A program made the translations under genes and the position numbers. The notes under the pieces are model-generated. The model was not told where the DNA came from and did no database searches. It saw only the letters and a program-made list of their open reading frames with translations. This document shows, piece by piece, positions 1 to 64,000 of a DNA stretch of 64,000 nt; the first letter of the stretch is position 1, and every line of letters begins with the position of its first letter. This stretch comes from Ulvibacterium marinum (GTDB lineage Bacteria; Bacteroidota; Bacteroidia; Flavobacteriales; Flavobacteriaceae). The stretch lies in assembly GCF_003626755.1 (NCBI RefSeq), contig NZ_RBCJ01000003.1:62001-126000 (forward strand), read 5' to 3'.

Positions 1-74
1 TGACAAACGGAGACAATGGAGGCGATTTGATAGATGAAATCCAAAAATCTATCTTCACTGCTTATCAATGGTGA
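1..74 (+). CDS. C-terminal end of an unidentified protein (partial)
   Basis: Reading frame 3 is open from the window edge to a TGA at 72-74 and encodes 23 residues ending in IFTAYQW. It has no start in the window, so it is most simply the tail of a gene that begins upstream. The piece is too short to identify. The plus-strand direction matches the lipoprotein genes that follow. Confidence 0.45.
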   Translation, partial: TNGDNGGDLIDEIQKSIFTAYQW

Positions 75-395
75 CTAAATTAATACAGTACAATAAACAA
101 TGGTTTATGTAAACTTTCAACTGCGAGATTCAATTCAAAATCAATTTTCTTTTTTAAGCATTTAGCTCGGTACCCAGGCATTTGGCATGGGGTCTTTGGC
201 AAATACTTCCTACAGCCTCTACCTCGATTTTTGGCCCGTGTTACATTTCAAAAAGTCTTTGTTACATATTAAAAATCCCCTACCTCGTTGTACTTCTACT
301 TTTGGGATATCGTTGAAGCGGGGTATTGCCAAGAGAAGTTCCCAAGGAAAAGCTCCCGCGAAGTATAAACGTAACAACCCTTAAACCCAAAACCT
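75..395. other. Intergenic gap ahead of the collagen-like genes
   Basis: No convincing gene is present. The short open frames here have no protein-like composition. A match to the Bacteroidota -7 element (TACTTTTG) lies at 297-304, about 90 bases before the first collagen-like gene, but no clear -33 partner was found, so promoter status is tentative. Confidence 0.4.
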
Positions 396-995
396 ATGAG
401 AACAAAACGTTTCGTTTTTACGATTATCCCTTTGGCACTGTGCGCGTTGTTGCACGCCTGTTCAGCAGAGGATGGTGCCGATGGTGCCACTGGACCTCAA
501 GGCGAGCAAGGACTTCCTGGCGCGGACGGTCAGGATGGACAAGACGGTACAGACGGACAAGATGGTACTGCGAATGTATTTTCTTCCGGATGGTTTGAAA
601 TCGATACCTGGGACACCGATTTGGCCGATTTTAAGTTTCATAGGATTCCAAATCTAAACCTCACGGAATTCCAAATTGAAAATGACTTGATTTTAGTCTA
701 CCGAAGGTATCGACCGACTCCTACGCTTACCCAGGTAGCCACATTGCCGGTAGCGGTATATAGTGCTTCCGGTGATTTGGAGTTGTCGTTGACAAACCGG
801 GTACAGGGTAATGGACTATTTATACAAATTCAGGCTTTCGGCCGTAATGTAGCCGGTAATGAATACCTCCCACCGGAAACCCAATTCCGATATATCATTA
901 TTGAGCCCGATCCCACATCGGATAAGAATAATACTCCTAATTTTTTCAAGATGAGCTATGAAGAAGTTATTGCGTATCTCGGACTTCATCCATAA
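396..995 (+). CDS. Collagen-like lipoprotein, first of a tandem pair
   Basis: This 199-residue protein starts with a lipoprotein signal peptide; the lipobox is LLHAC and Cys22 is the predicted lipidated residue. A collagen-type Gly-X-Y stretch rich in Asp and Gln (about residues 26-58) follows, then a compact domain of about 140 residues with no family I recognise. The protein is probably anchored in an outer-membrane leaflet, with the repeat acting as a stalk. The next gene, 19 bases downstream, encodes the same architecture, and both end in related motifs (FRYI followed by a Tyr/Val/Ala-rich tail), so they look like tandem duplicates in one transcription unit. Function is unknown; adhesion or matrix binding is a guess. 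Confidence 0.8.
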   Translation: MRTKRFVFTIIPLALCALLHACSAEDGADGATGPQGEQGLPGADGQDGQDGTDGQDGTANVFSSGWFEIDTWDTDLADFKFHRIPNLNLTEFQIENDLILVYRRYRPTPTLTQVATLPVAVYSASGDLELSLTNRVQGNGLFIQIQAFGRNVAGNEYLPPETQFRYIIIEPDPTSDKNNTPNFFKMSYEEVIAYLGLHP

Positions 996-1014
996 AACCA
1001 TAAAATACGGCATT

Positions 1015-1647
1015 ATGAAAAACTCCAATTTATGTAAAGTAATGGGTCTAATAATTTTTACGATTGCCTTTTTATCCTGTAGTACGGAAGATGGCGAAGA
1101 CGGGGCAATTGGGCCTGTTGGGCCACAGGGTGAGCAGGGGCTTATTGGTCCTCAGGGAGAGCAAGGTGAACAGGGACCGGCCGGAGTAGATGGACAAAAC
1201 GGACAGGATGGTACGGATGGAGAGGACGGGACCGCCAATATTATCTTTTCGGAATGGATGCGTGCGGATTGGAATGATGTAGATACCGCACAGTTAAAAA
1301 CCATGCATGTTCCCGTTACTGAGATAAGCAGCAATGAACTTAGAAGCAGGACTTTGGTTTATATGTACCTAAGGCAATTTGGAACTAATTCCATATACAC
1401 CATGCCAGGCACTGGTCGGTGGAGTAATACCTGGTATTCATTTACATTCGGTTCTACCACACCGGGCTTTGAAGGAATTGTGATAAGACTGGAGAGCACC
1501 AATGGTGTGGATTTAACGGAGTTCCAATATTCCGGCTTTAGAGGCAACATATTTAGATATATACTAATTCCTGAAAGTGCACAAGCCGGAAAATTGAATT
1601 ACTCCGATTATGAAGCGGTCAAGGCATTTTACAACCTCCCGGACTAG
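1015..1647 (+). CDS. Collagen-like lipoprotein, second of a tandem pair
   Basis: The predicted product has 210 residues. I place the start at 1015 because this gives a clean lipoprotein signal (MKNSNL...FLSC, Cys22); the in-frame ATG at 958 would add 19 residues and lie inside the previous gene. A Gly-X-Y region with GPQGEQG and GQDGTDG units covers about residues 27-70 and is longer than in the upstream copy. The C-terminal domain resembles that of the first protein (ANIIFSEW near its start, FRYILIPE near its end). The role is unknown; it is probably a surface or periplasm-facing stalk protein expressed with its neighbour. Confidence 0.8.
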   Translation: MKNSNLCKVMGLIIFTIAFLSCSTEDGEDGAIGPVGPQGEQGLIGPQGEQGEQGPAGVDGQNGQDGTDGEDGTANIIFSEWMRADWNDVDTAQLKTMHVPVTEISSNELRSRTLVYMYLRQFGTNSIYTMPGTGRWSNTWYSFTFGSTTPGFEGIVIRLESTNGVDLTEFQYSGFRGNIFRYILIPESAQAGKLNYSDYEAVKAFYNLPD

Positions 1648-1765
1648 CCAGAAAATAAAACAAAAATCGTTACCTTGAAACGGATGCGCTTGGGAGATAA
1701 ATGCTTTGAAAGACTATTCATTCTCCAAGCCCTATCTTTTTCGTTGGATTAAATTAACTGTTCTA

Positions 1766-2824
1766 ATGGATATAGATTGTATAATTCAGGAACCCAGAAA
1801 ATCTCTTGTACCTATATTACTTTCCTTATTTCTTATAGGATGTGGAAGTGATGATGGCGATAGCAGTGGTCCGCCACCGCTTTCTGCATGGGAGACCGGT
1901 TCCAACCCCAACGTTACTTTTACAGCCTCCTTTACGGATCTTGATGGTATTGCACACATTGAGCCTCTTGGCGAAATACAGGCCTTTCATAATTTTTCGG
2001 AACATACCTATGTCTTCATTAAACCGGAGGTGTCCGAAGTGCCCGTTTATGCGCCCGTAGATATGGATTTGGTGAACGTTACATTTGATGGTGTAGGTTA
2101 TCAACCCATGTTCCGTGCCAGTTGTGAGGTGGTGATACGTTTTGGCCATATCACAAATCCCATCCCCGCCATACGGGATTTAGTGGTGGATCAAGGCATT
2201 AGCATGTTTGAAGGACAGGCCTCTACCTTATTGAAGTTTTCAGCCGGGGATCTCATAGGCACCACATCCGGAACGGTACAGGCTAAAAGTTTTGACTTTG
2301 GCGTTTATCATAGTGAACGCCCACTTACCTTTTTGAACGATGACCGTTTTCATCCCGTGGAGACTTTTAAATATGCCAGTTGTCCCTATGATTATTTTAC
2401 CCCCGCCTTGCGCACCCAAATGTACGACCTTTTTGGCCCGAAACCGCTGGCCCAGCCCTTAAGTTGTAGGGGGCCAAGAGGAAAGGAAGGGACTATTGCC
2501 GGGACTTGGTTTGATACCCAGGAAGTATTTTCAACCCCCTATTTTGGTCAGACCGAATTTTCACCCCTACATGTAGCAACGGCCTTGAACGGGACGGTAA
2601 AGATTGTCCGAGGTACGGAATCCACGGTAAATCGAGTACTCTTTGGTACGGCAACCCATGTAGATCCCGAAGAGGTAACCACAGAGCATTGCTACGAACT
2701 GGATTCCGGGGGCTACTTTTATTTCCAATTACAGCCGGATGGAACATTACATGTGGTACGAGAGACCTCGGGAACATGTCCCTCTGAATTTCCTGCTTCA
2801 GGGTTTGCCGTGTACTATCGTTAG
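1766..2824 (+). CDS. Lipoprotein with a possible degenerate M23-like barrel
   Basis: From the ATG at 1766 the product has 352 residues and a lipoprotein signal ending LFLIGC. An in-frame ATG at 1706 would put 20 extra residues ahead of it. The middle contains VPVYAPVDMDLVNV followed by EVVIRFGHIT, which resembles the beta-barrel core of M23/LytM and biotinyl-type domains, but I do not see an intact M23 zinc-ligand set, so peptidase activity is not supported. Several cysteines lie in the second half and could form disulfides. It follows the collagen-like pair on the same strand at close range and may share their transcript. Exact function is unknown. Confidence 0.7.
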   Translation: MDIDCIIQEPRKSLVPILLSLFLIGCGSDDGDSSGPPPLSAWETGSNPNVTFTASFTDLDGIAHIEPLGEIQAFHNFSEHTYVFIKPEVSEVPVYAPVDMDLVNVTFDGVGYQPMFRASCEVVIRFGHITNPIPAIRDLVVDQGISMFEGQASTLLKFSAGDLIGTTSGTVQAKSFDFGVYHSERPLTFLNDDRFHPVETFKYASCPYDYFTPALRTQMYDLFGPKPLAQPLSCRGPRGKEGTIAGTWFDTQEVFSTPYFGQTEFSPLHVATALNGTVKIVRGTESTVNRVLFGTATHVDPEEVTTEHCYELDSGGYFYFQLQPDGTLHVVRETSGTCPSEFPASGFAVYYR

Positions 2825-2907
2825 ATCAATGCCCGATTTTTAATGGGCAAAATCTGGAAGTATTGGTTTCTGAAGCTTTTTGTACCTTTTAACGACTCAA
2901 CCTTAAA

Positions 2908-5871
2908 ATGAAGAACACGGTTTCCATATTATTCTTGTTCTTTGGTTTTTTAATTACATGGAGCCAAAATGAAAGTGAGATTGATTCCCTGAAGCGACTT
3001 CTGAAAAGCACGTCTAACGCGGAGGAATCCGTGAAACTGAGCGCAAAGCTCTTTGAGGCATATCTCTATGTTTCACCTGATTCTGCAGACGGTTTCCGAA
3101 AAAACATCAAAACGATTTCGGCAAAAAATAATTATGCCCATGGGCGGTATCTGTACCATTCACTAAGTGGCAGATATCATTTCGCCAAATCGGATATTGA
3201 CAGTGCATTTTTTCATATTGAATCGGCTTCTAAGATAGCGGAGCTACTTCAAGATAAGGCCTATTTGGCGGATTGCTATAAGAAGATCGGGGTCATTTAT
3301 AATATCAGAAGAAAAGATTCCCTGTCCAAAAAGTATGCACAACTAGCTTTGGAAAACGCAAAGCAAACAGATGATTGGAGAACACTTTCCTCCATATATA
3401 ATTTGCTTGGAAATCAAAACTTTCAGCGGGCCGAATATCCTGAAGCGCTTACGTATTATCTCAAACTGGATTCAATCTATACGTCGCGAGATGAGCTGGA
3501 CAAATCCTTGGCGGCATCATATGCCAATATTGGGACAATCTATACCGAACTTAAAAATCCTGAAGCGGTTGATTATATTAAGAAGAGCATCGAGGTCTAT
3601 CAGGCCTTGGGCCTGGAAGAGGGGGTACATTATGGAGAGGTCGCTTTGGGCACGCATTACGATTTGCTTGGGGAAGATAAAAAGGCCATTGAACACCTGT
3701 TGAAAGCTAAGGACTATTATGAGGCCTATGGTGACTTGCGTATCCTTGCACGTATTTATAGGAGATTGGGCGGCACCTACTTGGAACTAAATGAGCTTGA
3801 AAACGCTGAATTCTATCTTTTAAAGGTTTCTTCGATTCCTGAAAACTCAATACGAACCGTAGCGGTAGCCAGATACCAGATGAACTTAGGGGATTTGTAC
3901 TGGCATAAAAACCAATACAAAAAGGCCATTTCCCATTTTAACAAAGCTTTGGAATTTTTTGAAGAAATAGGTGATGGCCAAGCTGTGGGCATAGATTTGC
4001 TTAGTGTCTATCGAGGACTGTATGATGCGTATAAGGACAGCAAGGATTATGGGAACGCATTAATGGTGCTTGAAAAACAAATAGTTTTGAAAGACAGTAT
4101 CCAGAAATCCCAGAACCTTGCACTAGTTGAGGAACTGAACAAAAGGTATCAGAATGAAAAACAGGAACAGGAAATAGCTCTTCTTACCTCCCAGAGCCAA
4201 TTGGCCGAGCAGAAGACCAAAAACCAACGTAATGTTTTTATTGCGGGGATGTCCGTTATGGGCTTGGCTTTTATCACTTTGTTCCTTCTTTTCCGAAACA
4301 AGCAAAAAACCAATCGGAGACTTCGACAACTGGAGGCGGCAAAGTCGAGGTTTTTCGCCAACATTTCCCATGAGTTTAGAACCCCATTGACTTTAATATC
4401 GGGCCCGGTTGCCCACCAGTTGTCCAAAAAAGATCTTTCTGCCGATGATAAGACCGACCTTGGACTAATTCAAAGGAACGCAGATCGTTTGCTAAAATTT
4501 GTAGATCAGATATTGGATCTTTCAAAAATAGAGGCAGGCAGAAGAAAACTCAGGGTTTCCAAGGGAAATATGGAACTCTTTCTAAAACACTTGGCCGAGC
4601 CTTTCCAATATCAGGCCACACAAAAGGGTATGGTTCTCAATGGTCAAATCGATATTCCTGAACAGGTATGGTTTGATCGCGATGTAGTGGAAAAAGTAGT
4701 GACCAACCTCTTGTCCAATGCATTAAAGTATAGCCCTGATGAAGGCCATATCTATTTTAAGGCCATACGGCAGGGACAACAAATAATCATTACAACCATT
4801 AATGAAAATAAGGATTTGATTGAAAAGGAACTTCCCCTTTTGTTCGATCGTTTTTATCAGAACGATACCCTGCATCAAGGTTTTGGTATCGGTCTTTCAT
4901 TGGTACAGGAGTTGACGCACCTTTCCCACGGCACGATTCACGCATACAAACCTGATGATGAGACCTTGGCATTTGTTGTGACCTTGCCCTTGTCAAAGAA
5001 TGCCTTTTCAAAGGCAGATTTGGCCTTGGAAGATGAGATACCTCCAAACATTGGGGAACATGGTGAAGAAGTGGTTTCCGAAGGAGATTATGAAGAAGAG
5101 GCACTTGGGGAAAGCTCCCTTCCAGTTTTGTTGGTCGTGGATGACAATGCCGAGATCAGACTTTTTATCAAGTCGCTGTTCAAGAGTGAATATCAAATAC
5201 AAGAAGCGGAAAATGGGGAAGAGGGCATGAATATTGCGTTTCGAATTGTTCCCGATTTGATTATTTCGGATGTTATGATGCCCGTAAAAGACGGGATACA
5301 TATGAGTACTGCACTTAAAAATGATGAAAGAACATCGCATATCCCCATTGTTCTACTGACGGCAAAATCTGGGGAGGAACATGAGCTGACCGGGCTCAAG
5401 ACCGGGGCCGATGCCTATATGATCAAGCCTTTCAAGGAAGAAAAATTGCGGGTAGTAATCGATAAATTGATTGCCACCCGAACCGTTATCCAGGAAAAGT
5501 TCAGTAAACAGCCCTTCCTGAAGCCAAAAAACATAGAGCTCACCAGTTTAGATACAAGATTGTTGGACAGGATACGGCAAATACTAGATGTTGAATTGAC
5601 GAACCCAGAATTCAATGCCGGCTCTTTTTCCGAACAGATCGGTTTGAGCCGAATGCACCTGCACCGTAAACTAAAGGCACTTACCGGACTTTCCACTTCG
5701 GAGTTCCTCAGGGTACAGCGGCTGAAACTGGCGGCAAAACTATTGCAGGACGGTCATGATAATATATCAGAGGTCGGGTATGCGGCAGGATTCAATCTGC
5801 CTACCTATTTTTCCACTGCATTTAAACAGTACTTTGGCTGTTCACCTTCCGAGTATGTAGAAAACGAATAG
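2908..5871 (+). CDS. Hybrid two-component system: TPR sensor, histidine kinase, receiver, AraC regulator
   Basis: This 987-residue protein joins a whole signalling pathway. In order it has a signal peptide (ending near WSQ), tetratricopeptide repeats to about residue 400, a coiled coil, one membrane segment (about 443-461), a HisKA domain with phospho-accepting His488 in SHEFRTPLTL, a HATPase domain (N-box NLLSNALKYS), a receiver with phospho-accepting Asp788 in ISDVMMP, and a C-terminal AraC helix-turn-helix. The ATPase G1 box, normally DxGxG, reads TTINENKDL near residue 632, while the G2 glycines (GFGIGL) are kept; this may weaken ATP binding. TPR-type sensors of this kind are not necessarily linked to polysaccharide loci. 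It converges with the S41 peptidase with only 10 bases between stops. Confidence 0.9.
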   Translation: MKNTVSILFLFFGFLITWSQNESEIDSLKRLLKSTSNAEESVKLSAKLFEAYLYVSPDSADGFRKNIKTISAKNNYAHGRYLYHSLSGRYHFAKSDIDSAFFHIESASKIAELLQDKAYLADCYKKIGVIYNIRRKDSLSKKYAQLALENAKQTDDWRTLSSIYNLLGNQNFQRAEYPEALTYYLKLDSIYTSRDELDKSLAASYANIGTIYTELKNPEAVDYIKKSIEVYQALGLEEGVHYGEVALGTHYDLLGEDKKAIEHLLKAKDYYEAYGDLRILARIYRRLGGTYLELNELENAEFYLLKVSSIPENSIRTVAVARYQMNLGDLYWHKNQYKKAISHFNKALEFFEEIGDGQAVGIDLLSVYRGLYDAYKDSKDYGNALMVLEKQIVLKDSIQKSQNLALVEELNKRYQNEKQEQEIALLTSQSQLAEQKTKNQRNVFIAGMSVMGLAFITLFLLFRNKQKTNRRLRQLEAAKSRFFANISHEFRTPLTLISGPVAHQLSKKDLSADDKTDLGLIQRNADRLLKFVDQILDLSKIEAGRRKLRVSKGNMELFLKHLAEPFQYQATQKGMVLNGQIDIPEQVWFDRDVVEKVVTNLLSNALKYSPDEGHIYFKAIRQGQQIIITTINENKDLIEKELPLLFDRFYQNDTLHQGFGIGLSLVQELTHLSHGTIHAYKPDDETLAFVVTLPLSKNAFSKADLALEDEIPPNIGEHGEEVVSEGDYEEEALGESSLPVLLVVDDNAEIRLFIKSLFKSEYQIQEAENGEEGMNIAFRIVPDLIISDVMMPVKDGIHMSTALKNDERTSHIPIVLLTAKSGEEHELTGLKTGADAYMIKPFKEEKLRVVIDKLIATRTVIQEKFSKQPFLKPKNIELTSLDTRLLDRIRQILDVELTNPEFNAGSFSEQIGLSRMHLHRKLKALTGLSTSEFLRVQRLKLAAKLLQDGHDNISEVGYAAGFNLPTYFSTAFKQYFGCSPSEYVENE

Positions 5872-5881
5872 GGAATGAATG

Positions 5882-8077
5882 CTATTCTTCGCCGATAAGT
5901 TGTATTGCTTTTTCGAGCACCTCGTCCCTACCTTCCCGAATACCTGTTATGGTCGGTTCTATTTCTAAATCCGGAACGATACCTACACGTTGGGTTTCGG
6001 TACCGTCTGGGTAGTAGACACCAATTCCTGAAATCATGGTTCTGATGTTTCCAGGTAAGATTATGGATGATACGTTACCATCGGCGGCAGCGGTCGTATG
6101 TCCGATTATCATAGCATTCGGTGCTACCCTTAAGGCCATTGTGGTATATTCGGACTGACTTATGGTACGTGGGTTTACCAAGATTATTACCTTCCCTTTG
6201 AAATAATCAGGATTGTCCTCTCCTACCTTTAGGGGGTTGGAAAATGTAAACTTTCCCGGTTGTTGGAGGCTGCCCATAGTAAATTTCACAAATTCAGTGG
6301 GTCGAGGCATCAAATACTTTCCTAAACTGAAAACAATAAAGTCGGAAGGGTAACATCTCAAATCAATAATAAGACCTTTTTTGTGTAAAAAAGTCTTCAT
6401 AATATCGTGTATTTCACCTTTTTTAAGGCTTCCGGGATAAATATATCCAATGTTGTTCTCCAATTCTTTATGTGAAGGAATGCCTTTGTCCCAAAAGTTG
6501 ATATCACCATAGGGAACACTTAAAACTTCCTCATCAAAGACGTTGTTGCCGTCATTAATGGAAAGGGTTAGGCTGTTTTCATTGGTGCGCAAAAGCTTTC
6601 TGGCAACGGCCCATAATTGTACGGTTTGGTTAGAACCTGGGGTATACGCTAATTTTTCCTTCACCAAATCAGTTACGGGAATTCCATTCACCTTTGAAAT
6701 AATATCCCCTGGTTTTATCTTACTTTCGGATGGAAGTTGCGGATAGGTCTTTACCACGACCGCCTTGTCTTGGATAAAATTCACTTGAATAGGAGCAATG
6801 TTTTGCCCAAAAAACTGGCTAAGCATCTTATCCCGCCTCCCCATGTTTCCATGAGTGTCCTGAATTTCCCGAATTAGTTTAAGCATAGCCAGTTTATAGC
6901 CCAATTCGTCGTCCGCTTTCAAAAACATGGGTATCGATGTTTTTAAAACGTTATTCCAGTCCTCGTCAATCAGATGTTTATAGGGAAAGAAATATTCGAT
7001 CATATTCCAATATCTAAAGAGGCCTATGAGTTTTAATCCATCATCGTTCCATTCCATATCCTTGTATGAACGTTCATTTTTGAATAGGGGATTACCTATA
7101 TGGGGTGCAAATTTTAGATAATAGTTTACCTTTTCCTTTGGTGCTTCCTGTAATGCATGGAGTAATTCTAATAGGTTGTTGGATGTAATATCCGAACTTG
7201 ATATCCAGTTGGTATTTGCCTTAAAGGCAACATTTTCAGTAACATCTTCGATTTGTTTTTCCGAGGTGGGCTTTTCAAACTTTTTTAACCAAGAAAAAAC
7301 CTGATTTTCGAAGTCAGTACTATCAATGACCGAAATAGTCCTAAGCAATTCACTGTCCCAATTAATATTTCCTTTTGCAATTTCCGGATGATGGTATTTT
7401 ACAAAGCCCCATATTTTACCTAAAATGTAGAGGTTTTTTAACTGCTGTTCAGTAGGATTGTCTAGTTTGAAATTGGAACCTTTTTCGAACTCGGTATCCA
7501 TTTCGGCCTTGGAAAGCACTTTTTCTACTTCGGTAAGGGTTTGAATGTTTTTGCCATCCACGAATACTTTGAAATCATCAAACCAGGCAGTGCCTTTTCC
7601 CACTAAAATGCCCGCAACCATAATATTTTTAGTTTCTTCCGGATAGGGAAAGCTGATACTATGTTTTTCCCAATCCGTAGAGCCTATCACACCTCTGTCT
7701 CGCATATTATCGAAATGGAGCGGTCCTCCCTCGCCATCAAGACGTAATAGCAAACCGGCATGACCATCCGTAACGTCTTTGGTCTTGATATAGCCCTCAA
7801 GCTTAACGGTACTTCCCCTATATTTGGAAGGAATACGATATGCCATACTGCCGAAAGTATTGCCTGTACTGTCGGAAATGATTTTACCCGAGTAGTTGCC
7901 CGAATGGAATACCTTATCGTCCGTATCTAGATGGTAGTTTCCCCAATGGATCCATTCGGAAGGTAAACCGTCACCGTTTTTGGCGTTTTCAAAATCCAAA
8001 TGAAAGCGTTTGTCTAACGATTGTCCATGAAAGGAAAGTGATAATAAAAGTAGGAAAAGCAGCGTAATTTTTTTCAT
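5882..8077 (-). CDS. Secreted S41-family peptidase with PDZ domain
   Basis: The 731-residue protein has a cleavable signal peptide (ends SFHGQ). An N-terminal jelly-roll-like region (about 20-175) resembles a carbohydrate-binding or accessory fold, followed by an alpha-helical part, a PDZ-like segment (IKPGDIISKVNGIPV) and a C-terminal S41 catalytic domain. The strand LIIDLRCYPSDF and the motif ILVNPRTISQSEYTTMAL match the S41 nucleophile region, with Ser in SQSE as the probable nucleophile. It likely degrades or trims peptides in the periplasm or outside the cell. The lone gene faces the upstream histidine kinase tail to tail. The substrate cannot be read from sequence. Confidence 0.85.
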   Translation of the reverse strand: MKKITLLFLLLLSLSFHGQSLDKRFHLDFENAKNGDGLPSEWIHWGNYHLDTDDKVFHSGNYSGKIISDSTGNTFGSMAYRIPSKYRGSTVKLEGYIKTKDVTDGHAGLLLRLDGEGGPLHFDNMRDRGVIGSTDWEKHSISFPYPEETKNIMVAGILVGKGTAWFDDFKVFVDGKNIQTLTEVEKVLSKAEMDTEFEKGSNFKLDNPTEQQLKNLYILGKIWGFVKYHHPEIAKGNINWDSELLRTISVIDSTDFENQVFSWLKKFEKPTSEKQIEDVTENVAFKANTNWISSSDITSNNLLELLHALQEAPKEKVNYYLKFAPHIGNPLFKNERSYKDMEWNDDGLKLIGLFRYWNMIEYFFPYKHLIDEDWNNVLKTSIPMFLKADDELGYKLAMLKLIREIQDTHGNMGRRDKMLSQFFGQNIAPIQVNFIQDKAVVVKTYPQLPSESKIKPGDIISKVNGIPVTDLVKEKLAYTPGSNQTVQLWAVARKLLRTNENSLTLSINDGNNVFDEEVLSVPYGDINFWDKGIPSHKELENNIGYIYPGSLKKGEIHDIMKTFLHKKGLIIDLRCYPSDFIVFSLGKYLMPRPTEFVKFTMGSLQQPGKFTFSNPLKVGEDNPDYFKGKVIILVNPRTISQSEYTTMALRVAPNAMIIGHTTAAADGNVSSIILPGNIRTMISGIGVYYPDGTETQRVGIVPDLEIEPTITGIREGRDEVLEKAIQLIGEE

Positions 8078-8186
8078 GCTAGAAGGAGGGATTAGTTTTT
8101 CTAAAACTACGGCCCTTTGTAATACGCTGATGTTAAGGAAGTTGTAATATGTGTTAAAATGCCGAACATATTTTTTGTTGGCGATG

Positions 8187-8372
8187 CTATTTCCGTGTTA
8201 GCCCCTGTTCCATAAGCTGGATCACTTCCCGGTCCTTAACTTCAAGACAAATTTTAATTTTGAGTCTATTTCGCCAAGGTTCCAAAGCTTCTGCCTTTTT
8301 ATGATTTCATTCTCCCAATGAAGGTTATGTCTTGCCCCTATCGATACTATAGTGTTTATGCCATCAACAGTA
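8187..8372 (-). pseudogene. Frameshifted remnant of an unidentified gene
   Basis: Two overlapping minus-strand frames each read as protein-like sequence. Upstream, one gives VSIGARHNLHWENEIIK; downstream, a shifted frame gives KAEALEPWRNRLKIKICLEV and ends at the TAG at 8187-8189 after MEQGLTRK. Joining them near the AAAAA run (about 8297-8303) gives a continuous peptide of about 60 residues. No start codon is seen, so this reads as the tail of a decayed gene. I do not recognise the family. Confidence 0.4.
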
Positions 8373-8379
8373 AAATACT

Positions 8380-8508
8380 ATGGGAACTTTTTCCAAGGAG
8401 ACCGGTATGTTTTCAAAAAAGGATATTGCGGATTATCTAGGGATAACGTTGCGCAACCTTAATAGATCTTTAAAGCAAATGAAACGAATGGATCTGTTCA
8501 AGGAATAA
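8380..8508 (+). pseudogene. Fragment of a Crp/Fnr-type winged-helix DNA-binding domain
   Basis: A 42-codon frame beginning at ATG 8380 reads KKDIADYLGITLRNLNRSLK and ends MDLFKE. The IADYLG...NLNRSL pattern is the recognition-helix region of Crp/Fnr-family regulators (compare the common IAdyLGvtpetlSRvL). The cyclic-nucleotide-binding half that should precede it is missing, so this is probably the remaining tail of a lost regulator rather than a functional small protein. The downstream bases show no further coding sequence in this frame. Confidence 0.5.
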
Positions 8509-8630
8509 TGGTAACGATACCTAGTTTGAAAGGCTTATTGCCTTTCTAAAAAAGGCCCGTTCATCGAAAAGTACACTGTAGAAGTCTGTTGAACAGGGAT
8601 TTTTGTTATTTTCAACGAAAATTCCTACTT

Positions 8631-8723
8631 ATGAACAACTATATCGCCCTCATCAGTTTTTTTGCCATCTGTTTTGTAGTCTCTTGTTTGGTCATCGCAT
8701 TTACTTCCTCTGACCACGACTGA
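8631..8723 (+). CDS. Possible small single-span membrane peptide
   Basis: A 30-residue frame starts at ATG 8631 and has a hydrophobic core (about residues 5-25: IALISFFAICFVVSCLVIAF) with a polar tail SSDHD. The size and composition fit a one-pass membrane peptide, or the signal anchor of a truncated gene. It lies in a decayed region and no homologue can be named. Confidence 0.25.
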   Translation: MNNYIALISFFAICFVVSCLVIAFTSSDHD

Positions 8724-8808
8724 CAAATACTAGTTTTAGATATATATCCAGGAACGGATTACTGAGCGAAATCCAAGATTTGGGAGTGGGCTTCAGACTG
8801 TGGCATAC

Positions 8809-10173
8809 TTACGATCTTAAAAATGCCCTGAACCATTTCCCGGATTTCTTGATAATTCTTTCTTGGGTGGTGAAATCTACATACACCAACCCGAATCGGG
8901 AATGGTAACCTTCTGCCCATTCAAAGTTGTCCATAAAGGTCCAGGCAAAATATCCCGAGACCTCTAGCCCTTCGTTCTTCGCTTTTAGAACTTGTTTCAA
9001 ATAATCCTGTAGATAATTCACCCTTTTTGGGTCGTCCACCGATCCATTTTTCAATTTATCCTCAAATGCTGCCCCGTTTTCGGTAATCATGATTTTTTTA
9101 ATTCCCGGATATGCGTTGAATTTGGCAATCATTTCATAAATACTGGGAGGATATACTTCCCAATCCATTAACGTAATGGGAACGTCCCGTTCGCTGGCCT
9201 TTACGATTTTGGCCCTTAAATAGGGCACGCGATAACTGTGTTTAACGACTTCCCTTGTATAATTCTGAATGCCGATAAAGTCGAACGTGAAGATCATATC
9301 CTTTAGGTCGTTCGGCTGTTGATACCTTTCCAGGCGTTTTAAAACCTTTAGGTTTTCCGATGGATACCCCAAGCCCAAGGTAGGTTCAATAAACAAACGG
9401 TTTAACAAGGTGTCTGCCTTTTTTGCCGCTATCAGGTCTTTTTCATTTTCGGAATACGGGGAAATTTGCGAACATGAAAACGTAGTGCCAATACTGGATC
9501 GTTTAACTTCTTCCCTCAAAATTCTACCTCCAAGGGCCTGGCATAAGGTAGCGTGATGTACTGCTGGCAAAAAACTTTTTAATCCCCTACGCCCAGGTGC
9601 ATGGACTCCGAGAAAATAACCCGCGCCCGTAAAGACCATAGGTTCATTTAACACCATCCAATGCTTTACCCGATCACCAAAACACCGTGCACAAAGACGG
9701 GCATATTCACCAAACCAACCTAAAATATCCCGATTAGTCCAACCCCCTTTAGCTTCCAAGGCTTGAGGTAGGTCCCAGTGGTACAGGGTAACCCAAGGAG
9801 TGATACCACATTCCAAGCAGAAATCTATGACACGATTGTAAAAATCGACTCCGGCCCTATTTACTTCACTATGACCATTGGGAATCAATCTTGGCCATGA
9901 AATCGAAAATCGGAAGTTTTTGATATGCATTGACTTCATCAAAAGAATATCCTCGCGATAGCGATGGTAGAAGTCGCAAGCTACCTGCCCGTGATGTCTT
10001 CCGAAAATTGTTTTTGACTTTGCCGTGAAATTGTCCCAGATGGACATTCCTTTGTCGTCTTTCTCATAAGCGCCCTCAATTTGATAGGCCGCCGTGGATA
10101 CACCCCATACGAAATGATTGCCAAAATCGGTCTTCTTCAAATCAATAGGGAGGCTCGTTGGAATTTTTCGCAT
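8809..10173 (-). CDS. GH1 family beta-glucosidase
   Basis: This 454-residue enzyme has the full GH1 TIM-barrel signature: N-terminal FVWGVSTAAYQIEGA, acid/base Glu177 in LNEP, nucleophile Glu365 in TENG, and the C-terminal TFMDNFEWAEGY. It lacks a signal peptide and is probably cytoplasmic, hydrolysing beta-linked gluco- or galacto-disaccharides or glycosides. Length is typical for the family. It is the last gene of a minus-strand operon, 8 bases after a glycosyltransferase gene that itself overlaps an LpxH-like phosphoesterase. That context is unusual for GH1, which more often sits with sugar transporters, and hints at a glycolipid or glycoconjugate substrate (inference). Confidence 0.93.
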   Translation of the reverse strand: MRKIPTSLPIDLKKTDFGNHFVWGVSTAAYQIEGAYEKDDKGMSIWDNFTAKSKTIFGRHHGQVACDFYHRYREDILLMKSMHIKNFRFSISWPRLIPNGHSEVNRAGVDFYNRVIDFCLECGITPWVTLYHWDLPQALEAKGGWTNRDILGWFGEYARLCARCFGDRVKHWMVLNEPMVFTGAGYFLGVHAPGRRGLKSFLPAVHHATLCQALGGRILREEVKRSSIGTTFSCSQISPYSENEKDLIAAKKADTLLNRLFIEPTLGLGYPSENLKVLKRLERYQQPNDLKDMIFTFDFIGIQNYTREVVKHSYRVPYLRAKIVKASERDVPITLMDWEVYPPSIYEMIAKFNAYPGIKKIMITENGAAFEDKLKNGSVDDPKRVNYLQDYLKQVLKAKNEGLEVSGYFAWTFMDNFEWAEGYHSRFGLVYVDFTTQERIIKKSGKWFRAFLRS

Positions 10174-10181
10174 TCGTCTTT

Positions 10182-11186
10182 TTAGTGAAGGACACCGGCG
10201 GTAGCCTCTTCAAGAATCCGGTCGATAATGGGTTCCGTAATATCGGGATAGTAAACCTCTACTTTTCGATTGCTTTCCACCCAGTCCTGAAGCTTCCCAA
10301 AGTGTTTCATTTTTAACGATTTTACTACCGGAACCCCCATTTCTTTCAATGCCGCTGCGTTACACTGTTGTTCATACTGTCCTTTCATGGGTATGACCAT
10401 AAGCTTCTTGCCCATATGTAGCACTTCCGCGGGCGTCTCAAAACCTGCTCCACAGAGCATGCCTTTACACGATGCCATACTTTGAATAAAAGCCTTATTG
10501 TTGATTTTGCGAACGGAGACATTGCTCTGAAAAAAATTGGTGCGGGTATGTTTGGAAAAAACTTCCCATTGAATTCCCTTCACTTTTGAGAGCATATTCA
10601 GAATCTTTTCGTCGCTATAGGAAGGCAAATAAACCGTGTAATGATTTTTTGAACTTCGGGTGGTTTTTCGTATCTCTTGCCGCACAATCGGGGTAAATAT
10701 GTTGCTGTTGTATTCCTTGAAATGTAATCCGTACGATTTTGTTGTTGGCGCATACTTTCGAAGAATCAGCTTTCCCAAAGGGTCATTTTTCTTTGGTCTA
10801 GGAACTTCCGGTGCCAAAACCGCCGCTTGGTGGCTAAAACCGATACAAGCCTTATTTTGCAATTTACAGCCCCAGGCGGTTATCGGTTCAAAGTCATTAA
10901 TGATAAGGTCGTATTGGGCAACGGGAATACTTTTGATTTCCTTTTGCAATCGTACTGCGTTGGTTTTTAGATACGTGCGCCACATATCCACGCCTCCCTT
11001 TTTTCCAAAAATGAAACTCCATCCTTTTAACTGATATTTAATGGGATAGGGAATAGGGATATCTGCTTGAGTGCCGCTGACCAGGATATCGAGTTCTATA
11101 TTTTTTCGTTCAAGGACGGGAATGATATCCCTTGCTCGACTCAAGTGCCCATTTCCCGTTCCCTGAATGGCATAAAGCACTTTCAT
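10182..11186 (-). CDS. MurG-like glycosyltransferase
   Basis: The 334-residue protein opens with MKVLYAIQGTGNGHLSRA, the glycine-rich first Rossmann strand of GT-B glycosyltransferases of the Glyco_trans_1_3/MurG-like type. The C-terminal half carries GMLCGAGFETPAEVLHMGKKLMVIPM, the nucleotide-sugar-binding region of that fold. No membrane segments are present, so it is probably a cytosolic or peripheral enzyme that glycosylates a lipid carrier or lipid. Its start ATG overlaps the stop of the upstream phosphoesterase by 4 bases (ATGA), indicating translational coupling. Donor and acceptor sugars are not predictable from sequence. Confidence 0.85.
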   Translation of the reverse strand: MKVLYAIQGTGNGHLSRARDIIPVLERKNIELDILVSGTQADIPIPYPIKYQLKGWSFIFGKKGGVDMWRTYLKTNAVRLQKEIKSIPVAQYDLIINDFEPITAWGCKLQNKACIGFSHQAAVLAPEVPRPKKNDPLGKLILRKYAPTTKSYGLHFKEYNSNIFTPIVRQEIRKTTRSSKNHYTVYLPSYSDEKILNMLSKVKGIQWEVFSKHTRTNFFQSNVSVRKINNKAFIQSMASCKGMLCGAGFETPAEVLHMGKKLMVIPMKGQYEQQCNAAALKEMGVPVVKSLKMKHFGKLQDWVESNRKVEVYYPDITEPIIDRILEEATAGVLH

Positions 11187-12064
11187 TTTACTTGGTTATG
11201 GAGGGATTCAGTACTGTTTTGCCCGATACTCTTGAATTCCTGCAGAAGATGTTCAAAAAGTACGTTTTTCTCCAGGACTTCAATGGGGTCGGCGACATCG
11301 ACATCCGAGGTCTTGGCCGATGCGTCTTCGCTATAACTGTATAGTTTCCATTTGCCTCGATGGTATTCCAGCGAGGTGAGGTTTTCCACCCAATCCCCAG
11401 AATTCAAATACAGTACTGCACCTTTGTCCGTTTTGACCTCCTTAATTTCCGGTTGATGGATATGGCCGCAGACCACATAGTCAAATTTCTTTTCTATCGC
11501 AATATTGGCAGCGGTCTTCTCAAAATCACTTATGAATTTAATGGCCGATTTCACCCCATTTTTAATTCGCTTTGACATGGAAACGGGTCCTTTGCCCATT
11601 TTTTTACTGATAAAATTAACAAAGCGGTTTAAGAGAATCAGAAAATCATATCCGATGGCGCCGAGCTTTGCGATCCACTTGGAATGCTGCATGGTTACGT
11701 CAAACACATCTCCATGGAACATCCATGCCTTTTTTCCTTTTAAGGACAGTACCACCTTGTTAGATATGGTAAAGGAGCCCAAAGTAAAACCTACGAACTT
11801 CCGTAACATTTCATCATGGTTCCCCGTAATATAGTGCACCTTTACCCCATTGGAAACCCATTGCATAATTAGCTTTACCACCTTCATATGAGACTTGGGC
11901 CAATAACGTTTGCTAAACTGCCAAATATCTATGATATCACCATTTAGTACAACTTGCTTGGGTTTTATGGACTTTAAATAGGCCAATAACTCCTTGGCGT
12001 GACATCCATATGTGCCCAAATGCACGTCTGAAATGACCACAAGGTCTACTGATCTTTTTTTCAT
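11183..12064 (-). CDS. LpxH-like metallophosphoesterase
   Basis: This 293-residue protein has the calcineurin-type metallophosphoesterase motifs in order: VVISDVHLGTYG (D-x-H), LNGDIIDIW (GD), ITGNHDEML (GNHD), FHGDVFD and VCGHIHQPEI (GHxH). It is related to UDP-2,3-diacylglucosamine hydrolases and likely cleaves a nucleotide-linked lipid precursor or similar phosphoanhydride at the membrane surface. It is probably a paralogue outside the core lipid A pathway, because it is fused into an operon with a glycosyltransferase and GH1. Length is somewhat longer than canonical LpxH (about 240 residues). It is the first gene of the operon. Confidence 0.87.
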   Translation of the reverse strand: MKKRSVDLVVISDVHLGTYGCHAKELLAYLKSIKPKQVVLNGDIIDIWQFSKRYWPKSHMKVVKLIMQWVSNGVKVHYITGNHDEMLRKFVGFTLGSFTISNKVVLSLKGKKAWMFHGDVFDVTMQHSKWIAKLGAIGYDFLILLNRFVNFISKKMGKGPVSMSKRIKNGVKSAIKFISDFEKTAANIAIEKKFDYVVCGHIHQPEIKEVKTDKGAVLYLNSGDWVENLTSLEYHRGKWKLYSYSEDASAKTSDVDVADPIEVLEKNVLFEHLLQEFKSIGQNSTESLHNQVK

Positions 12065-12366
12065 AGGAAATATGAGGTGTTGGTGTATTTACTAAATCTA
12101 ATTGAAGGCGAGGATGGCTGATGAAACGAAGAACGGCAAGAAGGGTACAATGGCTCGTTATATGCTAAAATTCGATTTATTTTCACGTCGGGACAATCAG
12201 ATTATTCAAAGTTTGTAAATAATCCTTTAGACTATTGCAAAGTTGGTTTTAAGGTTGTGTTAACTACGGGTTATCAATGATATCCCCATCCAGAGCTTTC
12301 AACGATAGTTGAATTTGGTTAGAATTTAAAAAGGTGATCCTAATTTAAGGTTGAATAACCAATTAC
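12065..12366. other. Intergenic gap before the phosphoesterase operon
   Basis: These 302 AT-rich bases separate two minus-strand genes. They must hold the promoter for the phosphoesterase-GT-GH1 operon and the 3' end of the upstream kinase transcript, but I see no convincing promoter, terminator, repeat or small gene. Confidence 0.4.
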
Positions 12367-15300
12367 TCAAGAGGCATATTGTGAAGGTGTTTTGCCGAAA
12401 AGTTCCTTAAAACGTTTTGTAAAGTAGGAAAGGTTGTTGAACCCTACTTGATAGGCAACTTCCGATACGTTCCCGGCTTTGTCCCTAAGTAATTGCGCCG
12501 CCCTTTTTAGCCGGTAGTCCCGAACAAAATCCTGAACGGTTTGATCGGTAAGGGCACGCATTTTGCGAAACAGCTGTGTTCTGCCCATTCCTACTTCTTT
12601 TGCCAGATCCTCAACCCCAAATGAGGAATCGTCCAAACGTTGTTCCAACGTATGTGTCACTTTTTTTAGAAAACGTTCATCCGTAGAGGTAACGGCCAAT
12701 GCCTTGGGTTCTAAACGAAGCTGCCTACTATACTTTTTTCGTAGCAACCGTCGTTGATCGACTAGGTTTTTTACCCGGGCCCTTAGTTCCTCCTTATCAA
12801 AGGGTTTAACAATATAGTCATCCGCCCCTGTTTCAATGCCCTCAAGTTTAGAGGCTTGGGATGCCAATGCCGTAAGTAATATCACGGGAATATGACTCGT
12901 TTTTTCGTCCTGTTTTAGCTTTTCGCAGAGTGTTATTCCGCTCATTCCTGGCATCATCACATCGCTGATTATAATATCGGGAATCTTCTTTTGAGCCAAG
13001 TCGAAACCGTCTTCTCCGTTTATCGCCTCTTCAATTTCGTATGTGTCTCGAAGTTGTTTCCGAATATAAGCTCTTACGTCTGTATTGTCCTCTACTATTA
13101 ACAATATGGGGAGTCCTTTTGTTTTGGCCCCTGGAACTTCTGGGTCGGTAAAGGCCCTAGAGGGAACCACACTATGCAATTCCCGAACCTTTTGTGTCCT
13201 TTCATCCTCAAGTATGATGTTCGCTTTCTTGAAATGCTCCTTGGTAATGGGAAGGACAACCGTAAAGACAGTTCCTTTGCCTTCTTCGCTAGCTACGGAA
13301 ATATGCCCTTTGTGCAATTCTACCAATTCCTTGGTCAGGGCCAAACCAATGCCTGTTCCCATCTTTTTCTTGGTAGAAGGGGCATCTGCCTGGTAGAAAC
13401 GATTAAAAACTTTGCCCAGTTCCGGGCCGGAAATGCCCAAACCGTCGTCCCTAACCTCTATTTTTAAGAAGGTACCTTCTCCTGGAATTCTGCCATTTCC
13501 ATCCGTTGACGAGGCTATAAAGTCTATTTTTCCCCCTTCCCCGATATATTTGAACGCATTGGACAATAGATTATTGATGATTTTTTCAAGGGCATCGGAA
13601 TCAAACCAACCTGATGCTATTTCGGGTGCAACGTTTATATGGAACGAAATATCCTGAAAGTCGGCCAGCGAACTAAAAGCCGCAGCCCGTGCCCTCAAAA
13701 AAGTTTTGAGGTCGGCTTCCGTCAAACGCAAGGGCATATTGCCGGCTTCCAGTTTCGCGAGATCGAGCAACTGATTTACCAGACCTAATAGCTTTTCGCC
13801 GTTTTGCTTCATTAATCGATAGCTTTCTTGATGCTCCTTGTTTTCCGGGCCAGAGGACAGCAGATCGTTCAACGGACCGAGAATCAAGGTAAGCGGCGTA
13901 CGAAATTCGTGGGAAACGTTTGCGAAAAAACGTGACCTAAGATTTACGAACTCCTGCTGTTTTCTGTTAACAAGTTCACGGGACTTCAGTTTTATATTAT
14001 AGTTTCGAAATAAAAGGAGGGAAATAATGATCAAGGAGACAATTCCCCACAGCAGTAGGTTTCTTTGGATGGAACGCTGTTTAACCAATGCTTCCTTGGT
14101 AGCAACTTCGGCTTGTTGTAGCTCTTTTTCCTTGACCAGAAGTTGTATTTGTTGGTCTTTTTTTGCGGTCTCGTACTGGATTTCCCGGGCCACGATGTTT
14201 TTGCTCGTTTCCTCATCAAAAATACTGTCCCTTAACACATAAAACTCTTCTAGATAGGAAAGTGCCTTATTTTCGTTTCCCATTCTTTTGTGCAGGTCAT
14301 ATAATGCATAGGACAGCTTACTTTTGATATCCTTGCTGTCGGTTTGTTGGGAGACCTCCCATCCTTCCTCAAATATTCTTTTGGCTTCCGCCCATTGCTG
14401 CCCGTTTACATGTATGGCACCCAACTCATACAGGCTTGTAGCAATGTTAAAGTCATCCAGTTCAATGGTTTTTTTTAGAGAGATACTCTTATTGAGAAAT
14501 TCAGTACCCTTTACCGGTTTACTACCGGCATACAGCACACCTAGGCTATGGTAATTGAGGCTCAATAAATCTTTAAAATCACCTTCTTCTGATAGCTCCA
14601 AGCTTTTATCAAAATAATAAAGTGCGGAGTCCCTTTGGGAACTTTTATCCATGGCTGCACCAAGACTGTGATAGTTGGAGGCCGTAAGTCTTGCATTGCC
14701 CACTTCCTGGCTGTGTTGCAATGATGCCCTATAGTATTTTAGGGCATTTTTATAGTTCTCCATATTCTCGTACACCCCTGCGATGTTTTCCAAACAACTG
14801 GCCAACAGATAGCGGTCCCCTTCCTTCTCAAAGATTTCCAGTGCGGAGAAAAAATCGGTCAAGGCCAAGTCATAATTGCTATAGTTCCATTGTATGGTTC
14901 CAAGATTAAAATTGACCTTGGCTACCGATACGCTATCACCAGCTTGGCTAAAATAGGGTAGGGAGGCGGTAAAGTTCGTGTACGCATTCTGATTGTCGCC
15001 CTTGTATAAAAAGACAGCTCCCATATTCAAGTAACCATCCGCTATCCCCAGGGTGTCATTAATTTGGTTTCGATAGTCAAAATCCTTTTGGTAATAGGAA
15101 ATGGCCTTATCATACTCGGCCAATGACGTATGTAGAAGACCCAGATTATAGTTAATGTCATGTACCCCATCCAGGTTGCCTAATTTTTGAAATAACCCCT
15201 GACTTCTCTGATAGTAAAAAATACAGCTATCCGTAATCCCGGAATAGAGAAAATAAGTCCCTCTAATTTTATCCGCCGAGGCCATACCGTATTCATGGTC

Positions 15301-15525
15301 ATGGACTAAAGCCAGGTCATATGCCTCTTTTGCATAAAGGTATGATGTGTCCAAACTGACCCCTCTGTAGGCATTGGCCACATCCAAAAGTAGTTGGATT
15401 TTGGTAGTATCCTGATTACGACTCGTTTTGAGCAATTGTTCCAGACTATCAATTTTTGAGTCAAGCTGGGCATGGGTTACCCAGCAGTTTAAACAGATGA
15501 AGCCAAAAACAATAAGCCTTCTCAT
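12367..15525 (-). CDS. Hybrid two-component system: TPR sensor, histidine kinase, receiver, AraC regulator
   Basis: This 1052-residue protein has a signal peptide, a long series of tetratricopeptide repeats (about 60-440, many YY/ALxYF units), a coiled coil, one membrane segment (about 487-508), HisKA with His539 in SHEFRTPLTL, a complete HATPase (N-box NNLLSNAFKY, G1 DDGLGI, G2 GTGIGLAL), a receiver with Asp855 in ISDVMMPG, and a C-terminal AraC DNA-binding domain. All kinase motifs are intact, unlike the paralogue at 2908. The output promoter is unknown; neighbouring genes encode a lipoprotein and a HAD phosphatase. It is monocistronic. Confidence 0.92.
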   Translation of the reverse strand: MRRLIVFGFICLNCWVTHAQLDSKIDSLEQLLKTSRNQDTTKIQLLLDVANAYRGVSLDTSYLYAKEAYDLALVHDHEYGMASADKIRGTYFLYSGITDSCIFYYQRSQGLFQKLGNLDGVHDINYNLGLLHTSLAEYDKAISYYQKDFDYRNQINDTLGIADGYLNMGAVFLYKGDNQNAYTNFTASLPYFSQAGDSVSVAKVNFNLGTIQWNYSNYDLALTDFFSALEIFEKEGDRYLLASCLENIAGVYENMENYKNALKYYRASLQHSQEVGNARLTASNYHSLGAAMDKSSQRDSALYYFDKSLELSEEGDFKDLLSLNYHSLGVLYAGSKPVKGTEFLNKSISLKKTIELDDFNIATSLYELGAIHVNGQQWAEAKRIFEEGWEVSQQTDSKDIKSKLSYALYDLHKRMGNENKALSYLEEFYVLRDSIFDEETSKNIVAREIQYETAKKDQQIQLLVKEKELQQAEVATKEALVKQRSIQRNLLLWGIVSLIIISLLLFRNYNIKLKSRELVNRKQQEFVNLRSRFFANVSHEFRTPLTLILGPLNDLLSSGPENKEHQESYRLMKQNGEKLLGLVNQLLDLAKLEAGNMPLRLTEADLKTFLRARAAAFSSLADFQDISFHINVAPEIASGWFDSDALEKIINNLLSNAFKYIGEGGKIDFIASSTDGNGRIPGEGTFLKIEVRDDGLGISGPELGKVFNRFYQADAPSTKKKMGTGIGLALTKELVELHKGHISVASEEGKGTVFTVVLPITKEHFKKANIILEDERTQKVRELHSVVPSRAFTDPEVPGAKTKGLPILLIVEDNTDVRAYIRKQLRDTYEIEEAINGEDGFDLAQKKIPDIIISDVMMPGMSGITLCEKLKQDEKTSHIPVILLTALASQASKLEGIETGADDYIVKPFDKEELRARVKNLVDQRRLLRKKYSRQLRLEPKALAVTSTDERFLKKVTHTLEQRLDDSSFGVEDLAKEVGMGRTQLFRKMRALTDQTVQDFVRDYRLKRAAQLLRDKAGNVSEVAYQVGFNNLSYFTKRFKELFGKTPSQYAS

Positions 15526-15743
15526 GTTGGGCGGATGGGTTGTTGGTATACCAACTAAGATAGTGGTAAAATCTATCTTTTTTATAGTTATTCCCTAGAT
15601 AATGAGATTAATACATGTAACATCGGTGTTAAAAATTGGAACATCCGTAATAAGCCATCGCTTTCCATACAATTACTTTTGAGAAGGCATTGTGATAGTT
15701 GATACTGGACTATTGCAGATAGTTTTATGTTGAACCAAAACAA

Positions 15744-16277
15744 ATGGAAAGAATGAAAAATAAAGGTTTGGATTACCCGTATAAGAGAATAGGGGCCATG
15801 TTTTCTGTGGCTATTATGTTTATAATACTTGGCACTTCAATTTCTTGTAGCGGTGATGGTGAGGATTTGGCCATATCGTTGGAAGGCCCGGTACTCTCGG
15901 TTTCCGATTTTACCGGGAACTGGACAGCCACAAGCGCGATATTTGAAAGTATTGATGTTCCCGGTAACCGATTGGATATCATTGAGGAAGGCGGAAGTGC
16001 TACATTGACCGTCCAAGCCAATGGCCGATTTGCCATCACGATCAACACTCCTGGACTGGGCTTGGAAACATTTTCCGGTGAACTTGGTTTTAACGGAGAA
16101 GAGTATGGGGATAGATTAATTGTAGTCTTTGATGGTGATGCCAGGGACGATTATGAATTGTTCAATATTGGATTCGAAAACAATGTGCTGTTTCTGAGCG
16201 GCATAACCACTTTTGATTTTACAGGGAATGGAACGGAGGAGTCAGCCGTAATCGATCTGGGGATGGTAAGAAGTTAA
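15744..16277 (+). CDS. Lipocalin-like lipoprotein of unknown function
   Basis: The 177-residue product has a lipoprotein signal ending near TSISC (a second in-frame ATG at 15753 is also a plausible start). The mature part begins with a short linker and then FTGNWTATSA, which resembles the opening strand of small lipocalin-like or DUF-type beta-barrels common in Bacteroidota, followed by alternating beta strands (ATLTVQANGRFAITI; DRLIVVFDGD; NVLFLSGITTFDF). It probably binds a small hydrophobic ligand or is structural; this is fold-level inference only. It is divergent from the large histidine kinase across a gap of about 220 bases. Confidence 0.7.
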   Translation: MERMKNKGLDYPYKRIGAMFSVAIMFIILGTSISCSGDGEDLAISLEGPVLSVSDFTGNWTATSAIFESIDVPGNRLDIIEEGGSATLTVQANGRFAITINTPGLGLETFSGELGFNGEEYGDRLIVVFDGDARDDYELFNIGFENNVLFLSGITTFDFTGNGTEESAVIDLGMVRS

Positions 16278-16321
16278 TCTAGCCCTAATCCGGTGGTAAG
16301 GGGACTGATAAAAAAATGGAA

Positions 16322-17053
16322 TTACGTTTCGGCCTGTATAAAACCAAATACCCTTGAGCTGAGGTCTTCAAGCGTATCCACAATATAGGCATCGTCCAAC
16401 AGATTGCCGGAATGTACGGAGCGTCTTGTAACATCGTTTGTAACGGCAAAGACCTGCATTCCAGCACTGAGTCCGGCTTTGATACCATTAACGGAATCTT
16501 CAATGACCAAACATTCATCCGAATCCAACTGGAGTGCATTTTTTGCCTTGAGATAAATCTCGGGATCTGGTTTGCCCTTATCGACATCGTCCCGGGTTAA
16601 TATCAAGTCAAGTTTATCTACAATTCCCATTAGGGTAACCATTCTTTTCGCTTGAGGTAGATGTGACATGGTAGCCAAAACAACATGAAACTTCTCAAAA
16701 TGGGCCTTGTGCAGAAGCTCTAGGGTAAAGGGGCAAAAATGTTTGGATAAAAGTGCCGTATCCTTTAGTATTTCATCATAAATGGACAACCGTTTGTTGA
16801 TGATACGTTCTTTGATATGATCAGAATCCTGAGAGCCCAAGTGCAGTTCCAATTCCGATAAGAATTCCCTGTAGAGACCTTCCACGACCTTTTCCCTGGA
16901 CAACCCCACGAATTTTCCAAAAACATCCAATACCTGTTGTTCCCCTACGGCATGGTCGGTCAACTGTTGTATGGCCTGGGCATACGAAGTTGCCTTCAAT
17001 ACTTCCGTCTGGATAAGTGTTCCATCCAGGTCAAAAATTAGAGCTTTGATCAT
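16322..17053 (-). CDS. HAD-superfamily phosphatase or phosphoglucomutase-like hydrolase
   Basis: This 243-residue protein has HAD motif I FDLDGTL (nucleophile Asp8, acid/base Asp10), motif II in VLATMSHL, the Lys region DVDKGKPDPEIYL and motif IV LVIEDSVNGIKAG. A helical C1 cap lies between motifs I and II, as in beta-phosphoglucomutase and related sugar phosphatases. It likely dephosphorylates or isomerises a sugar phosphate in the cytoplasm. It converges with the lipoprotein gene and is divergent from rpiA across 140 bases, so a shared sugar-phosphate theme is possible but unproven. Confidence 0.85.
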   Translation of the reverse strand: MIKALIFDLDGTLIQTEVLKATSYAQAIQQLTDHAVGEQQVLDVFGKFVGLSREKVVEGLYREFLSELELHLGSQDSDHIKERIINKRLSIYDEILKDTALLSKHFCPFTLELLHKAHFEKFHVVLATMSHLPQAKRMVTLMGIVDKLDLILTRDDVDKGKPDPEIYLKAKNALQLDSDECLVIEDSVNGIKAGLSAGMQVFAVTNDVTRRSVHSGNLLDDAYIVDTLEDLSSRVFGFIQAET

Positions 17054-17193
17054 TACAGGTCGAATTTAGGAAAATTAGGTAAAGTATCTAGCGCTATTTT
17101 GTTTTTACCTTTTTCAGGTGTGGACCACAATGTCTCCCGGCACTTTAATTGTTCCGTTATTAATTATCTTAGTCCGGGAAAGAGCTTTTAAAA

Positions 17194-17883
17194 ATGAAGT
17201 CGACCGTAATAGAACATGAAAAGAAATTAGCGGCCTATGAATCGGTCTCCTTGGTTAAAAACGGCATGATAGTCGGTCTGGGATCGGGGTCTACAGCCGA
17301 ACATATGATTCGCAAATTGGGAGAAGAAGTTGGGAAAGGTCTGTCCATAAAGGGAGTTCCCTCTTCTGAAAAGACAGCTCAATTGGCGAAGGATTTGGGC
17401 ATAGACCTAATACCATTGGAAAAAGCCGGTAAGCTGGATATTAATATAGACGGAGCGGATGAATTCGACCCACAATTCCGATTGATAAAAGGTGGTGGCG
17501 GGGCATTGTTGCGGGAAAAAATTCTTGCCTATAATGCTAAGCTAAACGTAATCATTGCCGATTCCGGAAAGAAGGTCGATATCTTGGGCAAATTTAAGTT
17601 GCCTCTGGAAACCATTCCTTTTGCCACCCCAACGATACTTGCCCAGCTGATTGAAATGGGTTTGAGACCCGTCCTAAGAAAACACGATGGGAAAACGTAC
17701 AGCACCGATGAAAATAACTGTATTCTTGATGTCGATATTTTTGGGGTCAAAGATATAAATAGCTTAAATAGAACCCTTATAGAAATGCCCGGGGTGGTTG
17801 AAACCGGACTTTTTCTGAAATCCACGGATCTAATCATCATGGGACAGGGTGATGAGACCCTATTTTTGAGGAATGATCGGTAA
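17194..17883 (+). CDS. rpiA: Ribose-5-phosphate isomerase A
   Basis: The 229-residue enzyme interconverts ribose-5-phosphate and ribulose-5-phosphate in the non-oxidative pentose phosphate pathway. Family motifs are complete: GLGSGSTAEHMI (phosphate loop), DGADEFD (catalytic Asp pair) and KGGGGALLREKI with the catalytic Glu and Lys. The length is normal for RpiA. It is a cytoplasmic housekeeping enzyme, apparently monocistronic, followed by a perfect 8-bp inverted repeat between it and the convergent phytase-like gene. Confidence 0.96.
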   Translation: MKSTVIEHEKKLAAYESVSLVKNGMIVGLGSGSTAEHMIRKLGEEVGKGLSIKGVPSSEKTAQLAKDLGIDLIPLEKAGKLDINIDGADEFDPQFRLIKGGGGALLREKILAYNAKLNVIIADSGKKVDILGKFKLPLETIPFATPTILAQLIEMGLRPVLRKHDGKTYSTDENNCILDVDIFGVKDINSLNRTLIEMPGVVETGLFLKSTDLIIMGQGDETLFLRNDR

Positions 17884-17914
17884 AAAAGGAGGGTGTACAA
17901 ACATAGGAAACTCT

Positions 17915-17941
17915 GGAGAGACAGAAGTTATCCGTCTCTCC
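17915..17941. terminator. Inverted repeat between convergent genes
   Basis: Arms GGAGAGAC (17915-17922) and GTCTCTCC (17934-17941) form an 8-bp perfect stem with an 11-base loop between the convergent rpiA and the phytase-like gene. Position fits a shared terminator, but neither side has a strong U tract. Confidence 0.45.
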
Positions 17942-17957
17942 AAAGTTGATTTACACG

Positions 17958-19247
17958 TTAATCAAGATGAATTAGATATAACGAGCTCGCATCCACGTCA
18001 TCCGTTCCCGGAAGTATTTTCTGTTCGATGGTGCCATCCCCGTCTTCATCGGAAACCGCAAAATCATCATCGTTAAGACATCCAATAGTATGGTTATCGA
18101 TCAACCAAAAACCTTCCAATTTGTCATGAGAGTATCCATTGAGTGCCACCAAATCCGCCACAAGTTCTTTTTCTACTGGGACGATTCCTGCGGCGTCCAG
18201 TTCTTCCCAGCTTGATTGTTCTATGGTCTTACCATCTATCATAAGGCCAAATTCGGAGGCATCATCAGCACCTGATACATCAGTAGCCACTGATACATCT
18301 ATTTCATAGATATGTTTTTGGGCGGCCTCTGCTCCGGCAAAATTCCCGTCACGTTCCACTACCAAAAATTTCGTGTTGGATAGGGCCACGATTTCCGAAT
18401 TAGAGAGATTTGCCTTTTGCTGTCTGTATAAATACTGTTTTGTGCTTCCGGTATATAGATCAAGCGTTACAATTCTAGTGATGTCGGCCCGGATACTTTC
18501 TGGGTTGTGCATGGTAGACTGCATGATGCCTACAAGAACACGTTCATCCGGGGTGATGGCCAATCCTTCCATCCCCCGGTTTGCCCTTCTTTTGGCGTAA
18601 ACGGCGGGAAGTTTTCTACCGCCATTTCCCTCGTTTACACCAATTGGGGAGATACGCTCCAATTCTACTCCGGTAGCCGAATAGTGCACAATATGTGGGC
18701 CATACTCATCGGATACCCAAAAAGTACCGTCTTTTAAGGCGACCAGGCCTTCGGCATCCATTCCGAAATCATCAAAGGGGATTTGATTGCCCGCAATATC
18801 GTAGGGAATTTCTCCAGTGGCTCCTTTGCCCTCGGGATTGGGAATACCCGAAATGGGATTGCCATAGGGGTCTTTGAGCAAAATCTCTTCCAACAATACG
18901 ATTTCGGCATCGCTATTGACCGCATAATGGCCAATCCTAGGGATGTAGTCGGAAACGGGAAACTTTTTGCCATCCAAAAAATTAGTATTTGGTCCTCGAT
19001 CCGTGATCGCATAGAACTCGCCTTCATGGGTAGGATGGGCCGTAGCTGCCGAACCAAACCCACCGTTACGGATTTCAACATTGTTTTCCAAGGTGCCCAA
19101 TACATTAAAAGGGAGGGGATACTGAACATTTTTCTGCAGTACGGATTTGGGAGGAATCCCTGGGTCTGGAGTGCCTATATGGTCTTCAATGAGGTCACAG
19201 GAAGAGATAAGAATAACTAGGGCAAGAAAGAATAGAACTTTTTTCAT
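17958..19247 (-). CDS. Phytase-like / esterase-like beta-propeller lipoprotein
   Basis: The 429-residue product has a lipoprotein signal (LVILISSC, Cys17). The mature part matches the esterase-like-of-phytase family (PF13449 type), an all-beta propeller: segments such as FYAITDRGPNTNF, GMDAEGLVALKDGTFWVSDEYGPHIVHY and NRGMEGLAITPDERVLVGIMQS are characteristic. Such proteins are exported and act on phosphate esters or unknown substrates; activity here is not proven. Acidic loops (DDDFAVSDEDGDGTIEQ) may bind Ca2+. It stands alone between rpiA and a long AT-rich gap. Confidence 0.82.
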   Translation of the reverse strand: MKKVLFFLALVILISSCDLIEDHIGTPDPGIPPKSVLQKNVQYPLPFNVLGTLENNVEIRNGGFGSAATAHPTHEGEFYAITDRGPNTNFLDGKKFPVSDYIPRIGHYAVNSDAEIVLLEEILLKDPYGNPISGIPNPEGKGATGEIPYDIAGNQIPFDDFGMDAEGLVALKDGTFWVSDEYGPHIVHYSATGVELERISPIGVNEGNGGRKLPAVYAKRRANRGMEGLAITPDERVLVGIMQSTMHNPESIRADITRIVTLDLYTGSTKQYLYRQQKANLSNSEIVALSNTKFLVVERDGNFAGAEAAQKHIYEIDVSVATDVSGADDASEFGLMIDGKTIEQSSWEELDAAGIVPVEKELVADLVALNGYSHDKLEGFWLIDNHTIGCLNDDDFAVSDEDGDGTIEQKILPGTDDVDASSLYLIHLD

Positions 19248-19683
19248 TTTAAAAAATTTAAGGGTTGATTGTTCGAAAAATTTTTTGGGCGATAGCCCAA
19301 CGACTGTTTAAAGTTCCAATACCTATGCCGTATCGATGTTAGCTAAAACTTATAAAATGTTTATGTCTGAACCAATACTTGAAATTATAAGGTTAAGCTA
19401 TGGTAAAAGCTAAGGTCATACTTTCCGATGTTCAGCTAGAATTATTTAAAAAGAGTTACATTTTACTATTTCATTGACAACAATTAGGGTTATCGGTGAT
19501 TTTCGCGTAGAAACGATTTTTTAAGCGTTTTTGGTCATAAAACAACGATATTTCGGATTCTTTAATTAAAGAATCCAAAGGTGTAGGGAATACTATCGGT
19601 ATTTTGGAAACAATAAAAGTGATAATTTGTTTGTTTACCTTATCTTAACATCTTGGTAACATATGGAATTAGGAGTCGATAAA
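19248..19683. other. AT-rich gap upstream of the phytase-like gene
   Basis: The gap is about 430 bases and contains no convincing gene. A 25-codon open frame at 19400-19477 looks weakly protein-like and cannot be supported further. The main structure is a perfect palindrome at 19555-19576. The final part must carry the promoter for the small gene starting near 19684. Confidence 0.4.
19555..19576. repeat. Perfect 22-bp palindrome
   Basis: GGATTCTTTAA is followed directly by its reverse complement TTAAAGAATCC, giving 11-bp arms with no spacer. Perfect symmetry without a loop suits a dimeric regulator site better than a terminator. It lies about 108 bases before the small gene at 19684. Confidence 0.5.
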
Positions 19684-19887
19684 ATGGGAAAAAAATTTAA
19701 TCGAGAAGAATTCAAACACCAATTAAAGAAGGAGCATCCAAAGGTCATTGATAAGGCTTACCTATTGGCCAATGGAATGATCGAGGTTCATGGATACTCA
19801 AAGGAGAAAGCATTTAGAGAAGCTTTGGACATAGCGAGAACCTGGTTAGAAAACGGGGAACGGTACCCAACCAAAATGGACTGGTGA
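19684..19887 (+). CDS. Small acidic/basic helical protein of unknown function
   Basis: The 67-residue product (start MGKKFNREEF) is preceded by AGGAG eight bases upstream of this ATG, which is why I prefer it over the in-frame ATG at 19663 (74 residues). It is mostly helical, charged and without cysteines, signal or membrane segment, ending TKMDW. Small cytoplasmic proteins of this look (FxREEFxxxLxxExPxVxDxAxxLA) recur in Bacteroidota but I cannot name the family. It converges with the arsenite transporter gene. Confidence 0.7.
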   Translation: MGKKFNREEFKHQLKKEHPKVIDKAYLLANGMIEVHGYSKEKAFREALDIARTWLENGERYPTKMDW

Positions 19888-19989
19888 AAGATTCCTAATG
19901 CCTATGCAAAATTGATAATTTAAGAATTCTCATTTCCTCAAACCCTTAAAAAACAAGGGATTGGCAAATGTTTTCTGGACAGAGCAATT

Positions 19990-21036
19990 TTATGCCGTTT
20001 GCGGTCTGTAATACTTTTTTCTTAACCAAAAGGCTACCCTAACCAAAAGAATTAATGTTGGCACTTCCACCAATGGCCCGATTACCCCGGCAAAGGCTTG
20101 ACCGGAGTTCAATCCGAAAACCGCTATGGCCACTGCAATGGCTAATTCAAAATTGTTTCCTGCGGCCGTAAATGCCACGGAAGCCGTTTTGTCGTACTCC
20201 GCACCCATGGCCTTGGTAAAGAAAAAACCGATGATAAACATCAAACTGAAGTATACCAATAAAGGTAGGGCGATAATAAGGACGTCCATGGGAATCTCTA
20301 CGATCAATTCACCTTTAAGTGAAAACATAACTACAATAGTGAACAACAACGCGATTAAGGTGATTGGTGAAATGGTGGGAATAAATTTTGTTCTATACCA
20401 TTCCTCGCCTTTGAGTCTCACCAAAATCAGACGGCTAAGAATACCCAATAAAAATGGAATCCCAAGGTATATGGCTACACTTTCGGCAATGGTTCCTATT
20501 GAAATATCTACAATGGCACCCTCAAACCCAAAATAGGGGGGAAGAATAGTGATGAATATCCAGGCATAAAAACTATAGGCGAACACCTGAAAAATACTGT
20601 TCAACGCCACCAGTCCCGCACCGTACTCACTATTTCCTTCAGCTAGGTCGTTCCAAACCAGTACCATGGCAATGCAACGCGCCAGACCTATCAGAATAAG
20701 CCCCACCATATATTCGGGATAATCCCTCAAAAAGATAATCGCCAAAACGAACATTAAAATAGGACCAATAATCCAATTCAGAAGTAATGATATGGATAGT
20801 ATTTTGGTATTGCGGAACACTTTGGGCAACAAGGCGTAGTTCACTTTGGCCAGGGGCGGATACATCATCAATATCAAGCCTATGGCAATGGGGATGTTGG
20901 TGGTGCCGCTATTGGCCGTATTCAGCAATTCGGGAAATGATGGGAAAAAGTATCCGATTCCAACGCCCAAGGCCATGGCAATAAAAATCCAAAGCGTTAA
21001 ATTTTTATCCAGAAAACTCAGTTTTTTGTTCGCCAT
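19990..21036 (-). CDS. acr3: ACR3-family arsenite efflux transporter
   Basis: This 348-residue inner-membrane protein has about ten hydrophobic segments and ACR3 signatures, including [18 protein letters not shown], where the Cys is the conserved essential residue of ACR3 carriers, and the C-terminal [37 protein letters not shown]. It exports arsenite (and possibly antimonite) using the proton gradient. It is the last gene of the arsR-arsC-acr3 operon, with 2 bases between the arsC stop and its start, so it is cotranscribed and under control of the ArsR repressor. Confidence 0.95.
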
Positions 21037-21038
21037 GG

Positions 21039-21668
21039 TTATGCCTTGATTTTAGAAAAAACATAGAATAGTTCGGTGGCAATCTGCAGACTTCGTTCAT
21101 GATATTTTTCTGCTTGCTGCGAGGTATTGTCAAAGACCTTGGGATCTTCATAGGTTATCGGAATCCGTTTTTCGGCACCTGCAATGAAGGGGCAGCCTTC
21201 ATCCGCCTGAGAACAGGTAAGGATGGCCGCAAATTCGCTGTTGGGATTAAAATCGTCATCAAAAGTTTTTGAGAATCCAATCACGGGATGTGCATTCCCG
21301 GCATATTTGATGGCGTAAACGGGGTTTGGGCCTTGGTTGATGGTTTTGACCTGAAAACCGGAATTGGCCAAAGTTGTAGCCGCCATTGGGAATAGGGCCG
21401 TGGCTTCCGTTCCACCGGAATAGCAATACACATTTTTAATTTTGAAATAGGCCGCCATGGTCTGTGCCCAAACTTGTGACAAATGGCTTCTTCTGGAATT
21501 ATGGGTACAGATAAAGTTGAGTCTAATTTCCTGTCCATGGTCCACTTTACCCTGTATAAAAGCTATAAGAGGTTGTAACGTATTTCTTCGCTCATCAGAA
21601 ATGGTATCCGTTTGGATCGAGGAAATCCCTAGGTCTATTTTTTCGAAAACTACTGTCTTTGTGGTCAT
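21039..21668 (-). CDS. arsC: Arsenate reductase of the low-molecular-weight phosphatase type
   Basis: The 209-residue protein carries the CX5R(S/T) active-site loop of low-molecular-weight phosphatase-type enzymes: Cys54 in [10 protein letters not shown] with Arg60-Ser61. A conserved [14 protein letters not shown] segment supplies further cysteines (resolving Cys candidates), followed by YEDPKVFD with the Asp-Pro acid. It reduces arsenate to arsenite using a thiol donor, feeding the adjacent exporter. It is longer at the N terminus (about 50 residues) than classical ArsC, as in the Bacteroidota subgroup sometimes annotated only as a protein-tyrosine-phosphatase. Arsenate specificity rests on the operon context. 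Confidence 0.9.
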
Positions 21669-21687
21669 TGGTTTATGTACTTTTTAT

Positions 21688-22020
21688 TTAGCAACAATCA
21701 TCATCGGGAGGAAGGTCTTGATTCAAGAAATCGGACATCACTTCCTTCATGACGGTCCAGTTTTCCTTATCAATACAGTAGCAGACGCTTGTACCTTCCA
21801 CATTTCCTTTTATAAGGCCTAAATGTTTTAACTCCTTCAAATGCTGTGAAACAGTGGGTTGGGCCAGTCCAATTTCGTCCACGAGGTTTCCACAGAAACA
21901 GGAATCGGTTTTAAATAGATGTTGGAGTATGGCCACGCGTGCGGGATGCCCGAATACTTTGGCAAAGACTGCAATCTGGTTTTGTTTATCCGTAAATATT
22001 TCGGTCTTCGCTAAACCCAT
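21688..22020 (-). CDS. arsR: ArsR-family arsenic-responsive repressor
   Basis: The 110-residue winged-helix regulator has the recognition segment LAQPTVSQHLKELKHLGLIKG and a Cys pair (Cys41, Cys43 in SCFCGNL) plus a terminal Cys-Cys (109-110). The CxC near the DNA-binding helices is the typical As(III) site of ArsR; the C-terminal pair may add a ligand. It presumably represses the operon until arsenite or antimonite binds. It is the first gene of the arsenic operon, and an imperfect 16-bp palindrome lies just upstream. Confidence 0.93.
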   Translation of the reverse strand: MGLAKTEIFTDKQNQIAVFAKVFGHPARVAILQHLFKTDSCFCGNLVDEIGLAQPTVSQHLKELKHLGLIKGNVEGTSVCYCIDKENWTVMKEVMSDFLNQDLPPDDDCC

Positions 22021-22035
22021 TTCTTTTATTTGTTT

Positions 22036-22051
22036 ATCGCAATATTACAAT
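22036..22051 (-). promoter_or_regulatory. Probable ArsR operator of the arsenic operon
   Basis: The plus-strand sequence ATCGCAATATTACAAT is an imperfect palindrome (12 of 16 positions match its reverse complement) centred on AATATT. It lies 15 bases upstream of the arsR start, where an autoregulatory ArsR operator is expected. Assignment is from position and symmetry. Confidence 0.55.
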
Positions 22052-22198
22052 TAATTATGAATGGAGCAAGAAAATGGTAGTCCGGAATCCTAAATCTTAA
22101 CTATTCCTTAAAGTAGGAAATGGAATATATGGAATATGGTAGGGATGTATTATTAAAGGTTCATTTCTAAGGAACTTACCAATTCTAGACTCCTCTAG

Positions 22199-22999
22199 TC
22201 ACTTTCCAAGCCTCAATATTCTTATCGCTCCTCGCACCACTAAAATGAAAACAATGGTTCCAATGATAAGGTCAGGTTTATCGGAGTTTAGCCAGTTGAC
22301 CAAAAGCCCAGCTACTATAACACCTAAATTTATGATTACATCATTTGACGTAAAAATCATGCTGGCCTTCATGTGTGCCTCCTCTCGGCTTTTGGATCTT
22401 TGCATCAGGTAAAGACAAATTCCGTTTGCGATAAGCGCAAACACGGAAACAATAATCATGATAGAATAATCAGGTAGTGCCTCTGCTCCAAAAAAACGCC
22501 TAAGAACCTCAATAAATCCAATAATGCCGAGCGTTATCTGGAAATAACCGGCAAGCTTGGCAATTCTTTTCTTTCTGGCCATCGTTCCACCCACCGCGAA
22601 AAGGCTGATACCATAAACAAAACTGTCTGCAAGCATATCGAGACTATCCGCTACAAGCCCCATAGATTTTGAAATCAGACCCGTAGTCATTTCAAGAAGA
22701 AAAAAGATGAAATTTATAGCAAGGACAGTCCAAAGCAGTTTTTTTTGATTTGTGTTTTTGGTGAATTTTTTTTGTTCCGTTTCTTGAGTGGCAAGTCTCT
22801 TGCTCCCTAAATTAAGTTCGATAATGGATTTTTCAATTTTTTCAACTTCCCCTTTGTGGTAAATGATTAATCTTCGATTAGGAATATCGAAGTCCAGATT
22901 TTCGATATTTCCTATCCCATCCAATTTCATACGGATAAGATTTTCCTCGGATGGGCAGTCCATTTTGGAAATTTCAAATACTGTTTTGCGCATGGCCAT
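22199..22999 (-). CDS. Cation diffusion facilitator with N-terminal HMA-like domain
   Basis: I place the start at 22999, giving 266 residues (MAMRKTVFEI...), because its ATG overlaps the preceding stop (TGATG); an upstream in-frame start would invade that gene. Residues 1-75 resemble a heavy-metal-associated fold but with a single Cys (MDCPSEE). From about 80 on there are six hydrophobic segments of the cation diffusion facilitator type, with VADSLDMLADSF in the region of the canonical metal site. It likely exports divalent metal or metal-thiol complexes across the inner membrane. It is last in an operon with a regulator, MerTP and a Cys-rich protein. Specific metal is unknown. Confidence 0.83.
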   Translation of the reverse strand: MAMRKTVFEISKMDCPSEENLIRMKLDGIGNIENLDFDIPNRRLIIYHKGEVEKIEKSIIELNLGSKRLATQETEQKKFTKNTNQKKLLWTVLAINFIFFLLEMTTGLISKSMGLVADSLDMLADSFVYGISLFAVGGTMARKKRIAKLAGYFQITLGIIGFIEVLRRFFGAEALPDYSIMIIVSVFALIANGICLYLMQRSKSREEAHMKASMIFTSNDVIINLGVIVAGLLVNWLNSDKPDLIIGTIVFILVVRGAIRILRLGK

Positions 23000-23205
23000 C
23001 AACAACAACTCTTGTTTTGTTGAATGGGAGGACAGACGGCGGTACCATAGGAGCAGAATACACAGCAATCACCTTCTTTGGGTCTTATTATTTCTTTACA
23101 GCTTTCACATTCATAAAAGAATTGGCAAGCTATTTTTGGCATCAGTTCTTCCTTGCTATGTCCGCACTTGGGACAGGTGATTGTCGATTCTAAAATAGCT
23201 TCCAT
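22999..23205 (-). CDS. GDCCVxC-domain small cysteine-rich protein
   Basis: This 68-residue protein has a zinc-ribbon-like pair of CxxC motifs (Cys11/14 and Cys33/36) and the diagnostic GDCCVFCSYG (Cys47, 48, 51), then CPPIQ and a terminal Cys-Cys. It matches the family called GDCCVxC-domain (seleno)protein; here all positions are ordinary Cys codons. Members travel with mercury/metal transport genes, so a metal relay or scavenging role in the cytoplasm is likely. Its ATG overlaps the merTP stop (TAATG), and its stop overlaps the next start, showing tight translational coupling. Confidence 0.85.
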   Translation of the reverse strand: MEAILESTITCPKCGHSKEELMPKIACQFFYECESCKEIIRPKEGDCCVFCSYGTAVCPPIQQNKSCC

Positions 23206-23807
23206 TATTCTATGATTGTATATCCAGTTTTTCCAATAGCAGATGTTATTTCACTAGCGGTCACTTTACTTTTATCAAACTTCACAAAAGTTTTGGATGT
23301 CTCATAGTTCGCATCTACCTCTAAAATACCCTCTAATTGATTTAGCTCGTTTTCAATATGGGCTTCACATCCTGTACAGGTCATTCCTTGAATTGAGTAA
23401 GTCAATACACTTACATTACCTTCTGACACATAAACTACTTGTTTTTGAGAGTTAAGGTTTGGATAAAACAAATGCGAATAATAGGGAAATGCCAGCATTA
23501 TGCCCGCAAAGGATGTTACCAGTAAAAGAAATTTTTTGGATTGGATGAATTTGGGCTTTTCATCGTCACAGGCGCAGTCAATATCTTCAGGGCGGGCTTT
23601 CAATTTTTGATGCCAGGCAAGACCTAGAATAAATACCGTGATACCCACCAAAACAGGTCTGTAAGGCTCTATCCATGAAAAAGTGGAGGCAATGCCCGTA
23701 GTGCCAGAAAGTAATGCCAATACAGGTGTTACGCAGCACAATGAGGTGGCAATAGCCGAAAATACACCTGCTAGGGCGGTTCCGTTAGATGTAATGGTCT
23801 TTTTCAT
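23205..23807 (-). CDS. merTP: MerTP: fused mercuric-ion-type transporter and HMA domain
   Basis: The 200-residue protein combines a MerT-like membrane part, with the vicinal Cys24-Cys25 in the first membrane segment (TSLCCVTPV) and a cytoplasmic Cys78/Cys80 pair (DCAC), with a C-terminal MerP-like heavy-metal-associated domain carrying GMTCTGC (Cys144, Cys147). It is expected to pass Hg2+ or a related soft metal into the cell by thiol exchange. No mercuric reductase (merA) accompanies it, which is odd for a detoxification operon and suggests either a distant merA or handling by the efflux protein. Confidence 0.88.
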   Translation of the reverse strand: MKKTITSNGTALAGVFSAIATSLCCVTPVLALLSGTTGIASTFSWIEPYRPVLVGITVFILGLAWHQKLKARPEDIDCACDDEKPKFIQSKKFLLLVTSFAGIMLAFPYYSHLFYPNLNSQKQVVYVSEGNVSVLTYSIQGMTCTGCEAHIENELNQLEGILEVDANYETSKTFVKFDKSKVTASEITSAIGKTGYTIIE

Positions 23808-23808
23808 A

Positions 23809-24180
23809 CTATGCGATTTTTCTGTTGGATTTTATACTGCTTAAAATGGAGGAAATAAAGGCTTCCTCTTGTTTTGAAATACGATAAAAAATAGTTTGTC
23901 CCTCTCTACGGGTTTCAATGACATTCACATCTTTCATTTTACGCAAGTGCTGAGAAATGGCAGGGACGCTCATTTCTAAAATATCGGCAAAGTCACATGG
24001 GCATAGCTCAGTTTCTCTTTGTAACAAAAACAAGATTTTAAAACGGACTTGATTGCCAGCTAGAGCCATTATTTTACTTATCGCTTCCATAGAATTCGAT
24101 ACATCGTGCAAAACATCTTTACAACGTAGAATTTGTTTGTGGTCTGCTTCGGCACGCGTACAACTTAGTTCCAATGACAT
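23809..24180 (-). CDS. ArsR/SmtB-family metal-responsive repressor of the mercury-type operon
   Basis: From ATG 24180 the product has 123 residues (a TTG start six bases upstream is less likely). It is a winged-helix ArsR/SmtB protein: ELCPCDFADILEMSVPAISQHLRKMKDVNVIETRREGQ holds the DNA-reading helix and a CPC pair (Cys60, Cys62), with Cys7 and Cys20 in the N-terminal arm, an arrangement like CadC/soft-metal sensors. It replaces the usual MerR activator and heads the operon with merTP one base downstream of its stop. A perfect inverted repeat precedes it. Confidence 0.9.
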   Translation of the reverse strand: MSLELSCTRAEADHKQILRCKDVLHDVSNSMEAISKIMALAGNQVRFKILFLLQRETELCPCDFADILEMSVPAISQHLRKMKDVNVIETRREGQTIFYRISKQEEAFISSILSSIKSNRKIA

Positions 24181-24207
24181 AATCAATATTTTAGGATGAA
24201 TATATAA

Positions 24208-24231
24208 TTATTTAAGCAAATACTTAAATAA
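24208..24231 (-). promoter_or_regulatory. Probable operator of the mercury-type operon
   Basis: Arms TTATTTAAG (24208-24216) and CTTAAATAA (24223-24231) form a perfect 9-bp inverted repeat with a 6-base spacer, 27 bases upstream of the regulator start. Size and symmetry fit an ArsR/SmtB dimer operator. No experimental support. Confidence 0.6.
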
Positions 24232-24355
24232 GGTTTCAATAATTTTTAATGGCCATTTTAAGGAGCGCCATTAGAAGATATCAACCATCTTACACTGGTG
24301 TCCTATTCTTGGTCCTTTTTAGTAGTTCCGATAATTCACTTTTAGGGGATAATTC

Positions 24356-24375
24356 TATTGCAAAACATTGCAATA
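24356..24375. repeat. Perfect inverted repeat downstream of the HTH-membrane protein gene
   Basis: TATTGCAA-AACA-TTGCAATA has 8-bp arms and a 4-base loop. It lies about 95 bases beyond the minus-strand stop at 24469 and may be a terminator or a protein site. No strong U tract follows. Confidence 0.4.
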
Positions 24376-24468
24376 AAATCGTGAAGTCTTTTCGCAATGC
24401 TAAACCTTGAATTTACCATAGCTATTTTGACTACTCTTTTGGAATGTTTCGCTAATGAATCAACTCAT

Positions 24469-25764
24469 TTATCTCTTCGTGAAGTCATCCGCAAAGATGG
24501 TTTCCCCATTGATATTTTTCAGCTGTACATTATCGATCATACCGATTCCATTGAAAAAATAACTGATTTCCATTATTGGACCTATGGATTGATGGTAAGC
24601 ACTGGAAAATATCGGGGTTCCATTTAGTTTTAGGGTAACCTCTTTGTCCTTTGTTAAAACATCCACCTTTTGCCATTCATACACTGAAGTTCCGAACATA
24701 CTCAGGTCCTCGTTCTTGCCATTGTGTATAACATCGCCCAATCGCATCTCCAATTCGCTTTCGCAACCCTTGTTTCCGAACATTATCCAGTAATATCCAT
24801 CTACACCCTGTACGTGCAGGTTAAAAATAGGGCAGTCTATGGCCTCCAGGGGTTCCATTTTAAAATGGGTAGTCTGCTCAAAATCATCTCCATCCAGACC
24901 AAAGTCTATAACATAGTAAAAGGCCAATTGCAGTTTCTTGTTTAAATCAATGCCCTTTTGTGCCAGTTTACGTTTGTCAATGCCCAAATAATCTTCCTTT
25001 GACCATAAGTTTGGACTAAACGTATATATTTTTTCCATGGGCTGTCTGGCGGCCATAAACCAATCTTCATAGGTCACATGGATGGGCAGCTCCTTTATTA
25101 TTTCCTCATCCGCAAACAATTTGGCCATAAAATATCCGGGTATATAATAGATATCCGTTCGTTCGTTGGTTCCTTTGAATATTTCCACTTTGCGGCTGCT
25201 GTCCCAACTCTGTTGTAAAAAAAATCGATTGGCGTCCACACCTTCAATATCATATCTAAAAACCACGGTGTTGGGTATTTTTCCCTCAACCGTTTTCTCG
25301 TAAGAAAAGGAAACCTCTTCGGATACCTTTGATGGGGACCTTGTGGATATAGTACTTAATAGGTAGGTGCCTAAAACCGAAAGTAATAATACTGCAAGAA
25401 GGATTAAAAAGTAAAGTTTTGGGCTTTTGACTTTCCGAGGTTTTTTCTCCATTTCCCTCTTAGGTATAGTCTGTATTTCAGGACTTAGATGCTCCTTTTT
25501 AATGGAATGCCAATCTTTGTTGTACGCCAAGTTTGCCAGGATATCCAGGGTAGTGGTATGGGGCAATCTTTCAAACTCGTTTTTCCATATTCTTTTAACT
25601 GTGGATAAGCTAAGCCGGTGGCCCGTTTGATCTTCGATAAAGAAAACAACAAACTCATAGTCCTTTTGGACCCAATCCGATACTTCGGAAAGTCCGGAAG
25701 CCTTTGCGATCCGCTTTTTTATGGCTTCGAGGAGATTTTTATCGTTGTCGGATATATGACTCAT
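24469..25764 (-). CDS. Membrane-anchored protein with cytoplasmic HTH-like domain and extracytoplasmic lectin-like domain
   Basis: The 431-residue product has three parts. Residues 1-90 are a helical, soluble domain with GHRLSLSTVKRIWKNEFERLPHTTTLDILANL, a pattern found at the N terminus of many Bacteroidota membrane proteins that resembles a DNA-binding fold. One membrane segment follows (about 115-138). The remainder is predicted outside the inner membrane; its last 170 residues look like a concanavalin/LamG-type sandwich (ELEMRLGDVIHNGK...MIDNVQLKNINGETIFADDF). It could be a one-component transmembrane regulator sensing a ligand. It is divergent from a secreted protein with the same kind of fold. 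Confidence 0.72.
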   Translation of the reverse strand: MSHISDNDKNLLEAIKKRIAKASGLSEVSDWVQKDYEFVVFFIEDQTGHRLSLSTVKRIWKNEFERLPHTTTLDILANLAYNKDWHSIKKEHLSPEIQTIPKREMEKKPRKVKSPKLYFLILLAVLLLSVLGTYLLSTISTRSPSKVSEEVSFSYEKTVEGKIPNTVVFRYDIEGVDANRFFLQQSWDSSRKVEIFKGTNERTDIYYIPGYFMAKLFADEEIIKELPIHVTYEDWFMAARQPMEKIYTFSPNLWSKEDYLGIDKRKLAQKGIDLNKKLQLAFYYVIDFGLDGDDFEQTTHFKMEPLEAIDCPIFNLHVQGVDGYYWIMFGNKGCESELEMRLGDVIHNGKNEDLSMFGTSVYEWQKVDVLTKDKEVTLKLNGTPIFSSAYHQSIGPIMEISYFFNGIGMIDNVQLKNINGETIFADDFTKR

Positions 25765-25880
25765 TTACAGAATTTTACAAATATGAATCAAAAAAAAACC
25801 TAAAATGGTTGAAAAATGAAGGCCTTCCTAGACCTTGCTTCCATTAGTTTGGAATTGTATTCATTATAAAATCATCAATC

Positions 25881-26993
25881 ATGAAGTTACCGTATTATTT
25901 TTTGAGTTTAGCCTTTCTTTTATTCTTACAACCCATGAATGGACAGCAAGCACTGTTCGAGCAGGATAAATGTATTATTCTATCCGAAGAAAACAAACCT
26001 ACAACTTATATCGATACGATTTATAAGGGCAAGCGCAGTCTTAAACTGGATGGAAAAAAAACGTCCGTTGCATTGACCAAGGGCAAAAATGTAAGGAACT
26101 TTAGAGTAGAAATGGATATCGCCGGAGAAGTCATGTCCGGATTGGGATTTCGGGTACAGGACAAGTTCAACTACCGTTTCATTTATTTCAGACCGGGAAT
26201 GGGGGGTACCCGCGAAGCCATTCAGTACATTCCAATCTACAACGGGGCCCTGAGTTGGGTGTTCTACAATTATCCCATTTATGAAACTACGGCAGATGTC
26301 AGTTCCCTGGAATGGTTCCATACCGCATTTGAAGTCCGGGGAACCAATTTAAAGGTCTTCGTAGATCATAGTCCCGAACCACAAATGGACATTCAGCTTT
26401 TGGACTCGGAAATATCCGGAGGTAATTTTATGTTGAGGAGTTTGTTCGGGGTTTCCTATTTTGCCAACATTACCTATGAAGAACTCTCTGATGGTAAATC
26501 CAAAACTTCCCAACCAAACATGAATGCTTTTTTAACGTCTTGGGAAATCTCGGAACAATTTCCCAGGGACACTGTATCCAATTATTTTGATACGTTGATC
26601 AAGAAAGTAAATAAATCCAAAAATTGGAAAGCAATAGAGCATCCACGGGATAATTATGTAAATTTTGCCAGATACTTTGAATACCCCAAGGGGGTTGTGG
26701 TGGCCAGAAAGATGTTAAAATCCGATAAGGACAAGAAGTCTATCTTGAACTTTGATTTTGTCGGCAGGGTAAAGATCATGTTAAACGGCCATGAAGTATT
26801 CAGTTACCAAAAGATAAAATTTGAGCGCATGTTCGACGGTATGTTCAGGGTAAACCTGGATTTGAAAAAGGGGGATAACGAATTATTGGTCGTTGCGGAA
26901 GGGGATGCCGGTTTTTTTGGAGGTAAAGGGTTTAAATATCTGGGCAGACTGCAACATACCAATTGGGGTTTTATAGCCCGTCTTGAGGATTAA
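25881..26993 (+). CDS. Secreted LamG-like (concanavalin-fold) protein
   Basis: This 370-residue protein has a cleavable signal peptide (ends MNGQQ). Residues about 25-200 look like a beta-sandwich of the LamG/3-keto-disaccharide-hydrolase type (RNFRVEMDIAGEVMSGLGFRVQD; EWFHTAFEVRGTNLKVFVDH), and the C-terminal half has a second beta-rich region (KSILNFDFVGRVKIMLNGHEVF; NELLVVAEGDAGFFGGKGF) like a galactose-binding sandwich. It likely binds a glycan or glycosylated surface in the periplasm or outside. It is divergent from the membrane HTH/lectin protein across 116 bases, so the two may form a sensor/effector pair (inference). Confidence 0.68.
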   Translation: MKLPYYFLSLAFLLFLQPMNGQQALFEQDKCIILSEENKPTTYIDTIYKGKRSLKLDGKKTSVALTKGKNVRNFRVEMDIAGEVMSGLGFRVQDKFNYRFIYFRPGMGGTREAIQYIPIYNGALSWVFYNYPIYETTADVSSLEWFHTAFEVRGTNLKVFVDHSPEPQMDIQLLDSEISGGNFMLRSLFGVSYFANITYEELSDGKSKTSQPNMNAFLTSWEISEQFPRDTVSNYFDTLIKKVNKSKNWKAIEHPRDNYVNFARYFEYPKGVVVARKMLKSDKDKKSILNFDFVGRVKIMLNGHEVFSYQKIKFERMFDGMFRVNLDLKKGDNELLVVAEGDAGFFGGKGFKYLGRLQHTNWGFIARLED

Positions 26994-27321
26994 AAAGGCA
27001 TTTTTGCTCCCTTGATTCTCATCCACGTAAACAATTTTCCAAAACACTTAGGGAAAATAGTATTGAGCATATCTTATCTGTACTACGTCATTTTTCATTC
27101 GAAAACAAAACGCATCAGAGCCAATTTCTTCAGACTAAAATGAAAGTGGAAAAGAATATACCGCTTGTGTAACCTATGTTACCATGGGACCTATTTATAC
27201 ATTGTAATTTTACTTTATACAAAGACGAAATTGTTTGGTTGATGAGTTGTTTTTAAGGAGCGGTCATTTTTTTGAATGGCCGTTCCTTATCCATTTTTCC
27301 TTGTAAACAAAAAATGTAGCT
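26994..27321. other. Intergenic gap before the rhodanese gene
   Basis: The 328 bases contain no gene I can support. The only strong structure is a long inverted repeat at 27255-27288, just ahead of the rhodanese gene. Confidence 0.4.
27255..27288. repeat. 14-bp stem hairpin upstream of the rhodanese gene
   Basis: Arms AAGGAGCGGTCATT and AATGGCCGTTCCTT pair over 14 positions (two as G-U) around a 6-base T-rich loop. It may be a terminator for an unrecognised transcript or a 5' leader structure 34 bases before the rhodanese start. Confidence 0.5.
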
Positions 27322-27666
27322 ATGTCGTTTTTAAATGTTTCTTTTCGAGGAGCCAAAGAGCTGACGGATAAGATCGAAATCCTGGATGCAAAGACTTACG
27401 CCAAGGCCATATCCGATACAAAAGTGCAATTGGTGGATGTCCGTAGCCCGGCGGAATACAATAGCGGACATATCAAAAATGCGGTGAACATCGATTTTTT
27501 CGATTCAGTCAATTTTGAAAGGTCTTTTGATAAGATGAGCAAGGAGAGACCGGTATACCTGTATTGTCGTTCAGGAAGTAGAAGTAGACGTGCCAGCCAT
27601 AAGCTAGCACGTATGGGTTTCGTAAAAATCTATGACCTTAAAGGGGGATATCTGCGATGGAAATGA
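27322..27666 (+). CDS. Single-domain rhodanese-like sulfurtransferase
   Basis: The 114-residue protein is one rhodanese domain: LVDVRSPAEYNSGHIKNAVNIDF, then the active-site loop YLYCRSGSRSRRAS with Cys82 as the persulfide carrier, and the closing FVKIYDLKGGYLRW. It lacks a signal peptide, so it is probably cytoplasmic and moves sulfane sulfur between thiols. It starts a same-strand cluster with an HMA metal-binding protein and a dihaem cytochrome, a combination consistent with metal/redox handling; the acceptor is unknown. Confidence 0.9.
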   Translation: MSFLNVSFRGAKELTDKIEILDAKTYAKAISDTKVQLVDVRSPAEYNSGHIKNAVNIDFFDSVNFERSFDKMSKERPVYLYCRSGSRSRRASHKLARMGFVKIYDLKGGYLRWK

Positions 27667-27772
27667 TGAGAAGGTTTCGTAAATTTGGGTATCTAAAAAC
27701 GGAATAGGATAACTGCAAAAAACTGATTTTTTTGACTCGCCTATTAAGTCAAAAAAAGTAAAAAAATAAAAG

Positions 27773-28045
27773 ATGAAAACTTCAATTATCGTACAGAACC
27801 TAAAGTGTGGCGGATGTGCCAAGACCATCACCGAAAAGTTATCGGGAATAGATCATATTTCAAAGGTTGAAGTTAATACGGAAAATTCCATGGTTTCTTT
27901 TTTGTACGAAAGTACGGAGGATGCCTTGGTGGCAAGGGATACCTTGGCATCGTTGGGATACCCATCTGTGGATAGTAAAAATAACTTGGCGCACAAAACA
28001 CGCTCCTTTGTAAGTTGTGCAATGGGAAGACTGTCAAAATCATGA
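27773..28045 (+). CDS. Heavy-metal-associated (HMA) domain metallochaperone-like protein
   Basis: This 90-residue protein has one HMA domain with the ligand motif KCGGC (Cys14, Cys17) after MKTSIIVQNL, followed by a short tail with one more Cys (SFVSCAMGR). Such domains bind Cu+ or other soft metals and deliver them to a partner. It lacks a signal peptide. Its stop overlaps the next start by 4 bases (ATGA), coupling it to the dihaem cytochrome; this suggests a role in supplying metal or thiol redox for a periplasmic electron-transfer protein. Confidence 0.85.
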   Translation: MKTSIIVQNLKCGGCAKTITEKLSGIDHISKVEVNTENSMVSFLYESTEDALVARDTLASLGYPSVDSKNNLAHKTRSFVSCAMGRLSKS

Positions 28046-29049
28046 GGAATAGATTCCTTTTTGTTTTATCAACGGTACTCTTGACCGTAGGGTGTAAGGA
28101 CTTCAAATCACCTAAGGAAGGTACGGATAAGGTGTCTTCCGGGAAAGAAGCGTTGGATGCTAAGGCCTTGCATCCTGGAAAGGGACTTATGGAACGGGAA
28201 TGCTATATGTGCCACAATCCAAAAGCTTCTGAAGCCCATATGATCGCTCCGCCTATGGCAATGGTCAAGATGCATTATATAGATTCGGGAACCACCAAGG
28301 AACAATTTACGGAGGCATTGGTACATTGGCTGAACGACCCTGAACAGGAATCCAAGATTCCTAATGCCGTTGAAAGATTTGGCAGCATGCCCTATATCCC
28401 CTATCCCGAGAAGGTCATTGAACAGATTGCGGAATATATGTACGACTATGAAATAGACCGGCCGGATTGGTTTGCCGATTATCTGGAAAATGATAAACCA
28501 GAAGCGAAAAATTCATTGGAAATATATGATTACACCACAACCGGCAATGCCGAAAAGCGCTATGCCAACAAGGGGCTTGGCCATGCCTTGGCGACCAAGG
28601 CACAGTTGGGCCGGAACTTAATGAAGGCCATTAACGAAAAAGGAACTCAAGGAGCGGTGGAATTCTGTAATGTAAGGGCGATACCATTAACGGATAGTAT
28701 GTCCGTAATGCAGAACGCGATTATCAAAAGGGTAACGGACAAACCACGAAATCCACAAAATCAGGCCAATACCAAGGAATTGAAACATATTAACCTCTTT
28801 AAGGAACAAATAGCTTCCGGTAAAAGCGTAGAGCCCATCGTGGAATTACAGGATAACGAAGTGAACTTTTACTATCCGATTACCACCAATACGATGTGCC
28901 TACAATGTCATGGAAACCCCAATGAACAGATTGTACCTGAAACCATGACTGCGCTAAAAAATCTCTATCCAAAGGATAAGGCCATAGGTTATGGAACAAA
29001 CGAACTCAGAGGTATTTGGAGTATCAATTTCGGAACGAATGGCCAATAA
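28042..29049 (+). CDS. Dihaem c-type lipoprotein with DUF3365 domain
   Basis: From ATG 28042 the product has 335 residues (an upstream ATG at 28015 would sit inside the HMA gene). The lipobox LLTVGC makes it a membrane-anchored periplasmic protein. Two covalent haem motifs are present: CYMCH (54-58) in a cytochrome-c-like N-terminal domain and CLQCH (286-290) near the end of a DUF3365 (Tll0287-like) sensor-type domain spanning about 180-330. It could carry electrons or sense redox state or small gases. Cotranslation with the HMA protein is indicated by the ATGA overlap. The partner oxidase or kinase is not in the window. Confidence 0.85.
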   Translation: MRNRFLFVLSTVLLTVGCKDFKSPKEGTDKVSSGKEALDAKALHPGKGLMERECYMCHNPKASEAHMIAPPMAMVKMHYIDSGTTKEQFTEALVHWLNDPEQESKIPNAVERFGSMPYIPYPEKVIEQIAEYMYDYEIDRPDWFADYLENDKPEAKNSLEIYDYTTTGNAEKRYANKGLGHALATKAQLGRNLMKAINEKGTQGAVEFCNVRAIPLTDSMSVMQNAIIKRVTDKPRNPQNQANTKELKHINLFKEQIASGKSVEPIVELQDNEVNFYYPITTNTMCLQCHGNPNEQIVPETMTALKNLYPKDKAIGYGTNELRGIWSINFGTNGQ

Positions 29050-29181
29050 TGTACTCAGTAGTTGATTTTGAGTAATCTATAATCAATTAGGTCTTACCAA
29101 ATCCCAAACACCGTTGAACATCCTTTACGGCCAAAGAGTTGTCGAATCATAGGTTACTAAAAACGGGGTTTTGAACGAAAA

Positions 29182-30819
29182 CTATAAAGCAGGCTTTCCC
29201 CTTAGCTTGTCAAATTGCTCATAGGCCCGTTTTATCTTTTCCTTAGGTGCTTTTTCGAACTCCCTTTCGGTTACCTTATAGTGTTTTTGAACGCTGTCCA
29301 GCTTTTTATGCATCCGGTTTATAGTTTTGGAATAGACGTCATCATTAATGGCATTGTACATTTCTTTTGGATCTTTTTTCAGATCATAAAACTCCCAAGT
29401 ATCGATATCATCATAGAAGTGTATCAATTTGTACCGTTTGGTGCGGATACCATAATGCTTTTTAACCATATGGAAAGCAGGATAATCGTAATAATGGTAA
29501 TAAACCACATCCCTAAAATCATCTTCCTCCAGACTACCATCCAACAGCCCCTTAAAGGATTTGCCCTGCATTTCGAAATCCGTTTCTGTAACACCTGCAA
29601 AATCCAAAAAAGTTTGCGCAAAATCCAGATTTTGTACTAGAGCCTTAACCTTTTGATTGGGAGCAATAGTACCGGGCAATTGCATCAACAAAGGTGTTCC
29701 GAAGGATTCCTCATACATAAACCGCTTATCGAACCACCCTTTTTCACCCAAATAGAAACCTTGATCCGAGGTATAGACCACCAAGGTATTTTCATCCAAT
29801 CCATTGTTTTCGAGATAATCCAATAGCTTCCCTACACCTTCATCCAAGGCGGCTATAGTGGCTATATAATCCCTGATGTAACGTTGCCCTTTCCATTCGG
29901 CCAAATCCCTCCCTCTTAGACCGGCTTGGTGAAAGTCATTATTCTTTTCTTTATAAGTTTCGTCCCATGCCTTTCTTTGTTCGGGACTCATACGTTCAAA
30001 ATCGGTTTTCCATGGGTTGTGGGCAAGTTCCACATTGTCAAGTTCCAAGGTCATCTTAAGATCATGACCCTCGTACATATCTTCGTAAATGGTCTGCAAC
30101 TGCTCTCGGGCCGCTTGTTGATCCTGAAAATTCGGGAAATAGGTTTCTGGTAATGGAAACTGGATGGAATCATATTTGTTCGTATGCCGTAATGCGGGCA
30201 TCCAGTTTCGATGCGGTGCTTTGTGGTGTACCATTAAAAAAAAGGGCAAAGAATCGTTTCTTTTGTCTTTTAACCAAGACAAGGCATCCCTGGTGATTAT
30301 GTCAGTTGCATAGCCTTCTATTCGTGTGGTATCACCGTTTTCAATGAAGTCCGGATTATAGTAATTGCCCTGATCTACAATAATTTTCCAGTAATCAAAA
30401 CCTTGGGGATAGCCATGCAAATGCCACTTGCCCACAATGGTCGTTTGATAACCGGATTGCTTCAGCATTTTGGGTAGGGTAGGTTGATTGCCATCAAAAT
30501 GGTCGCCATTTTGACGGAAACCATTGATATGACTATGCTTACCCGTAAGGATAACTGCTCGGCTTGGCCCGCAGATGGAATTTGTGACAAAACTTTGGGT
30601 AAACAAAGCCCCGTTTTTCGCTATCCTATCAATATTGGGGGTGGGAGCCAATTGGCTTATGGGGTGTCCATAGGCACTTAGGGCCTGTATGGCATGATCA
30701 TCGGACATGATGAAAAGGATATTCGGTCTTTTGTTTTCCAAAAGCTTTTTTGCCATCTCCTGCTTACAGGACAAGCAGACCAAAGCCATGACCCCAACTA
30801 AAAGGAATTTTTGAGACAT
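29182..30819 (-). CDS. S1-family sulfatase (formylglycine type), PUL member
   Basis: The 545-residue protein has a lipoprotein signal (LVCLSC) and the sulfatase family core: RPNILFIMSDDHA (metal Asp pair), catalytic Cys83 in SICGPSRA (the C-x-P-S-R motif converted to formylglycine by a maturase not in this window), VGKWHLHG, and VYTSDQGFYLGEKGWFDKRFMYEES near the second metal site. It removes sulfate esters from carbohydrate in the periplasm. It is last in the PUL operon, 2 bases after the esterase gene, so the locus probably targets a sulfated or heterogeneous glycan. Confidence 0.92.
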   Translation of the reverse strand: MSQKFLLVGVMALVCLSCKQEMAKKLLENKRPNILFIMSDDHAIQALSAYGHPISQLAPTPNIDRIAKNGALFTQSFVTNSICGPSRAVILTGKHSHINGFRQNGDHFDGNQPTLPKMLKQSGYQTTIVGKWHLHGYPQGFDYWKIIVDQGNYYNPDFIENGDTTRIEGYATDIITRDALSWLKDKRNDSLPFFLMVHHKAPHRNWMPALRHTNKYDSIQFPLPETYFPNFQDQQAAREQLQTIYEDMYEGHDLKMTLELDNVELAHNPWKTDFERMSPEQRKAWDETYKEKNNDFHQAGLRGRDLAEWKGQRYIRDYIATIAALDEGVGKLLDYLENNGLDENTLVVYTSDQGFYLGEKGWFDKRFMYEESFGTPLLMQLPGTIAPNQKVKALVQNLDFAQTFLDFAGVTETDFEMQGKSFKGLLDGSLEEDDFRDVVYYHYYDYPAFHMVKKHYGIRTKRYKLIHFYDDIDTWEFYDLKKDPKEMYNAINDDVYSKTINRMHKKLDSVQKHYKVTEREFEKAPKEKIKRAYEQFDKLRGKPAL

Positions 30820-30821
30820 GT

Positions 30822-31739
30822 TTATTTTTTGGAGGATACCTTAATTTTCGTCTGATGGTATTCACCATCGATGATGTTTTTTTTGATGAACCGAGATATC
30901 ATATCGGTATGGGAATAAGGTAAATTGGCCCAATCATGGTTCCCTTCTGGATCAAATACCAAGGTATATGAAGTATCCAGAGCTTCCAGTCTATCGGCAA
31001 TGGAACGGGAACCGTCCAACGGAAGATATCCTGGATCGGTTTCTTTACAATAATGGTGAGGAGCAGAGGCAAAGGGCACCAAATTATCCCTTTCCCCGTG
31101 GAACAACATGGTGGGAACCGTATTTTTTTGGGTAATGTAATCTGCATCCAGAACGGCCCCGGCAAGGGAAATTACCCCGGAAAACTTTAAATCTTTATAC
31201 GGCAAGGTTCTGAAATCATAGCGAAATTGCATGAAAGCGGTATTCAGGATGGCTTCCGCACCTGCACTACTTCCTACAAGGATTACATTGTCTTTATCAA
31301 ACTTCAAGTCGTTGGCCCTGTCCACCAAATACTGGGTAGCCCTTAAAACATCTTCCGAAGCCGAAAGAAAAGTTTCTATTTTCTCGTTGGTCGGGCAGTT
31401 GCAACCAAATGATTTTCCTTTTCTGGTCAATCGGTAACTTATGGAGGCAACGGCATATCCTTTTTTGGCCATTTGCCTACTGAACCTACTTTCCAAAATA
31501 TTGTCCCGTTTTCCGATAGCAAAGCCACCGCCGTGGACCAATACTAGTAAAGGTTTATTGGTAACGGTATCCCCCTTTATGGAGTAAAAATCGAGTTTTA
31601 GGCTGTCCGAATAGGTATAGGTAACCTTTCCTATATTCGAAGAAATTGAATCCAAATAGCGCTCTTGGGCATAATTTACCCCAACCGTTAGGAACAATAG
31701 AATACCTAATATCAGATGTGTGTATTTGTAGACTGTCAT
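30822..31739 (-). CDS. Secreted alpha/beta-hydrolase (carbohydrate-esterase-like)
   Basis: This 305-residue protein has a signal peptide (ends NYAQE) and alpha/beta-hydrolase motifs: oxyanion-hole LVHGGGFAIGKR, nucleophile Ser in VGSSAGAEA, and an Asp/His pair (LFHGERDNLVPF; GNHDWANLP). It resembles BD-FAE/acetylesterase-type enzymes that remove acetyl or feruloyl groups from glycans. It directly abuts the GH3 gene (stop and start adjoin with no spacer) and precedes the sulfatase, so it likely de-esterifies the same polysaccharide in the periplasm. Exact acyl group is unknown. Confidence 0.85.
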   Translation of the reverse strand: MTVYKYTHLILGILLFLTVGVNYAQERYLDSISSNIGKVTYTYSDSLKLDFYSIKGDTVTNKPLLVLVHGGGFAIGKRDNILESRFSRQMAKKGYAVASISYRLTRKGKSFGCNCPTNEKIETFLSASEDVLRATQYLVDRANDLKFDKDNVILVGSSAGAEAILNTAFMQFRYDFRTLPYKDLKFSGVISLAGAVLDADYITQKNTVPTMLFHGERDNLVPFASAPHHYCKETDPGYLPLDGSRSIADRLEALDTSYTLVFDPEGNHDWANLPYSHTDMISRFIKKNIIDGEYHQTKIKVSSKK

Positions 31740-34016
31740 TTAGTTTAGGATAAAGGAAACTTTTTGTGTTTCTACAGAGTTTGTCCCTACGAAAACCTCA
31801 AATTCGCCGGTTTCGGAAACAAATTCCAATTGGCTATTGTAAAATTTTAAATCATCGGGGTTTAAAGTTAAGCGAACGGTTTTGGTCTCACCTCTTTTAA
31901 GAAATACTTTTCTAAAACCTTTTAATGTTTTTTGCGGTGGTGTGATACTTCGGACCACATCCCTAAGATATAACTGTACCACTTCCTCTCCGTCAAAATC
32001 CCCAGTGTTTTTAAGGGTCACACTTATGTTGACCGATTCTTCCAGGCCAATTTCTTTTTTATCGATTTTTAGGTCGGAGTATTCAAATGCGGTGTAGCTT
32101 AAACCGTAGCCAAAAGGCAACAAGGGCGAATTGGGAACATCCAGATAATTTGATTTGAATTTCTGAAATTCAGTGGATTCCGCGGGTCTTCCTGTATGTT
32201 TCATGCTGTGGTAAATCGGGATTTGCCCTACATTACGCGGCCAAGTAGCGGTGAGTTTACCCGAAGGGTTGTAATCCCCAAATACTACATCGGCAATGGC
32301 GTTTCCAGCCTCTACCCCGGGATGCCAAACTTGCAGAATACTTATAGGTAGGGCAAGTTCCTCGGGAATGGTCAAGGGTCTACCGCTCATCAAAACCAGC
32401 ACCAATGGCTTTCCGATATCTACCAGTGCCCGAATAAGCTTTTTCTGACTGTCCGGAATTGAGAGGTCGGTTCGGCTCGCAGCTTCTCCGCTCATTTCGG
32501 TGGCCTCTCCAACCACGGCTACGACAACATCCGACTTCTGGGCCAACTTGAGTGCTTCCTCGAGTAGAATTTCTGGAGTGCGCTCGTCTATTTCAATTCT
32601 GGGGCCAAATACATTGACTTTCTTGGCCAGTTCAGGATTGTTGGAAATATTGGTGCCCTTGGCATAGGTGATCGTAGCATTTGGGGCGGCGTTCTTGAAA
32701 CCTTCCAGCACGGGAAAGGACAATTGAGGATTACCCGTGGGGGCCCAGGTACCCAACATATTATTCTTGTTATTCGCCAAGGGCCCTATCAATGCGATTT
32801 TAGCATTTTTTTGAATCGGGAGCACATCATTATGGTTTTTGAGCAATACAAAAGATTGTGCAGCTGCCTCCCTGGCCGTTTTTCGATGTGTCGCATTTAG
32901 GATATCCGTAGCCGGTCGTTTGGGGTCTATATAACGGTAGGGGTCATCAAAAAGCCCTAATTTATATTTGGCCTCCAGGATCCTTCGACAAGCTTGGGTA
33001 ATCTCAGCTTCACTCACCTTTCCTTCTTGAACAGACCTTTTTAAGGTGGTCAGAAATCCTTCACCCACCATATCCATGTCGAGCCCTGCTTTTAACGCCA
33101 AAGCCGATACGGCTTGTAAATCCCCCAGTCCATGTGCAATCATTTCATTTACGGAAGTATAATCAGAAACTACAAAACCTTCAAATCCCCATCGTTTCCG
33201 AAGTAGGTCCGTTATGAGCCATTGATTCCCGGAAGCTGGGATACCGTCAATATCGTTAAAGGATGTCATAGCGCTGGTAACTCCTGCATCTACTGCGGCA
33301 TGGTACGGAGGCAGATACTGATTGAACATTTTTATCTTGCTCATATCCACCGAATTATAATCTCTACCTGCTTCCGATGCTCCATACAAAGCAAGATGTT
33401 TTACACAGGCCAACATCGTTTTTGGGTCGGCCAGATCATTTCCCTGATACCCCTTTACTATGGCCCTAGCGATAGCCGAACCCAAATAGGGGTCTTCCCC
33501 GGCACCTTCGGCAATGCGGCCCCATCTTGGATCCCGGGCAATATCCACCATCGGTGAAAAATTCCAGTTAATACCATCTGCCGTAGCTTCAGTTGCTGCG
33601 ATACGTGCCGAGTTTTCTATGAGTTCCATATTCCAACTACAGGAGAGCCCCAAAGGAATGGGAAAAGTAGTCTTGTAGCCATGTATGACATCCGAACCAA
33701 ATAACAAGGGGATTTTTAAACGTGTATTTTGTATGGCAAGATCCTGCGCTTTCCTCATTTTTTCAGGACCTGATATGCCAAAAAGTCCGCCGACTTGTCC
33801 GACTTTTATTTTGGCCTCAACATTTTTGCTTACGACAGATCCTGTGGCAATACCTCCTCCCGGAGTAAGGAGGTTCAGTTGGCCTATTTTTTCATCCAAG
33901 GTCATTTTCTGTAAGAGTTCCTCTACTTGCGGAATGCTTTTCGGCTCCTGTGCCACTAGCATAGCAAAACAAAATAACAATACGAGGAAGCTCAAAGTAG
34001 GTTTGGAATTATTCAT
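31740..34016 (-). CDS. bglX: GH3 family beta-glucosidase (BglX-like), PUL member
   Basis: The 758-residue enzyme has a signal peptide (ends VAQ), the GH3 N-terminal barrel, nucleophile Asp in GFVVSDYTSV, a substrate-binding KHLALYGASEAGRDYN segment, the C-terminal sandwich with GEATEMSGEAASRTDL, and a fibronectin III-like domain at the end (SVNISVTLKNTGDFDGEEVVQLYL). It probably trims oligosaccharides released by the endo-glucanases to glucose in the periplasm. Together with two GH144 proteins in the same operon, cleavage of sophorooligosaccharides is the best guess, as in known beta-1,2-glucan loci; linkage is inference. Confidence 0.93.
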   Translation of the reverse strand: MNNSKPTLSFLVLLFCFAMLVAQEPKSIPQVEELLQKMTLDEKIGQLNLLTPGGGIATGSVVSKNVEAKIKVGQVGGLFGISGPEKMRKAQDLAIQNTRLKIPLLFGSDVIHGYKTTFPIPLGLSCSWNMELIENSARIAATEATADGINWNFSPMVDIARDPRWGRIAEGAGEDPYLGSAIARAIVKGYQGNDLADPKTMLACVKHLALYGASEAGRDYNSVDMSKIKMFNQYLPPYHAAVDAGVTSAMTSFNDIDGIPASGNQWLITDLLRKRWGFEGFVVSDYTSVNEMIAHGLGDLQAVSALALKAGLDMDMVGEGFLTTLKRSVQEGKVSEAEITQACRRILEAKYKLGLFDDPYRYIDPKRPATDILNATHRKTAREAAAQSFVLLKNHNDVLPIQKNAKIALIGPLANNKNNMLGTWAPTGNPQLSFPVLEGFKNAAPNATITYAKGTNISNNPELAKKVNVFGPRIEIDERTPEILLEEALKLAQKSDVVVAVVGEATEMSGEAASRTDLSIPDSQKKLIRALVDIGKPLVLVLMSGRPLTIPEELALPISILQVWHPGVEAGNAIADVVFGDYNPSGKLTATWPRNVGQIPIYHSMKHTGRPAESTEFQKFKSNYLDVPNSPLLPFGYGLSYTAFEYSDLKIDKKEIGLEESVNISVTLKNTGDFDGEEVVQLYLRDVVRSITPPQKTLKGFRKVFLKRGETKTVRLTLNPDDLKFYNSQLEFVSETGEFEVFVGTNSVETQKVSFILN

Positions 34017-34026
34017 CTTCTCTGTG

Positions 34027-35784
34027 TTATTCTACGGTTACGATTTTCGATTTTTTTGAAATTCCGTTTTCGTTAAAGGCCTCAATAGCAAAATAATAGT
34101 TCTGATTAATATTTAAGGACTTCAACTCCAAGGAATTATCATCATAAACCATCCAGGAACTGTACAGCTTATTGGGGGCTATTCCCCAAATTACATTATA
34201 ACCCTGGGCATTTTTGACTGGGATCCAAGAAATTTGCGCATCCCTTCGATCAGACTTTCTGATTACTGAAAGACCTTTTACCGATTTGGGCAGTTTTCCG
34301 CTGCCCTTACCAAAAACGCGAAGTCCGGAAATGGAAAGGTGGGGTGTGGGAACATGAATGTTTTTATACCGGACAAGCCGGACTTTTTTGGGGGTCGGCA
34401 GTTCTGTATAATCGTTTGGGACATCCTTTATATTGGAGCTGCGATCAACAAGAATTTCCCAATTTTTTCCATCCAGTGAGGCTTCGATAGTATATTGATG
34501 GTATAATCCGGGAATCTTTCCGTACATATCAGATTTATAATCATTGTAGTTGACTTGTATGGCGCATACCAGACTGGGTCGTTCCAAATTGATTTCGATC
34601 CATTGCCCTTCATTGTTTTCTTGAGCCAACCAAAAGGTCTTTATGTTTTCATCCACCATATTTTTGGGGTCGTATCCCGAGATATGGGACGAGGCCCGTA
34701 TCGGTTTTTTATAGGATAGCAACATCCATCCCCTAAAATGTTCTTTTTTATCAGGTACTGAAGGCGCATAGTGGGGATAATCCCCAAACCGCGTATTGCT
34801 ATACAACAATCCATCGTCATCAAAAAAGGTGGGGAACATACCCACGCGTCTTTCCCAGCCAATATTTACATTGACCGCCATGGAAGCGAAATGCCAAAAT
34901 TGATTATTGGGCCCTTGTACCGTACTGCCATGTCCCGCGCCGTTGATAAAACCGCCAGGTTTATAGGAGAATGGATTGTTGGCCAAATACTTGAAAGGTC
35001 CCAGAGGGGAATCGCCGACGTAAGCCCCATCTCCATAAACATTGAATTCCGTACCCGGGGCGGCGTACTGTAGATAATATTTGTTCTTGTATTTGGTCAT
35101 CCAAGGCCCTTCAATATAACCGCCCAAAATGGTATCCGAATGATTTTCCCCGAAACGTTCCCAACCATGTTTTTCAGGTTCCAGATTGAAGAGCTCATGG
35201 ATTTTTTCGGAAGGTCGAAATCGTTTATTACGATTCAATTTTTTGGCCCGTATTGGAAATTTATTGGAAGAGCCCCAGTACATATAGCCCTGTCCATCAC
35301 CATCGATGAACAAGGCAGGATCTTGGAGTTCGTGCAAAATGGAGGGTGTTGCCTTCCATGCCCCATTTTGTGGTGCCTCGGAATAAAGTACGCTCATGTG
35401 GCCGGAAGGGTTTCCTGCGACATAGAGCACGGAGTCCCTATAATTGAAGGCGGCCGGTGCATTGGAACCTTGAAAATACCACTGTTTGGGTCGAATAAAG
35501 CGCCATTGATTCATGTCCTTGGAATGCCAGTAACCCATAGATCTAGTAACGAACATATAAAATTCATCCCTGTACCGGACCACTGCAGGATCGGCCCCAG
35601 AACGATAGGACAGATCCTTATGGGCATTATAGATCATATAGGTGTAATCTAGATTTAAAGGATTGCAGTAGGTGGCCGGTTTGCCCTGGGAAATGAGCAC
35701 GAAACAAGAAAGAAGCGAACATAACATTAAATAGTTTGCTATTCGGTGTTTTGTCTTTCTGGTTTCAGGTTTTGGTTTCAACAT
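34027..35784 (-). CDS. GH43-like glycoside hydrolase with F5/8-type C domain
   Basis: The 585-residue secreted protein has a five-bladed-propeller glycosidase with three acidic residues in the right order: Asp in RSGADPAV, Asp in LQDPALF and Glu in YIEGPWM. It is followed by a discoidin (F5/8C) domain (RASSHISGYDPKNMVDENIKTFW; GQWIEINLERP) and a C-terminal fibronectin-III-like stretch (AQISWIPVKNAQGYNVIWG). The sugar specificity of GH43-like enzymes is broad (arabinose, xylose, galactose), so it likely removes side chains. It is the first gene after a 106-base gap inside the PUL operon and is 10 bases before GH3. Confidence 0.85.
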   Translation of the reverse strand: MLKPKPETRKTKHRIANYLMLCSLLSCFVLISQGKPATYCNPLNLDYTYMIYNAHKDLSYRSGADPAVVRYRDEFYMFVTRSMGYWHSKDMNQWRFIRPKQWYFQGSNAPAAFNYRDSVLYVAGNPSGHMSVLYSEAPQNGAWKATPSILHELQDPALFIDGDGQGYMYWGSSNKFPIRAKKLNRNKRFRPSEKIHELFNLEPEKHGWERFGENHSDTILGGYIEGPWMTKYKNKYYLQYAAPGTEFNVYGDGAYVGDSPLGPFKYLANNPFSYKPGGFINGAGHGSTVQGPNNQFWHFASMAVNVNIGWERRVGMFPTFFDDDGLLYSNTRFGDYPHYAPSVPDKKEHFRGWMLLSYKKPIRASSHISGYDPKNMVDENIKTFWLAQENNEGQWIEINLERPSLVCAIQVNYNDYKSDMYGKIPGLYHQYTIEASLDGKNWEILVDRSSNIKDVPNDYTELPTPKKVRLVRYKNIHVPTPHLSISGLRVFGKGSGKLPKSVKGLSVIRKSDRRDAQISWIPVKNAQGYNVIWGIAPNKLYSSWMVYDDNSLELKSLNINQNYYFAIEAFNENGISKKSKIVTVE

Positions 35785-35823
35785 TGAAAAATATTTACAC
35801 GGGCTTTCAGCGTTATGGGTTGC

Positions 35824-35888
35824 GAGTTCGGAATTCAGAGTTCAGAATTCTAAATTTTCATTGCTCATTGTTCACTGTTCACTCCTCA
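35824..35888. repeat. Short direct repeats in the operon spacer
   Basis: The spacer between the GH43-like gene and the GH144 pair holds two copies of AGTTCnGAATTC and then several near-identical 7-mers of the GTTCACT/ATTGTTC type. Such low-complexity spacers can slip or recombine. Function is unknown. Confidence 0.5.
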
Positions 35889-35890
35889 TC

Positions 35891-37279
35891 TTAGTTAGCT
35901 TGCCAATCAAAACCCAATAAATTCAATCCAGCTTGGACATCCTCATTTTGCATAAACAAGTTCCAAAGCAAACCAGATCTATGGTTTTCTATCATTATGA
36001 CAATGGGGCCTTGATCTATGGCTAGATAGGCCTCGGCCACCCAAAAATTGTAATGGGGACTAAAGGCATCATAAAAACCTGCCGGCCCTAAAAGTCTATC
36101 TTTGTTTTTATAGAAATAATGCAAAGCCTTCAAGGATTCGTTAGGTGTATAAGGAATTGAGCTTATGGCTGCCGTTGGGGAAATGACACCTGTATCGTTA
36201 GTTGGACTATGGGCATTGTAGCCTATACTTCCATCGCTGTTTCGGGTGTAACTGGCCGTAAGCCCCCAAGCATCTTCCCCGTAACCGAAATAGTTCTTGG
36301 GGTTTTCAACACAATAACTGTAATTGATTTTGGTATGGTTTACGTTTGCATCCCAATAATTTGCATGATTATCGGAAAGACCTTTTGGATTTAGTCCCAA
36401 ATGGGAATAATGTGCCCAGAATAAGGGTCCGCCGAACGGGGCATCGCCTGCATGGTCTACCACTAATGGAAGATTGTATTGGGTATCTGACGATTTGATT
36501 CCCCCATTGGAAGCCCATCCACTGTCATAGGTTTCCTTGGATATACTAAAATCTGGAGAAGCTGCTGCCAAAACATAGGTGATGAGCACTTCATTATATC
36601 CTTTTAATACTAAATTGATGGCAAAATCATGATTGGGACTCCAATGCCAATATAAAGCATCTTTGTTCTGGGTATACCAATCCCATTCTATTCCTTTCCA
36701 TAGTACATCGGCTTTATCCGCCAATGCCTTTTCGATAGTGCTACCATTTTTAAAATACTCTTTTAGGCATATTAGTCCTTGGGCCAAAAATGCAGTTTCG
36801 ACCAAATCACCACCATTGTCCAAGGGGCTAAAAGGAATAATATTGCCTGATCTACCATCGATCCAATGAGGCCATGCACCATGAAAGCGGTCCGCGGTTT
36901 CCAAAAAATTCACTATTCGTGTAAGTCTTTCAACGCCTTCCTCCCGACTTATAAATCCTCTTTCCATACCCACCAACATAGTCATTAGTCCAAAACCAGT
37001 ACCTCCCGTAGCGACCACATATTGATCCCTGGTCGGCTCATTGGGATGATATCTTTCGCGTGCCCCGCCGGAATTGACTTCCGCAAAGTCCCAGAAATAC
37101 TTGAACGTTTCACGTTGGGTAAGGTCTAGGAGCTCTTCATCGTTTAGAATAGGTTCATCAGGTACGTTATCCTTGGGAGGTTCTGGAATTTGGGATATGC
37201 CAATAGGACCATTTTGGTCATCGGACGAACAAGCCATCATCCATACTAAAACAAAGAAAATACCTAACAATCTGTTCAT
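35891..37279 (-). CDS. GH144-type endo-beta-1,2-glucanase lipoprotein (second copy)
   Basis: This 462-residue lipoprotein (signal ends VWMMAC) belongs to the glucoamylase-like family (PF10091 type) that includes the GH144 endo-beta-1,2-glucanases. Characteristic (alpha/alpha)6-barrel motifs are FKYFWDFAEVNSGGARER, FLETADRFHGAWPHW, DNGGDLVETAFLAQGL, YWHWSPNHDFAINLVLKGYNE and FYDAFSPHYNFWVAEAYLAIDQGPIVIMIENHRSGLLWN. It likely cuts beta-1,2-glucan at the cell surface. Its start overlaps the stop of the upstream paralogue by 4 bases. The two copies are clearly related but diverged, suggesting different cut patterns or branch tolerance. Confidence 0.87.
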   Translation of the reverse strand: MNRLLGIFFVLVWMMACSSDDQNGPIGISQIPEPPKDNVPDEPILNDEELLDLTQRETFKYFWDFAEVNSGGARERYHPNEPTRDQYVVATGGTGFGLMTMLVGMERGFISREEGVERLTRIVNFLETADRFHGAWPHWIDGRSGNIIPFSPLDNGGDLVETAFLAQGLICLKEYFKNGSTIEKALADKADVLWKGIEWDWYTQNKDALYWHWSPNHDFAINLVLKGYNEVLITYVLAAASPDFSISKETYDSGWASNGGIKSSDTQYNLPLVVDHAGDAPFGGPLFWAHYSHLGLNPKGLSDNHANYWDANVNHTKINYSYCVENPKNYFGYGEDAWGLTASYTRNSDGSIGYNAHSPTNDTGVISPTAAISSIPYTPNESLKALHYFYKNKDRLLGPAGFYDAFSPHYNFWVAEAYLAIDQGPIVIMIENHRSGLLWNLFMQNEDVQAGLNLLGFDWQAN

Positions 37280-38643
37280 AATGCTATTTGTGTTCTAGAG
37301 CTATCAAAACCCAATTTATCCAATCCCTTGGCAACATCCTGGTTCTTCATGAATAGCTTCCAAAGCAATCCACTTCTGTAATTTTCTATCATTACCGGGA
37401 TAGGGCCTTGATCTATGGCCAAATAACGGGGCAAGTACCAATCATGCTCCAAACTAAAGGCATCATATGGACCGAATTTACCGATGAGCGTGTCTTGTTC
37501 GGTATACATATATCGTAAAAATGCTATGCTTTGTTTTGGAGTATATGGCATCGATGACAATGCGGCCGTGGGAGAAATTACCCCAAGGTCTTTATCGGGC
37601 CGGTGTCCGGCATAACCTTTCATGGAATAGCTGGATGTTAGGCCCCAGCAATTAGGGCCATAACCTTCATAATCATTTGGGTTATCAACACAATACCTAT
37701 AGTGGGTTAGGGCGTGGTTTTTGTTCAGCTTCCAATAATCCGCAAATTGATCGGTGAGTCCGTTGGGGTCAAGTCCCAAATACGAATAATGGGCCCAGAA
37801 AAGTGGACCTACCGGGGATTCGTCATGTTCGTAATGATCCAGTTCGGTTTCCAGTTCATAGAAAATGGTATCCTTTGTTATGGCCCCATCTCTTGCCCAT
37901 CCTTTTTCATATACTGTTTTCTGTATGGGATATGTGGGAGAGGCGGCCGCCAAAATGTACATGATCAGACACTCATTGTATCCACCAACGGGGAAGTTCA
38001 TTTCCCAACTGTACTTTGGAGACCAATGCCAATAGAGAACATCCTCCCCATCTTTGGTATACCAATTCCATTCTACTTCTTCCCAAAGTTTTTGGATTTT
38101 ATGGGTAAGCTTTTTTTCCCTTGCATTACCATTTTTAAAGTACTCGCTTACGGTTAGCAACCCTTGTATCAGAAACGCGGTTTCAACCAAATCCCCTCCA
38201 TCATCCTTGGTGCTAAAGGGAGCCACTTTTCCGTTGGGCATTAACCAATGGGGCCAGGCCCCGTGGAAACGATCGGCCGTCGCCAAAAAATCGACAGCTC
38301 TTTCATAGCGTTCCAAGGCTTGTTTGCGGGTAATAAATCCGCGTTCAATTCCTGCCAGGATGGCCATCAATCCGAAACCGGATCCTCCAATAGTAATGAT
38401 ATCCTTATCGTGAGTAGGATATATATTATCCATGTGAATACGTTCCCTAGCCAATCCGGAAATAGGTTCGGCCCCATCCCAAAAGTAATTGAAAGTCTGT
38501 TTTTGGATGGTATCCAACAGCATACCATCCGACCATTCAATTGTTTTGGAAATACTGTTCGCAGATTTTTCCTTTGTAGAAAAATGACCATTGCAACCAA
38601 ACAACAGTGAAGCAATGGCCATTACAGTTAAAATTAACCTCAT
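37276..38643 (-). CDS. GH144-type endo-beta-1,2-glucanase lipoprotein (first copy)
   Basis: The 455-residue paralogue of the next gene starts with a lipoprotein signal (ASLLFGC). It shares the full barrel pattern: FNYFWDGAEPISGLARERIH, ADRFHGAWPHWLM, DDGGDLVETAFLIQGL, YWHWSPKYSWEMNFPVGGYNE and a C-terminal FGPYDAFSLEHDWYLPRYLAIDQGPIPVMIENYRSGLLWK. It probably acts at the outer face with SusCD, producing sophorooligosaccharides. Cotranslation with the downstream copy is indicated by ATGA overlap. Catalytic residues cannot be assigned with confidence without alignment. Confidence 0.87.
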   Translation of the reverse strand: MRLILTVMAIASLLFGCNGHFSTKEKSANSISKTIEWSDGMLLDTIQKQTFNYFWDGAEPISGLARERIHMDNIYPTHDKDIITIGGSGFGLMAILAGIERGFITRKQALERYERAVDFLATADRFHGAWPHWLMPNGKVAPFSTKDDGGDLVETAFLIQGLLTVSEYFKNGNAREKKLTHKIQKLWEEVEWNWYTKDGEDVLYWHWSPKYSWEMNFPVGGYNECLIMYILAAASPTYPIQKTVYEKGWARDGAITKDTIFYELETELDHYEHDESPVGPLFWAHYSYLGLDPNGLTDQFADYWKLNKNHALTHYRYCVDNPNDYEGYGPNCWGLTSSYSMKGYAGHRPDKDLGVISPTAALSSMPYTPKQSIAFLRYMYTEQDTLIGKFGPYDAFSLEHDWYLPRYLAIDQGPIPVMIENYRSGLLWKLFMKNQDVAKGLDKLGFDSSRTQIAL

Positions 38644-38680
38644 GAAAACTAAACTAACTCAAACTAACTTACAACTATTT

Positions 38681-40462
38681 TTATAGATCGGAATCCCTGA
38701 TGTTTTGTACTTCTTCCTGCGTCAACGCTTTATCATAAAGGCGTAACTCATCAATAAGGCTTAGATCCGACCAATGGTTCCAACCTGTGAAGTTCGGTGC
38801 CCCGGACATGATGGAAAGTACATCGCAATCGGTCCAATCCACTCCATCAAATGCGCCCTGGGAAACGATTTCGCCATCAATATATACTACGGCTTCCGTA
38901 TCCGATATGGTAAACGCCAAATGAATCCATTCCTCGGTAGCCGGGTTTACATCCGCAGCTTCCCCACCATCGAACCAGGTACCTCCTGCACCGGAACCTA
39001 CGTTGAGTTTAAAACGCTGATTACCTCCTGCATTTTCCCTAAAAAACCGGAATCCCTTTGTGAGGTCATTATCGGCCCCATCGTTTATCATTGGGGGACC
39101 CATGACCAAGATTCCTGCTCGATCGGGATCGGCGTTTATCTTGTACCACATCGTGGCACTAAACTGATTTGTAGTCAATCCATTGGTAGGGAAGGTGAGA
39201 TAGGAATCCGTAGCACCAACATAAGCATCGCTACCTGCGGCACTTTCTCCGGCAAAGCCCGGACTTCCTTCTATGGTAGCTTCAGTATCAGTAAAAAGAT
39301 TCTTGTAGTCACCATCAAACGGCATATAGAACATTTCTCCATCAAAGGTGGCGTCGTACAAAGGGGGTGCTACCCCAGAGTCGTCCTGAATAATGGTCCG
39401 CACTTCTTCTTGTGTGATTGCCCTATCAAAAACCCGAAGGTCATCCATATAGCTTTCATCGGACCAATGGTTCCATCCCGTGAAGTTCGGTGCTCCGGAC
39501 ATGATGGAAAGTACATTGCAGTCCGTCCAATCAACACCTCCAATAAGTGGGCCTTCTGTTACAATTTCCCCATCAATATAAACTACCGCTTCGGTGTTTG
39601 AAATGGTAAAGGCCATATTCACCCATTTATCCGCGGCTGGATCCACATCGGCAGCCTCGCCGCCATCGAACCACGTACCGGAATCTCCAGAACCCACATT
39701 GAGTTTGAAACGTTGCATTCCTCCGGCATTTTCCCTAAAGAACCTGAACCCTTTGGTCAAATCATTACCTCCCGTGTCATTTAATGGTGGCCCCATAATC
39801 AATACTCCGGCCCGATCGGGTACCGCGTTTATCTTTAACCAAAATATGGCACTGAATTCGGCATTTTTGAATCGGTCAGTAGAAAAGGTCAAGTAGGAAT
39901 CGGCCGCCCCGGCATAGGCACTTGGCCCATTAAGACTCTCATCGGTAAAACCAGGATTGCCTTCTACTGTAGGTTTTTCAAAACTTATCAGATCCGTATA
40001 GTCGCCATCAAAGGGAACATATAATAGTTCTCCGGCGTACTTGGGGATGTAGGCAGGCTCCTTTACAAAGGTAGTCGTTTCGGTAGTGGTCTTTCCATCC
40101 AAGTCCGTTGCGGAAACAGCAAACTCATGTGTTCCGTCATCAATCCCATCATAGATCAGATCCTCTACGATGAAGCGACGATAATCCTTAAAACTTGAAT
40201 AACTGGCTATTTGTGTGCCATCCATAATGACTCTTACGGATCCTAATTCAATATCATCGGTCGCTTCAAATCGAATAGGTACACTGGTCAATTCTTCATT
40301 TACTTTCAGCGATAACCCATCTGCAGGGGAATTGATCTTTATCTGGGGTGCCGAGGCATCCGGCCCCGGATCAACTTCCGTAATGCCATCTATACCCTGG
40401 TCACAACCATAAAACAGCATTATGGCGACCAAACTTGTAATACAGTACTTTATTGCTTTCAT
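38681..40462 (-). CDS. Surface glycan-binding lipoprotein with duplicated LamG domains
   Basis: This 593-residue lipoprotein (lipobox LFYGC) begins with an Ig-like domain (about 40-135: APQIKINSPADG...SATDLDGKTTTETTTF) and then carries two concanavalin/LamG domains (about 143-365 and 375-593). The two copies share long identical stretches, such as GFRFFRENAGG and RFKLNVGSG and SIMSGAPNFTGWNHWSD, so they come from a recent internal duplication. As the third gene after susC and susD, it fills the place of a surface glycan-binding protein (SusE/F-like). It probably anchors substrate for the enzymes. Confidence 0.82.
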   Translation of the reverse strand: MKAIKYCITSLVAIMLFYGCDQGIDGITEVDPGPDASAPQIKINSPADGLSLKVNEELTSVPIRFEATDDIELGSVRVIMDGTQIASYSSFKDYRRFIVEDLIYDGIDDGTHEFAVSATDLDGKTTTETTTFVKEPAYIPKYAGELLYVPFDGDYTDLISFEKPTVEGNPGFTDESLNGPSAYAGAADSYLTFSTDRFKNAEFSAIFWLKINAVPDRAGVLIMGPPLNDTGGNDLTKGFRFFRENAGGMQRFKLNVGSGDSGTWFDGGEAADVDPAADKWVNMAFTISNTEAVVYIDGEIVTEGPLIGGVDWTDCNVLSIMSGAPNFTGWNHWSDESYMDDLRVFDRAITQEEVRTIIQDDSGVAPPLYDATFDGEMFYMPFDGDYKNLFTDTEATIEGSPGFAGESAAGSDAYVGATDSYLTFPTNGLTTNQFSATMWYKINADPDRAGILVMGPPMINDGADNDLTKGFRFFRENAGGNQRFKLNVGSGAGGTWFDGGEAADVNPATEEWIHLAFTISDTEAVVYIDGEIVSQGAFDGVDWTDCDVLSIMSGAPNFTGWNHWSDLSLIDELRLYDKALTQEEVQNIRDSDL

Positions 40463-40476
40463 TTTTCCAACAATTT

Positions 40477-42030
40477 TTATCTATTATTTACTATGTCACC
40501 CAGAATAGGGAATTCATCTATCTGTTCCTGGTGGTAGGTTACAAAGGCCCTGTCCTGGGTAAAAGTCCTTCCCCCGTAACTCAATTCATCATTTCTACCT
40601 AACCGAACCATATCAAAAAACCGTTTGCCCCACTCCATGGCCAACTCCGCATATTTTTCGTCCACTACATCATCCAACGTAACTCCGGACAAGGAAGGCA
40701 TGCCGGCACGGTCCCTTACAAGATTCACGGCCTGATCGGCGGTAAGGCCGGAACCGGAAGCTCCTTGAAGTAAGGCTTCGGCATACATCAAAAGCGTTTC
40801 CGCATACCGGAAAACGATATAATTTTTGTTGCTTCCGTACGCCGTGCGTCCCGGAATTAACTGATTGGTAGGCAAATAATGCTTTCCGCTGGAAAATATA
40901 GATCGTACACTGGCGGTATTTGTATCCCCATCTCTTGTTGTGGGCGATACAACAGCGGGTAAGGTAGTCTCTGTATATGGCGTTGTCGCAATTAGGCTAT
41001 CGATTCCTCTTTGACTAAAGAATACGGAAGTCTCCAGACGAACATTTTCTTCCCTATCCAACATAAACTCCACGAATTTCAACGTCGGTTCAAAGAAGCC
41101 CCAACCATTACTGGCACCGGCGACAGTGGGATCCCAAGATTGTGGCCCGTAAGGTGCATAAAGATGCCCTACCCGATCTCCCTGATCTTGTCCAAAATCT
41201 GAATATTGGAACTCGAAAAGGCTTTCATCGCTTAGCTTACCGGGTGTTTTGAACAGTTCATAAAAATCATCAAAAAGACTGAATTTACCCGAGTTGATTA
41301 TCTGACCCGTTACATCCGCAACGACCTGATAGTTCTCCAATTCCTGATTTGCGGCCGCCTTGAGCATAAGGGCTGTGTATCTTGTAACTCCGCCGGGTAG
41401 GTCGGTACGTTCATTGGGACGCATATCCGGTAGAAGGGGAATGGCCTCATCCATCTGATCGGAAATATGCTGCATCACCTGATCCTTGGTGGGCACTTCG
41501 GTGATATCCTCAAAAGCACTTAGGTCCGAAGATTCCGGAATAAAGACATCTCCATATACCTGGGAAAGTTGAAAAAGCAACAATGCCCTTAATACCTTGG
41601 CTTCGGCTATGTATTGATTGCCCAGGACAATTCCCGCGTCATCGGCAAATTCCTGATACCTTTCGATTTGTTCCATACCCGTATGGGCCGTGATGATATC
41701 GGTATAGTAGGTTTCCCAAAACGTTCTTGAACCGAAAAAGGAGTTGTCATAAATATAGCGATCCTGATTGATTAGACCCTGTTGATCCCCGGCAGCATTT
41801 ACGTCATCCCCACGAGTGGAAACAACCAAAGGCTGTTCCCATCCCCGGCTATTGACCTCACGATAAATTCCGATTAGGGAGAAAATCATATCCTCGGTCC
41901 TTGAAAAATCCGCTCCTCCACTAAAATCCTTGTTAAGTTGAGGTTGGTCCAATTGTTCCGAGCAACCGGTAAGCAGTATTCCTGCCAGAACCAAAAACAA
42001 TGGTAATCTGTTTATTTTTAAGTGTATCAT
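40477..42030 (-). CDS. susD: SusD/RagB-family outer-membrane nutrient-binding lipoprotein
   Basis: The 517-residue lipoprotein (signal ends ILLTGC) has SusD/RagB features: an N-terminal segment DMIFSLIGIYREVNSRGWEQP, helical TPR-like packing (VLRALLLFQLSQVYGDVFIP), and the C-terminal RYAETLLMYAEALLQ ... ELAMEWGKRFFDMVRLG signature. It forms a lid over the SusC transporter on the cell surface and binds the oligosaccharide substrate. It lies 11 bases after susC and 14 bases before the LamG protein. The susD symbol marks the family, not starch specificity. Confidence 0.93.
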   Translation of the reverse strand: MIHLKINRLPLFLVLAGILLTGCSEQLDQPQLNKDFSGGADFSRTEDMIFSLIGIYREVNSRGWEQPLVVSTRGDDVNAAGDQQGLINQDRYIYDNSFFGSRTFWETYYTDIITAHTGMEQIERYQEFADDAGIVLGNQYIAEAKVLRALLLFQLSQVYGDVFIPESSDLSAFEDITEVPTKDQVMQHISDQMDEAIPLLPDMRPNERTDLPGGVTRYTALMLKAAANQELENYQVVADVTGQIINSGKFSLFDDFYELFKTPGKLSDESLFEFQYSDFGQDQGDRVGHLYAPYGPQSWDPTVAGASNGWGFFEPTLKFVEFMLDREENVRLETSVFFSQRGIDSLIATTPYTETTLPAVVSPTTRDGDTNTASVRSIFSSGKHYLPTNQLIPGRTAYGSNKNYIVFRYAETLLMYAEALLQGASGSGLTADQAVNLVRDRAGMPSLSGVTLDDVVDEKYAELAMEWGKRFFDMVRLGRNDELSYGGRTFTQDRAFVTYHQEQIDEFPILGDIVNNR

Positions 42031-42041
42031 AGCTATTTTCT

Positions 42042-45000
42042 TTAAATTTTAATGTTCATGCCAAACGTATATACTCCGGCTATGGGATAGGTCTGTTGAT
42101 CCCTACCATTTGCCACTTCAGGGGAAAAGCCATTGTAATCAAATAAGGTCAAAGGCCGTTCGGCGGTTAGATAAAGTCGAATCTTTGGTGCAAATTTTCC
42201 TGTCAGCTGAGGTAATGTGTAACCTAGGGTAACATTCTGCAAGCGGACAAAATCACCATCTTCAACAAAAAAACTATTCAGAAATTCGTTGCTCCAGGAG
42301 TTTTTTATTCCCCTAGCAGAGGGATAGCTATTGGTACTTCCGGGGCCTGTCCATCGGTTTAGGGCAAAATCCCGATCAATATTGGGATCCGGCGTCTGTC
42401 GTATGGCAAAGCGTCTCATGTTTGCAATGACATGACCTCCCTGACCTATTACATTTAAGGAAAAATCGAAAGCCTTGTAATTGATCCCTAGGTTAAAGCC
42501 AAAGGTATAGGAAGGCAAATAGGATCCTAGGTCTACCCTATCCTGTGCATCGATCAATCCATCTCCGTTGTGATCTACATATCTGAAATCCCCTGGTTCT
42601 ATGGTACGTCCACCGTTAATTGCGGCCACGGCCGCGGGATCGGACTGAATCTCCTCGGGAGTCTGGTAGACCCCGTCTACCTCAAGGCCAAAGAAGTGAT
42701 TTATGGATCGCCCTACTATGGATCGTTGGGCAGTATCCCCACCAGTAAGCAGATTTTCCTGACCGTCCAAATCCAACACCTCATTTTTTAAGGTGGCTAT
42801 ATTGCCCCCGATCGTATAACTGAAATCGGGTGAAACCTGCTTGTTCCAATTCAGTGCCAGTTCAAAACCGGAATTTCGTATTCCTCCCACGTTCTGCCTC
42901 AATTCTCCTGCAACCAAAAGTCTTGATACCGGAATTACGGCATCTTCGGTATCCCTAATGTAATAATCGGATTCAATAGACAATTGATTGTCGAACAACC
43001 TTGCCGTAAGGCCAAAGTTGGTTTCCGCAGTTCTCTCCCACCGCAAGGCCACAAAATCACTACTTGTTACGGTGCCCGAAAATGGGATGTCACCAAAATT
43101 GGCAAGCACCTCTTCAGAAGTGATGTCGCCCTCACTGGCAGCAACATTGGCGTTACCCAATTCACCCCAGCTGGCCCGTAGCTTCAGGAAATCGAAAATG
43201 CCATTATTCTGCATAAAAGGCTCCTGGGAAACTACCCAACCTGCACCAAAGGCAGGGAAATACCCCCATTTTTCCTGATACTTACTGGTGCCGTCCGCAC
43301 GAAACGTTCCATACAATAAATACTTATTGTCAAAATTATAGGCCACACGACCGAAATAGGAAAGAAAATATTCCCGTCTTCCGTCATCCCCGGTAACCCT
43401 TGTATTGTTTTCCATATCCACAATAGTCTGGGCCAAATCCAGGAAATAGGCCTCATCACCAATTCCGGGACCTATAGGAAAATTTAGCCCCTTTGCTTCC
43501 AACAGCTCAAAAGAAAGGTCCCTAAAGGCAGTACCTCCCAAGACGGTAAGGTTATGTTTTCCAAAACTATCATTATAGGTAAGGGTATTGTCCCAAGTCT
43601 GCTCTGAGAAGGTTTGGTTCTTTTTAATTAATTCCGCATTTTCCCTGAAGGCGTTTCCGGTACCAAAGAAATAGGGAAACCTCAACTCTCGGGTCTCTAT
43701 GGTTTCAAAGTTGTGGTAATACGCCGTTTTAAAGGTCAATTTTTCAGGGATGACTTGGTAACTAAGATCTAGTGCCATTAAGGTATTTCGTATTCTATCC
43801 CTATTTTCTGTATTCTCCATGAGTGGAAAGGGGTTTTGTGGGCCCCTGTATCCTAAATCCTGTGCATTGGCATAAGGTCTAGGAAACGCATCCGTTTTGG
43901 ATGGGTCCAAGACTGGCATTACCGGTACGGCGGAATAGGCTGAAGCAAAAGCGGCTTCTTCCGGTCGGAAACGGGTAGCGTTGCTAAAAAGGGTTGAAAT
44001 TCCGGCTTGTAGTCTATCGCTTAAGTCAACATTTAGCTTGCCCCTAATGTTAAATCGTTCAAAATCATTTTTCATCCTGAGCACACCTTCCTGCTCAAAA
44101 TAGTTTAATCCAAGGGAATAGGTTGAGTTTTCCGATCCCCCAGTAGCCCCCAAACTATGGTTTTGTATGTGAGCATGACGAAGGATTAGATCATACCAAT
44201 CCGTATTTACATCCGGTATGTTGGGATTGATTCTGCTCCTTCCATAGCGTTGGATGGCATTTTCAATGAACTGGGCCTCCGCATCGGAACCGGACTCCCG
44301 TGCCACGGTGGCAAATTGTTCCGAATTGGACAATCTTACCACATTTTGGGCTATCTGGACACCTTGGTACCCGTCATACGTAATCTGGGCCTTTTGATTT
44401 TTTTTCCCGGATTTGGTCTGGATCAAGACTACCCCATTTGCCGCCCTTACTCCATAAATGGCAGAGGCAGAGGCATCTTTAAGCACTGAAATGGTCTCGA
44501 TGTCCTCATTGTTCAAAAAATCGATATCATCGTAAAAGGCACCGTCAACAATATACAGCGGTGTTGAGGGGTCAAAACTATCTCCAATATTGTTGTCATA
44601 AGACCCAATACCCCGAACCCGTATAGTAGGTGCCGCACCAGGGGCGCCGCTAGTAACCACTTGGAGACCGGCAACCTTACCTTGTAAGGACTGCATGGGT
44701 GCGCCTGCGGGTGTTTTGGTAATATCTTCCGATTCAATGGTAGTAATTGCACCCGTTAAATCAGCTTTCTTTTGTGTGCCATACCCCACAACTACTACTT
44801 CGTCCAACGCTTGCGTGTCCTCCTGTAGGGTTATGTTAAGGGTACTCTGTCCATTGACCGGAACCTCCTGGGTGGTATAACCAATATAACTGATGACCAA
44901 GGTTGCATCGGTTGGTACATCGGCTAGGGTAAAGTTCCCATCAAAATCAGTCTGCGTGCCTATGGTAGTCCCCTTTACGATTATTGAGGCCCCCGGCAGT

Positions 45001-45110
45001 AGATTGCCTGTATTGTCCGATATCGTTCCAGATACTGTAATATCCTGAGCGAATACCACAAATTGAAACATAAAAAATGAAATCGACAATAAAACGCTTT
45101 TTAATTTCAT
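42042..45110 (-). CDS. susC: SusC/RagA-family TonB-dependent outer-membrane transporter
   Basis: The 1022-residue protein has a signal peptide (ends VVFAQ), an N-terminal carboxypeptidase-like domain (about 24-98: ITVSGTISDNTGNLLPGASIIVKGT), a TonB-box region (DEVVVVGYGTQKK), a plug (ADLTGAITTIES; SLQGKVAGLQV; IRVRGIGSYDNN) and a 22-strand barrel to the C terminus (IAGVYTFGMNIKI). It imports oligosaccharides using TonB energy, paired with SusD. It is the first gene of the PUL operon, and its upstream region carries paired direct repeats shared with the upstream peptide gene. The symbol denotes the family only. Confidence 0.94.
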   Translation of the reverse strand: MKLKSVLLSISFFMFQFVVFAQDITVSGTISDNTGNLLPGASIIVKGTTIGTQTDFDGNFTLADVPTDATLVISYIGYTTQEVPVNGQSTLNITLQEDTQALDEVVVVGYGTQKKADLTGAITTIESEDITKTPAGAPMQSLQGKVAGLQVVTSGAPGAAPTIRVRGIGSYDNNIGDSFDPSTPLYIVDGAFYDDIDFLNNEDIETISVLKDASASAIYGVRAANGVVLIQTKSGKKNQKAQITYDGYQGVQIAQNVVRLSNSEQFATVARESGSDAEAQFIENAIQRYGRSRINPNIPDVNTDWYDLILRHAHIQNHSLGATGGSENSTYSLGLNYFEQEGVLRMKNDFERFNIRGKLNVDLSDRLQAGISTLFSNATRFRPEEAAFASAYSAVPVMPVLDPSKTDAFPRPYANAQDLGYRGPQNPFPLMENTENRDRIRNTLMALDLSYQVIPEKLTFKTAYYHNFETIETRELRFPYFFGTGNAFRENAELIKKNQTFSEQTWDNTLTYNDSFGKHNLTVLGGTAFRDLSFELLEAKGLNFPIGPGIGDEAYFLDLAQTIVDMENNTRVTGDDGRREYFLSYFGRVAYNFDNKYLLYGTFRADGTSKYQEKWGYFPAFGAGWVVSQEPFMQNNGIFDFLKLRASWGELGNANVAASEGDITSEEVLANFGDIPFSGTVTSSDFVALRWERTAETNFGLTARLFDNQLSIESDYYIRDTEDAVIPVSRLLVAGELRQNVGGIRNSGFELALNWNKQVSPDFSYTIGGNIATLKNEVLDLDGQENLLTGGDTAQRSIVGRSINHFFGLEVDGVYQTPEEIQSDPAAVAAINGGRTIEPGDFRYVDHNGDGLIDAQDRVDLGSYLPSYTFGFNLGINYKAFDFSLNVIGQGGHVIANMRRFAIRQTPDPNIDRDFALNRWTGPGSTNSYPSARGIKNSWSNEFLNSFFVEDGDFVRLQNVTLGYTLPQLTGKFAPKIRLYLTAERPLTLFDYNGFSPEVANGRDQQTYPIAGVYTFGMNIKI

Positions 45111-45180
45111 ATTTGTTCATTAATTGAGTTAGATTATTGCCAAATTAGTAAAACAAATCAGCGCTAAGTCGAGAAAGGAT

Positions 45181-45198
45181 TACATAAAAAATACATCA
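45181..45198 (-). promoter_or_regulatory. Paired direct repeat upstream of susC (proximal site)
   Basis: TACATAA (45181) and TACATCA (45192) are separated by exactly 11 bases start to start, one DNA turn. The pair lies 34 bases from a -7-like element and 71 bases from the susC ATG. The same arrangement occurs at 47589-47606. A LuxR-type activator bound as a tandem dimer is the likely reader. Confidence 0.6.
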
Positions 45199-45279
45199 GG
45201 TACTACTGCACCCAAAGGCCTTATTTATCCTACGATTGCAGTATTTATTACGTTCGGAGAACTTAAATTTTTAACATTG

Positions 45280-45297
45280 TGATGTGGTAATGATGTA
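45280..45297 (-). promoter_or_regulatory. Paired direct repeat upstream of susC (distal, reverse orientation)
   Basis: TGATGTG (45280) and TGATGTA (45291) repeat with the same 11-base period in the opposite orientation to the proximal pair, 99 bases further upstream. The layout is mirrored at 47692-47709. Confidence 0.55.
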
Positions 45298-45670
45298 GTT
45301 GAATTATGTTAAATATGGAATCCGAAAAAGTTATGGATTGGTGATTCTTGTTGGATTTAGTGGGTTGCCTGATAAGATCTTATGAATAGTCCAAACTATA
45401 TTTTACTGCAATATTCCTATATATGATGAAAAATTCTCTCCAATGGACACCATTTTCTCTTGAAAGAAAGGTTAGGTTTCAAGGTTTTATTGTTATGAAA
45501 ATCGATTCTTGGTAGATATTCAAAAATACCTTTTTGGAGTTAAAATCTCAAAATGTTTCCAATCCTCAACTCCTTCGATGGAACGATCCAATTGGTGAAC
45601 GAATGATATGTATGAAGCATCAATGCCTTATTGTATGGATTTGGTGGAGTAGGCCCTTAAGAAAGGTTTC

Positions 45671-46861
45671 TCAGATTTTATTTAAAACCCGAATATTCCC
45701 ACTAGAGCAAAACTCCACTAATTGGTATTTTTCTTTGTTTAATTTATACCTTCTGGTAGGGAATGATTGAATAAAAAAACCACCCCTGTACAATAAAGAT
45801 CTGGGCATTTTCAATTTTTTTATCTTCTTGAAGTGAACTTGATTTTCATTTACAGAATTTTTGCAAATTTCAATGCTAAATCTGTTTAATTTATATGTTC
45901 CGGTTCTTACCCCTTTCATTTTGATGCTCAGCTGACCTGAAAGAAAGTAATCTATTTTAAAAAGCATTTTATTAAGATTTGGAAGTATTCTATTGTACCA
46001 GGAGTTGGCCAAAAGGCCTGTAAATGAGATCAATTTATTTTTTCTGATCAAATACTTATCAATGTAGAATGTGTCCGGAACAAGGGGCCATTCTTTTTTT
46101 CTAGTGTACCTATTTGCCTTATAAAGAATCAAATGGTAGAGCAATACTTCAAATTCGTTTTTAAACGAGAGCACTCCTTTTTCCCACTTCAATTGGCCAG
46201 GGAGCCCTTCAATGACCAAAAAATCAAAATGAACTTTTAAATTGTTTTCCTTTTGTTCTCTTTTAATGACGTGATGCATACTTTCTATATCACAATCAAT
46301 ATCAAAAATATCACCTCCCTCCTGCAAATAGCGGTGACGAAAATTGCACTCATCAAAACAGTAATGGGTATCTGACCGGAACACTTTTTTAAAGTCCCTA
46401 CTTTTCCTAAAAAGCGTGTTGATTTTGTTGTTGTTTTTAAACAACATAAAAGATCCTGTAGGATAATCGTTTCTTACGGAAATGATTTCGTAGTTATCCA
46501 GCAGTTCATTGGTCATGAATTCCCGTATTCTTCCAAATACAATGTCTATGTCCGTAATTCCCCAGAACGGATAGGTCGTGATGTATTCCGAAAAAATAAC
46601 ACCATAGGCCGGTTTAAAATCACATAATTTATAAGCACTCTTAATGGTTACTTCAAAACCAAGTTTTTCCGTTGCCAAAAGATTGAATTCCTTTATGGTA
46701 AATGAAATTACCTTTATATTTTCAGGGAGATTCTTAGGAGTGGGGCAATCCGAAAAAATAATGAAATCTATGGTGGGGTTAGTGGCACATGATTTTAAAA
46801 ACAAATCAAAATACCACGGAAATTTACCAAAGTAACATGTTATGAGGAGTATTTTAGGCAT
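45671..46861 (-). CDS. DUF6625-like glycosyltransferase
   Basis: From the ATG at 46861 the product has 396 residues (an in-frame ATG at 46870 adds three). The N terminus MPKILLITCYFGKFPWYFD, then FIIFSDCPTP, FSEYITTYPFWGITDIDIVFGRI and VRNDYPTGSFMLFKNN fit GT-A-like enzymes of the DUF6625 type, with DIDIVFG as a DxD-like metal/nucleotide-sugar site. No signal or membrane segment is present. The C-terminal 100 residues are basic and unassigned. It sits between the PUL and a cysteine-rich leader peptide gene; it may modify that peptide or an envelope glycan (inference). Confidence 0.75.
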   Translation of the reverse strand: MPKILLITCYFGKFPWYFDLFLKSCATNPTIDFIIFSDCPTPKNLPENIKVISFTIKEFNLLATEKLGFEVTIKSAYKLCDFKPAYGVIFSEYITTYPFWGITDIDIVFGRIREFMTNELLDNYEIISVRNDYPTGSFMLFKNNNKINTLFRKSRDFKKVFRSDTHYCFDECNFRHRYLQEGGDIFDIDCDIESMHHVIKREQKENNLKVHFDFLVIEGLPGQLKWEKGVLSFKNEFEVLLYHLILYKANRYTRKKEWPLVPDTFYIDKYLIRKNKLISFTGLLANSWYNRILPNLNKMLFKIDYFLSGQLSIKMKGVRTGTYKLNRFSIEICKNSVNENQVHFKKIKKLKMPRSLLYRGGFFIQSFPTRRYKLNKEKYQLVEFCSSGNIRVLNKI

Positions 46862-47116
46862 GGTAAACATATCATTTTTATTAATTCACTGGAGTGGAGA
46901 ATAAAACTTATTGGATTCATAAATTGGATTCTCCTAATCTTTTTCGCAGGTGGCTGAATTTTTAATATGGATTTCCACATGACTTTATGGTGGTCAGTAG
47001 AACTTAGGCTCAGGGTTGTGGCCTCAATTGCAAAAGGATTTCTGGTTCCCCGCTGATTTTATAAACTTCTTCGCAATAACGGCTCAATGACTATTAAAAT
47101 TGGACAAGCAAAACCA

Positions 47117-47146
47117 ATAGGGCACTTTGACCTTAAAGTACCCTAT
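47117..47146 (-). terminator. Hairpin downstream of the leader-peptide gene
   Basis: ATAGGGCACTTT and AAAGTACCCTAT pair over 12 positions with one mismatch around a 6-base loop, 9 bases after the peptide stop on the minus strand; a weak T-rich tail (TGGTTTTG) follows. It fits a partial terminator separating the peptide from the glycosyltransferase gene. Confidence 0.5.
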
Positions 47147-47154
47147 AGTGCTAT

Positions 47155-47373
47155 CTAACAGACGGTGTCCTCAACAGCACAGCATGCTACTCCTCCATGG
47201 CCATCACAGATATGGTAATAAGACGGGCTGCAATTTGGGAGACCCCGCGAGAGTAGTCCGTCTGCACATCTTATCTCATAAACATCATAACCGGTACTGC
47301 CGCCACCGGCAATCATTCTCATTTCTTTTCTAGTCAAAGTTTCCTTCAACTGTTTAAAACTAATTTTCTTCAT
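47155..47373 (-). CDS. Cysteine-rich double-glycine leader peptide (possible RiPP or bacteriocin precursor)
   Basis: This 72-residue peptide has a Bacteroidota-type leader MKKISFKQLKETLTRKEMRMIAGG, in which LTRKEMRMIAGG is the double-glycine cleavage motif recognised by C39-peptidase exporters (cut after Gly23-Gly24). The predicted mature part (about 48 residues) contains six cysteines (36, 48, 56, 64, 65, 72), enough for three disulfides or thioether rings, and is Gly/Tyr-rich. No maturation enzyme or exporter is adjacent, only a glycosyltransferase downstream. Activity (bacteriocin, signal or surface peptide) is unknown. Confidence 0.72.
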   Translation of the reverse strand: MKKISFKQLKETLTRKEMRMIAGGGSTGYDVYEIRCADGLLSRGLPNCSPSYYHICDGHGGVACCAVEDTVC

Positions 47374-47588
47374 AATGGAATATTGATGAAATTATGCCTA
47401 CTCTATTCTAGCTTTTCGGCTTCCGCTATACTTTTGTATTGGCTCCGATTATCTATCAACTCATTTTTAAGAATGGTAAGCCCAAGAATTCGTTTATTGA
47501 GAGATCTGTGTTGCCGAGAGTTGCATTAAAGCATAGTTTTAGACTTTTTAAAAGTATCTAAACAATCTCAAAAAAGTAGGTAAAGTAC

Positions 47589-47606
47589 TACATAAAAAGT
47601 ACATCA
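47589..47606 (-). promoter_or_regulatory. Paired direct repeat upstream of the leader peptide (proximal site)
   Basis: TACATAA (47589) and TACATCA (47600) repeat with an 11-base period, 33 bases from the -7-like element, matching the susC site in sequence (15 of the 18 bases align without gaps as TACATAAAAA.TACATCA) and spacing. Confidence 0.6.
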
Positions 47607-47691
47607 TGATATTTCAATCTTTCAAAAAGAAAGAATTTACGTTATAGTACTATACTATTTACGTGTAATTTTATGAAGAAAAAACAAAGAA

Positions 47692-47709
47692 TGATGTAGT
47701 ATTGATGTA
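47692..47709 (-). promoter_or_regulatory. Paired direct repeat upstream of the leader peptide (distal, reverse orientation)
   Basis: TGATGTA occurs at 47692 and 47703 (11-base period), 103 bases upstream of the proximal pair and about 20 bases past the regulator stop codon. Same orientation and layout as at 45280-45297. Confidence 0.55.
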
Positions 47710-47729
47710 CTAGAAATTAGTTATTTTAA

Positions 47730-50483
47730 CTACTTTAGAGTAATTAGGAAGTTAGAAAGGTTTTGGGAACTGTCCATTTTGAGCTTTTTTCTTAGCCGGT
47801 ATCGATGTATTTCAACACCCCGTATGGTTATACCCATTAAAGGAGCAATTTCCTTGGAAGAAAGATTCATTTTCAAATAGGCGCAAAGCTTTAGGTCTTT
47901 GGGAGTAAGATCCGGAAATTGTTGTAGCAGATTTTCAAAAAAGTCCTCGTGGAGTTCCTTGAAATTTACCTCAAAATGATTCCAATCCTCATCCTCGTTT
48001 ATGGAGCTGTTCAGTTTTTTGGAGAGTGAGCGATACCGCTGTTTGTTGGAAAATTCATTTTTGTGAAGCACGAGCATTTCCTTCAGTTCCAATATCAATT
48101 CGTTCTTTTTTACCATATCCATGGTGGTCCGGGCCAATTCTTTTTGCTTCTGTTTTATTTCCCTTTCCAATTTTTCCTTTTCCAAAGCGGCCAGCCGTTC
48201 TTCCTGTTCCCTTTGTAACTGCTCTTTTAGCTTATCATGCTTTCGTCTAAGCTTTTGTTTATTGTAGTAACGTACTAAAAATACTAACCCTATCAAACCC
48301 ATGACATAAAGGGCAATACTCAGTTTGGAGAGGAACCAAGGCGGGGCTATTTCAAATTGGATTGTAAGGGGAGCGGACCTTTTATTGTCCATACTTACCG
48401 TAGATATCCGGATTTGATAGTCGCCATGTGGCAAATTCTGAAAATCTAGGGTACCCTCATCGGTGATTTGGGATTTTGAACTGGGACCACTGAGCTCATA
48501 ATGATATCTTGGCTTTACCAAACTTGGAGCGGAGACCTGTAAGCGTATTTCCTTTGCATATCTATTGGGAATATGAAATGATGAGGAATCAATGGAATGG
48601 AGGCGCTCCCCATCCCTAAAATAACTGAGTTTGGGAACAGGAAGTGTAAAATTCCCCAAACGATTTTGTAATTGTGAAATGTTGATTCTGCCAAATCCAT
48701 CACTTAAGGTCAAAAGATAAATGGAATCGTTTTGTTTGAATACATTTTCAGCATCCGGTACCAACCGTTGCTCCAAGGTCGGTTCCGATATGGATATATT
48801 CTCGGTCTTTAAATTCGTATAACTTATTTCATTATTGCCTTCCCCGTTCAAAAACCAAAAATTAGTGCCGTCCGTATAAATAAGGTCTTTATGGGTATAC
48901 GGCTGAAACTCTTCAAAAATGGCAACTTTTCCAAGTATGGCATCGTATTTATACCAAAGTCCTTCACTCTGTATAACGATCTGGTTTTTTATGTTGTATA
49001 GCTTTATGTTATAATTATTGGCAATGACATCTGTTCCAAATTCTTTGGTTTCCAAAATTTCACTTAGTTCAGGATTTAGTTCAAACCTGAACAGGCCTTT
49101 GTAGGGGTGAGCGGCCCAAACGGTCCGTTGATCTTCAAAACAAAGCCGTTTTATAGGATATCCCACACCTTTGATACGGGTTATCTGCCAGTCTCCATTT
49201 TGACTTTTTTGATATTTGGCAACCCCTGTATAGGTACCTTGCAAAAAGGTGTTCTCACTTTCTGGGACCTTTACCAATTGGTAGCCCCCGGTGATGTTGG
49301 ACACTTTTTCCAATTTATCCCCAACTATTTTGAAGGTTCCTGTATTATGGCCGGCGAATAATTCATTTTCTATTGTTTTTAAATCCCATACGTGACCTTG
49401 GGAACCGCTTACGAAATTCAATGTATTCCCCTCAAAGTAATAAATGCCCGTATTGCTTCCCAGATATACCGTATTTCCATGAACCAAAATATCATATACC
49501 GTCCCTAGGGCACCGGTATAGTCCGTATAGTAGGTAATAGGGGTATTAATATGAAGTTTGTCCAGACCATTGTCCAGCCCCGCCCATAATTGGTCTTGAA
49601 ATTGTGCCAGGGATAACACCGTATTGTTCTGAAGCCCTGTCTCCCTATTGATGTTTCTTGCCGTTTTTTGTTCAATATCATACAAATAAATACCATTCTT
49701 TATAGTCCCGAAAACCACTTCCTTTGAAGTTAGGAACAAAATTTTATTGAGTTGATGGAACTTCAAATCCTCATTTATAGCTTCTTCCCAAGGTTTTAAA
49801 GTTTCGTTATTATATAGATAGCAACCGTTTAATTTGGTTCCTATGAGCAATTCATCATTTAAGGTAGCCATATCGGTTACCGTTTTTCCGTTTAACAGCT
49901 CCTGATTCCCTAAGGAGATTAGCTCGTTGTCGGATAACCTAAATAGTTCATTTTGTCCCCCGGCCACGATGAGTTCACCCCTAAATAGAACCATATCGGA
50001 TACAAATGGGGTATTTACAACCGTTATTTCATTGTCCTTATAGATATAGATTCCGGCAACAGATCGGAAGATTATGGATTCCTTATAGGACAGGATTTCC
50101 CAGAACTCCTCACTGGTAAATTCATGGTCTTTTATCAGATGCGTGAGAGAGGTATATTGCAGCGTACCCACTTCATTCTTCATCCAAAATCCAAATTCCT
50201 CGTAAGATCCCGTAAAAATTTTACCATCTAGATAAGCCACAGAACGTATAATGGTTTTGTTGGGTAACTTGTTCAAGGTCCATTCTTCACCATTAAAATG
50301 AAGTAGCCCCGCATTGTTAGCCACAAAAAGCTCCCCATTTTCATCAACAGCGATTCCCCAGTTCTTACCCGCAGCATCGTACTCAAAAACCTTATAATTA
50401 TGAATGGGGGGCAAAAGCTCCTGTGCGCCCGACAAGAAGGGGATGCACAAAAAGAAGACACCATATATTAAAATGTGCCGCAT
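47730..50483 (-). CDS. Propeller / Y_Y_Y / LuxR-type transmembrane transcription regulator
   Basis: This 917-residue protein has a signal peptide (ends SGAQE), an extracytoplasmic beta-propeller region (about 30-620, repeated WGIAVDENGELFVANN- and LWAGLDNGLDKLHI-type blades), a Y_Y_Y domain (RYHYELSGPSSKSQ...DYQIRIS), one membrane segment (about 730-750), a long coiled coil and a C-terminal LuxR/NarL-type HTH (LTPKDLKLCAYLKMNLSSKEIAPLMGITIRGVEIHRYRLRKKL). It lacks kinase and receiver domains, so ligand sensing and DNA binding are in one chain. It is the likely reader of the paired 11-bp repeats upstream of the peptide gene and susC. Confidence 0.87.
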   Translation of the reverse strand: MRHILIYGVFFLCIPFLSGAQELLPPIHNYKVFEYDAAGKNWGIAVDENGELFVANNAGLLHFNGEEWTLNKLPNKTIIRSVAYLDGKIFTGSYEEFGFWMKNEVGTLQYTSLTHLIKDHEFTSEEFWEILSYKESIIFRSVAGIYIYKDNEITVVNTPFVSDMVLFRGELIVAGGQNELFRLSDNELISLGNQELLNGKTVTDMATLNDELLIGTKLNGCYLYNNETLKPWEEAINEDLKFHQLNKILFLTSKEVVFGTIKNGIYLYDIEQKTARNINRETGLQNNTVLSLAQFQDQLWAGLDNGLDKLHINTPITYYTDYTGALGTVYDILVHGNTVYLGSNTGIYYFEGNTLNFVSGSQGHVWDLKTIENELFAGHNTGTFKIVGDKLEKVSNITGGYQLVKVPESENTFLQGTYTGVAKYQKSQNGDWQITRIKGVGYPIKRLCFEDQRTVWAAHPYKGLFRFELNPELSEILETKEFGTDVIANNYNIKLYNIKNQIVIQSEGLWYKYDAILGKVAIFEEFQPYTHKDLIYTDGTNFWFLNGEGNNEISYTNLKTENISISEPTLEQRLVPDAENVFKQNDSIYLLTLSDGFGRINISQLQNRLGNFTLPVPKLSYFRDGERLHSIDSSSFHIPNRYAKEIRLQVSAPSLVKPRYHYELSGPSSKSQITDEGTLDFQNLPHGDYQIRISTVSMDNKRSAPLTIQFEIAPPWFLSKLSIALYVMGLIGLVFLVRYYNKQKLRRKHDKLKEQLQREQEERLAALEKEKLEREIKQKQKELARTTMDMVKKNELILELKEMLVLHKNEFSNKQRYRSLSKKLNSSINEDEDWNHFEVNFKELHEDFFENLLQQFPDLTPKDLKLCAYLKMNLSSKEIAPLMGITIRGVEIHRYRLRKKLKMDSSQNLSNFLITLK

Positions 50484-50616
50484 GCTTTGGTTTCAACAAT
50501 TGTATAGAAAGACATTCAAGATACGAAATTGAAAAGAAGACCTATGCCAAGAACTACTTTGAACCATTGGATTATTTTCATTTTCAATCTTCTGGGTAAT
50601 TTTTAGGAATATCAGT

Positions 50617-51699
50617 TCATAGGGTCACTGTACTTAGCCTGTTCGCAATTGAATCTTTCATAAAATCCAGTTCTTCCAAGGCTTTTTGGGTGAAATCGAA
50701 CAAGCTTAGGCAGCGATCCAAATTTTGGTTTTCATAAGCCACCTTATAATACACATCCCCATTAAGGTAGTCTGTCAAGGCCCTAATACCATGAAGGAAT
50801 GGCATAAGTACCGCCCCCATGGGCAGTACATCAATTTCTGCTTGGGTCAAAAAAGCCCCATTCATTGCAAGCCCATCTATAAAGGAATCAAAAAGGTCCC
50901 TTCGGAATACAATATTGTCGTGATCCTGCTCATCTTCTGGAGCAGTGTTTACTATAGTACGTATGGCATCCCCGAAGTCAAAATGGAAGAATCCGCTCAT
51001 CAAGGTATCCAAATCTATCAAGCAGAGCGGTTGATCTGTCTTTTTTGAAAAAAGGATATTGTTCAATTTGGTATCATTGTGGCAGATTCGCAATGGAAGT
51101 TCAAGATGGTCAAGTTCCTTTAAGGTCTCTAGGGTATTTTTGGCAAAGGCAATAGCATTTTTAGCCGTATTTTGCCGATCGCTGGCTCTCATGGAAAGCG
51201 ATTCATTAAATTGCTTTTTTCGCAAATTCAAATCATGGAACCCAGGTATGATTTCAACAAAACTTTCCGGTTTGGCGGGAGAGAGTAATCGATGGAATTC
51301 ACCAATGATTTTTCCCGCCCCGAAAGCGATCTTTGGATTTTCCGTGGTATTGTGAGCAAGGCTATTGTCCATATAGGTCATCAGCCGCCAATAGGTAGCG
51401 CCCTCTTTTTTATGGCTGTAATAACTTTGTCCCGTTACCGTTTGTACAAGCGAAATATTATGGTAGTCATCGCTTTTAAGAAAGGAGAACGCCTTTTCGA
51501 TATTGTTCATTATCCCAGAAACATTCGGAAATACATCATGGTTGATACGTTGCAAAATGTAAACAGGAGCAATGCCTTCCTTTACCAAGAACGTATCGTT
51601 AATGTAACCATCTGTTAATGGCGAAAGCGAATACTCCTTCTTCGCTATGGAAAAGTTTTCTAAAAGAAAGTTGAGTTCGTTGTGGGAATAGCGGCTCAT
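50617..51699 (-). CDS. NahK-like sugar 1-kinase (APH fold)
   Basis: From ATG 51699 the product has 360 residues; this start forms an ATGA overlap with the upstream stop, while an ATG at 51711 would extend it by four residues. It is an aminoglycoside-phosphotransferase-fold kinase: glycine-loop-like PLTDGYINDTFLV, catalytic loop CHNDTKLNNILF (Asp of HxD) and metal Asp in CLIDLDTLMSG. The closest known function is N-acetylhexosamine 1-kinase, which makes hexosamine-1-phosphate. Pairing with a nucleotidyltransferase in the same operon supports a sugar-nucleotide salvage route. Confidence 0.82.
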   Translation of the reverse strand: MSRYSHNELNFLLENFSIAKKEYSLSPLTDGYINDTFLVKEGIAPVYILQRINHDVFPNVSGIMNNIEKAFSFLKSDDYHNISLVQTVTGQSYYSHKKEGATYWRLMTYMDNSLAHNTTENPKIAFGAGKIIGEFHRLLSPAKPESFVEIIPGFHDLNLRKKQFNESLSMRASDRQNTAKNAIAFAKNTLETLKELDHLELPLRICHNDTKLNNILFSKKTDQPLCLIDLDTLMSGFFHFDFGDAIRTIVNTAPEDEQDHDNIVFRRDLFDSFIDGLAMNGAFLTQAEIDVLPMGAVLMPFLHGIRALTDYLNGDVYYKVAYENQNLDRCLSLFDFTQKALEELDFMKDSIANRLSTVTL

Positions 51700-52586
51700 T
51701 GTTGCGGCCAAAGAGGTGATACATACTGTCCCTTATCTGTTTTTTCTTGCAGATGGGTCACGGCCACTTCACGGTCGCTCGCATAGGTAACCCCGAACCA
51801 CTCTCCACCAGAGGGTACAACTTTCACTTCTATTTCACCGGCCTGTAACATTTCCTGAACGGTTTTTGGAATATAGAGCTCACTGGTCTTGGCCGATTCC
51901 TCATTTGAAAGGAAGCTCCGGAATTCACTTTCTATTTTGTCAAATATTGAAGGTTTACAAATCCAAAAGTTCATACTTACCTGTTCGTCACCGGTGTACA
52001 TATTTCCAGAATCGTGATCTTTTACGCCATCGCCTTCCCATTCCAGTTTCAAACGTTCATCAACGGACAGGAGATGGTCGCCATCCACCTTGCAAACCCC
52101 TCTGGAAACCGAACCATGTTCGGAAAGGGTATCCTTTAAAGTATAGCCTACCAAGGCAAAGGTATTGTCGTTTTTATGTTCCCTAATGAAATCGGCGGCG
52201 TTTTTATAGGCAGGCTGCCCATAAAAATCGTCCGCATTGATGACTACAAAGGGATTGTTTATTACATGACGCGCAGTCCATACGGCATGCGCTGTGCCCC
52301 AAGGTTTGGGACGTTCGCCGGAAAAACTACATCCTTCCGGTAAATCGGTAACTTCCTGTGCCAATACATCCAGTTTAATATTTTCGGGCAGCCTCTTGCG
52401 AAGATGGTCGAACAAAAAAGATGTATTTTCCTTTTTGGTAATGACCACAATATGGTCAAAACCATTTTTTAAGGCATCGTATATGGCAAATTCCATTAAA
52501 AATTCACCTTTGGGTCCTAGGTCGTCAAATTGTTTCAGTTTTCCATAGCGACTTCCGCTTCCGGCAGCCATTAAAAGTAAGGTCAT
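51696..52586 (-). CDS. Sugar-phosphate nucleotidyltransferase
   Basis: I choose the ATG at 52586 (296 residues); the open frame extends 19 residues further upstream without similarity. The first strand LLLMAAGSGSRYGKLKQFDDLGPKGEFLMEF is the classic LxxAGxGxRxG...K nucleotide-binding loop of the NTP-transferase family, with VINADDFYG for metal binding. It would activate the sugar-1-phosphate made by the adjacent kinase to an NDP-sugar. The stop overlaps the kinase start by 4 bases. The sugar (hexosamine or hexose) is not resolvable by eye. Confidence 0.85.
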   Translation of the reverse strand: MTLLLMAAGSGSRYGKLKQFDDLGPKGEFLMEFAIYDALKNGFDHIVVITKKENTSFLFDHLRKRLPENIKLDVLAQEVTDLPEGCSFSGERPKPWGTAHAVWTARHVINNPFVVINADDFYGQPAYKNAADFIREHKNDNTFALVGYTLKDTLSEHGSVSRGVCKVDGDHLLSVDERLKLEWEGDGVKDHDSGNMYTGDEQVSMNFWICKPSIFDKIESEFRSFLSNEESAKTSELYIPKTVQEMLQAGEIEVKVVPSGGEWFGVTYASDREVAVTHLQEKTDKGQYVSPLWPQQ

Positions 52587-52647
52587 GTGGTTTATGTTTT
52601 TAATCTGTATAATTCCCCGATAGCCTTGCCTTGGAGTTTCCAATCAT

Positions 52648-52697
52648 ACCTCCCCTTGGGGAGGTCGGAATTGCCTTTTAGCAATTCCGGGAGGGGC
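52648..52697. repeat. Compound palindromic element (REP-like)
   Basis: ACCTCCCC-TT-GGGGAGGT forms one hairpin (52648-52665), GGAATTGC-CTTTTA-GCAATTCC a second (52667-52688), and the flanking CCTCCCC can also pair with GGAGGGG at 52690-52696, making alternative folds. It sits in the divergent space between the nucleotidyltransferase and the GH109-like gene. Similar C/G-rich palindromes are dispersed in many Flavobacteriaceae, so a REP-like repeat is likely. Confidence 0.6.
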
Positions 52698-52872
52698 AAA
52701 ATATAAAATTTCTTGAAATTTTTTATTGGGGCAAAAATAGCCCTTTGAATTTAAAAATGGTTTATATATCGATATAGATCATAATTAAGGGGATTAATAC
52801 AAACAATTTTATATAGAATTTCATAATTTGAGCAACAACATAAATTCCAAAACCAATATTTAAAATAGACGT

Positions 52873-54231
52873 ATGAGTTCAAGAAGAAGATTTATAAAGG
52901 AAAGTTCCCTAGTAGGGGCGGGAATGGTCATGGCACCTGGATTTGCCTTTGATATTTCGGGTTCAAGTCAGAATGATAAATTGAACGTAGGACTTATCGG
53001 TGCCGGATTACGGGGCACCAATCACCTTCAGAACTTGCTTCTACGCAAGGACGTAAACGTTACTGCGGTCTGTGACGTAGACCCGGCCCGCATTTCGATC
53101 GCGAAACAAAAAATTGCGGATGCCGGTGGCAAGCCTCCCAAGACCTTTGGCAAGAATAATTATGACTATAGGAATCTATTGGAGCTACCGGAGGTGGATG
53201 CCGTTGTCATTGCCACACCTTGGCTATGGCATGTAACCATGACCGTCGATGCCATGAAAGCCGGTAAATATGCCGGGACCGAGGTTTCAGCTGCAAATAC
53301 ATTGGAAGAATGTTGGGATTTGGTGAATACCCACGAGGAGACGGGTACACATATGATGATTCTTGAAAATGTAAATTATCGGCGCGATATCATGGCTGTG
53401 CTCAACATGGTAAAACAGAATGTTTTTGGGGAATTGGTACATTTTAGATGCGGTTATCAACATGACCTTCGGGGTGTAAAATTTAATGATGGGACAACTG
53501 CCCATGGAAAAGGTGCTGAATTTGGCGAAAAGGGAAGCTCAGAGGCTAAATGGCGTACCCACCATTCAGTAAAGCGCAATGCCGATGTTTATCCTACCCA
53601 CGGCCTAGGCCCCATTGCCGTTATGGCGGATATTAACCGAGGAAACCGTTTTGTTTCTATGACTTCCAGTGCGTCCAAGGCCATTGGACTTCATAATTAT
53701 GTTGTTGAGGTGGGCGGAGAAAATCATCCTAATGCCAAGGTGAAATTCAAACAAGGTGATGTGATTACCTCCACCATTGAAACCGCAAATGGCGAAACGA
53801 TTATTGTTACCCATGATTGTAATCTACCAAGACCTTATTCTTTGGGATTCCGGGTTCAGGGAGCCAACGGACTGTGGGAGGTAGATGGCAATAGAATCTA
53901 TGTTGAAGGCAAATCCGAACCACATACTTGGGATGTTGCCGACGAATGGCTAAAGAAATATGACCATCCCTTATGGATAAAGTACGGGGAATACGCACTG
54001 GGCGCGGGACATGGTGGAATGGATTTCTTTGTTTTGAACTCCTTTGTGGAATCGGCCAAGGCGAAAGTTGCTCCGCCTATGGATGCCTATGATGCCGCGG
54101 CCTGGAGTGCGGTTACCCCGCTTTCGGAAGTATCCATAGAGAACAACGGCGCACCCCAGGATTTTCCGGACTTTACCAAGGGACTTTGGATGAAAAGGAA
54201 ACCCTATAACTGGATTAAGGAAACCTATTGA
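52873..54231 (+). CDS. Tat-exported Gfo/Idh/MocA protein, GH109-like
   Basis: The 452-residue protein has a twin-arginine signal (SSRRRFIKESSLVGAGMVMAPG) and the N-terminal NAD-binding fold LNVGLIGAGLRGTNHLQNLL ... AVCDVDPARI. Motifs DAVVIATPWLWHVTMTVDAMKAGKYAGTE and HTGLGPIAVMADI-type segments (THGLGPIAVMADINRG) are typical of GH109 alpha-N-acetylgalactosaminidases, which use tightly bound NAD in a redox hydrolysis. It would act in the periplasm on alpha-linked GalNAc or a related glycoside. It heads a plus-strand pair with a secreted esterase 6 bases downstream. Confidence 0.85.
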   Translation: MSSRRRFIKESSLVGAGMVMAPGFAFDISGSSQNDKLNVGLIGAGLRGTNHLQNLLLRKDVNVTAVCDVDPARISIAKQKIADAGGKPPKTFGKNNYDYRNLLELPEVDAVVIATPWLWHVTMTVDAMKAGKYAGTEVSAANTLEECWDLVNTHEETGTHMMILENVNYRRDIMAVLNMVKQNVFGELVHFRCGYQHDLRGVKFNDGTTAHGKGAEFGEKGSSEAKWRTHHSVKRNADVYPTHGLGPIAVMADINRGNRFVSMTSSASKAIGLHNYVVEVGGENHPNAKVKFKQGDVITSTIETANGETIIVTHDCNLPRPYSLGFRVQGANGLWEVDGNRIYVEGKSEPHTWDVADEWLKKYDHPLWIKYGEYALGAGHGGMDFFVLNSFVESAKAKVAPPMDAYDAAAWSAVTPLSEVSIENNGAPQDFPDFTKGLWMKRKPYNWIKETY

Positions 54232-54252
54232 TCAACAATGCTTGGAAAAGCT

Positions 54253-55413
54253 ATGAATACAAACTTAAGAGCCACTCTATTTATTTTAATGGTATGCTTA
54301 TCCGCTATTGCGCAAGAAGATCAACTATGCGTGGGCCATTATTGGACACCGGATCAGGCCAACCTAAAAATGAAGGAATTCGCCTCTCAATGGAGTGATT
54401 TAAAGTCTTGGGAAGAAAGGGCCGCTAAGATCAAAGAAGGAATCAAAAGTGGTATGCAATGGGAGAAAATGCCTGAAATAACCGGGAATTTTAATCCCGT
54501 TATCCACAGTAAAAGAGAAATGGATGGATACATAGTGGAAAACATTGCGATTGAGAGTTTCCCAGGTTTTTACATAACCGGAAATCTGTATAGACCTTCT
54601 ACTGGTGACGGAAAGTTTGCAGCGATTCTTAGCCCACATGGACATTTACCGGACAAAAGATTACGTGAGGATGTGCAGACCAGAGCTGCCGTTTTTGCGA
54701 GGATGGGGGCCGTAGTCTTTGCCTATGATATGCTGGGCTTTAGCGAAAGCAAACAGGTAGAACACACGATTCCCATTGCGCTTGCCCTACAGACATATAA
54801 TAGTAAGCGGGTATTGGATTATCTATTGTCACGTGATGATGTGGATGTGAATCGAATTGGTATGACCGGTGGTTCCGGAGGGGCTACCCAGACCTTTATG
54901 CTCGCCGCCTTGGACAATCGTATTAAAGCGGTTGCTCCAGTTGTACAAGTTTCGGCCCATTTTTTCGGGGGATGTGTCTGCGAAAGTGGTATGCCCGTCC
55001 ATAAGGGAGAAAACCATCAGACCAATAATGTTGAGATAGCGGCATTGGCGGCACCAAGGCCACTTTTATTGGTTTCCAATGGAGCGGATTGGACGCGCAA
55101 TACGCCCAGAATTGAATATCCCTACGTACAAAGGGTATATGCCCTTTACGATGCGGAACACAAAGTAGAAAATGTGCATTTGCCTTCTGAAAAGCATGAT
55201 TATGGGTATTCCAAAAGAACAGCGGTGTACAATTTTTTTGGAAACCATCTACAATTAAACCTGGGGGCTATCCCTTATGAAAATGGATATCGAGAAGATT
55301 TTGTGACCCTACTGGGCAAGGAAGACCTAAAGGTTTTCAATAATGAACATCCCATGCCGGGGAATGCCCTAAAGGGAAATCTTAAAATCATGAAATTTTT
55401 GGAGTTTGATTGA
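54253..55413 (+). CDS. Secreted alpha/beta-hydrolase (acetylesterase-like)
   Basis: I prefer the ATG at 54253 (386 residues), as GGAAAAG lies just upstream; an in-frame ATG at 54238 adds five residues. A signal peptide (ends AIAQ) is followed by alpha/beta-hydrolase motifs: AILSPHGHLPDKR near the oxyanion hole, nucleophile Ser in IGMTGGSGGATQTF, and His in EKHDYGYSKRTAVYNFF. Two cysteines in GGCVCESGMPV may form a disulfide. It resembles acetyl-xylan-esterase-like/dienelactone-hydrolase-type proteins and probably deacylates a glycan in the periplasm. Cotranscription with the GH109-like gene is likely. Confidence 0.8.
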   Translation: MNTNLRATLFILMVCLSAIAQEDQLCVGHYWTPDQANLKMKEFASQWSDLKSWEERAAKIKEGIKSGMQWEKMPEITGNFNPVIHSKREMDGYIVENIAIESFPGFYITGNLYRPSTGDGKFAAILSPHGHLPDKRLREDVQTRAAVFARMGAVVFAYDMLGFSESKQVEHTIPIALALQTYNSKRVLDYLLSRDDVDVNRIGMTGGSGGATQTFMLAALDNRIKAVAPVVQVSAHFFGGCVCESGMPVHKGENHQTNNVEIAALAAPRPLLLVSNGADWTRNTPRIEYPYVQRVYALYDAEHKVENVHLPSEKHDYGYSKRTAVYNFFGNHLQLNLGAIPYENGYREDFVTLLGKEDLKVFNNEHPMPGNALKGNLKIMKFLEFD

Positions 55414-55466
55414 GAGGTAATCTATCAAAATTTTAGCTACACGGACAGGGCAGGATTCCTATCACC

Positions 55467-55478
55467 TGATAATTATCA
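55467..55478 (+). promoter_or_regulatory. FNR-like box upstream of hemN
   Basis: TGATAATTATCA is a perfect palindrome that matches the TGAT-N4-ATCA core of Crp/Fnr-family sites. It is centred about 42 bases upstream of the start expected from the -7 element at 55502-55509, the classic activating position. This fits oxygen-controlled expression of an anaerobic haem enzyme. Confidence 0.6.
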
Positions 55479-55501
55479 TATTTTTTTTTGTAGGCGGAAA
55501 C

Positions 55502-55509
55502 TAAGTTTG
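55502..55509 (+). promoter_or_regulatory. -7 promoter element of the hemN operon
   Basis: TAAGTTTG matches the Bacteroidota -7 consensus TAnnTTTG exactly and lies 20 bases before the hemN ATG. A clear -33 TTTG at 19-base spacing is not seen, consistent with an activator-dependent promoter. Confidence 0.5.
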
Positions 55510-55529
55510 TAATTAAACAAATTACATCC

Positions 55530-56891
55530 ATGTGCGATCTCGTTCAAAAATATAATATTCCGGGTCCCCGTTACACCAGTTATCCCACGGTTCCCTATTG
55601 GAACATCGAGACTTTTTCGGGGAAGGAATGGAAATCTACCTTGAAGCGTAGTTTTGAAGAGAGCAATTCGTCCGAAGGCATCAGTCTCTATATTCATTTA
55701 CCTTTTTGTGAAAGTATGTGCACCTTCTGTGGATGCCATAAACGCATTACCAAACGGCATGATGTTGAAGCTCCTTATATTAAGACTGTTTTAAAGGAAT
55801 GGAGATTATATTGTAACCTGTTCTCGGAAAAACCGATTATTAAGGAATTACATTTAGGGGGAGGTACACCTACCTTTTTTTCGCCCCTGAATCTAAAGCG
55901 GCTTATCAACGGAATTTTCAGTACGGCCGTAAAATCGGATGGCTATGAGTTTAGTTTTGAAGGCCATCCCAATAATACCACCAAAGAGCATCTACAGGCC
56001 CTGTATGATGTAGGTTTCAGAAGGGTAAGCTATGGCATACAGGACTATAACCTAACCGTTCAAAAGGCAATTCATAGGATACAACCTTTTGAAAATGTTA
56101 AGAATGTTACGGAATGGCCCCGTGAAATTGGGTATGAGTCCATTGGGCACGATATCATTTTCGGATTGCCCCATCAGACTTTGGCCAATATTGAACAGAC
56201 CATAACCATGACCAAAGCACTAAAGCCGGACCGATTGGCTTTTTATAGCTACGCACATGTTCCATGGTTAAGGGGCAATGGACAACGTGGCTATAGGGAT
56301 GAAGATCTTCCATCGGCCGAGGAAAAACGAAAGCAGTATGAAACCGGAAAGAAACTATTGACCAAAGCGGGGTATCATGAAATAGGCATGGATCACTTTG
56401 CACTTTCTTCAGATGGACTCTATACATCCATGGAGTCTGGAAAGTTGCATCGTAATTTTATGGGTTATACGGCTTCCAAGACTCAATTGATGATTGGTTT
56501 GGGGGTCTCCAGTATAAGTGACAGCTGGTACAGTTTTGCACAAAACGTAAAAAATCTTGAAGAGTATACCCATTTGGTGGACAATGCTATCATTCCCATT
56601 TATAGAGGCCATATTCTTACCGATGAAGACCGAATCATTAGAAGGCACATATTGAATTTAATGTGCAGATTTGGGACCTCATGGAGTGACACAGATTTAC
56701 ATTTCCCTGCATTGCCATCGGTATTGGATCGACTACATGAAATGGAACTGGACCAATTGATAGATATTCGCCCAAATCAAATTAAGGTGACCCAAAAGGG
56801 AAGGCCTTTTATACGTAATATTTGTATGGCCTTTGATGTCCTCCTTCATAGAAAGGCTCCAGAGACACGTTTATTTTCCATGACAGTTTAA
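55530..56891 (+). CDS. hemN: Oxygen-independent coproporphyrinogen III oxidase
   Basis: The 453-residue radical SAM enzyme carries YIHLPFCESMCTFCGCHK with the 4Fe-4S cysteines Cys60, Cys64 and Cys67 plus Cys69, as in HemN. Further family motifs are LHLGGGTPTFF and SYGIQDYN, and FYSYAHVPWLRGNGQRGY, which distinguishes HemN from HemW. It converts coproporphyrinogen III to protoporphyrinogen IX without oxygen in haem synthesis. The FNR-like box upstream and the universal stress protein 16 bases downstream point to an anaerobic or microaerobic operon. Confidence 0.96.
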   Translation: MCDLVQKYNIPGPRYTSYPTVPYWNIETFSGKEWKSTLKRSFEESNSSEGISLYIHLPFCESMCTFCGCHKRITKRHDVEAPYIKTVLKEWRLYCNLFSEKPIIKELHLGGGTPTFFSPLNLKRLINGIFSTAVKSDGYEFSFEGHPNNTTKEHLQALYDVGFRRVSYGIQDYNLTVQKAIHRIQPFENVKNVTEWPREIGYESIGHDIIFGLPHQTLANIEQTITMTKALKPDRLAFYSYAHVPWLRGNGQRGYRDEDLPSAEEKRKQYETGKKLLTKAGYHEIGMDHFALSSDGLYTSMESGKLHRNFMGYTASKTQLMIGLGVSSISDSWYSFAQNVKNLEEYTHLVDNAIIPIYRGHILTDEDRIIRRHILNLMCRFGTSWSDTDLHFPALPSVLDRLHEMELDQLIDIRPNQIKVTQKGRPFIRNICMAFDVLLHRKAPETRLFSMTV

Positions 56892-56907
56892 CAATAAAAA
56901 AAGCAGA

Positions 56908-57738
56908 ATGATGAAAAATATTATAGTACCCATAGACTTTTCGGAACAATCGGAACATGCACTTAAAGTAGCCGCTTCCCTGGCCAAAAAACACGGCTCG
57001 GAAATCTTGGCCCTCCATATGTTGGAGCTAAACCAGGCCATGGTCTCTTCTTCGGAAGGTTTTCATCCTGAACAGACGGTCTTTTTAATAAAATTGGCTG
57101 AGAAACGATTTTCGGACTTTCTGGATAAACCGTATTTAAAGGGAATTACCATTACCCCGATCGTAAAGCATTTTAAGGTTTTTAGCGAGGTGAACCAGGT
57201 TGCTAAAAAACACAACGCAGAACTTATAGTCATGGGGTCCCATGGAACGGATGGCCTCAAGGAGATATTTGTAGGCTCCAATGCGGAAAAGGTAGTACGG
57301 AATGCCACCATACCGGTTTTGGTCATTAAGGATGAAATGCCTGATTTTAAAATAGACCGTTTCGTTTTCGCCTGTGATTTTAGGGATGATAACTTATTGG
57401 CTTTTCAAAAAGCCAAGGACTTTGCCAAAATGCTGTCCGCAAAATTGGATTTGGTCTATATCAACACTCCAGGGGATAATTTTTTGAGTACCAAAGATGC
57501 CTACGATCGCATAAATAAGTTCCTGAGAAAATCCAATACAGGTATGGAAGTTGAAATTTACAATGATTATAGTGTTGAAAAAGGTATTCTTAACTATAGT
57601 GAGATGAGCGGTGCGGATATCATTGGGATTTCCACCCACGGGCGGAAAGGACTTTCCCATTTCTTTATGGGCAGTATTGGGGAAGATTTGGCCAACCACT
57701 CAAAAATTCCAGTAGTTACTTTTAAGATTAGTAATTGA
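56908..57738 (+). CDS. Tandem-domain universal stress protein
   Basis: This 276-residue protein consists of two UspA folds: the first opens NIIVPIDFSEQSEHALKVA and contains the ATP-loop-like VMGSHGTDGLKEIFVGSNAEKVVRNATIPVLVI; the second (about 150-276) contains GISTHGRKGLSHFFMGSIGEDLANHSKIPVV. The G-x2-G-x9-G(S/T) nucleotide motif is present in both halves, so ATP binding is plausible. It is cytoplasmic, cotranscribed with hemN and likely induced under oxygen limitation. Confidence 0.9.
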   Translation: MMKNIIVPIDFSEQSEHALKVAASLAKKHGSEILALHMLELNQAMVSSSEGFHPEQTVFLIKLAEKRFSDFLDKPYLKGITITPIVKHFKVFSEVNQVAKKHNAELIVMGSHGTDGLKEIFVGSNAEKVVRNATIPVLVIKDEMPDFKIDRFVFACDFRDDNLLAFQKAKDFAKMLSAKLDLVYINTPGDNFLSTKDAYDRINKFLRKSNTGMEVEIYNDYSVEKGILNYSEMSGADIIGISTHGRKGLSHFFMGSIGEDLANHSKIPVVTFKISN

Positions 57739-57762
57739 TGATTTTTATGTTTCGTTGATGCG

Positions 57763-57792
57763 AAAAGGGGGAGCCGGTTAGGTTTCCCTTTT
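57763..57792 (+). terminator. Rho-independent-like terminator of the hemN-usp operon
   Basis: AAAAGGG (57763-57769) pairs with CCCTTTT (57786-57792), and the following bases are T-rich. It lies 25 bases after the universal stress protein stop. The loop is long (16 bases), so efficiency is uncertain. Confidence 0.55.
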
Positions 57793-57904
57793 TTGTTTCG
57801 TTAGGAGTAAAAAAATCCCTAATTTACAGAGGTTATTCTATCGTCTGACTAGGGTTATACGATTTGGGTACGTATCCATACAAAACAATTTATACTTTAC
57901 CACT

Positions 57905-59359
57905 ATGAAGTTTACCACCAACAAGCTAAACCGTCCAGTGAACGGGGATTCCAAAATGAAAAAAGAAGATGAGGCCAAAAGCAGACGGTCTTTTTTGAAG
58001 AAGGCCGGTTTGGGAGGTCTCAGTCTAGCAAGTTTTACTGGGGCATCTGCCCATATTGGGGATCAGATTGCCTACGCTTCCCAGAATGTTAACCGAAATT
58101 CCAGTCCTTCCGATCTTAAAATTACCGATTTGAGAATTGCGGAAATTGGAGGTGACGTGGTGTTCCGAACGCCAATTGTCCGTATTTACACCAATCAAGG
58201 TATTGTAGGACATGGTGATGTGCGCGATGGCGCCGCCAAGGAATATGCTTTGTTCCTAAAGAGTAGGCTATTGGGCGAAAATCCCTGTAACGTGGAACGC
58301 CTATTTGGTATCATTAAGCAGTTTGGGCATCATGGAAGACAAGGTGGCGGAGTATCCGGAGTGGAAATGGCATTATGGGATTTGGCCGGAAAGGCGTACA
58401 ACGTTCCGGTGTACCAAATGTTAGGTGGAAAATATAGGGATAAGGTAAGGGTATACTGTGATACCACGGTTTCAAAAGACCCGGTTGAATACGCCAATAG
58501 GATGCAGGCTAGGGTAGATCAAGGGTATACTGCTTTAAAAATGGATATCGGTATTAATTTGATCAAGGATATACCAGGAGCACTTATCAATGGTCATGAG
58601 GCGGACTATAATCCGTACCAACACCAGTCCACAAAGTATAATATGACGAAGCATCCTTTTACAAGGATACAGATTACGGAAAAAGGGGTTGATAAACTGA
58701 TGGAGTATTTAGATGTGATGCGTTCCAAAATAGGGTATGATATTCCTATGGGAACGGATCATTGGGGCCATATTGGGGTCAACGAGGCCATTAAGCTGGC
58801 AAGGGCTTCGGAGCGTTATAATTTAGCCTATATGGAAGATGTCATTCCATGGCAATATACCGATCAATGGAGGGAAATTACAGAGTCATCAACTACCCCA
58901 ACCCAGACCGGGGAGGATATTTACAGGCTTGAAGGTGGTTTTGAGGAACTGATCAAAACCAGGGCTGTGGATATCGTTCATCCAGACCCCAACACTGCGG
59001 GAGGTATCTTGGAAACAAAACGTATAGGCGATTTTGCTTCCAAACATGGTATTGGTTTCATGCATCACCATGCTGCTGGCCCCGTGTCTTTCCTAGGCTG
59101 TGTACATAGTGCTGCGGCTACTGAGAACTTCATGTGGCTGGAACATCATGCCGTAGATAAAAAAGATTGGGAAAATTTGGTTACCGGTTTTGATGGGCCT
59201 ATTGTAAAAGATGGTTATGTAACCGTACCGGAAAAACCAGGTATTGGTGTAGAACTCAATGAGGAAGTGGTAAAGAAATACCTCGTCAAGGGCGAGAAAC
59301 TGTTCGCACCTACCCCGGAATGGGACAAGATACGGGCATGGGATAGGCTTTGGAGTTAA
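57905..59359 (+). CDS. Tat-exported enolase-superfamily (mandelate racemase-like) protein
   Basis: The 484-residue protein has a twin-arginine signal (KSRRSFLKKAGLGGLSLASF; an in-frame ATG at 57956 would give a shorter leader). The enolase-superfamily barrel shows the base-strand GYTALKMDIG, metal-ligand regions GTDHWGH, YMEDVIPW and TGEDIYRL, and the C-terminal IVHPDPNTAGG and HHHAAGPVSFL histidines. It probably dehydrates or racemises a sugar acid outside the cytoplasm, which is unusual because most relatives are cytoplasmic. Substrate unknown. It converges with the PIG-L gene with 8 bases between stops. Confidence 0.85.
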   Translation: MKFTTNKLNRPVNGDSKMKKEDEAKSRRSFLKKAGLGGLSLASFTGASAHIGDQIAYASQNVNRNSSPSDLKITDLRIAEIGGDVVFRTPIVRIYTNQGIVGHGDVRDGAAKEYALFLKSRLLGENPCNVERLFGIIKQFGHHGRQGGGVSGVEMALWDLAGKAYNVPVYQMLGGKYRDKVRVYCDTTVSKDPVEYANRMQARVDQGYTALKMDIGINLIKDIPGALINGHEADYNPYQHQSTKYNMTKHPFTRIQITEKGVDKLMEYLDVMRSKIGYDIPMGTDHWGHIGVNEAIKLARASERYNLAYMEDVIPWQYTDQWREITESSTTPTQTGEDIYRLEGGFEELIKTRAVDIVHPDPNTAGGILETKRIGDFASKHGIGFMHHHAAGPVSFLGCVHSAAATENFMWLEHHAVDKKDWENLVTGFDGPIVKDGYVTVPEKPGIGVELNEEVVKKYLVKGEKLFAPTPEWDKIRAWDRLWS

Positions 59360-59367
59360 TCCAAATC

Positions 59368-60240
59368 CTATTCTTTTTTAAGCATGGGAAACAATCTTTT
59401 GATTTCGGTTTCGGAGGGTTGTTTCCCATATTCACATATTTCAAACCCTTCTGCATGCTTTGCGTTTGCCGCCTTGGCGCCGTACCACGTTTTTAGGCAC
59501 TCCAAGGTTGCCCTATTAGGTTTACGTGATCGCCAATTGGCCAAAAATTCCAATCGACCCTTTTCGTCCTTGGGTACTTTGTCCAAATTGCCGGATGTCC
59601 AGGGAAGCCAATCAAAAAATTGGGACTCGTGTGCCGCCATGGCATGAATTTTCTGATTAAAAACATCGTCTATGATAACAGCAATATCCGGTTCAAACGG
59701 ACTGGGTTTTTGAAATCTATCTTCAGAATACAAAAAAACCGGATTTTTTTCCAAGGGAGGGGTATCGGCCGCAACATTGGGAACAATGACCATATAGGCC
59801 GCATCCTGTACCAAAACCCCAGTGTACCTATGATCCGGATGGTAATCATTGGGTCTAGGGGCAATTACGATATCGGCGTTCCATTTTCGGATTTCTCGGA
59901 TGACCTTTAATCTATTTTCCAAGGTCGGCATCAATTCCCCATCATGGTTGTCCAGAACGGTATATTCCACCCCAAATCGTTTTCCGGCTTCTTTGGCCTC
60001 CGCAATTCGAATTTTGGCCAGCTCACCACCACCCATGGCATAGTGCCCCGCATCTCCATTGGTCAAGGAGACGAATTTCACTTTGTGGCCCATTTTTGAA
60101 AAGAGAATGGCCGTACCTCCAGCATCCACATCACAATCATCGGGATGTGCCCCGAATACAATAACATTCAACGGATCTTCTTGGGCGTACATAAACAATG
60201 AAATTAAGAGCGAACAAAGGAACAACTGATTTTTTCTCAT
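59368..60240 (-). CDS. PIG-L-family N-acetylglucosamine deacetylase-like protein
   Basis: The 290-residue protein has a signal peptide (ends MYAQE) and the PIG-L zinc motif VFGAHPDDCDVDAGGT (His and Asp-Asp), with the third ligand in PRPNDYHPDHRYTG. PIG-L enzymes remove N-acetyl groups from amino sugars attached to lipids, thiols or glycans. The signal peptide places it in the periplasm. It lies 16 bases after a Tat-exported Gfo/Idh/MocA gene on the same strand, suggesting the two act on the same glycan or amino-sugar derivative. Confidence 0.88.
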   Translation of the reverse strand: MRKNQLFLCSLLISLFMYAQEDPLNVIVFGAHPDDCDVDAGGTAILFSKMGHKVKFVSLTNGDAGHYAMGGGELAKIRIAEAKEAGKRFGVEYTVLDNHDGELMPTLENRLKVIREIRKWNADIVIAPRPNDYHPDHRYTGVLVQDAAYMVIVPNVAADTPPLEKNPVFLYSEDRFQKPSPFEPDIAVIIDDVFNQKIHAMAAHESQFFDWLPWTSGNLDKVPKDEKGRLEFLANWRSRKPNRATLECLKTWYGAKAANAKHAEGFEICEYGKQPSETEIKRLFPMLKKE

Positions 60241-60256
60241 AATCTATAAACTTGGA

Positions 60257-61648
60257 TTACATTAGCTTCATGGAAACGGGATCCCAATCAACCGGTGATT
60301 TCTTGTAATAACTATCATTGGCCAAAAGCGCAGCTCCCGCGGCCCTTAATCCAAAGGTAGGGTCTTGAATTACTTTTCCTTTTCCTCGGACGGCTGTAAA
60401 GAAGTTATAAAAATGGTCATGGTGGGCACCTTTATAATTTCTTGGCGCTTCCCAAGTGGTACCACCAATGTTTAAGGCCGAATCCCGAGTTTCTAAATTT
60501 TGGGCGGCATAGCCTTCACGTATTTTCTCCTGTGTGGCTTCCGTAAAGGCAACCATGGAATAACCACCGGGGACCATGCCCAATTTAGATCGCCTTACGG
60601 TAACCGAATTTTGTCCTACTTCCATTTCACCTTCCGTTCCTATCAATTTAAACCCACCACCACCGCCTGAGCCTGCAATGAAATTGATCCGAAAAGCAGC
60701 ATTGAATGCGGCATGAGTGTCGGTTTTTGGATAGTCATAAAGAGTTATGCTAACATCGGGCACATCGCGACCGTCATTCCAATAGCGGAGTCCACCTGTA
60801 GCCAAGGCCCGGTTTGGACCATGGGAACTGATGACATGATTCAAGGTAGAAAAAGCATGTACAAAAAGGTCACCGGCAACCCCGGTGCCATAGTCCTTAT
60901 AATTACGCCACCTAAAGAATCTTTTTAGCTCGTAAGGTACCTCTGGCGCATTGCCCAGAAAAGTATCAAAATCCACGGAATCGGGACTGGCATCTGGTGG
61001 AATGGGGTATTGCCAAGCTCCTTCGGCCGAGTATCGGTCATTGTAAAAGTCCAACATCACGATTTCCCCAATTGCACCATCTTCATAGAGTTGTTTGGCC
61101 TTTTCATTCCCTAGGGAAGACATCCCTTGACTCCCGATCTGGCAGATTTTTCCGGTCGATTTTTGTGTGGAGATGATTTCTTGACCGTCTTGCCATCGTT
61201 GTACCATTGGTTTTTCACAATAGACATGTTTCCCGGCTTTTAGTGCATCAACGGCAATTTTCTTATGCCAATGATCCGGAGTGGCCACAATAACGGCATC
61301 AATATCCTTTCGGTTCAGGAGTTTGCGATAATCCCGGGTAACAAAGATATCATCGCCCCAAAGTTCCTTGGCACGATCCAATCTTCCGGAGTATAGATCA
61401 CAGGCAGCGACCAATTTTACACCGGAAACGGACAGTGCAGCCCTTGTGTCATAAATACCTTGTATCCCGGAGCCGATCAGCCCCAAATTAATTTGGTCAT
61501 TGGCCGTGTATTGCTCATCAAGGTAATCTCGTTTCATTAAAACTTTTTCGCCTTCTGAGGCAGAAATAAGAAATGGTGCCGAGGTCATGGCAGCGGAACC
61601 CAATGTGGCCTTTTTCAGGAATGACCTTCTAGACGGATTTTTCTTCAT
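60257..61648 (-). CDS. Tat-exported Gfo/Idh/MocA oxidoreductase
   Basis: The 463-residue protein has a twin-arginine signal (SRRSFLKKATLGSAAMTSAP) and the NAD(P)-binding fold INLGLIGSGIQGIYDTRAAL ... AACDLYSGRLDRAKEL. The core motif DAVIVATPDHWHKKIAVDALKAGKHVYCEKPM is intact, including the Glu-Lys-Pro. A Gly-rich loop (IAGSGGGGGFKLIGTEGEMEV) lies in the C-terminal domain. It probably oxidises or eliminates a sugar derivative in the periplasm and is first in an operon with the PIG-L deacetylase. It is a different subgroup from the GH109-like paralogue at 52873. Confidence 0.88.
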   Translation of the reverse strand: MKKNPSRRSFLKKATLGSAAMTSAPFLISASEGEKVLMKRDYLDEQYTANDQINLGLIGSGIQGIYDTRAALSVSGVKLVAACDLYSGRLDRAKELWGDDIFVTRDYRKLLNRKDIDAVIVATPDHWHKKIAVDALKAGKHVYCEKPMVQRWQDGQEIISTQKSTGKICQIGSQGMSSLGNEKAKQLYEDGAIGEIVMLDFYNDRYSAEGAWQYPIPPDASPDSVDFDTFLGNAPEVPYELKRFFRWRNYKDYGTGVAGDLFVHAFSTLNHVISSHGPNRALATGGLRYWNDGRDVPDVSITLYDYPKTDTHAAFNAAFRINFIAGSGGGGGFKLIGTEGEMEVGQNSVTVRRSKLGMVPGGYSMVAFTEATQEKIREGYAAQNLETRDSALNIGGTTWEAPRNYKGAHHDHFYNFFTAVRGKGKVIQDPTFGLRAAGAALLANDSYYKKSPVDWDPVSMKLM

Positions 61649-61810
61649 TATTCTATGGCTTTTGGAATTTAGTTGTAATGGCGATGGAAGTTACGTTTTT
61701 TGTTGTTCTGCTCCAAGGCATTTTTTGGCAGAAAAAAATAAAAGACCTTTTTATCCTTAATATGATTTTTATCATGTTTTCCTCTGTGGGAGGAGCCTAC
61801 ATTTGTTTCC

Positions 61811-62188
61811 ATGAAAAGCTATGTAATCCTTTTTGTAGCAATGCTCATGCTGTTGAAGCCGCTCTGGCCCATTGCGGAGTATGTTATGAACTATGACTAC
61901 ATCGTAAACGTGCTTTGTGAAAATAAGGATAAGCCGCAATTGAAGTGCGACGGAAAATGCTATCTTTCCAAGCAATTGGCCAAGGAAGCGGAACAAAGTA
62001 AAAGCAATCCTTTCGGAGAAGATCAGGCAAAAACCGAAATTCAGCACGTTGTTTTTTTTCAATCCTTACCGCAAATGGATTTACGTGTATTCCTTTCACA
62101 GTCTACAATGGAAAATTCGCAATTTATTGAGGTTCTTCGATCAAATCTTTTTACTTCCAATATTTCCCAACCACCCGAGTTGGCCTAA
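61811..62188 (+). CDS. Small cysteine-containing envelope protein next to a copper-type receptor
   Basis: This 125-residue protein has an N-terminal hydrophobic segment (about 4-24), probably a membrane anchor or uncleaved signal, followed by MNYDYIVNVLCENKDKPQL and KCDGKCYLSKQLAKE, a pattern (C36...C46xxxC50) I recall from Bacteroidota proteins next to TonB-dependent receptors. The three cysteines could bind a metal. It is 93 bases upstream of the receptor on the same strand and divergent from the Gfo/Idh/MocA gene. Function is unknown; a copper or metal accessory role is inferred from the neighbour. Confidence 0.7.
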   Translation: MKSYVILFVAMLMLLKPLWPIAEYVMNYDYIVNVLCENKDKPQLKCDGKCYLSKQLAKEAEQSKSNPFGEDQAKTEIQHVVFFQSLPQMDLRVFLSQSTMENSQFIEVLRSNLFTSNISQPPELA

Positions 62189-62215
62189 TTCAATTTGATG
62201 TACAAATTTTTGCTA

Positions 62216-62234
62216 TGGACAAAAGGTTTGTCCA
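62216..62234. promoter_or_regulatory. Perfect inverted repeat between the small protein and receptor genes
   Basis: TGGACAAA-AGG-TTTGTCCA has 8-bp perfect arms and a 3-base loop, 48 bases ahead of the receptor ATG. It could be a metal regulator operator or an attenuator hairpin. Confidence 0.45.
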
Positions 62235-62281
62235 CAAAGCTTGTACCCTTAAACTTTTGAATTAGTCCAAAACAGAAACAG

Positions 62282-64000
62282 ATGAAAACCATATTGAATG
62301 GTAGGCCAAGCCGCCCTAAAGCGACAGGTCTAAAAGGCAAATCCTTGTTGCTTGCCGTGTTATGCGCTGTAGTATTTCATTGGCAAAGCATATCTCAAGA
62401 GCCAAGGGTGATAATGGCAAAGGATTCCATACTTCCTATCGACTTAAATGAGGTAATCGTCATCTCCTCTTACAAAAGAACGTTGGAGCATAATTCGCAC
62501 CATAAACCACTCTCCACATTGGACCAGTATTTGGAGTCCTCCAAAAAAGTAAACCTGATAAAAAGGGGGGGCTATGCCTGGGAGCCGGTACTGAACGATA
62601 TGACCACGGAACGCCTGTCCGTCACCATTGACGGGATGCGTATTTTTGGTGCCTGCACGGATAGAATGGATCCCATAACCTCCTATGTTGATGTTTCCAA
62701 TCTGTCCGATATACATGTTGCCTGTGGTCAACAAGGGGCGGAACATGGAGCTACCATTGGAGGGGCAATCGACCTGCGCTTGGAAAAGAGCAATTTTAGA
62801 CCTGATGGATGGGTAGGCTCTATTGAAACTGGTGGTGAGACCAATAATGCCTCACAGATCATTGGCGGTGAATTGAACTATTCCGATGAAAAATTTTATG
62901 TGGATACTGATATTATCTACCGTAAGGCCGAGAATTATGTTGCCGGTGGTGGCGAGGAGGTCGCTTTTTCCCAATTTGAAAAATATAACCTCTCGGTCAA
63001 TGCAGGTTACAAGGTTTCCGAAGACCAAAAACTGTTGGCCAGTTTCATTTTTGATGAGGCCCGCGATGTGGGATACCCCGCCTTGCCCATGGATGTTTCC
63101 CTGGCACGGGCCTTTATAGGTTCCGTCAGTTGGATACAAACAGATTTCATGGGTGACTTCAAGAATTGGGAAACCAAGCTGTATGCCAATTCCATTACCC
63201 ATATCATGGATGATAGCCAAAGGCCCGATGTTCCCATTCGAATGGATATGCCCGGATGGAGCGATACCTATGGCTATTTTTCCCAAGCCACGCTTAAGCG
63301 CAATAACCACCAATTCTTATTGAAACTGGATGGATTTTATAATCGTTCGCTTGCCGAGATGACCATGTATCCCAACAATCCCAATGAGCGTGAAATGTTT
63401 ATGCTTACTTGGCCCAATGTGCGTACTCTGAACAACGGTTTTTATGCGGAAGATGTAATAGACTTCAAGGGAAGTTCCCTAAAATTATCCACTAGATTGG
63501 CAGTACAAGGTTTTAATGTGGCCGATGAAATGGGGTTGAACAGCCTCCGGATTTTCTATCCTGAAATGGCCCAAAGGCAGACCCGCTTTCTAAAGAGCTT
63601 TTCGGCACGGTATCATAAAAAACTAAAATCGGTTCATTTGGACGGTGGGCTCTCCTACGGGGATAGGGCTCCATCCGTTTCCGAAGGTTTTGGATTTTAT
63701 CTATTCAACAGTTTTGACAATCATGACTATGTTGGCGACCCAGACTTAAGGAATGAAAAGGCCATTGAGTTGAACACAAAAATATCGGTGCCTATCAAAA
63801 AATTGAATTTTAGTTTGGAAGGAAATTACTTCCACACCATGGACTTCATAGTAGGGGAGGTAAACCCTGCCTTAAGCGTAATGACCATTGGTGCAGAAGG
63901 GGTAAAGGTTTACAAAAATTTGGAACATGCCAATTTGTACAATATCTCCTTGGATACCAAGTATCAAATTACCCCGGAATTCGTTTGGACAGGATTGGTC
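62282..64000 (+). CDS. TonB-dependent receptor with OprC-like copper-site signatures (3' truncated by window)
   Basis: The frame opens at ATG 62282 and runs past the window end (573 codons seen). A signal peptide (about 1-39) is followed by a TonB-box-like LNEVIVISSY, then a plug with LDQYLESSKKVNLIKRGGYAWEP, VTIDGMRIFGACTDRMDP and GATIGGAIDLRLEK. The plug contains Cys125-x3-Met129 in ACTDRMDPITSYV, and the barrel has His307-x-Met309 (THIMDD). These match the CxxxM and HxM elements that bind copper in Pseudomonas OprC. The likely role is copper (or copper-chelate) uptake, with the small cysteine protein upstream as accessory. Confirmation needs the missing C terminus. Confidence 0.82.
   Translation, partial: MKTILNGRPSRPKATGLKGKSLLLAVLCAVVFHWQSISQEPRVIMAKDSILPIDLNEVIVISSYKRTLEHNSHHKPLSTLDQYLESSKKVNLIKRGGYAWEPVLNDMTTERLSVTIDGMRIFGACTDRMDPITSYVDVSNLSDIHVACGQQGAEHGATIGGAIDLRLEKSNFRPDGWVGSIETGGETNNASQIIGGELNYSDEKFYVDTDIIYRKAENYVAGGGEEVAFSQFEKYNLSVNAGYKVSEDQKLLASFIFDEARDVGYPALPMDVSLARAFIGSVSWIQTDFMGDFKNWETKLYANSITHIMDDSQRPDVPIRMDMPGWSDTYGYFSQATLKRNNHQFLLKLDGFYNRSLAEMTMYPNNPNEREMFMLTWPNVRTLNNGFYAEDVIDFKGSSLKLSTRLAVQGFNVADEMGLNSLRIFYPEMAQRQTRFLKSFSARYHKKLKSVHLDGGLSYGDRAPSVSEGFGFYLFNSFDNHDYVGDPDLRNEKAIELNTKISVPIKKLNFSLEGNYFHTMDFIVGEVNPALSVMTIGAEGVKVYKNLEHANLYNISLDTKYQITPEFVWTGLV

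Follow-up and report, generated by a model that had tools for sequence, protein, structure and literature searches.

The window analysed here, a stretch of 64,000 nucleotides from Ulvibacterium marinum, contains a sugar-uptake locus, a putative regulator gene, two genes located between the regulator and susC, and two copies of a repeat module (Table 1). All genes concerned lie on the minus strand. The presence of a susC-susD pair together with glycoside hydrolases is the arrangement of a polysaccharide utilization locus (PUL). The first of two adjacent GH144-type genes (GH144/Glycoamylase family) matches the endo-beta-1,2-glucanase structure PDB 5gzh with an E value of 7.4e-173, and a GH3 gene of the locus matches beta-glucosidases. 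Judging from these enzymes, the substrate of the locus is probably beta-1,2-glucan.

Table 1. Features of the Ulvibacterium marinum locus (positions of the window).
Feature	Position	Strand	Basis or remark
One-component regulator (predicted)	47730..50483	-	propeller and Y_Y_Y sensor, hydrophobic stretch, charged linker, GerE/LuxR domain
Peptide-gene operator (copy A, putative), distal pair	47692..47709	-	TGATGTA at 47692 and 47703, both perfect
Peptide-gene operator (copy A, putative), proximal pair	47589..47606	-	TACATAA at 47589, TACATCA at 47600
Peptide promoter -7-like element TACTTTTA	47549..47556	-	position compared with the 80-locus alignment
Cys-rich peptide precursor, 72 aa, GG leader	47155..47373	-	sequence; sub-threshold TIGR04149 match
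Terminator-like hairpin	47117..47146	-	just 3' of the peptide gene; weak evidence
DUF6625 protein, putative glycosyltransferase	45671..46870	-	PF20330, 218.6 bits
Inserted/replaced segment	45298..47759	-	last ~30 nt of regulator gene, copy A, peptide gene, DUF6625 gene
susC operator (putative), distal pair	45280..45297	-	TACATCA-TTAC-CACATCA on the minus strand; forward strand TGATGTG at 45280, TGATGTA at 45291
susC operator (putative), proximal pair	45181..45198	-	TACATAA (45181, forward strand) nearest the promoter, then TACATCA (45192)
susC promoter element TAATTTGG	45140..45147	-	Bacteroidota -7 type
susC (TonB-linked outer-membrane protein)	42042..45110	-	TIGR04056, 818.6 bits, cut-off 368
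susD	40477..42030	-	PF07980
Two adjacent GH144-type endo-beta-1,2-glucanase genes	35891..38643 (37276-38643, 35891-37279)	-	PF10091 in both

The regulator gene encodes a protein of 917 aa, in which a Pfam scan detects only GerE and Y_Y_Y and no histidine kinase, receiver or AraC HTH domain. The C-terminal GerE domain (PF00196) scores 26.3 bits, over the cut-off of 23.5, and Y_Y_Y scores 24.6 bits, just below its cut-off of 26.6. The sensor part has profile matches to the hybrid two-component system (HTCS) sensors 3v9f (E 9.1e-19) and 4a2l (E 1.5e-14). A single hydrophobic stretch at about residues 721-737 is followed by a charged linker and then by the GerE domain. By this predicted architecture, the regulator is a one-component relative of HTCS. 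The U. marinum genome also encodes other proteins whose C-terminal domain is similar.

The small gene upstream of the DUF6625 gene was called a leader-peptide gene in the preliminary description. This wording does not hold, as it encodes a double-glycine (GG) leader peptide precursor and not an attenuator leader peptide. The leader, MKKISFKQLKETLTRKEMRMIAGG, matches TIGR04149 with 20 bits, under the cut-off of 25, and homologs of the peptide are found in none of 118 other genomes, the single hit among 119 being the peptide itself. The hairpin directly behind the gene is one of three terminator-like hairpins in the region, compared to a mean of 1.9 after shuffling, so that the evidence for a terminator is weak. 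A radical-SAM RiPP maturase was sought near the peptide, but the candidate at 55530-56891, the only radical-SAM gene in a Pfam scan of 20 window genes, is HemN (428.6 bits, over the cut-off). At another place in the genome, a C39-peptidase ABC exporter is encoded next to a gene of the UDP-glycosyltransferase type and to the end of a further GG peptide, so that export machinery for GG peptides exists in this organism. The DUF6625 protein is probably a glycosyltransferase, as suggested by its DID motif and its neighbours; no Pfam glycosyltransferase family was matched at E<=1, no convincing PDB match was obtained, and the single-sequence AlphaFold model (pLDDT 32) was not used. DUF6625 occurs in 4 of 119 genomes and in 19 of 296 genomes of the order, with this genome counted in both. 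Of 22 DUF6625 loci outside the window, 5 have a GG-leader peptide nearby, compared to 0 of 56 control loci; three of the 5 (L221, L222 and L231) carry near-identical peptides and are not independent. The control is counted in this way because the one leader-motif locus among the original 57 (L031) is the window's own peptide.

Each copy of the module consists of a distal direct-repeat pair and an inverted pair about 100 bp nearer the promoter, which ends in a degenerate TACATAA. Read on the minus strand, the distal pair is TACATCA-N4-(T/C)ACATCA, followed by a spacer of about 80 bp, and the proximal pair is TGATGTA-N4-TTATGTA, followed after about 33 bp by a TANTTTG-like element. All eight half-sites were found in the window sequence at exactly the bases given in the preliminary description, and its distances of 99 bp between the pairs of the susC operator and 103 bp between those of the peptide operator were reproduced. 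The -7-like elements reported there are likewise present, while the spacing of 34 and 33 bases from pair to element measures 33 (susC) and 32 bp (peptide), which is a counting difference.

A first explanation to be weighed is that such repeats arise by chance in AT-rich DNA. Loose single pairs are indeed near background: TACATCA-N4-TACATCA with at most 2 mismatches matches the genome 47 times compared to 30 times for the reversed control, so that these matches are mostly noise, and a search of the window alone with at most 3 mismatches gives 8 matches where 6.1 are expected, a non-significant excess. With at most 1 mismatch, 8 sites are found genome-wide, 4 of them in this region; the other 4 each lie within a long open frame, and a wider genome-wide regulon was on that ground rejected. 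The motif had been proposed for a genome-wide scan, and it proved infrequent, the exact pattern put forward earlier occurring 3 times in the 5.9-Mb genome, each time in this region. The significance rests on the two-pair geometry and not on single pairs. When 397 genomes of the family were searched for the two-pair TACATCA pattern on the DNA alone, without reference to genes, it was found in 22 genomes at 23 distinct places (after merging one place read on both strands; two are in this genome), and the reversed control gave 0 on both strands. Each of the 21 places in other genomes is flanked by a propeller/LuxR regulator homolog and, on the opposite side, by a susC homolog. A version with TACGTCA half-sites occurs in 12 of the 397 genomes (control 0), and all 12 places are again situated between homologs of the regulator and of susC.

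The same arrangement is recovered when the search starts from the regulator. When named genomes were scanned with 15 aligned regulators as the query, 114 relatives were obtained, and in all of the best 80, from Zobellia, Maribacter, Muricauda/Allomuricauda/Flagellimonas, Arenibacter, Cellulophaga and others, both pairs are present between the regulator and susC; these loci were picked by regulator similarity and overlap with the genomes of the pattern search. The search tolerated up to 3 mismatches for the distal pair and up to 2 for the proximal one, let position 4 be A or G, and allowed spacings of 95-105 bp. Absence of the repeats from orthologous loci, named earlier as an observation that would speak against the module, was thus not encountered, and the earlier judgement that chance is unlikely is borne out by the zero two-pair controls together with the 80 conserved loci. 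By the same evidence chance repeats are refuted, with a probability that is close to negligible.

Within the 80 loci the distance between the pairs is 98 (12 loci), 99 (34), 100 (23) or 101 bp (11), and in 60 loci there are 71 bp between the proximal pair and the start of susC. The promoter-proximal half-site is TACATAA in 77 loci and TACATTA in 3, so that the weakness of this half-site is itself conserved. The spacer is poorly conserved apart from a GTTAA that follows the distal pair and, in 61 of 77 strict TACATCA loci, a CTGCA element at either of two neighbouring offsets. The susC promoter element has a fixed position within a conserved stretch (aligned positions 67-78 of the 80-locus alignment), and the distance from the distal pair to the regulator stop is far more variable (21-122 bp, plus one at 1316). 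The narrow pair spacing fits a protein bridge or DNA looping, but does not settle it, because the distance to the start codon is also confined to a narrow range.

GH144 homologs are encoded in 76 of the 80 named regions and in 32 of 36 other fetched regions. The four fetched regions without one are L078, L079 and L080, which belong to a paralog clade, and L119, a 12-kb contig. Among the named regions, L159 and L200 come to an end no more than about 0.8 kb from the regulator, L198 and L119 are one and the same 12-kb contig, and the fourth, L150, has a GH144 gene in its longer stretch L109. Together with the 5gzh match and the GH3 gene, this assigns the putative operator to a beta-1,2-glucan locus.

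The relation between half-site and regulator was compared in 119 loci with distinct downstream DNA. Strict TACATCA pairs are present in 77 loci, and in all 77 the residue at helix position 892 is Ile or Val. TACGTCA pairs are present in 13 loci, and all 13 have Thr at this position (in one, L070, the helix was missed by the helix pattern and read by eye). The counterpart of this residue in NarL, Val189, contacts bases. The other 29 loci match neither strict pattern and comprise one-mismatch variants, degenerate members and the paralog clade, in which the helix is mostly RSVEVK or RSVEIK and two loci show ACAACAT repeats with an 11-bp period. The code admits exceptions: in L145 and L155 an Ile-type helix goes together with a distal pair of which one half-site is TACGTCA. 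A tree of 77 regulators was built without the HTH and included every TACGTCA locus (13), every locus matching neither strict pattern (29) and 35 of the 77 TACATCA loci. In it the TACGTCA loci essentially make up one clade, which also contains two degenerate members, and the co-change is therefore near to a single event rather than 90 independent ones. In 12 of 13 TACGTCA operators a third half-site is present at +66, and the inverse half of these operators lies at 102, 103, 114 or 115; with a spacing of either 102-103 or 114-115, one helical phase is not kept.

These data bear on which protein reads the sites. That a different regulator binds them, the adjacent gene being merely a neighbour, is conceivable given the other proteins with similar C-terminal domains in this genome. 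However, all 21 outside places of the TACATCA type and all 12 of the TACGTCA type adjoin this one regulator family, and the half-site co-changes with the helix of the adjacent regulator, which makes a different reader improbable. The preliminary description had named the adjacent propeller/LuxR protein as the putative reader, and co-occurrence found from DNA alone, conservation at all 80 orthologous loci and the helix/half-site co-change agree with this. The link between regulator and operator is strongly supported by these comparisons, and on the same three grounds the module very probably serves a one-component regulator, with an HTCS-like sensor and a GerE domain, as its operator at a GH144 locus.

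The repeats could instead be the arms of a hairpin in RNA or of a cruciform, as the proximal and distal pairs are inverse complements of each other and the change from TACATCA to TACGTCA occurs on both sides. However, the 4-bp spacers mismatch across the arms, with an agreement over the 80 loci of 0.4125 compared to 0.416 after shuffling, and on this agreement, no better than shuffled, the hairpin or RNA reading was rejected. Furthermore, the sites are located upstream of the promoter element, 12 of 13 TACGTCA loci have the extra half-site at +66, and a hairpin has no need of half-sites repeated at 11 bp. Hairpin arms are thus a highly improbable explanation.

The two copies of the module differ in their history. 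In a sister genome the regulator is 94% identical to that of the window, and the alignment of the two genomes stops at 47760, with about 30 nt of the regulator gene left, and resumes at 45297, the first base of the susC distal pair. Outside the window, susC follows the regulator after 205-410 bp in 19 of 20 regions, the twentieth (L079) being a paralog in this genome without susC, and neither the peptide nor the DUF6625 gene has a match in the 19 other fetched orthologous loci. By this comparison, the susC copy is the ancestral one, and copy A is part of an insertion found in this genome only. Copy A and the susC copy are alignable only around the pairs (27 of 33 nt proximal, 25 of 32 nt distal), while the susC copy aligns with the sister genome over 248 nt at 90%, and a recent duplication of the susC operator is therefore an unlikely source of copy A. 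The simplest account is that an imported segment with a regulator tail, an operator, the peptide gene and the DUF6625 gene replaced the original sequence, although an old duplication followed by the insertion may also have given rise to copy A.

Whether copy A controls the peptide gene is a separate matter. The module could act as an operator at susC, with copy A being a relic of the arrival of the segment that plays no part in peptide regulation. Only one genome is known to have copy A. The GTTAA and CTGCA elements that many susC operators share are missing from it, its spacing is 103 compared to 98-101 in the 80 named loci, and it is followed by a long 5' leader, with about 175 nt from the -7 element to the peptide ATG compared to about 30 nt at susC. 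In addition, the equivalent copy is degraded in the one other genome with a captured gene, G277 (L109, named as L150). In that genome, 1.5 kb with a gene of 180 aa, secreted-looking and without a Pfam family, separates the regulator from susC; a degraded module, with TACTTCA-N4-TTCATCT (3 mismatches) and an inverse pair 102 bp further on (2 mismatches), lies 27 bp past the regulator stop, and an intact module precedes susC. Against a relic, the distal pair of copy A is perfect and the proximal pair has the usual TACATAA, the pairs are still alike although the spacer has diverged from that of the susC copy, and a -7-like element is located at the expected distance. A mere relic is therefore a minority reading, rather unlikely but to be taken seriously, and control of the peptide gene by the regulator is considered likely. 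Among the surveyed loci, the G277 locus and the window are the only ones in which regulator and susC are separated by more than about 410 bp. A tentative suggestion is that the operator of the beta-1,2-glucan locus is a docking point for gene capture, at which incoming cassettes with this same operator would recombine into the stretch from regulator to susC and would thereby be placed under the control of the glycan. If so, the captured pair of genes could yield a glycan-triggered, possibly glycosylated, antimicrobial or signalling peptide.

In the proposed mechanism, the outer sensor, with HTCS-type beta-propellers and Y_Y_Y, would detect a glycan fragment, probably from beta-1,2-glucan. The cytoplasmic GerE/LuxR domains would then bind head-to-tail to the half-sites 11 bp apart of the proximal pair, and likewise to the oppositely oriented distal pair about 100 bp upstream, possibly with looping of the DNA between them, and activate transcription from the -7 promoter about 33 bp past the proximal pair. 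The ancestral target would be susC-susD-GH144, to which the inserted segment would add a diverged but intact second operator with the peptide and DUF6625 genes, between regulator and susC. By virtue of this second operator, the uptake operon and the peptide gene would form one regulon with two promoters. The peptide would probably be made upon sensing of the sugar of the locus, and may then be exported and active. The earlier proposal of a single regulon for the polysaccharide-uptake operon and the peptide gene is thus the best reading of the co-occurrence, conservation and co-change. For the proposal as a whole, with the module as the operator of the adjacent regulator and both transcription units in its regulon, we hold good confidence.

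The module would provide a sequence-defined putative operator for the propeller/LuxR one-component regulators of Flavobacteriaceae PULs, with Ile/Val892-A and Thr892-G as candidate specificity residue-base pairs, and would make such regulons findable by DNA pattern alone. It also presents a concrete candidate case of a peptide gene wired into a sugar-uptake regulon. Among the matches listed from one open-licence library, no description of a propeller/LuxR operator was recognised, which does not prove its absence.

SusR-like regulators are membrane-spanning PUL activators without a kinase. The HTCS of Bacteroides PULs resemble the system described here in the propeller and Y_Y_Y sensor, the control of susC/susD and the direct-repeat sites. 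In contrast to HTCS, the regulator here has no kinase, receiver or AraC domain, and its GerE domain follows the membrane stretch. In one study, the predicted direct-repeat sites of HTCS are about 21 bp apart on average, and those predicted for SusR-like regulators are widely spaced direct repeats with centres 67 or 77 bp apart (PMC3878776). The half-sites here are 11 bp apart and occur in two inverted pairs about 100 bp apart; compared to the SusR-like sites as described there, the pairs are mutually inverted, their spacing is 98-103 bp and each is a tight 11-bp tandem. The DNA-binding domain is shared with NarL/LuxR (GerE) response regulators, EsrB being its best PDB match, but no receiver domain was found here and the sensor is of the membrane-anchored glycan type. 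The peptide resembles GG-leader RiPP or bacteriocin-like precursors (TIGR04149) in its leader, which is also similar to leaders adjacent to DUF6625 genes in some other genomes, but differs in scoring under the cut-off, in having no rSAM maturase seen beside it and in being encoded in a PUL. What is unusual in this genome is a second and diverged copy of a putative operator, which lies between regulator and susC ahead of the genes for a GG-leader peptide and a DUF6625 protein and is missing from the sister genome.

Of the 13 unique loci with TACGTCA-type operators, 12 have an additional half-site whose distance from the start of the distal pair is exactly 66 bp (6 x 11); the sole exception is L131. 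ACAACAT repeats with an 11-bp period are found downstream of the regulators of a paralog clade (helix RSVEVK) in loci L078 and L058, and these repeats perhaps represent a third half-site type.

The operator at L109 occurs in two copies, a degraded one preceding a secreted-looking gene of 180 aa without a Pfam family, and an intact one following it. The two GH144-type genes of the window are adjacent and related to each other, and both, used as queries, were matched in most orthologous loci, which does not imply two copies per locus.

Loci and positions of the features described
Feature	Locus	Position
Additional half-site, TACGTCA type	L068-L070, L073-L075, L125, L126, L132, L133, L135, L136	
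180-aa gene	L109 (G277:C4; record identical to that of L150)	after the regulator stop, before susC
GH144-type gene pair	window	35891-38643
C39-peptidase ABC exporter	L240 (G000:C11)	~238 kb

At L083 (genome G099), a DUF6625 gene has a Cys-rich peptide with a similar GG-type leader on each side. Elsewhere in the window's own genome, a C39-peptidase ABC exporter, possibly the one that exports the window's peptide, is adjoined by a gene of UDP-glycosyltransferase type and by the end of a further GG-leader peptide.
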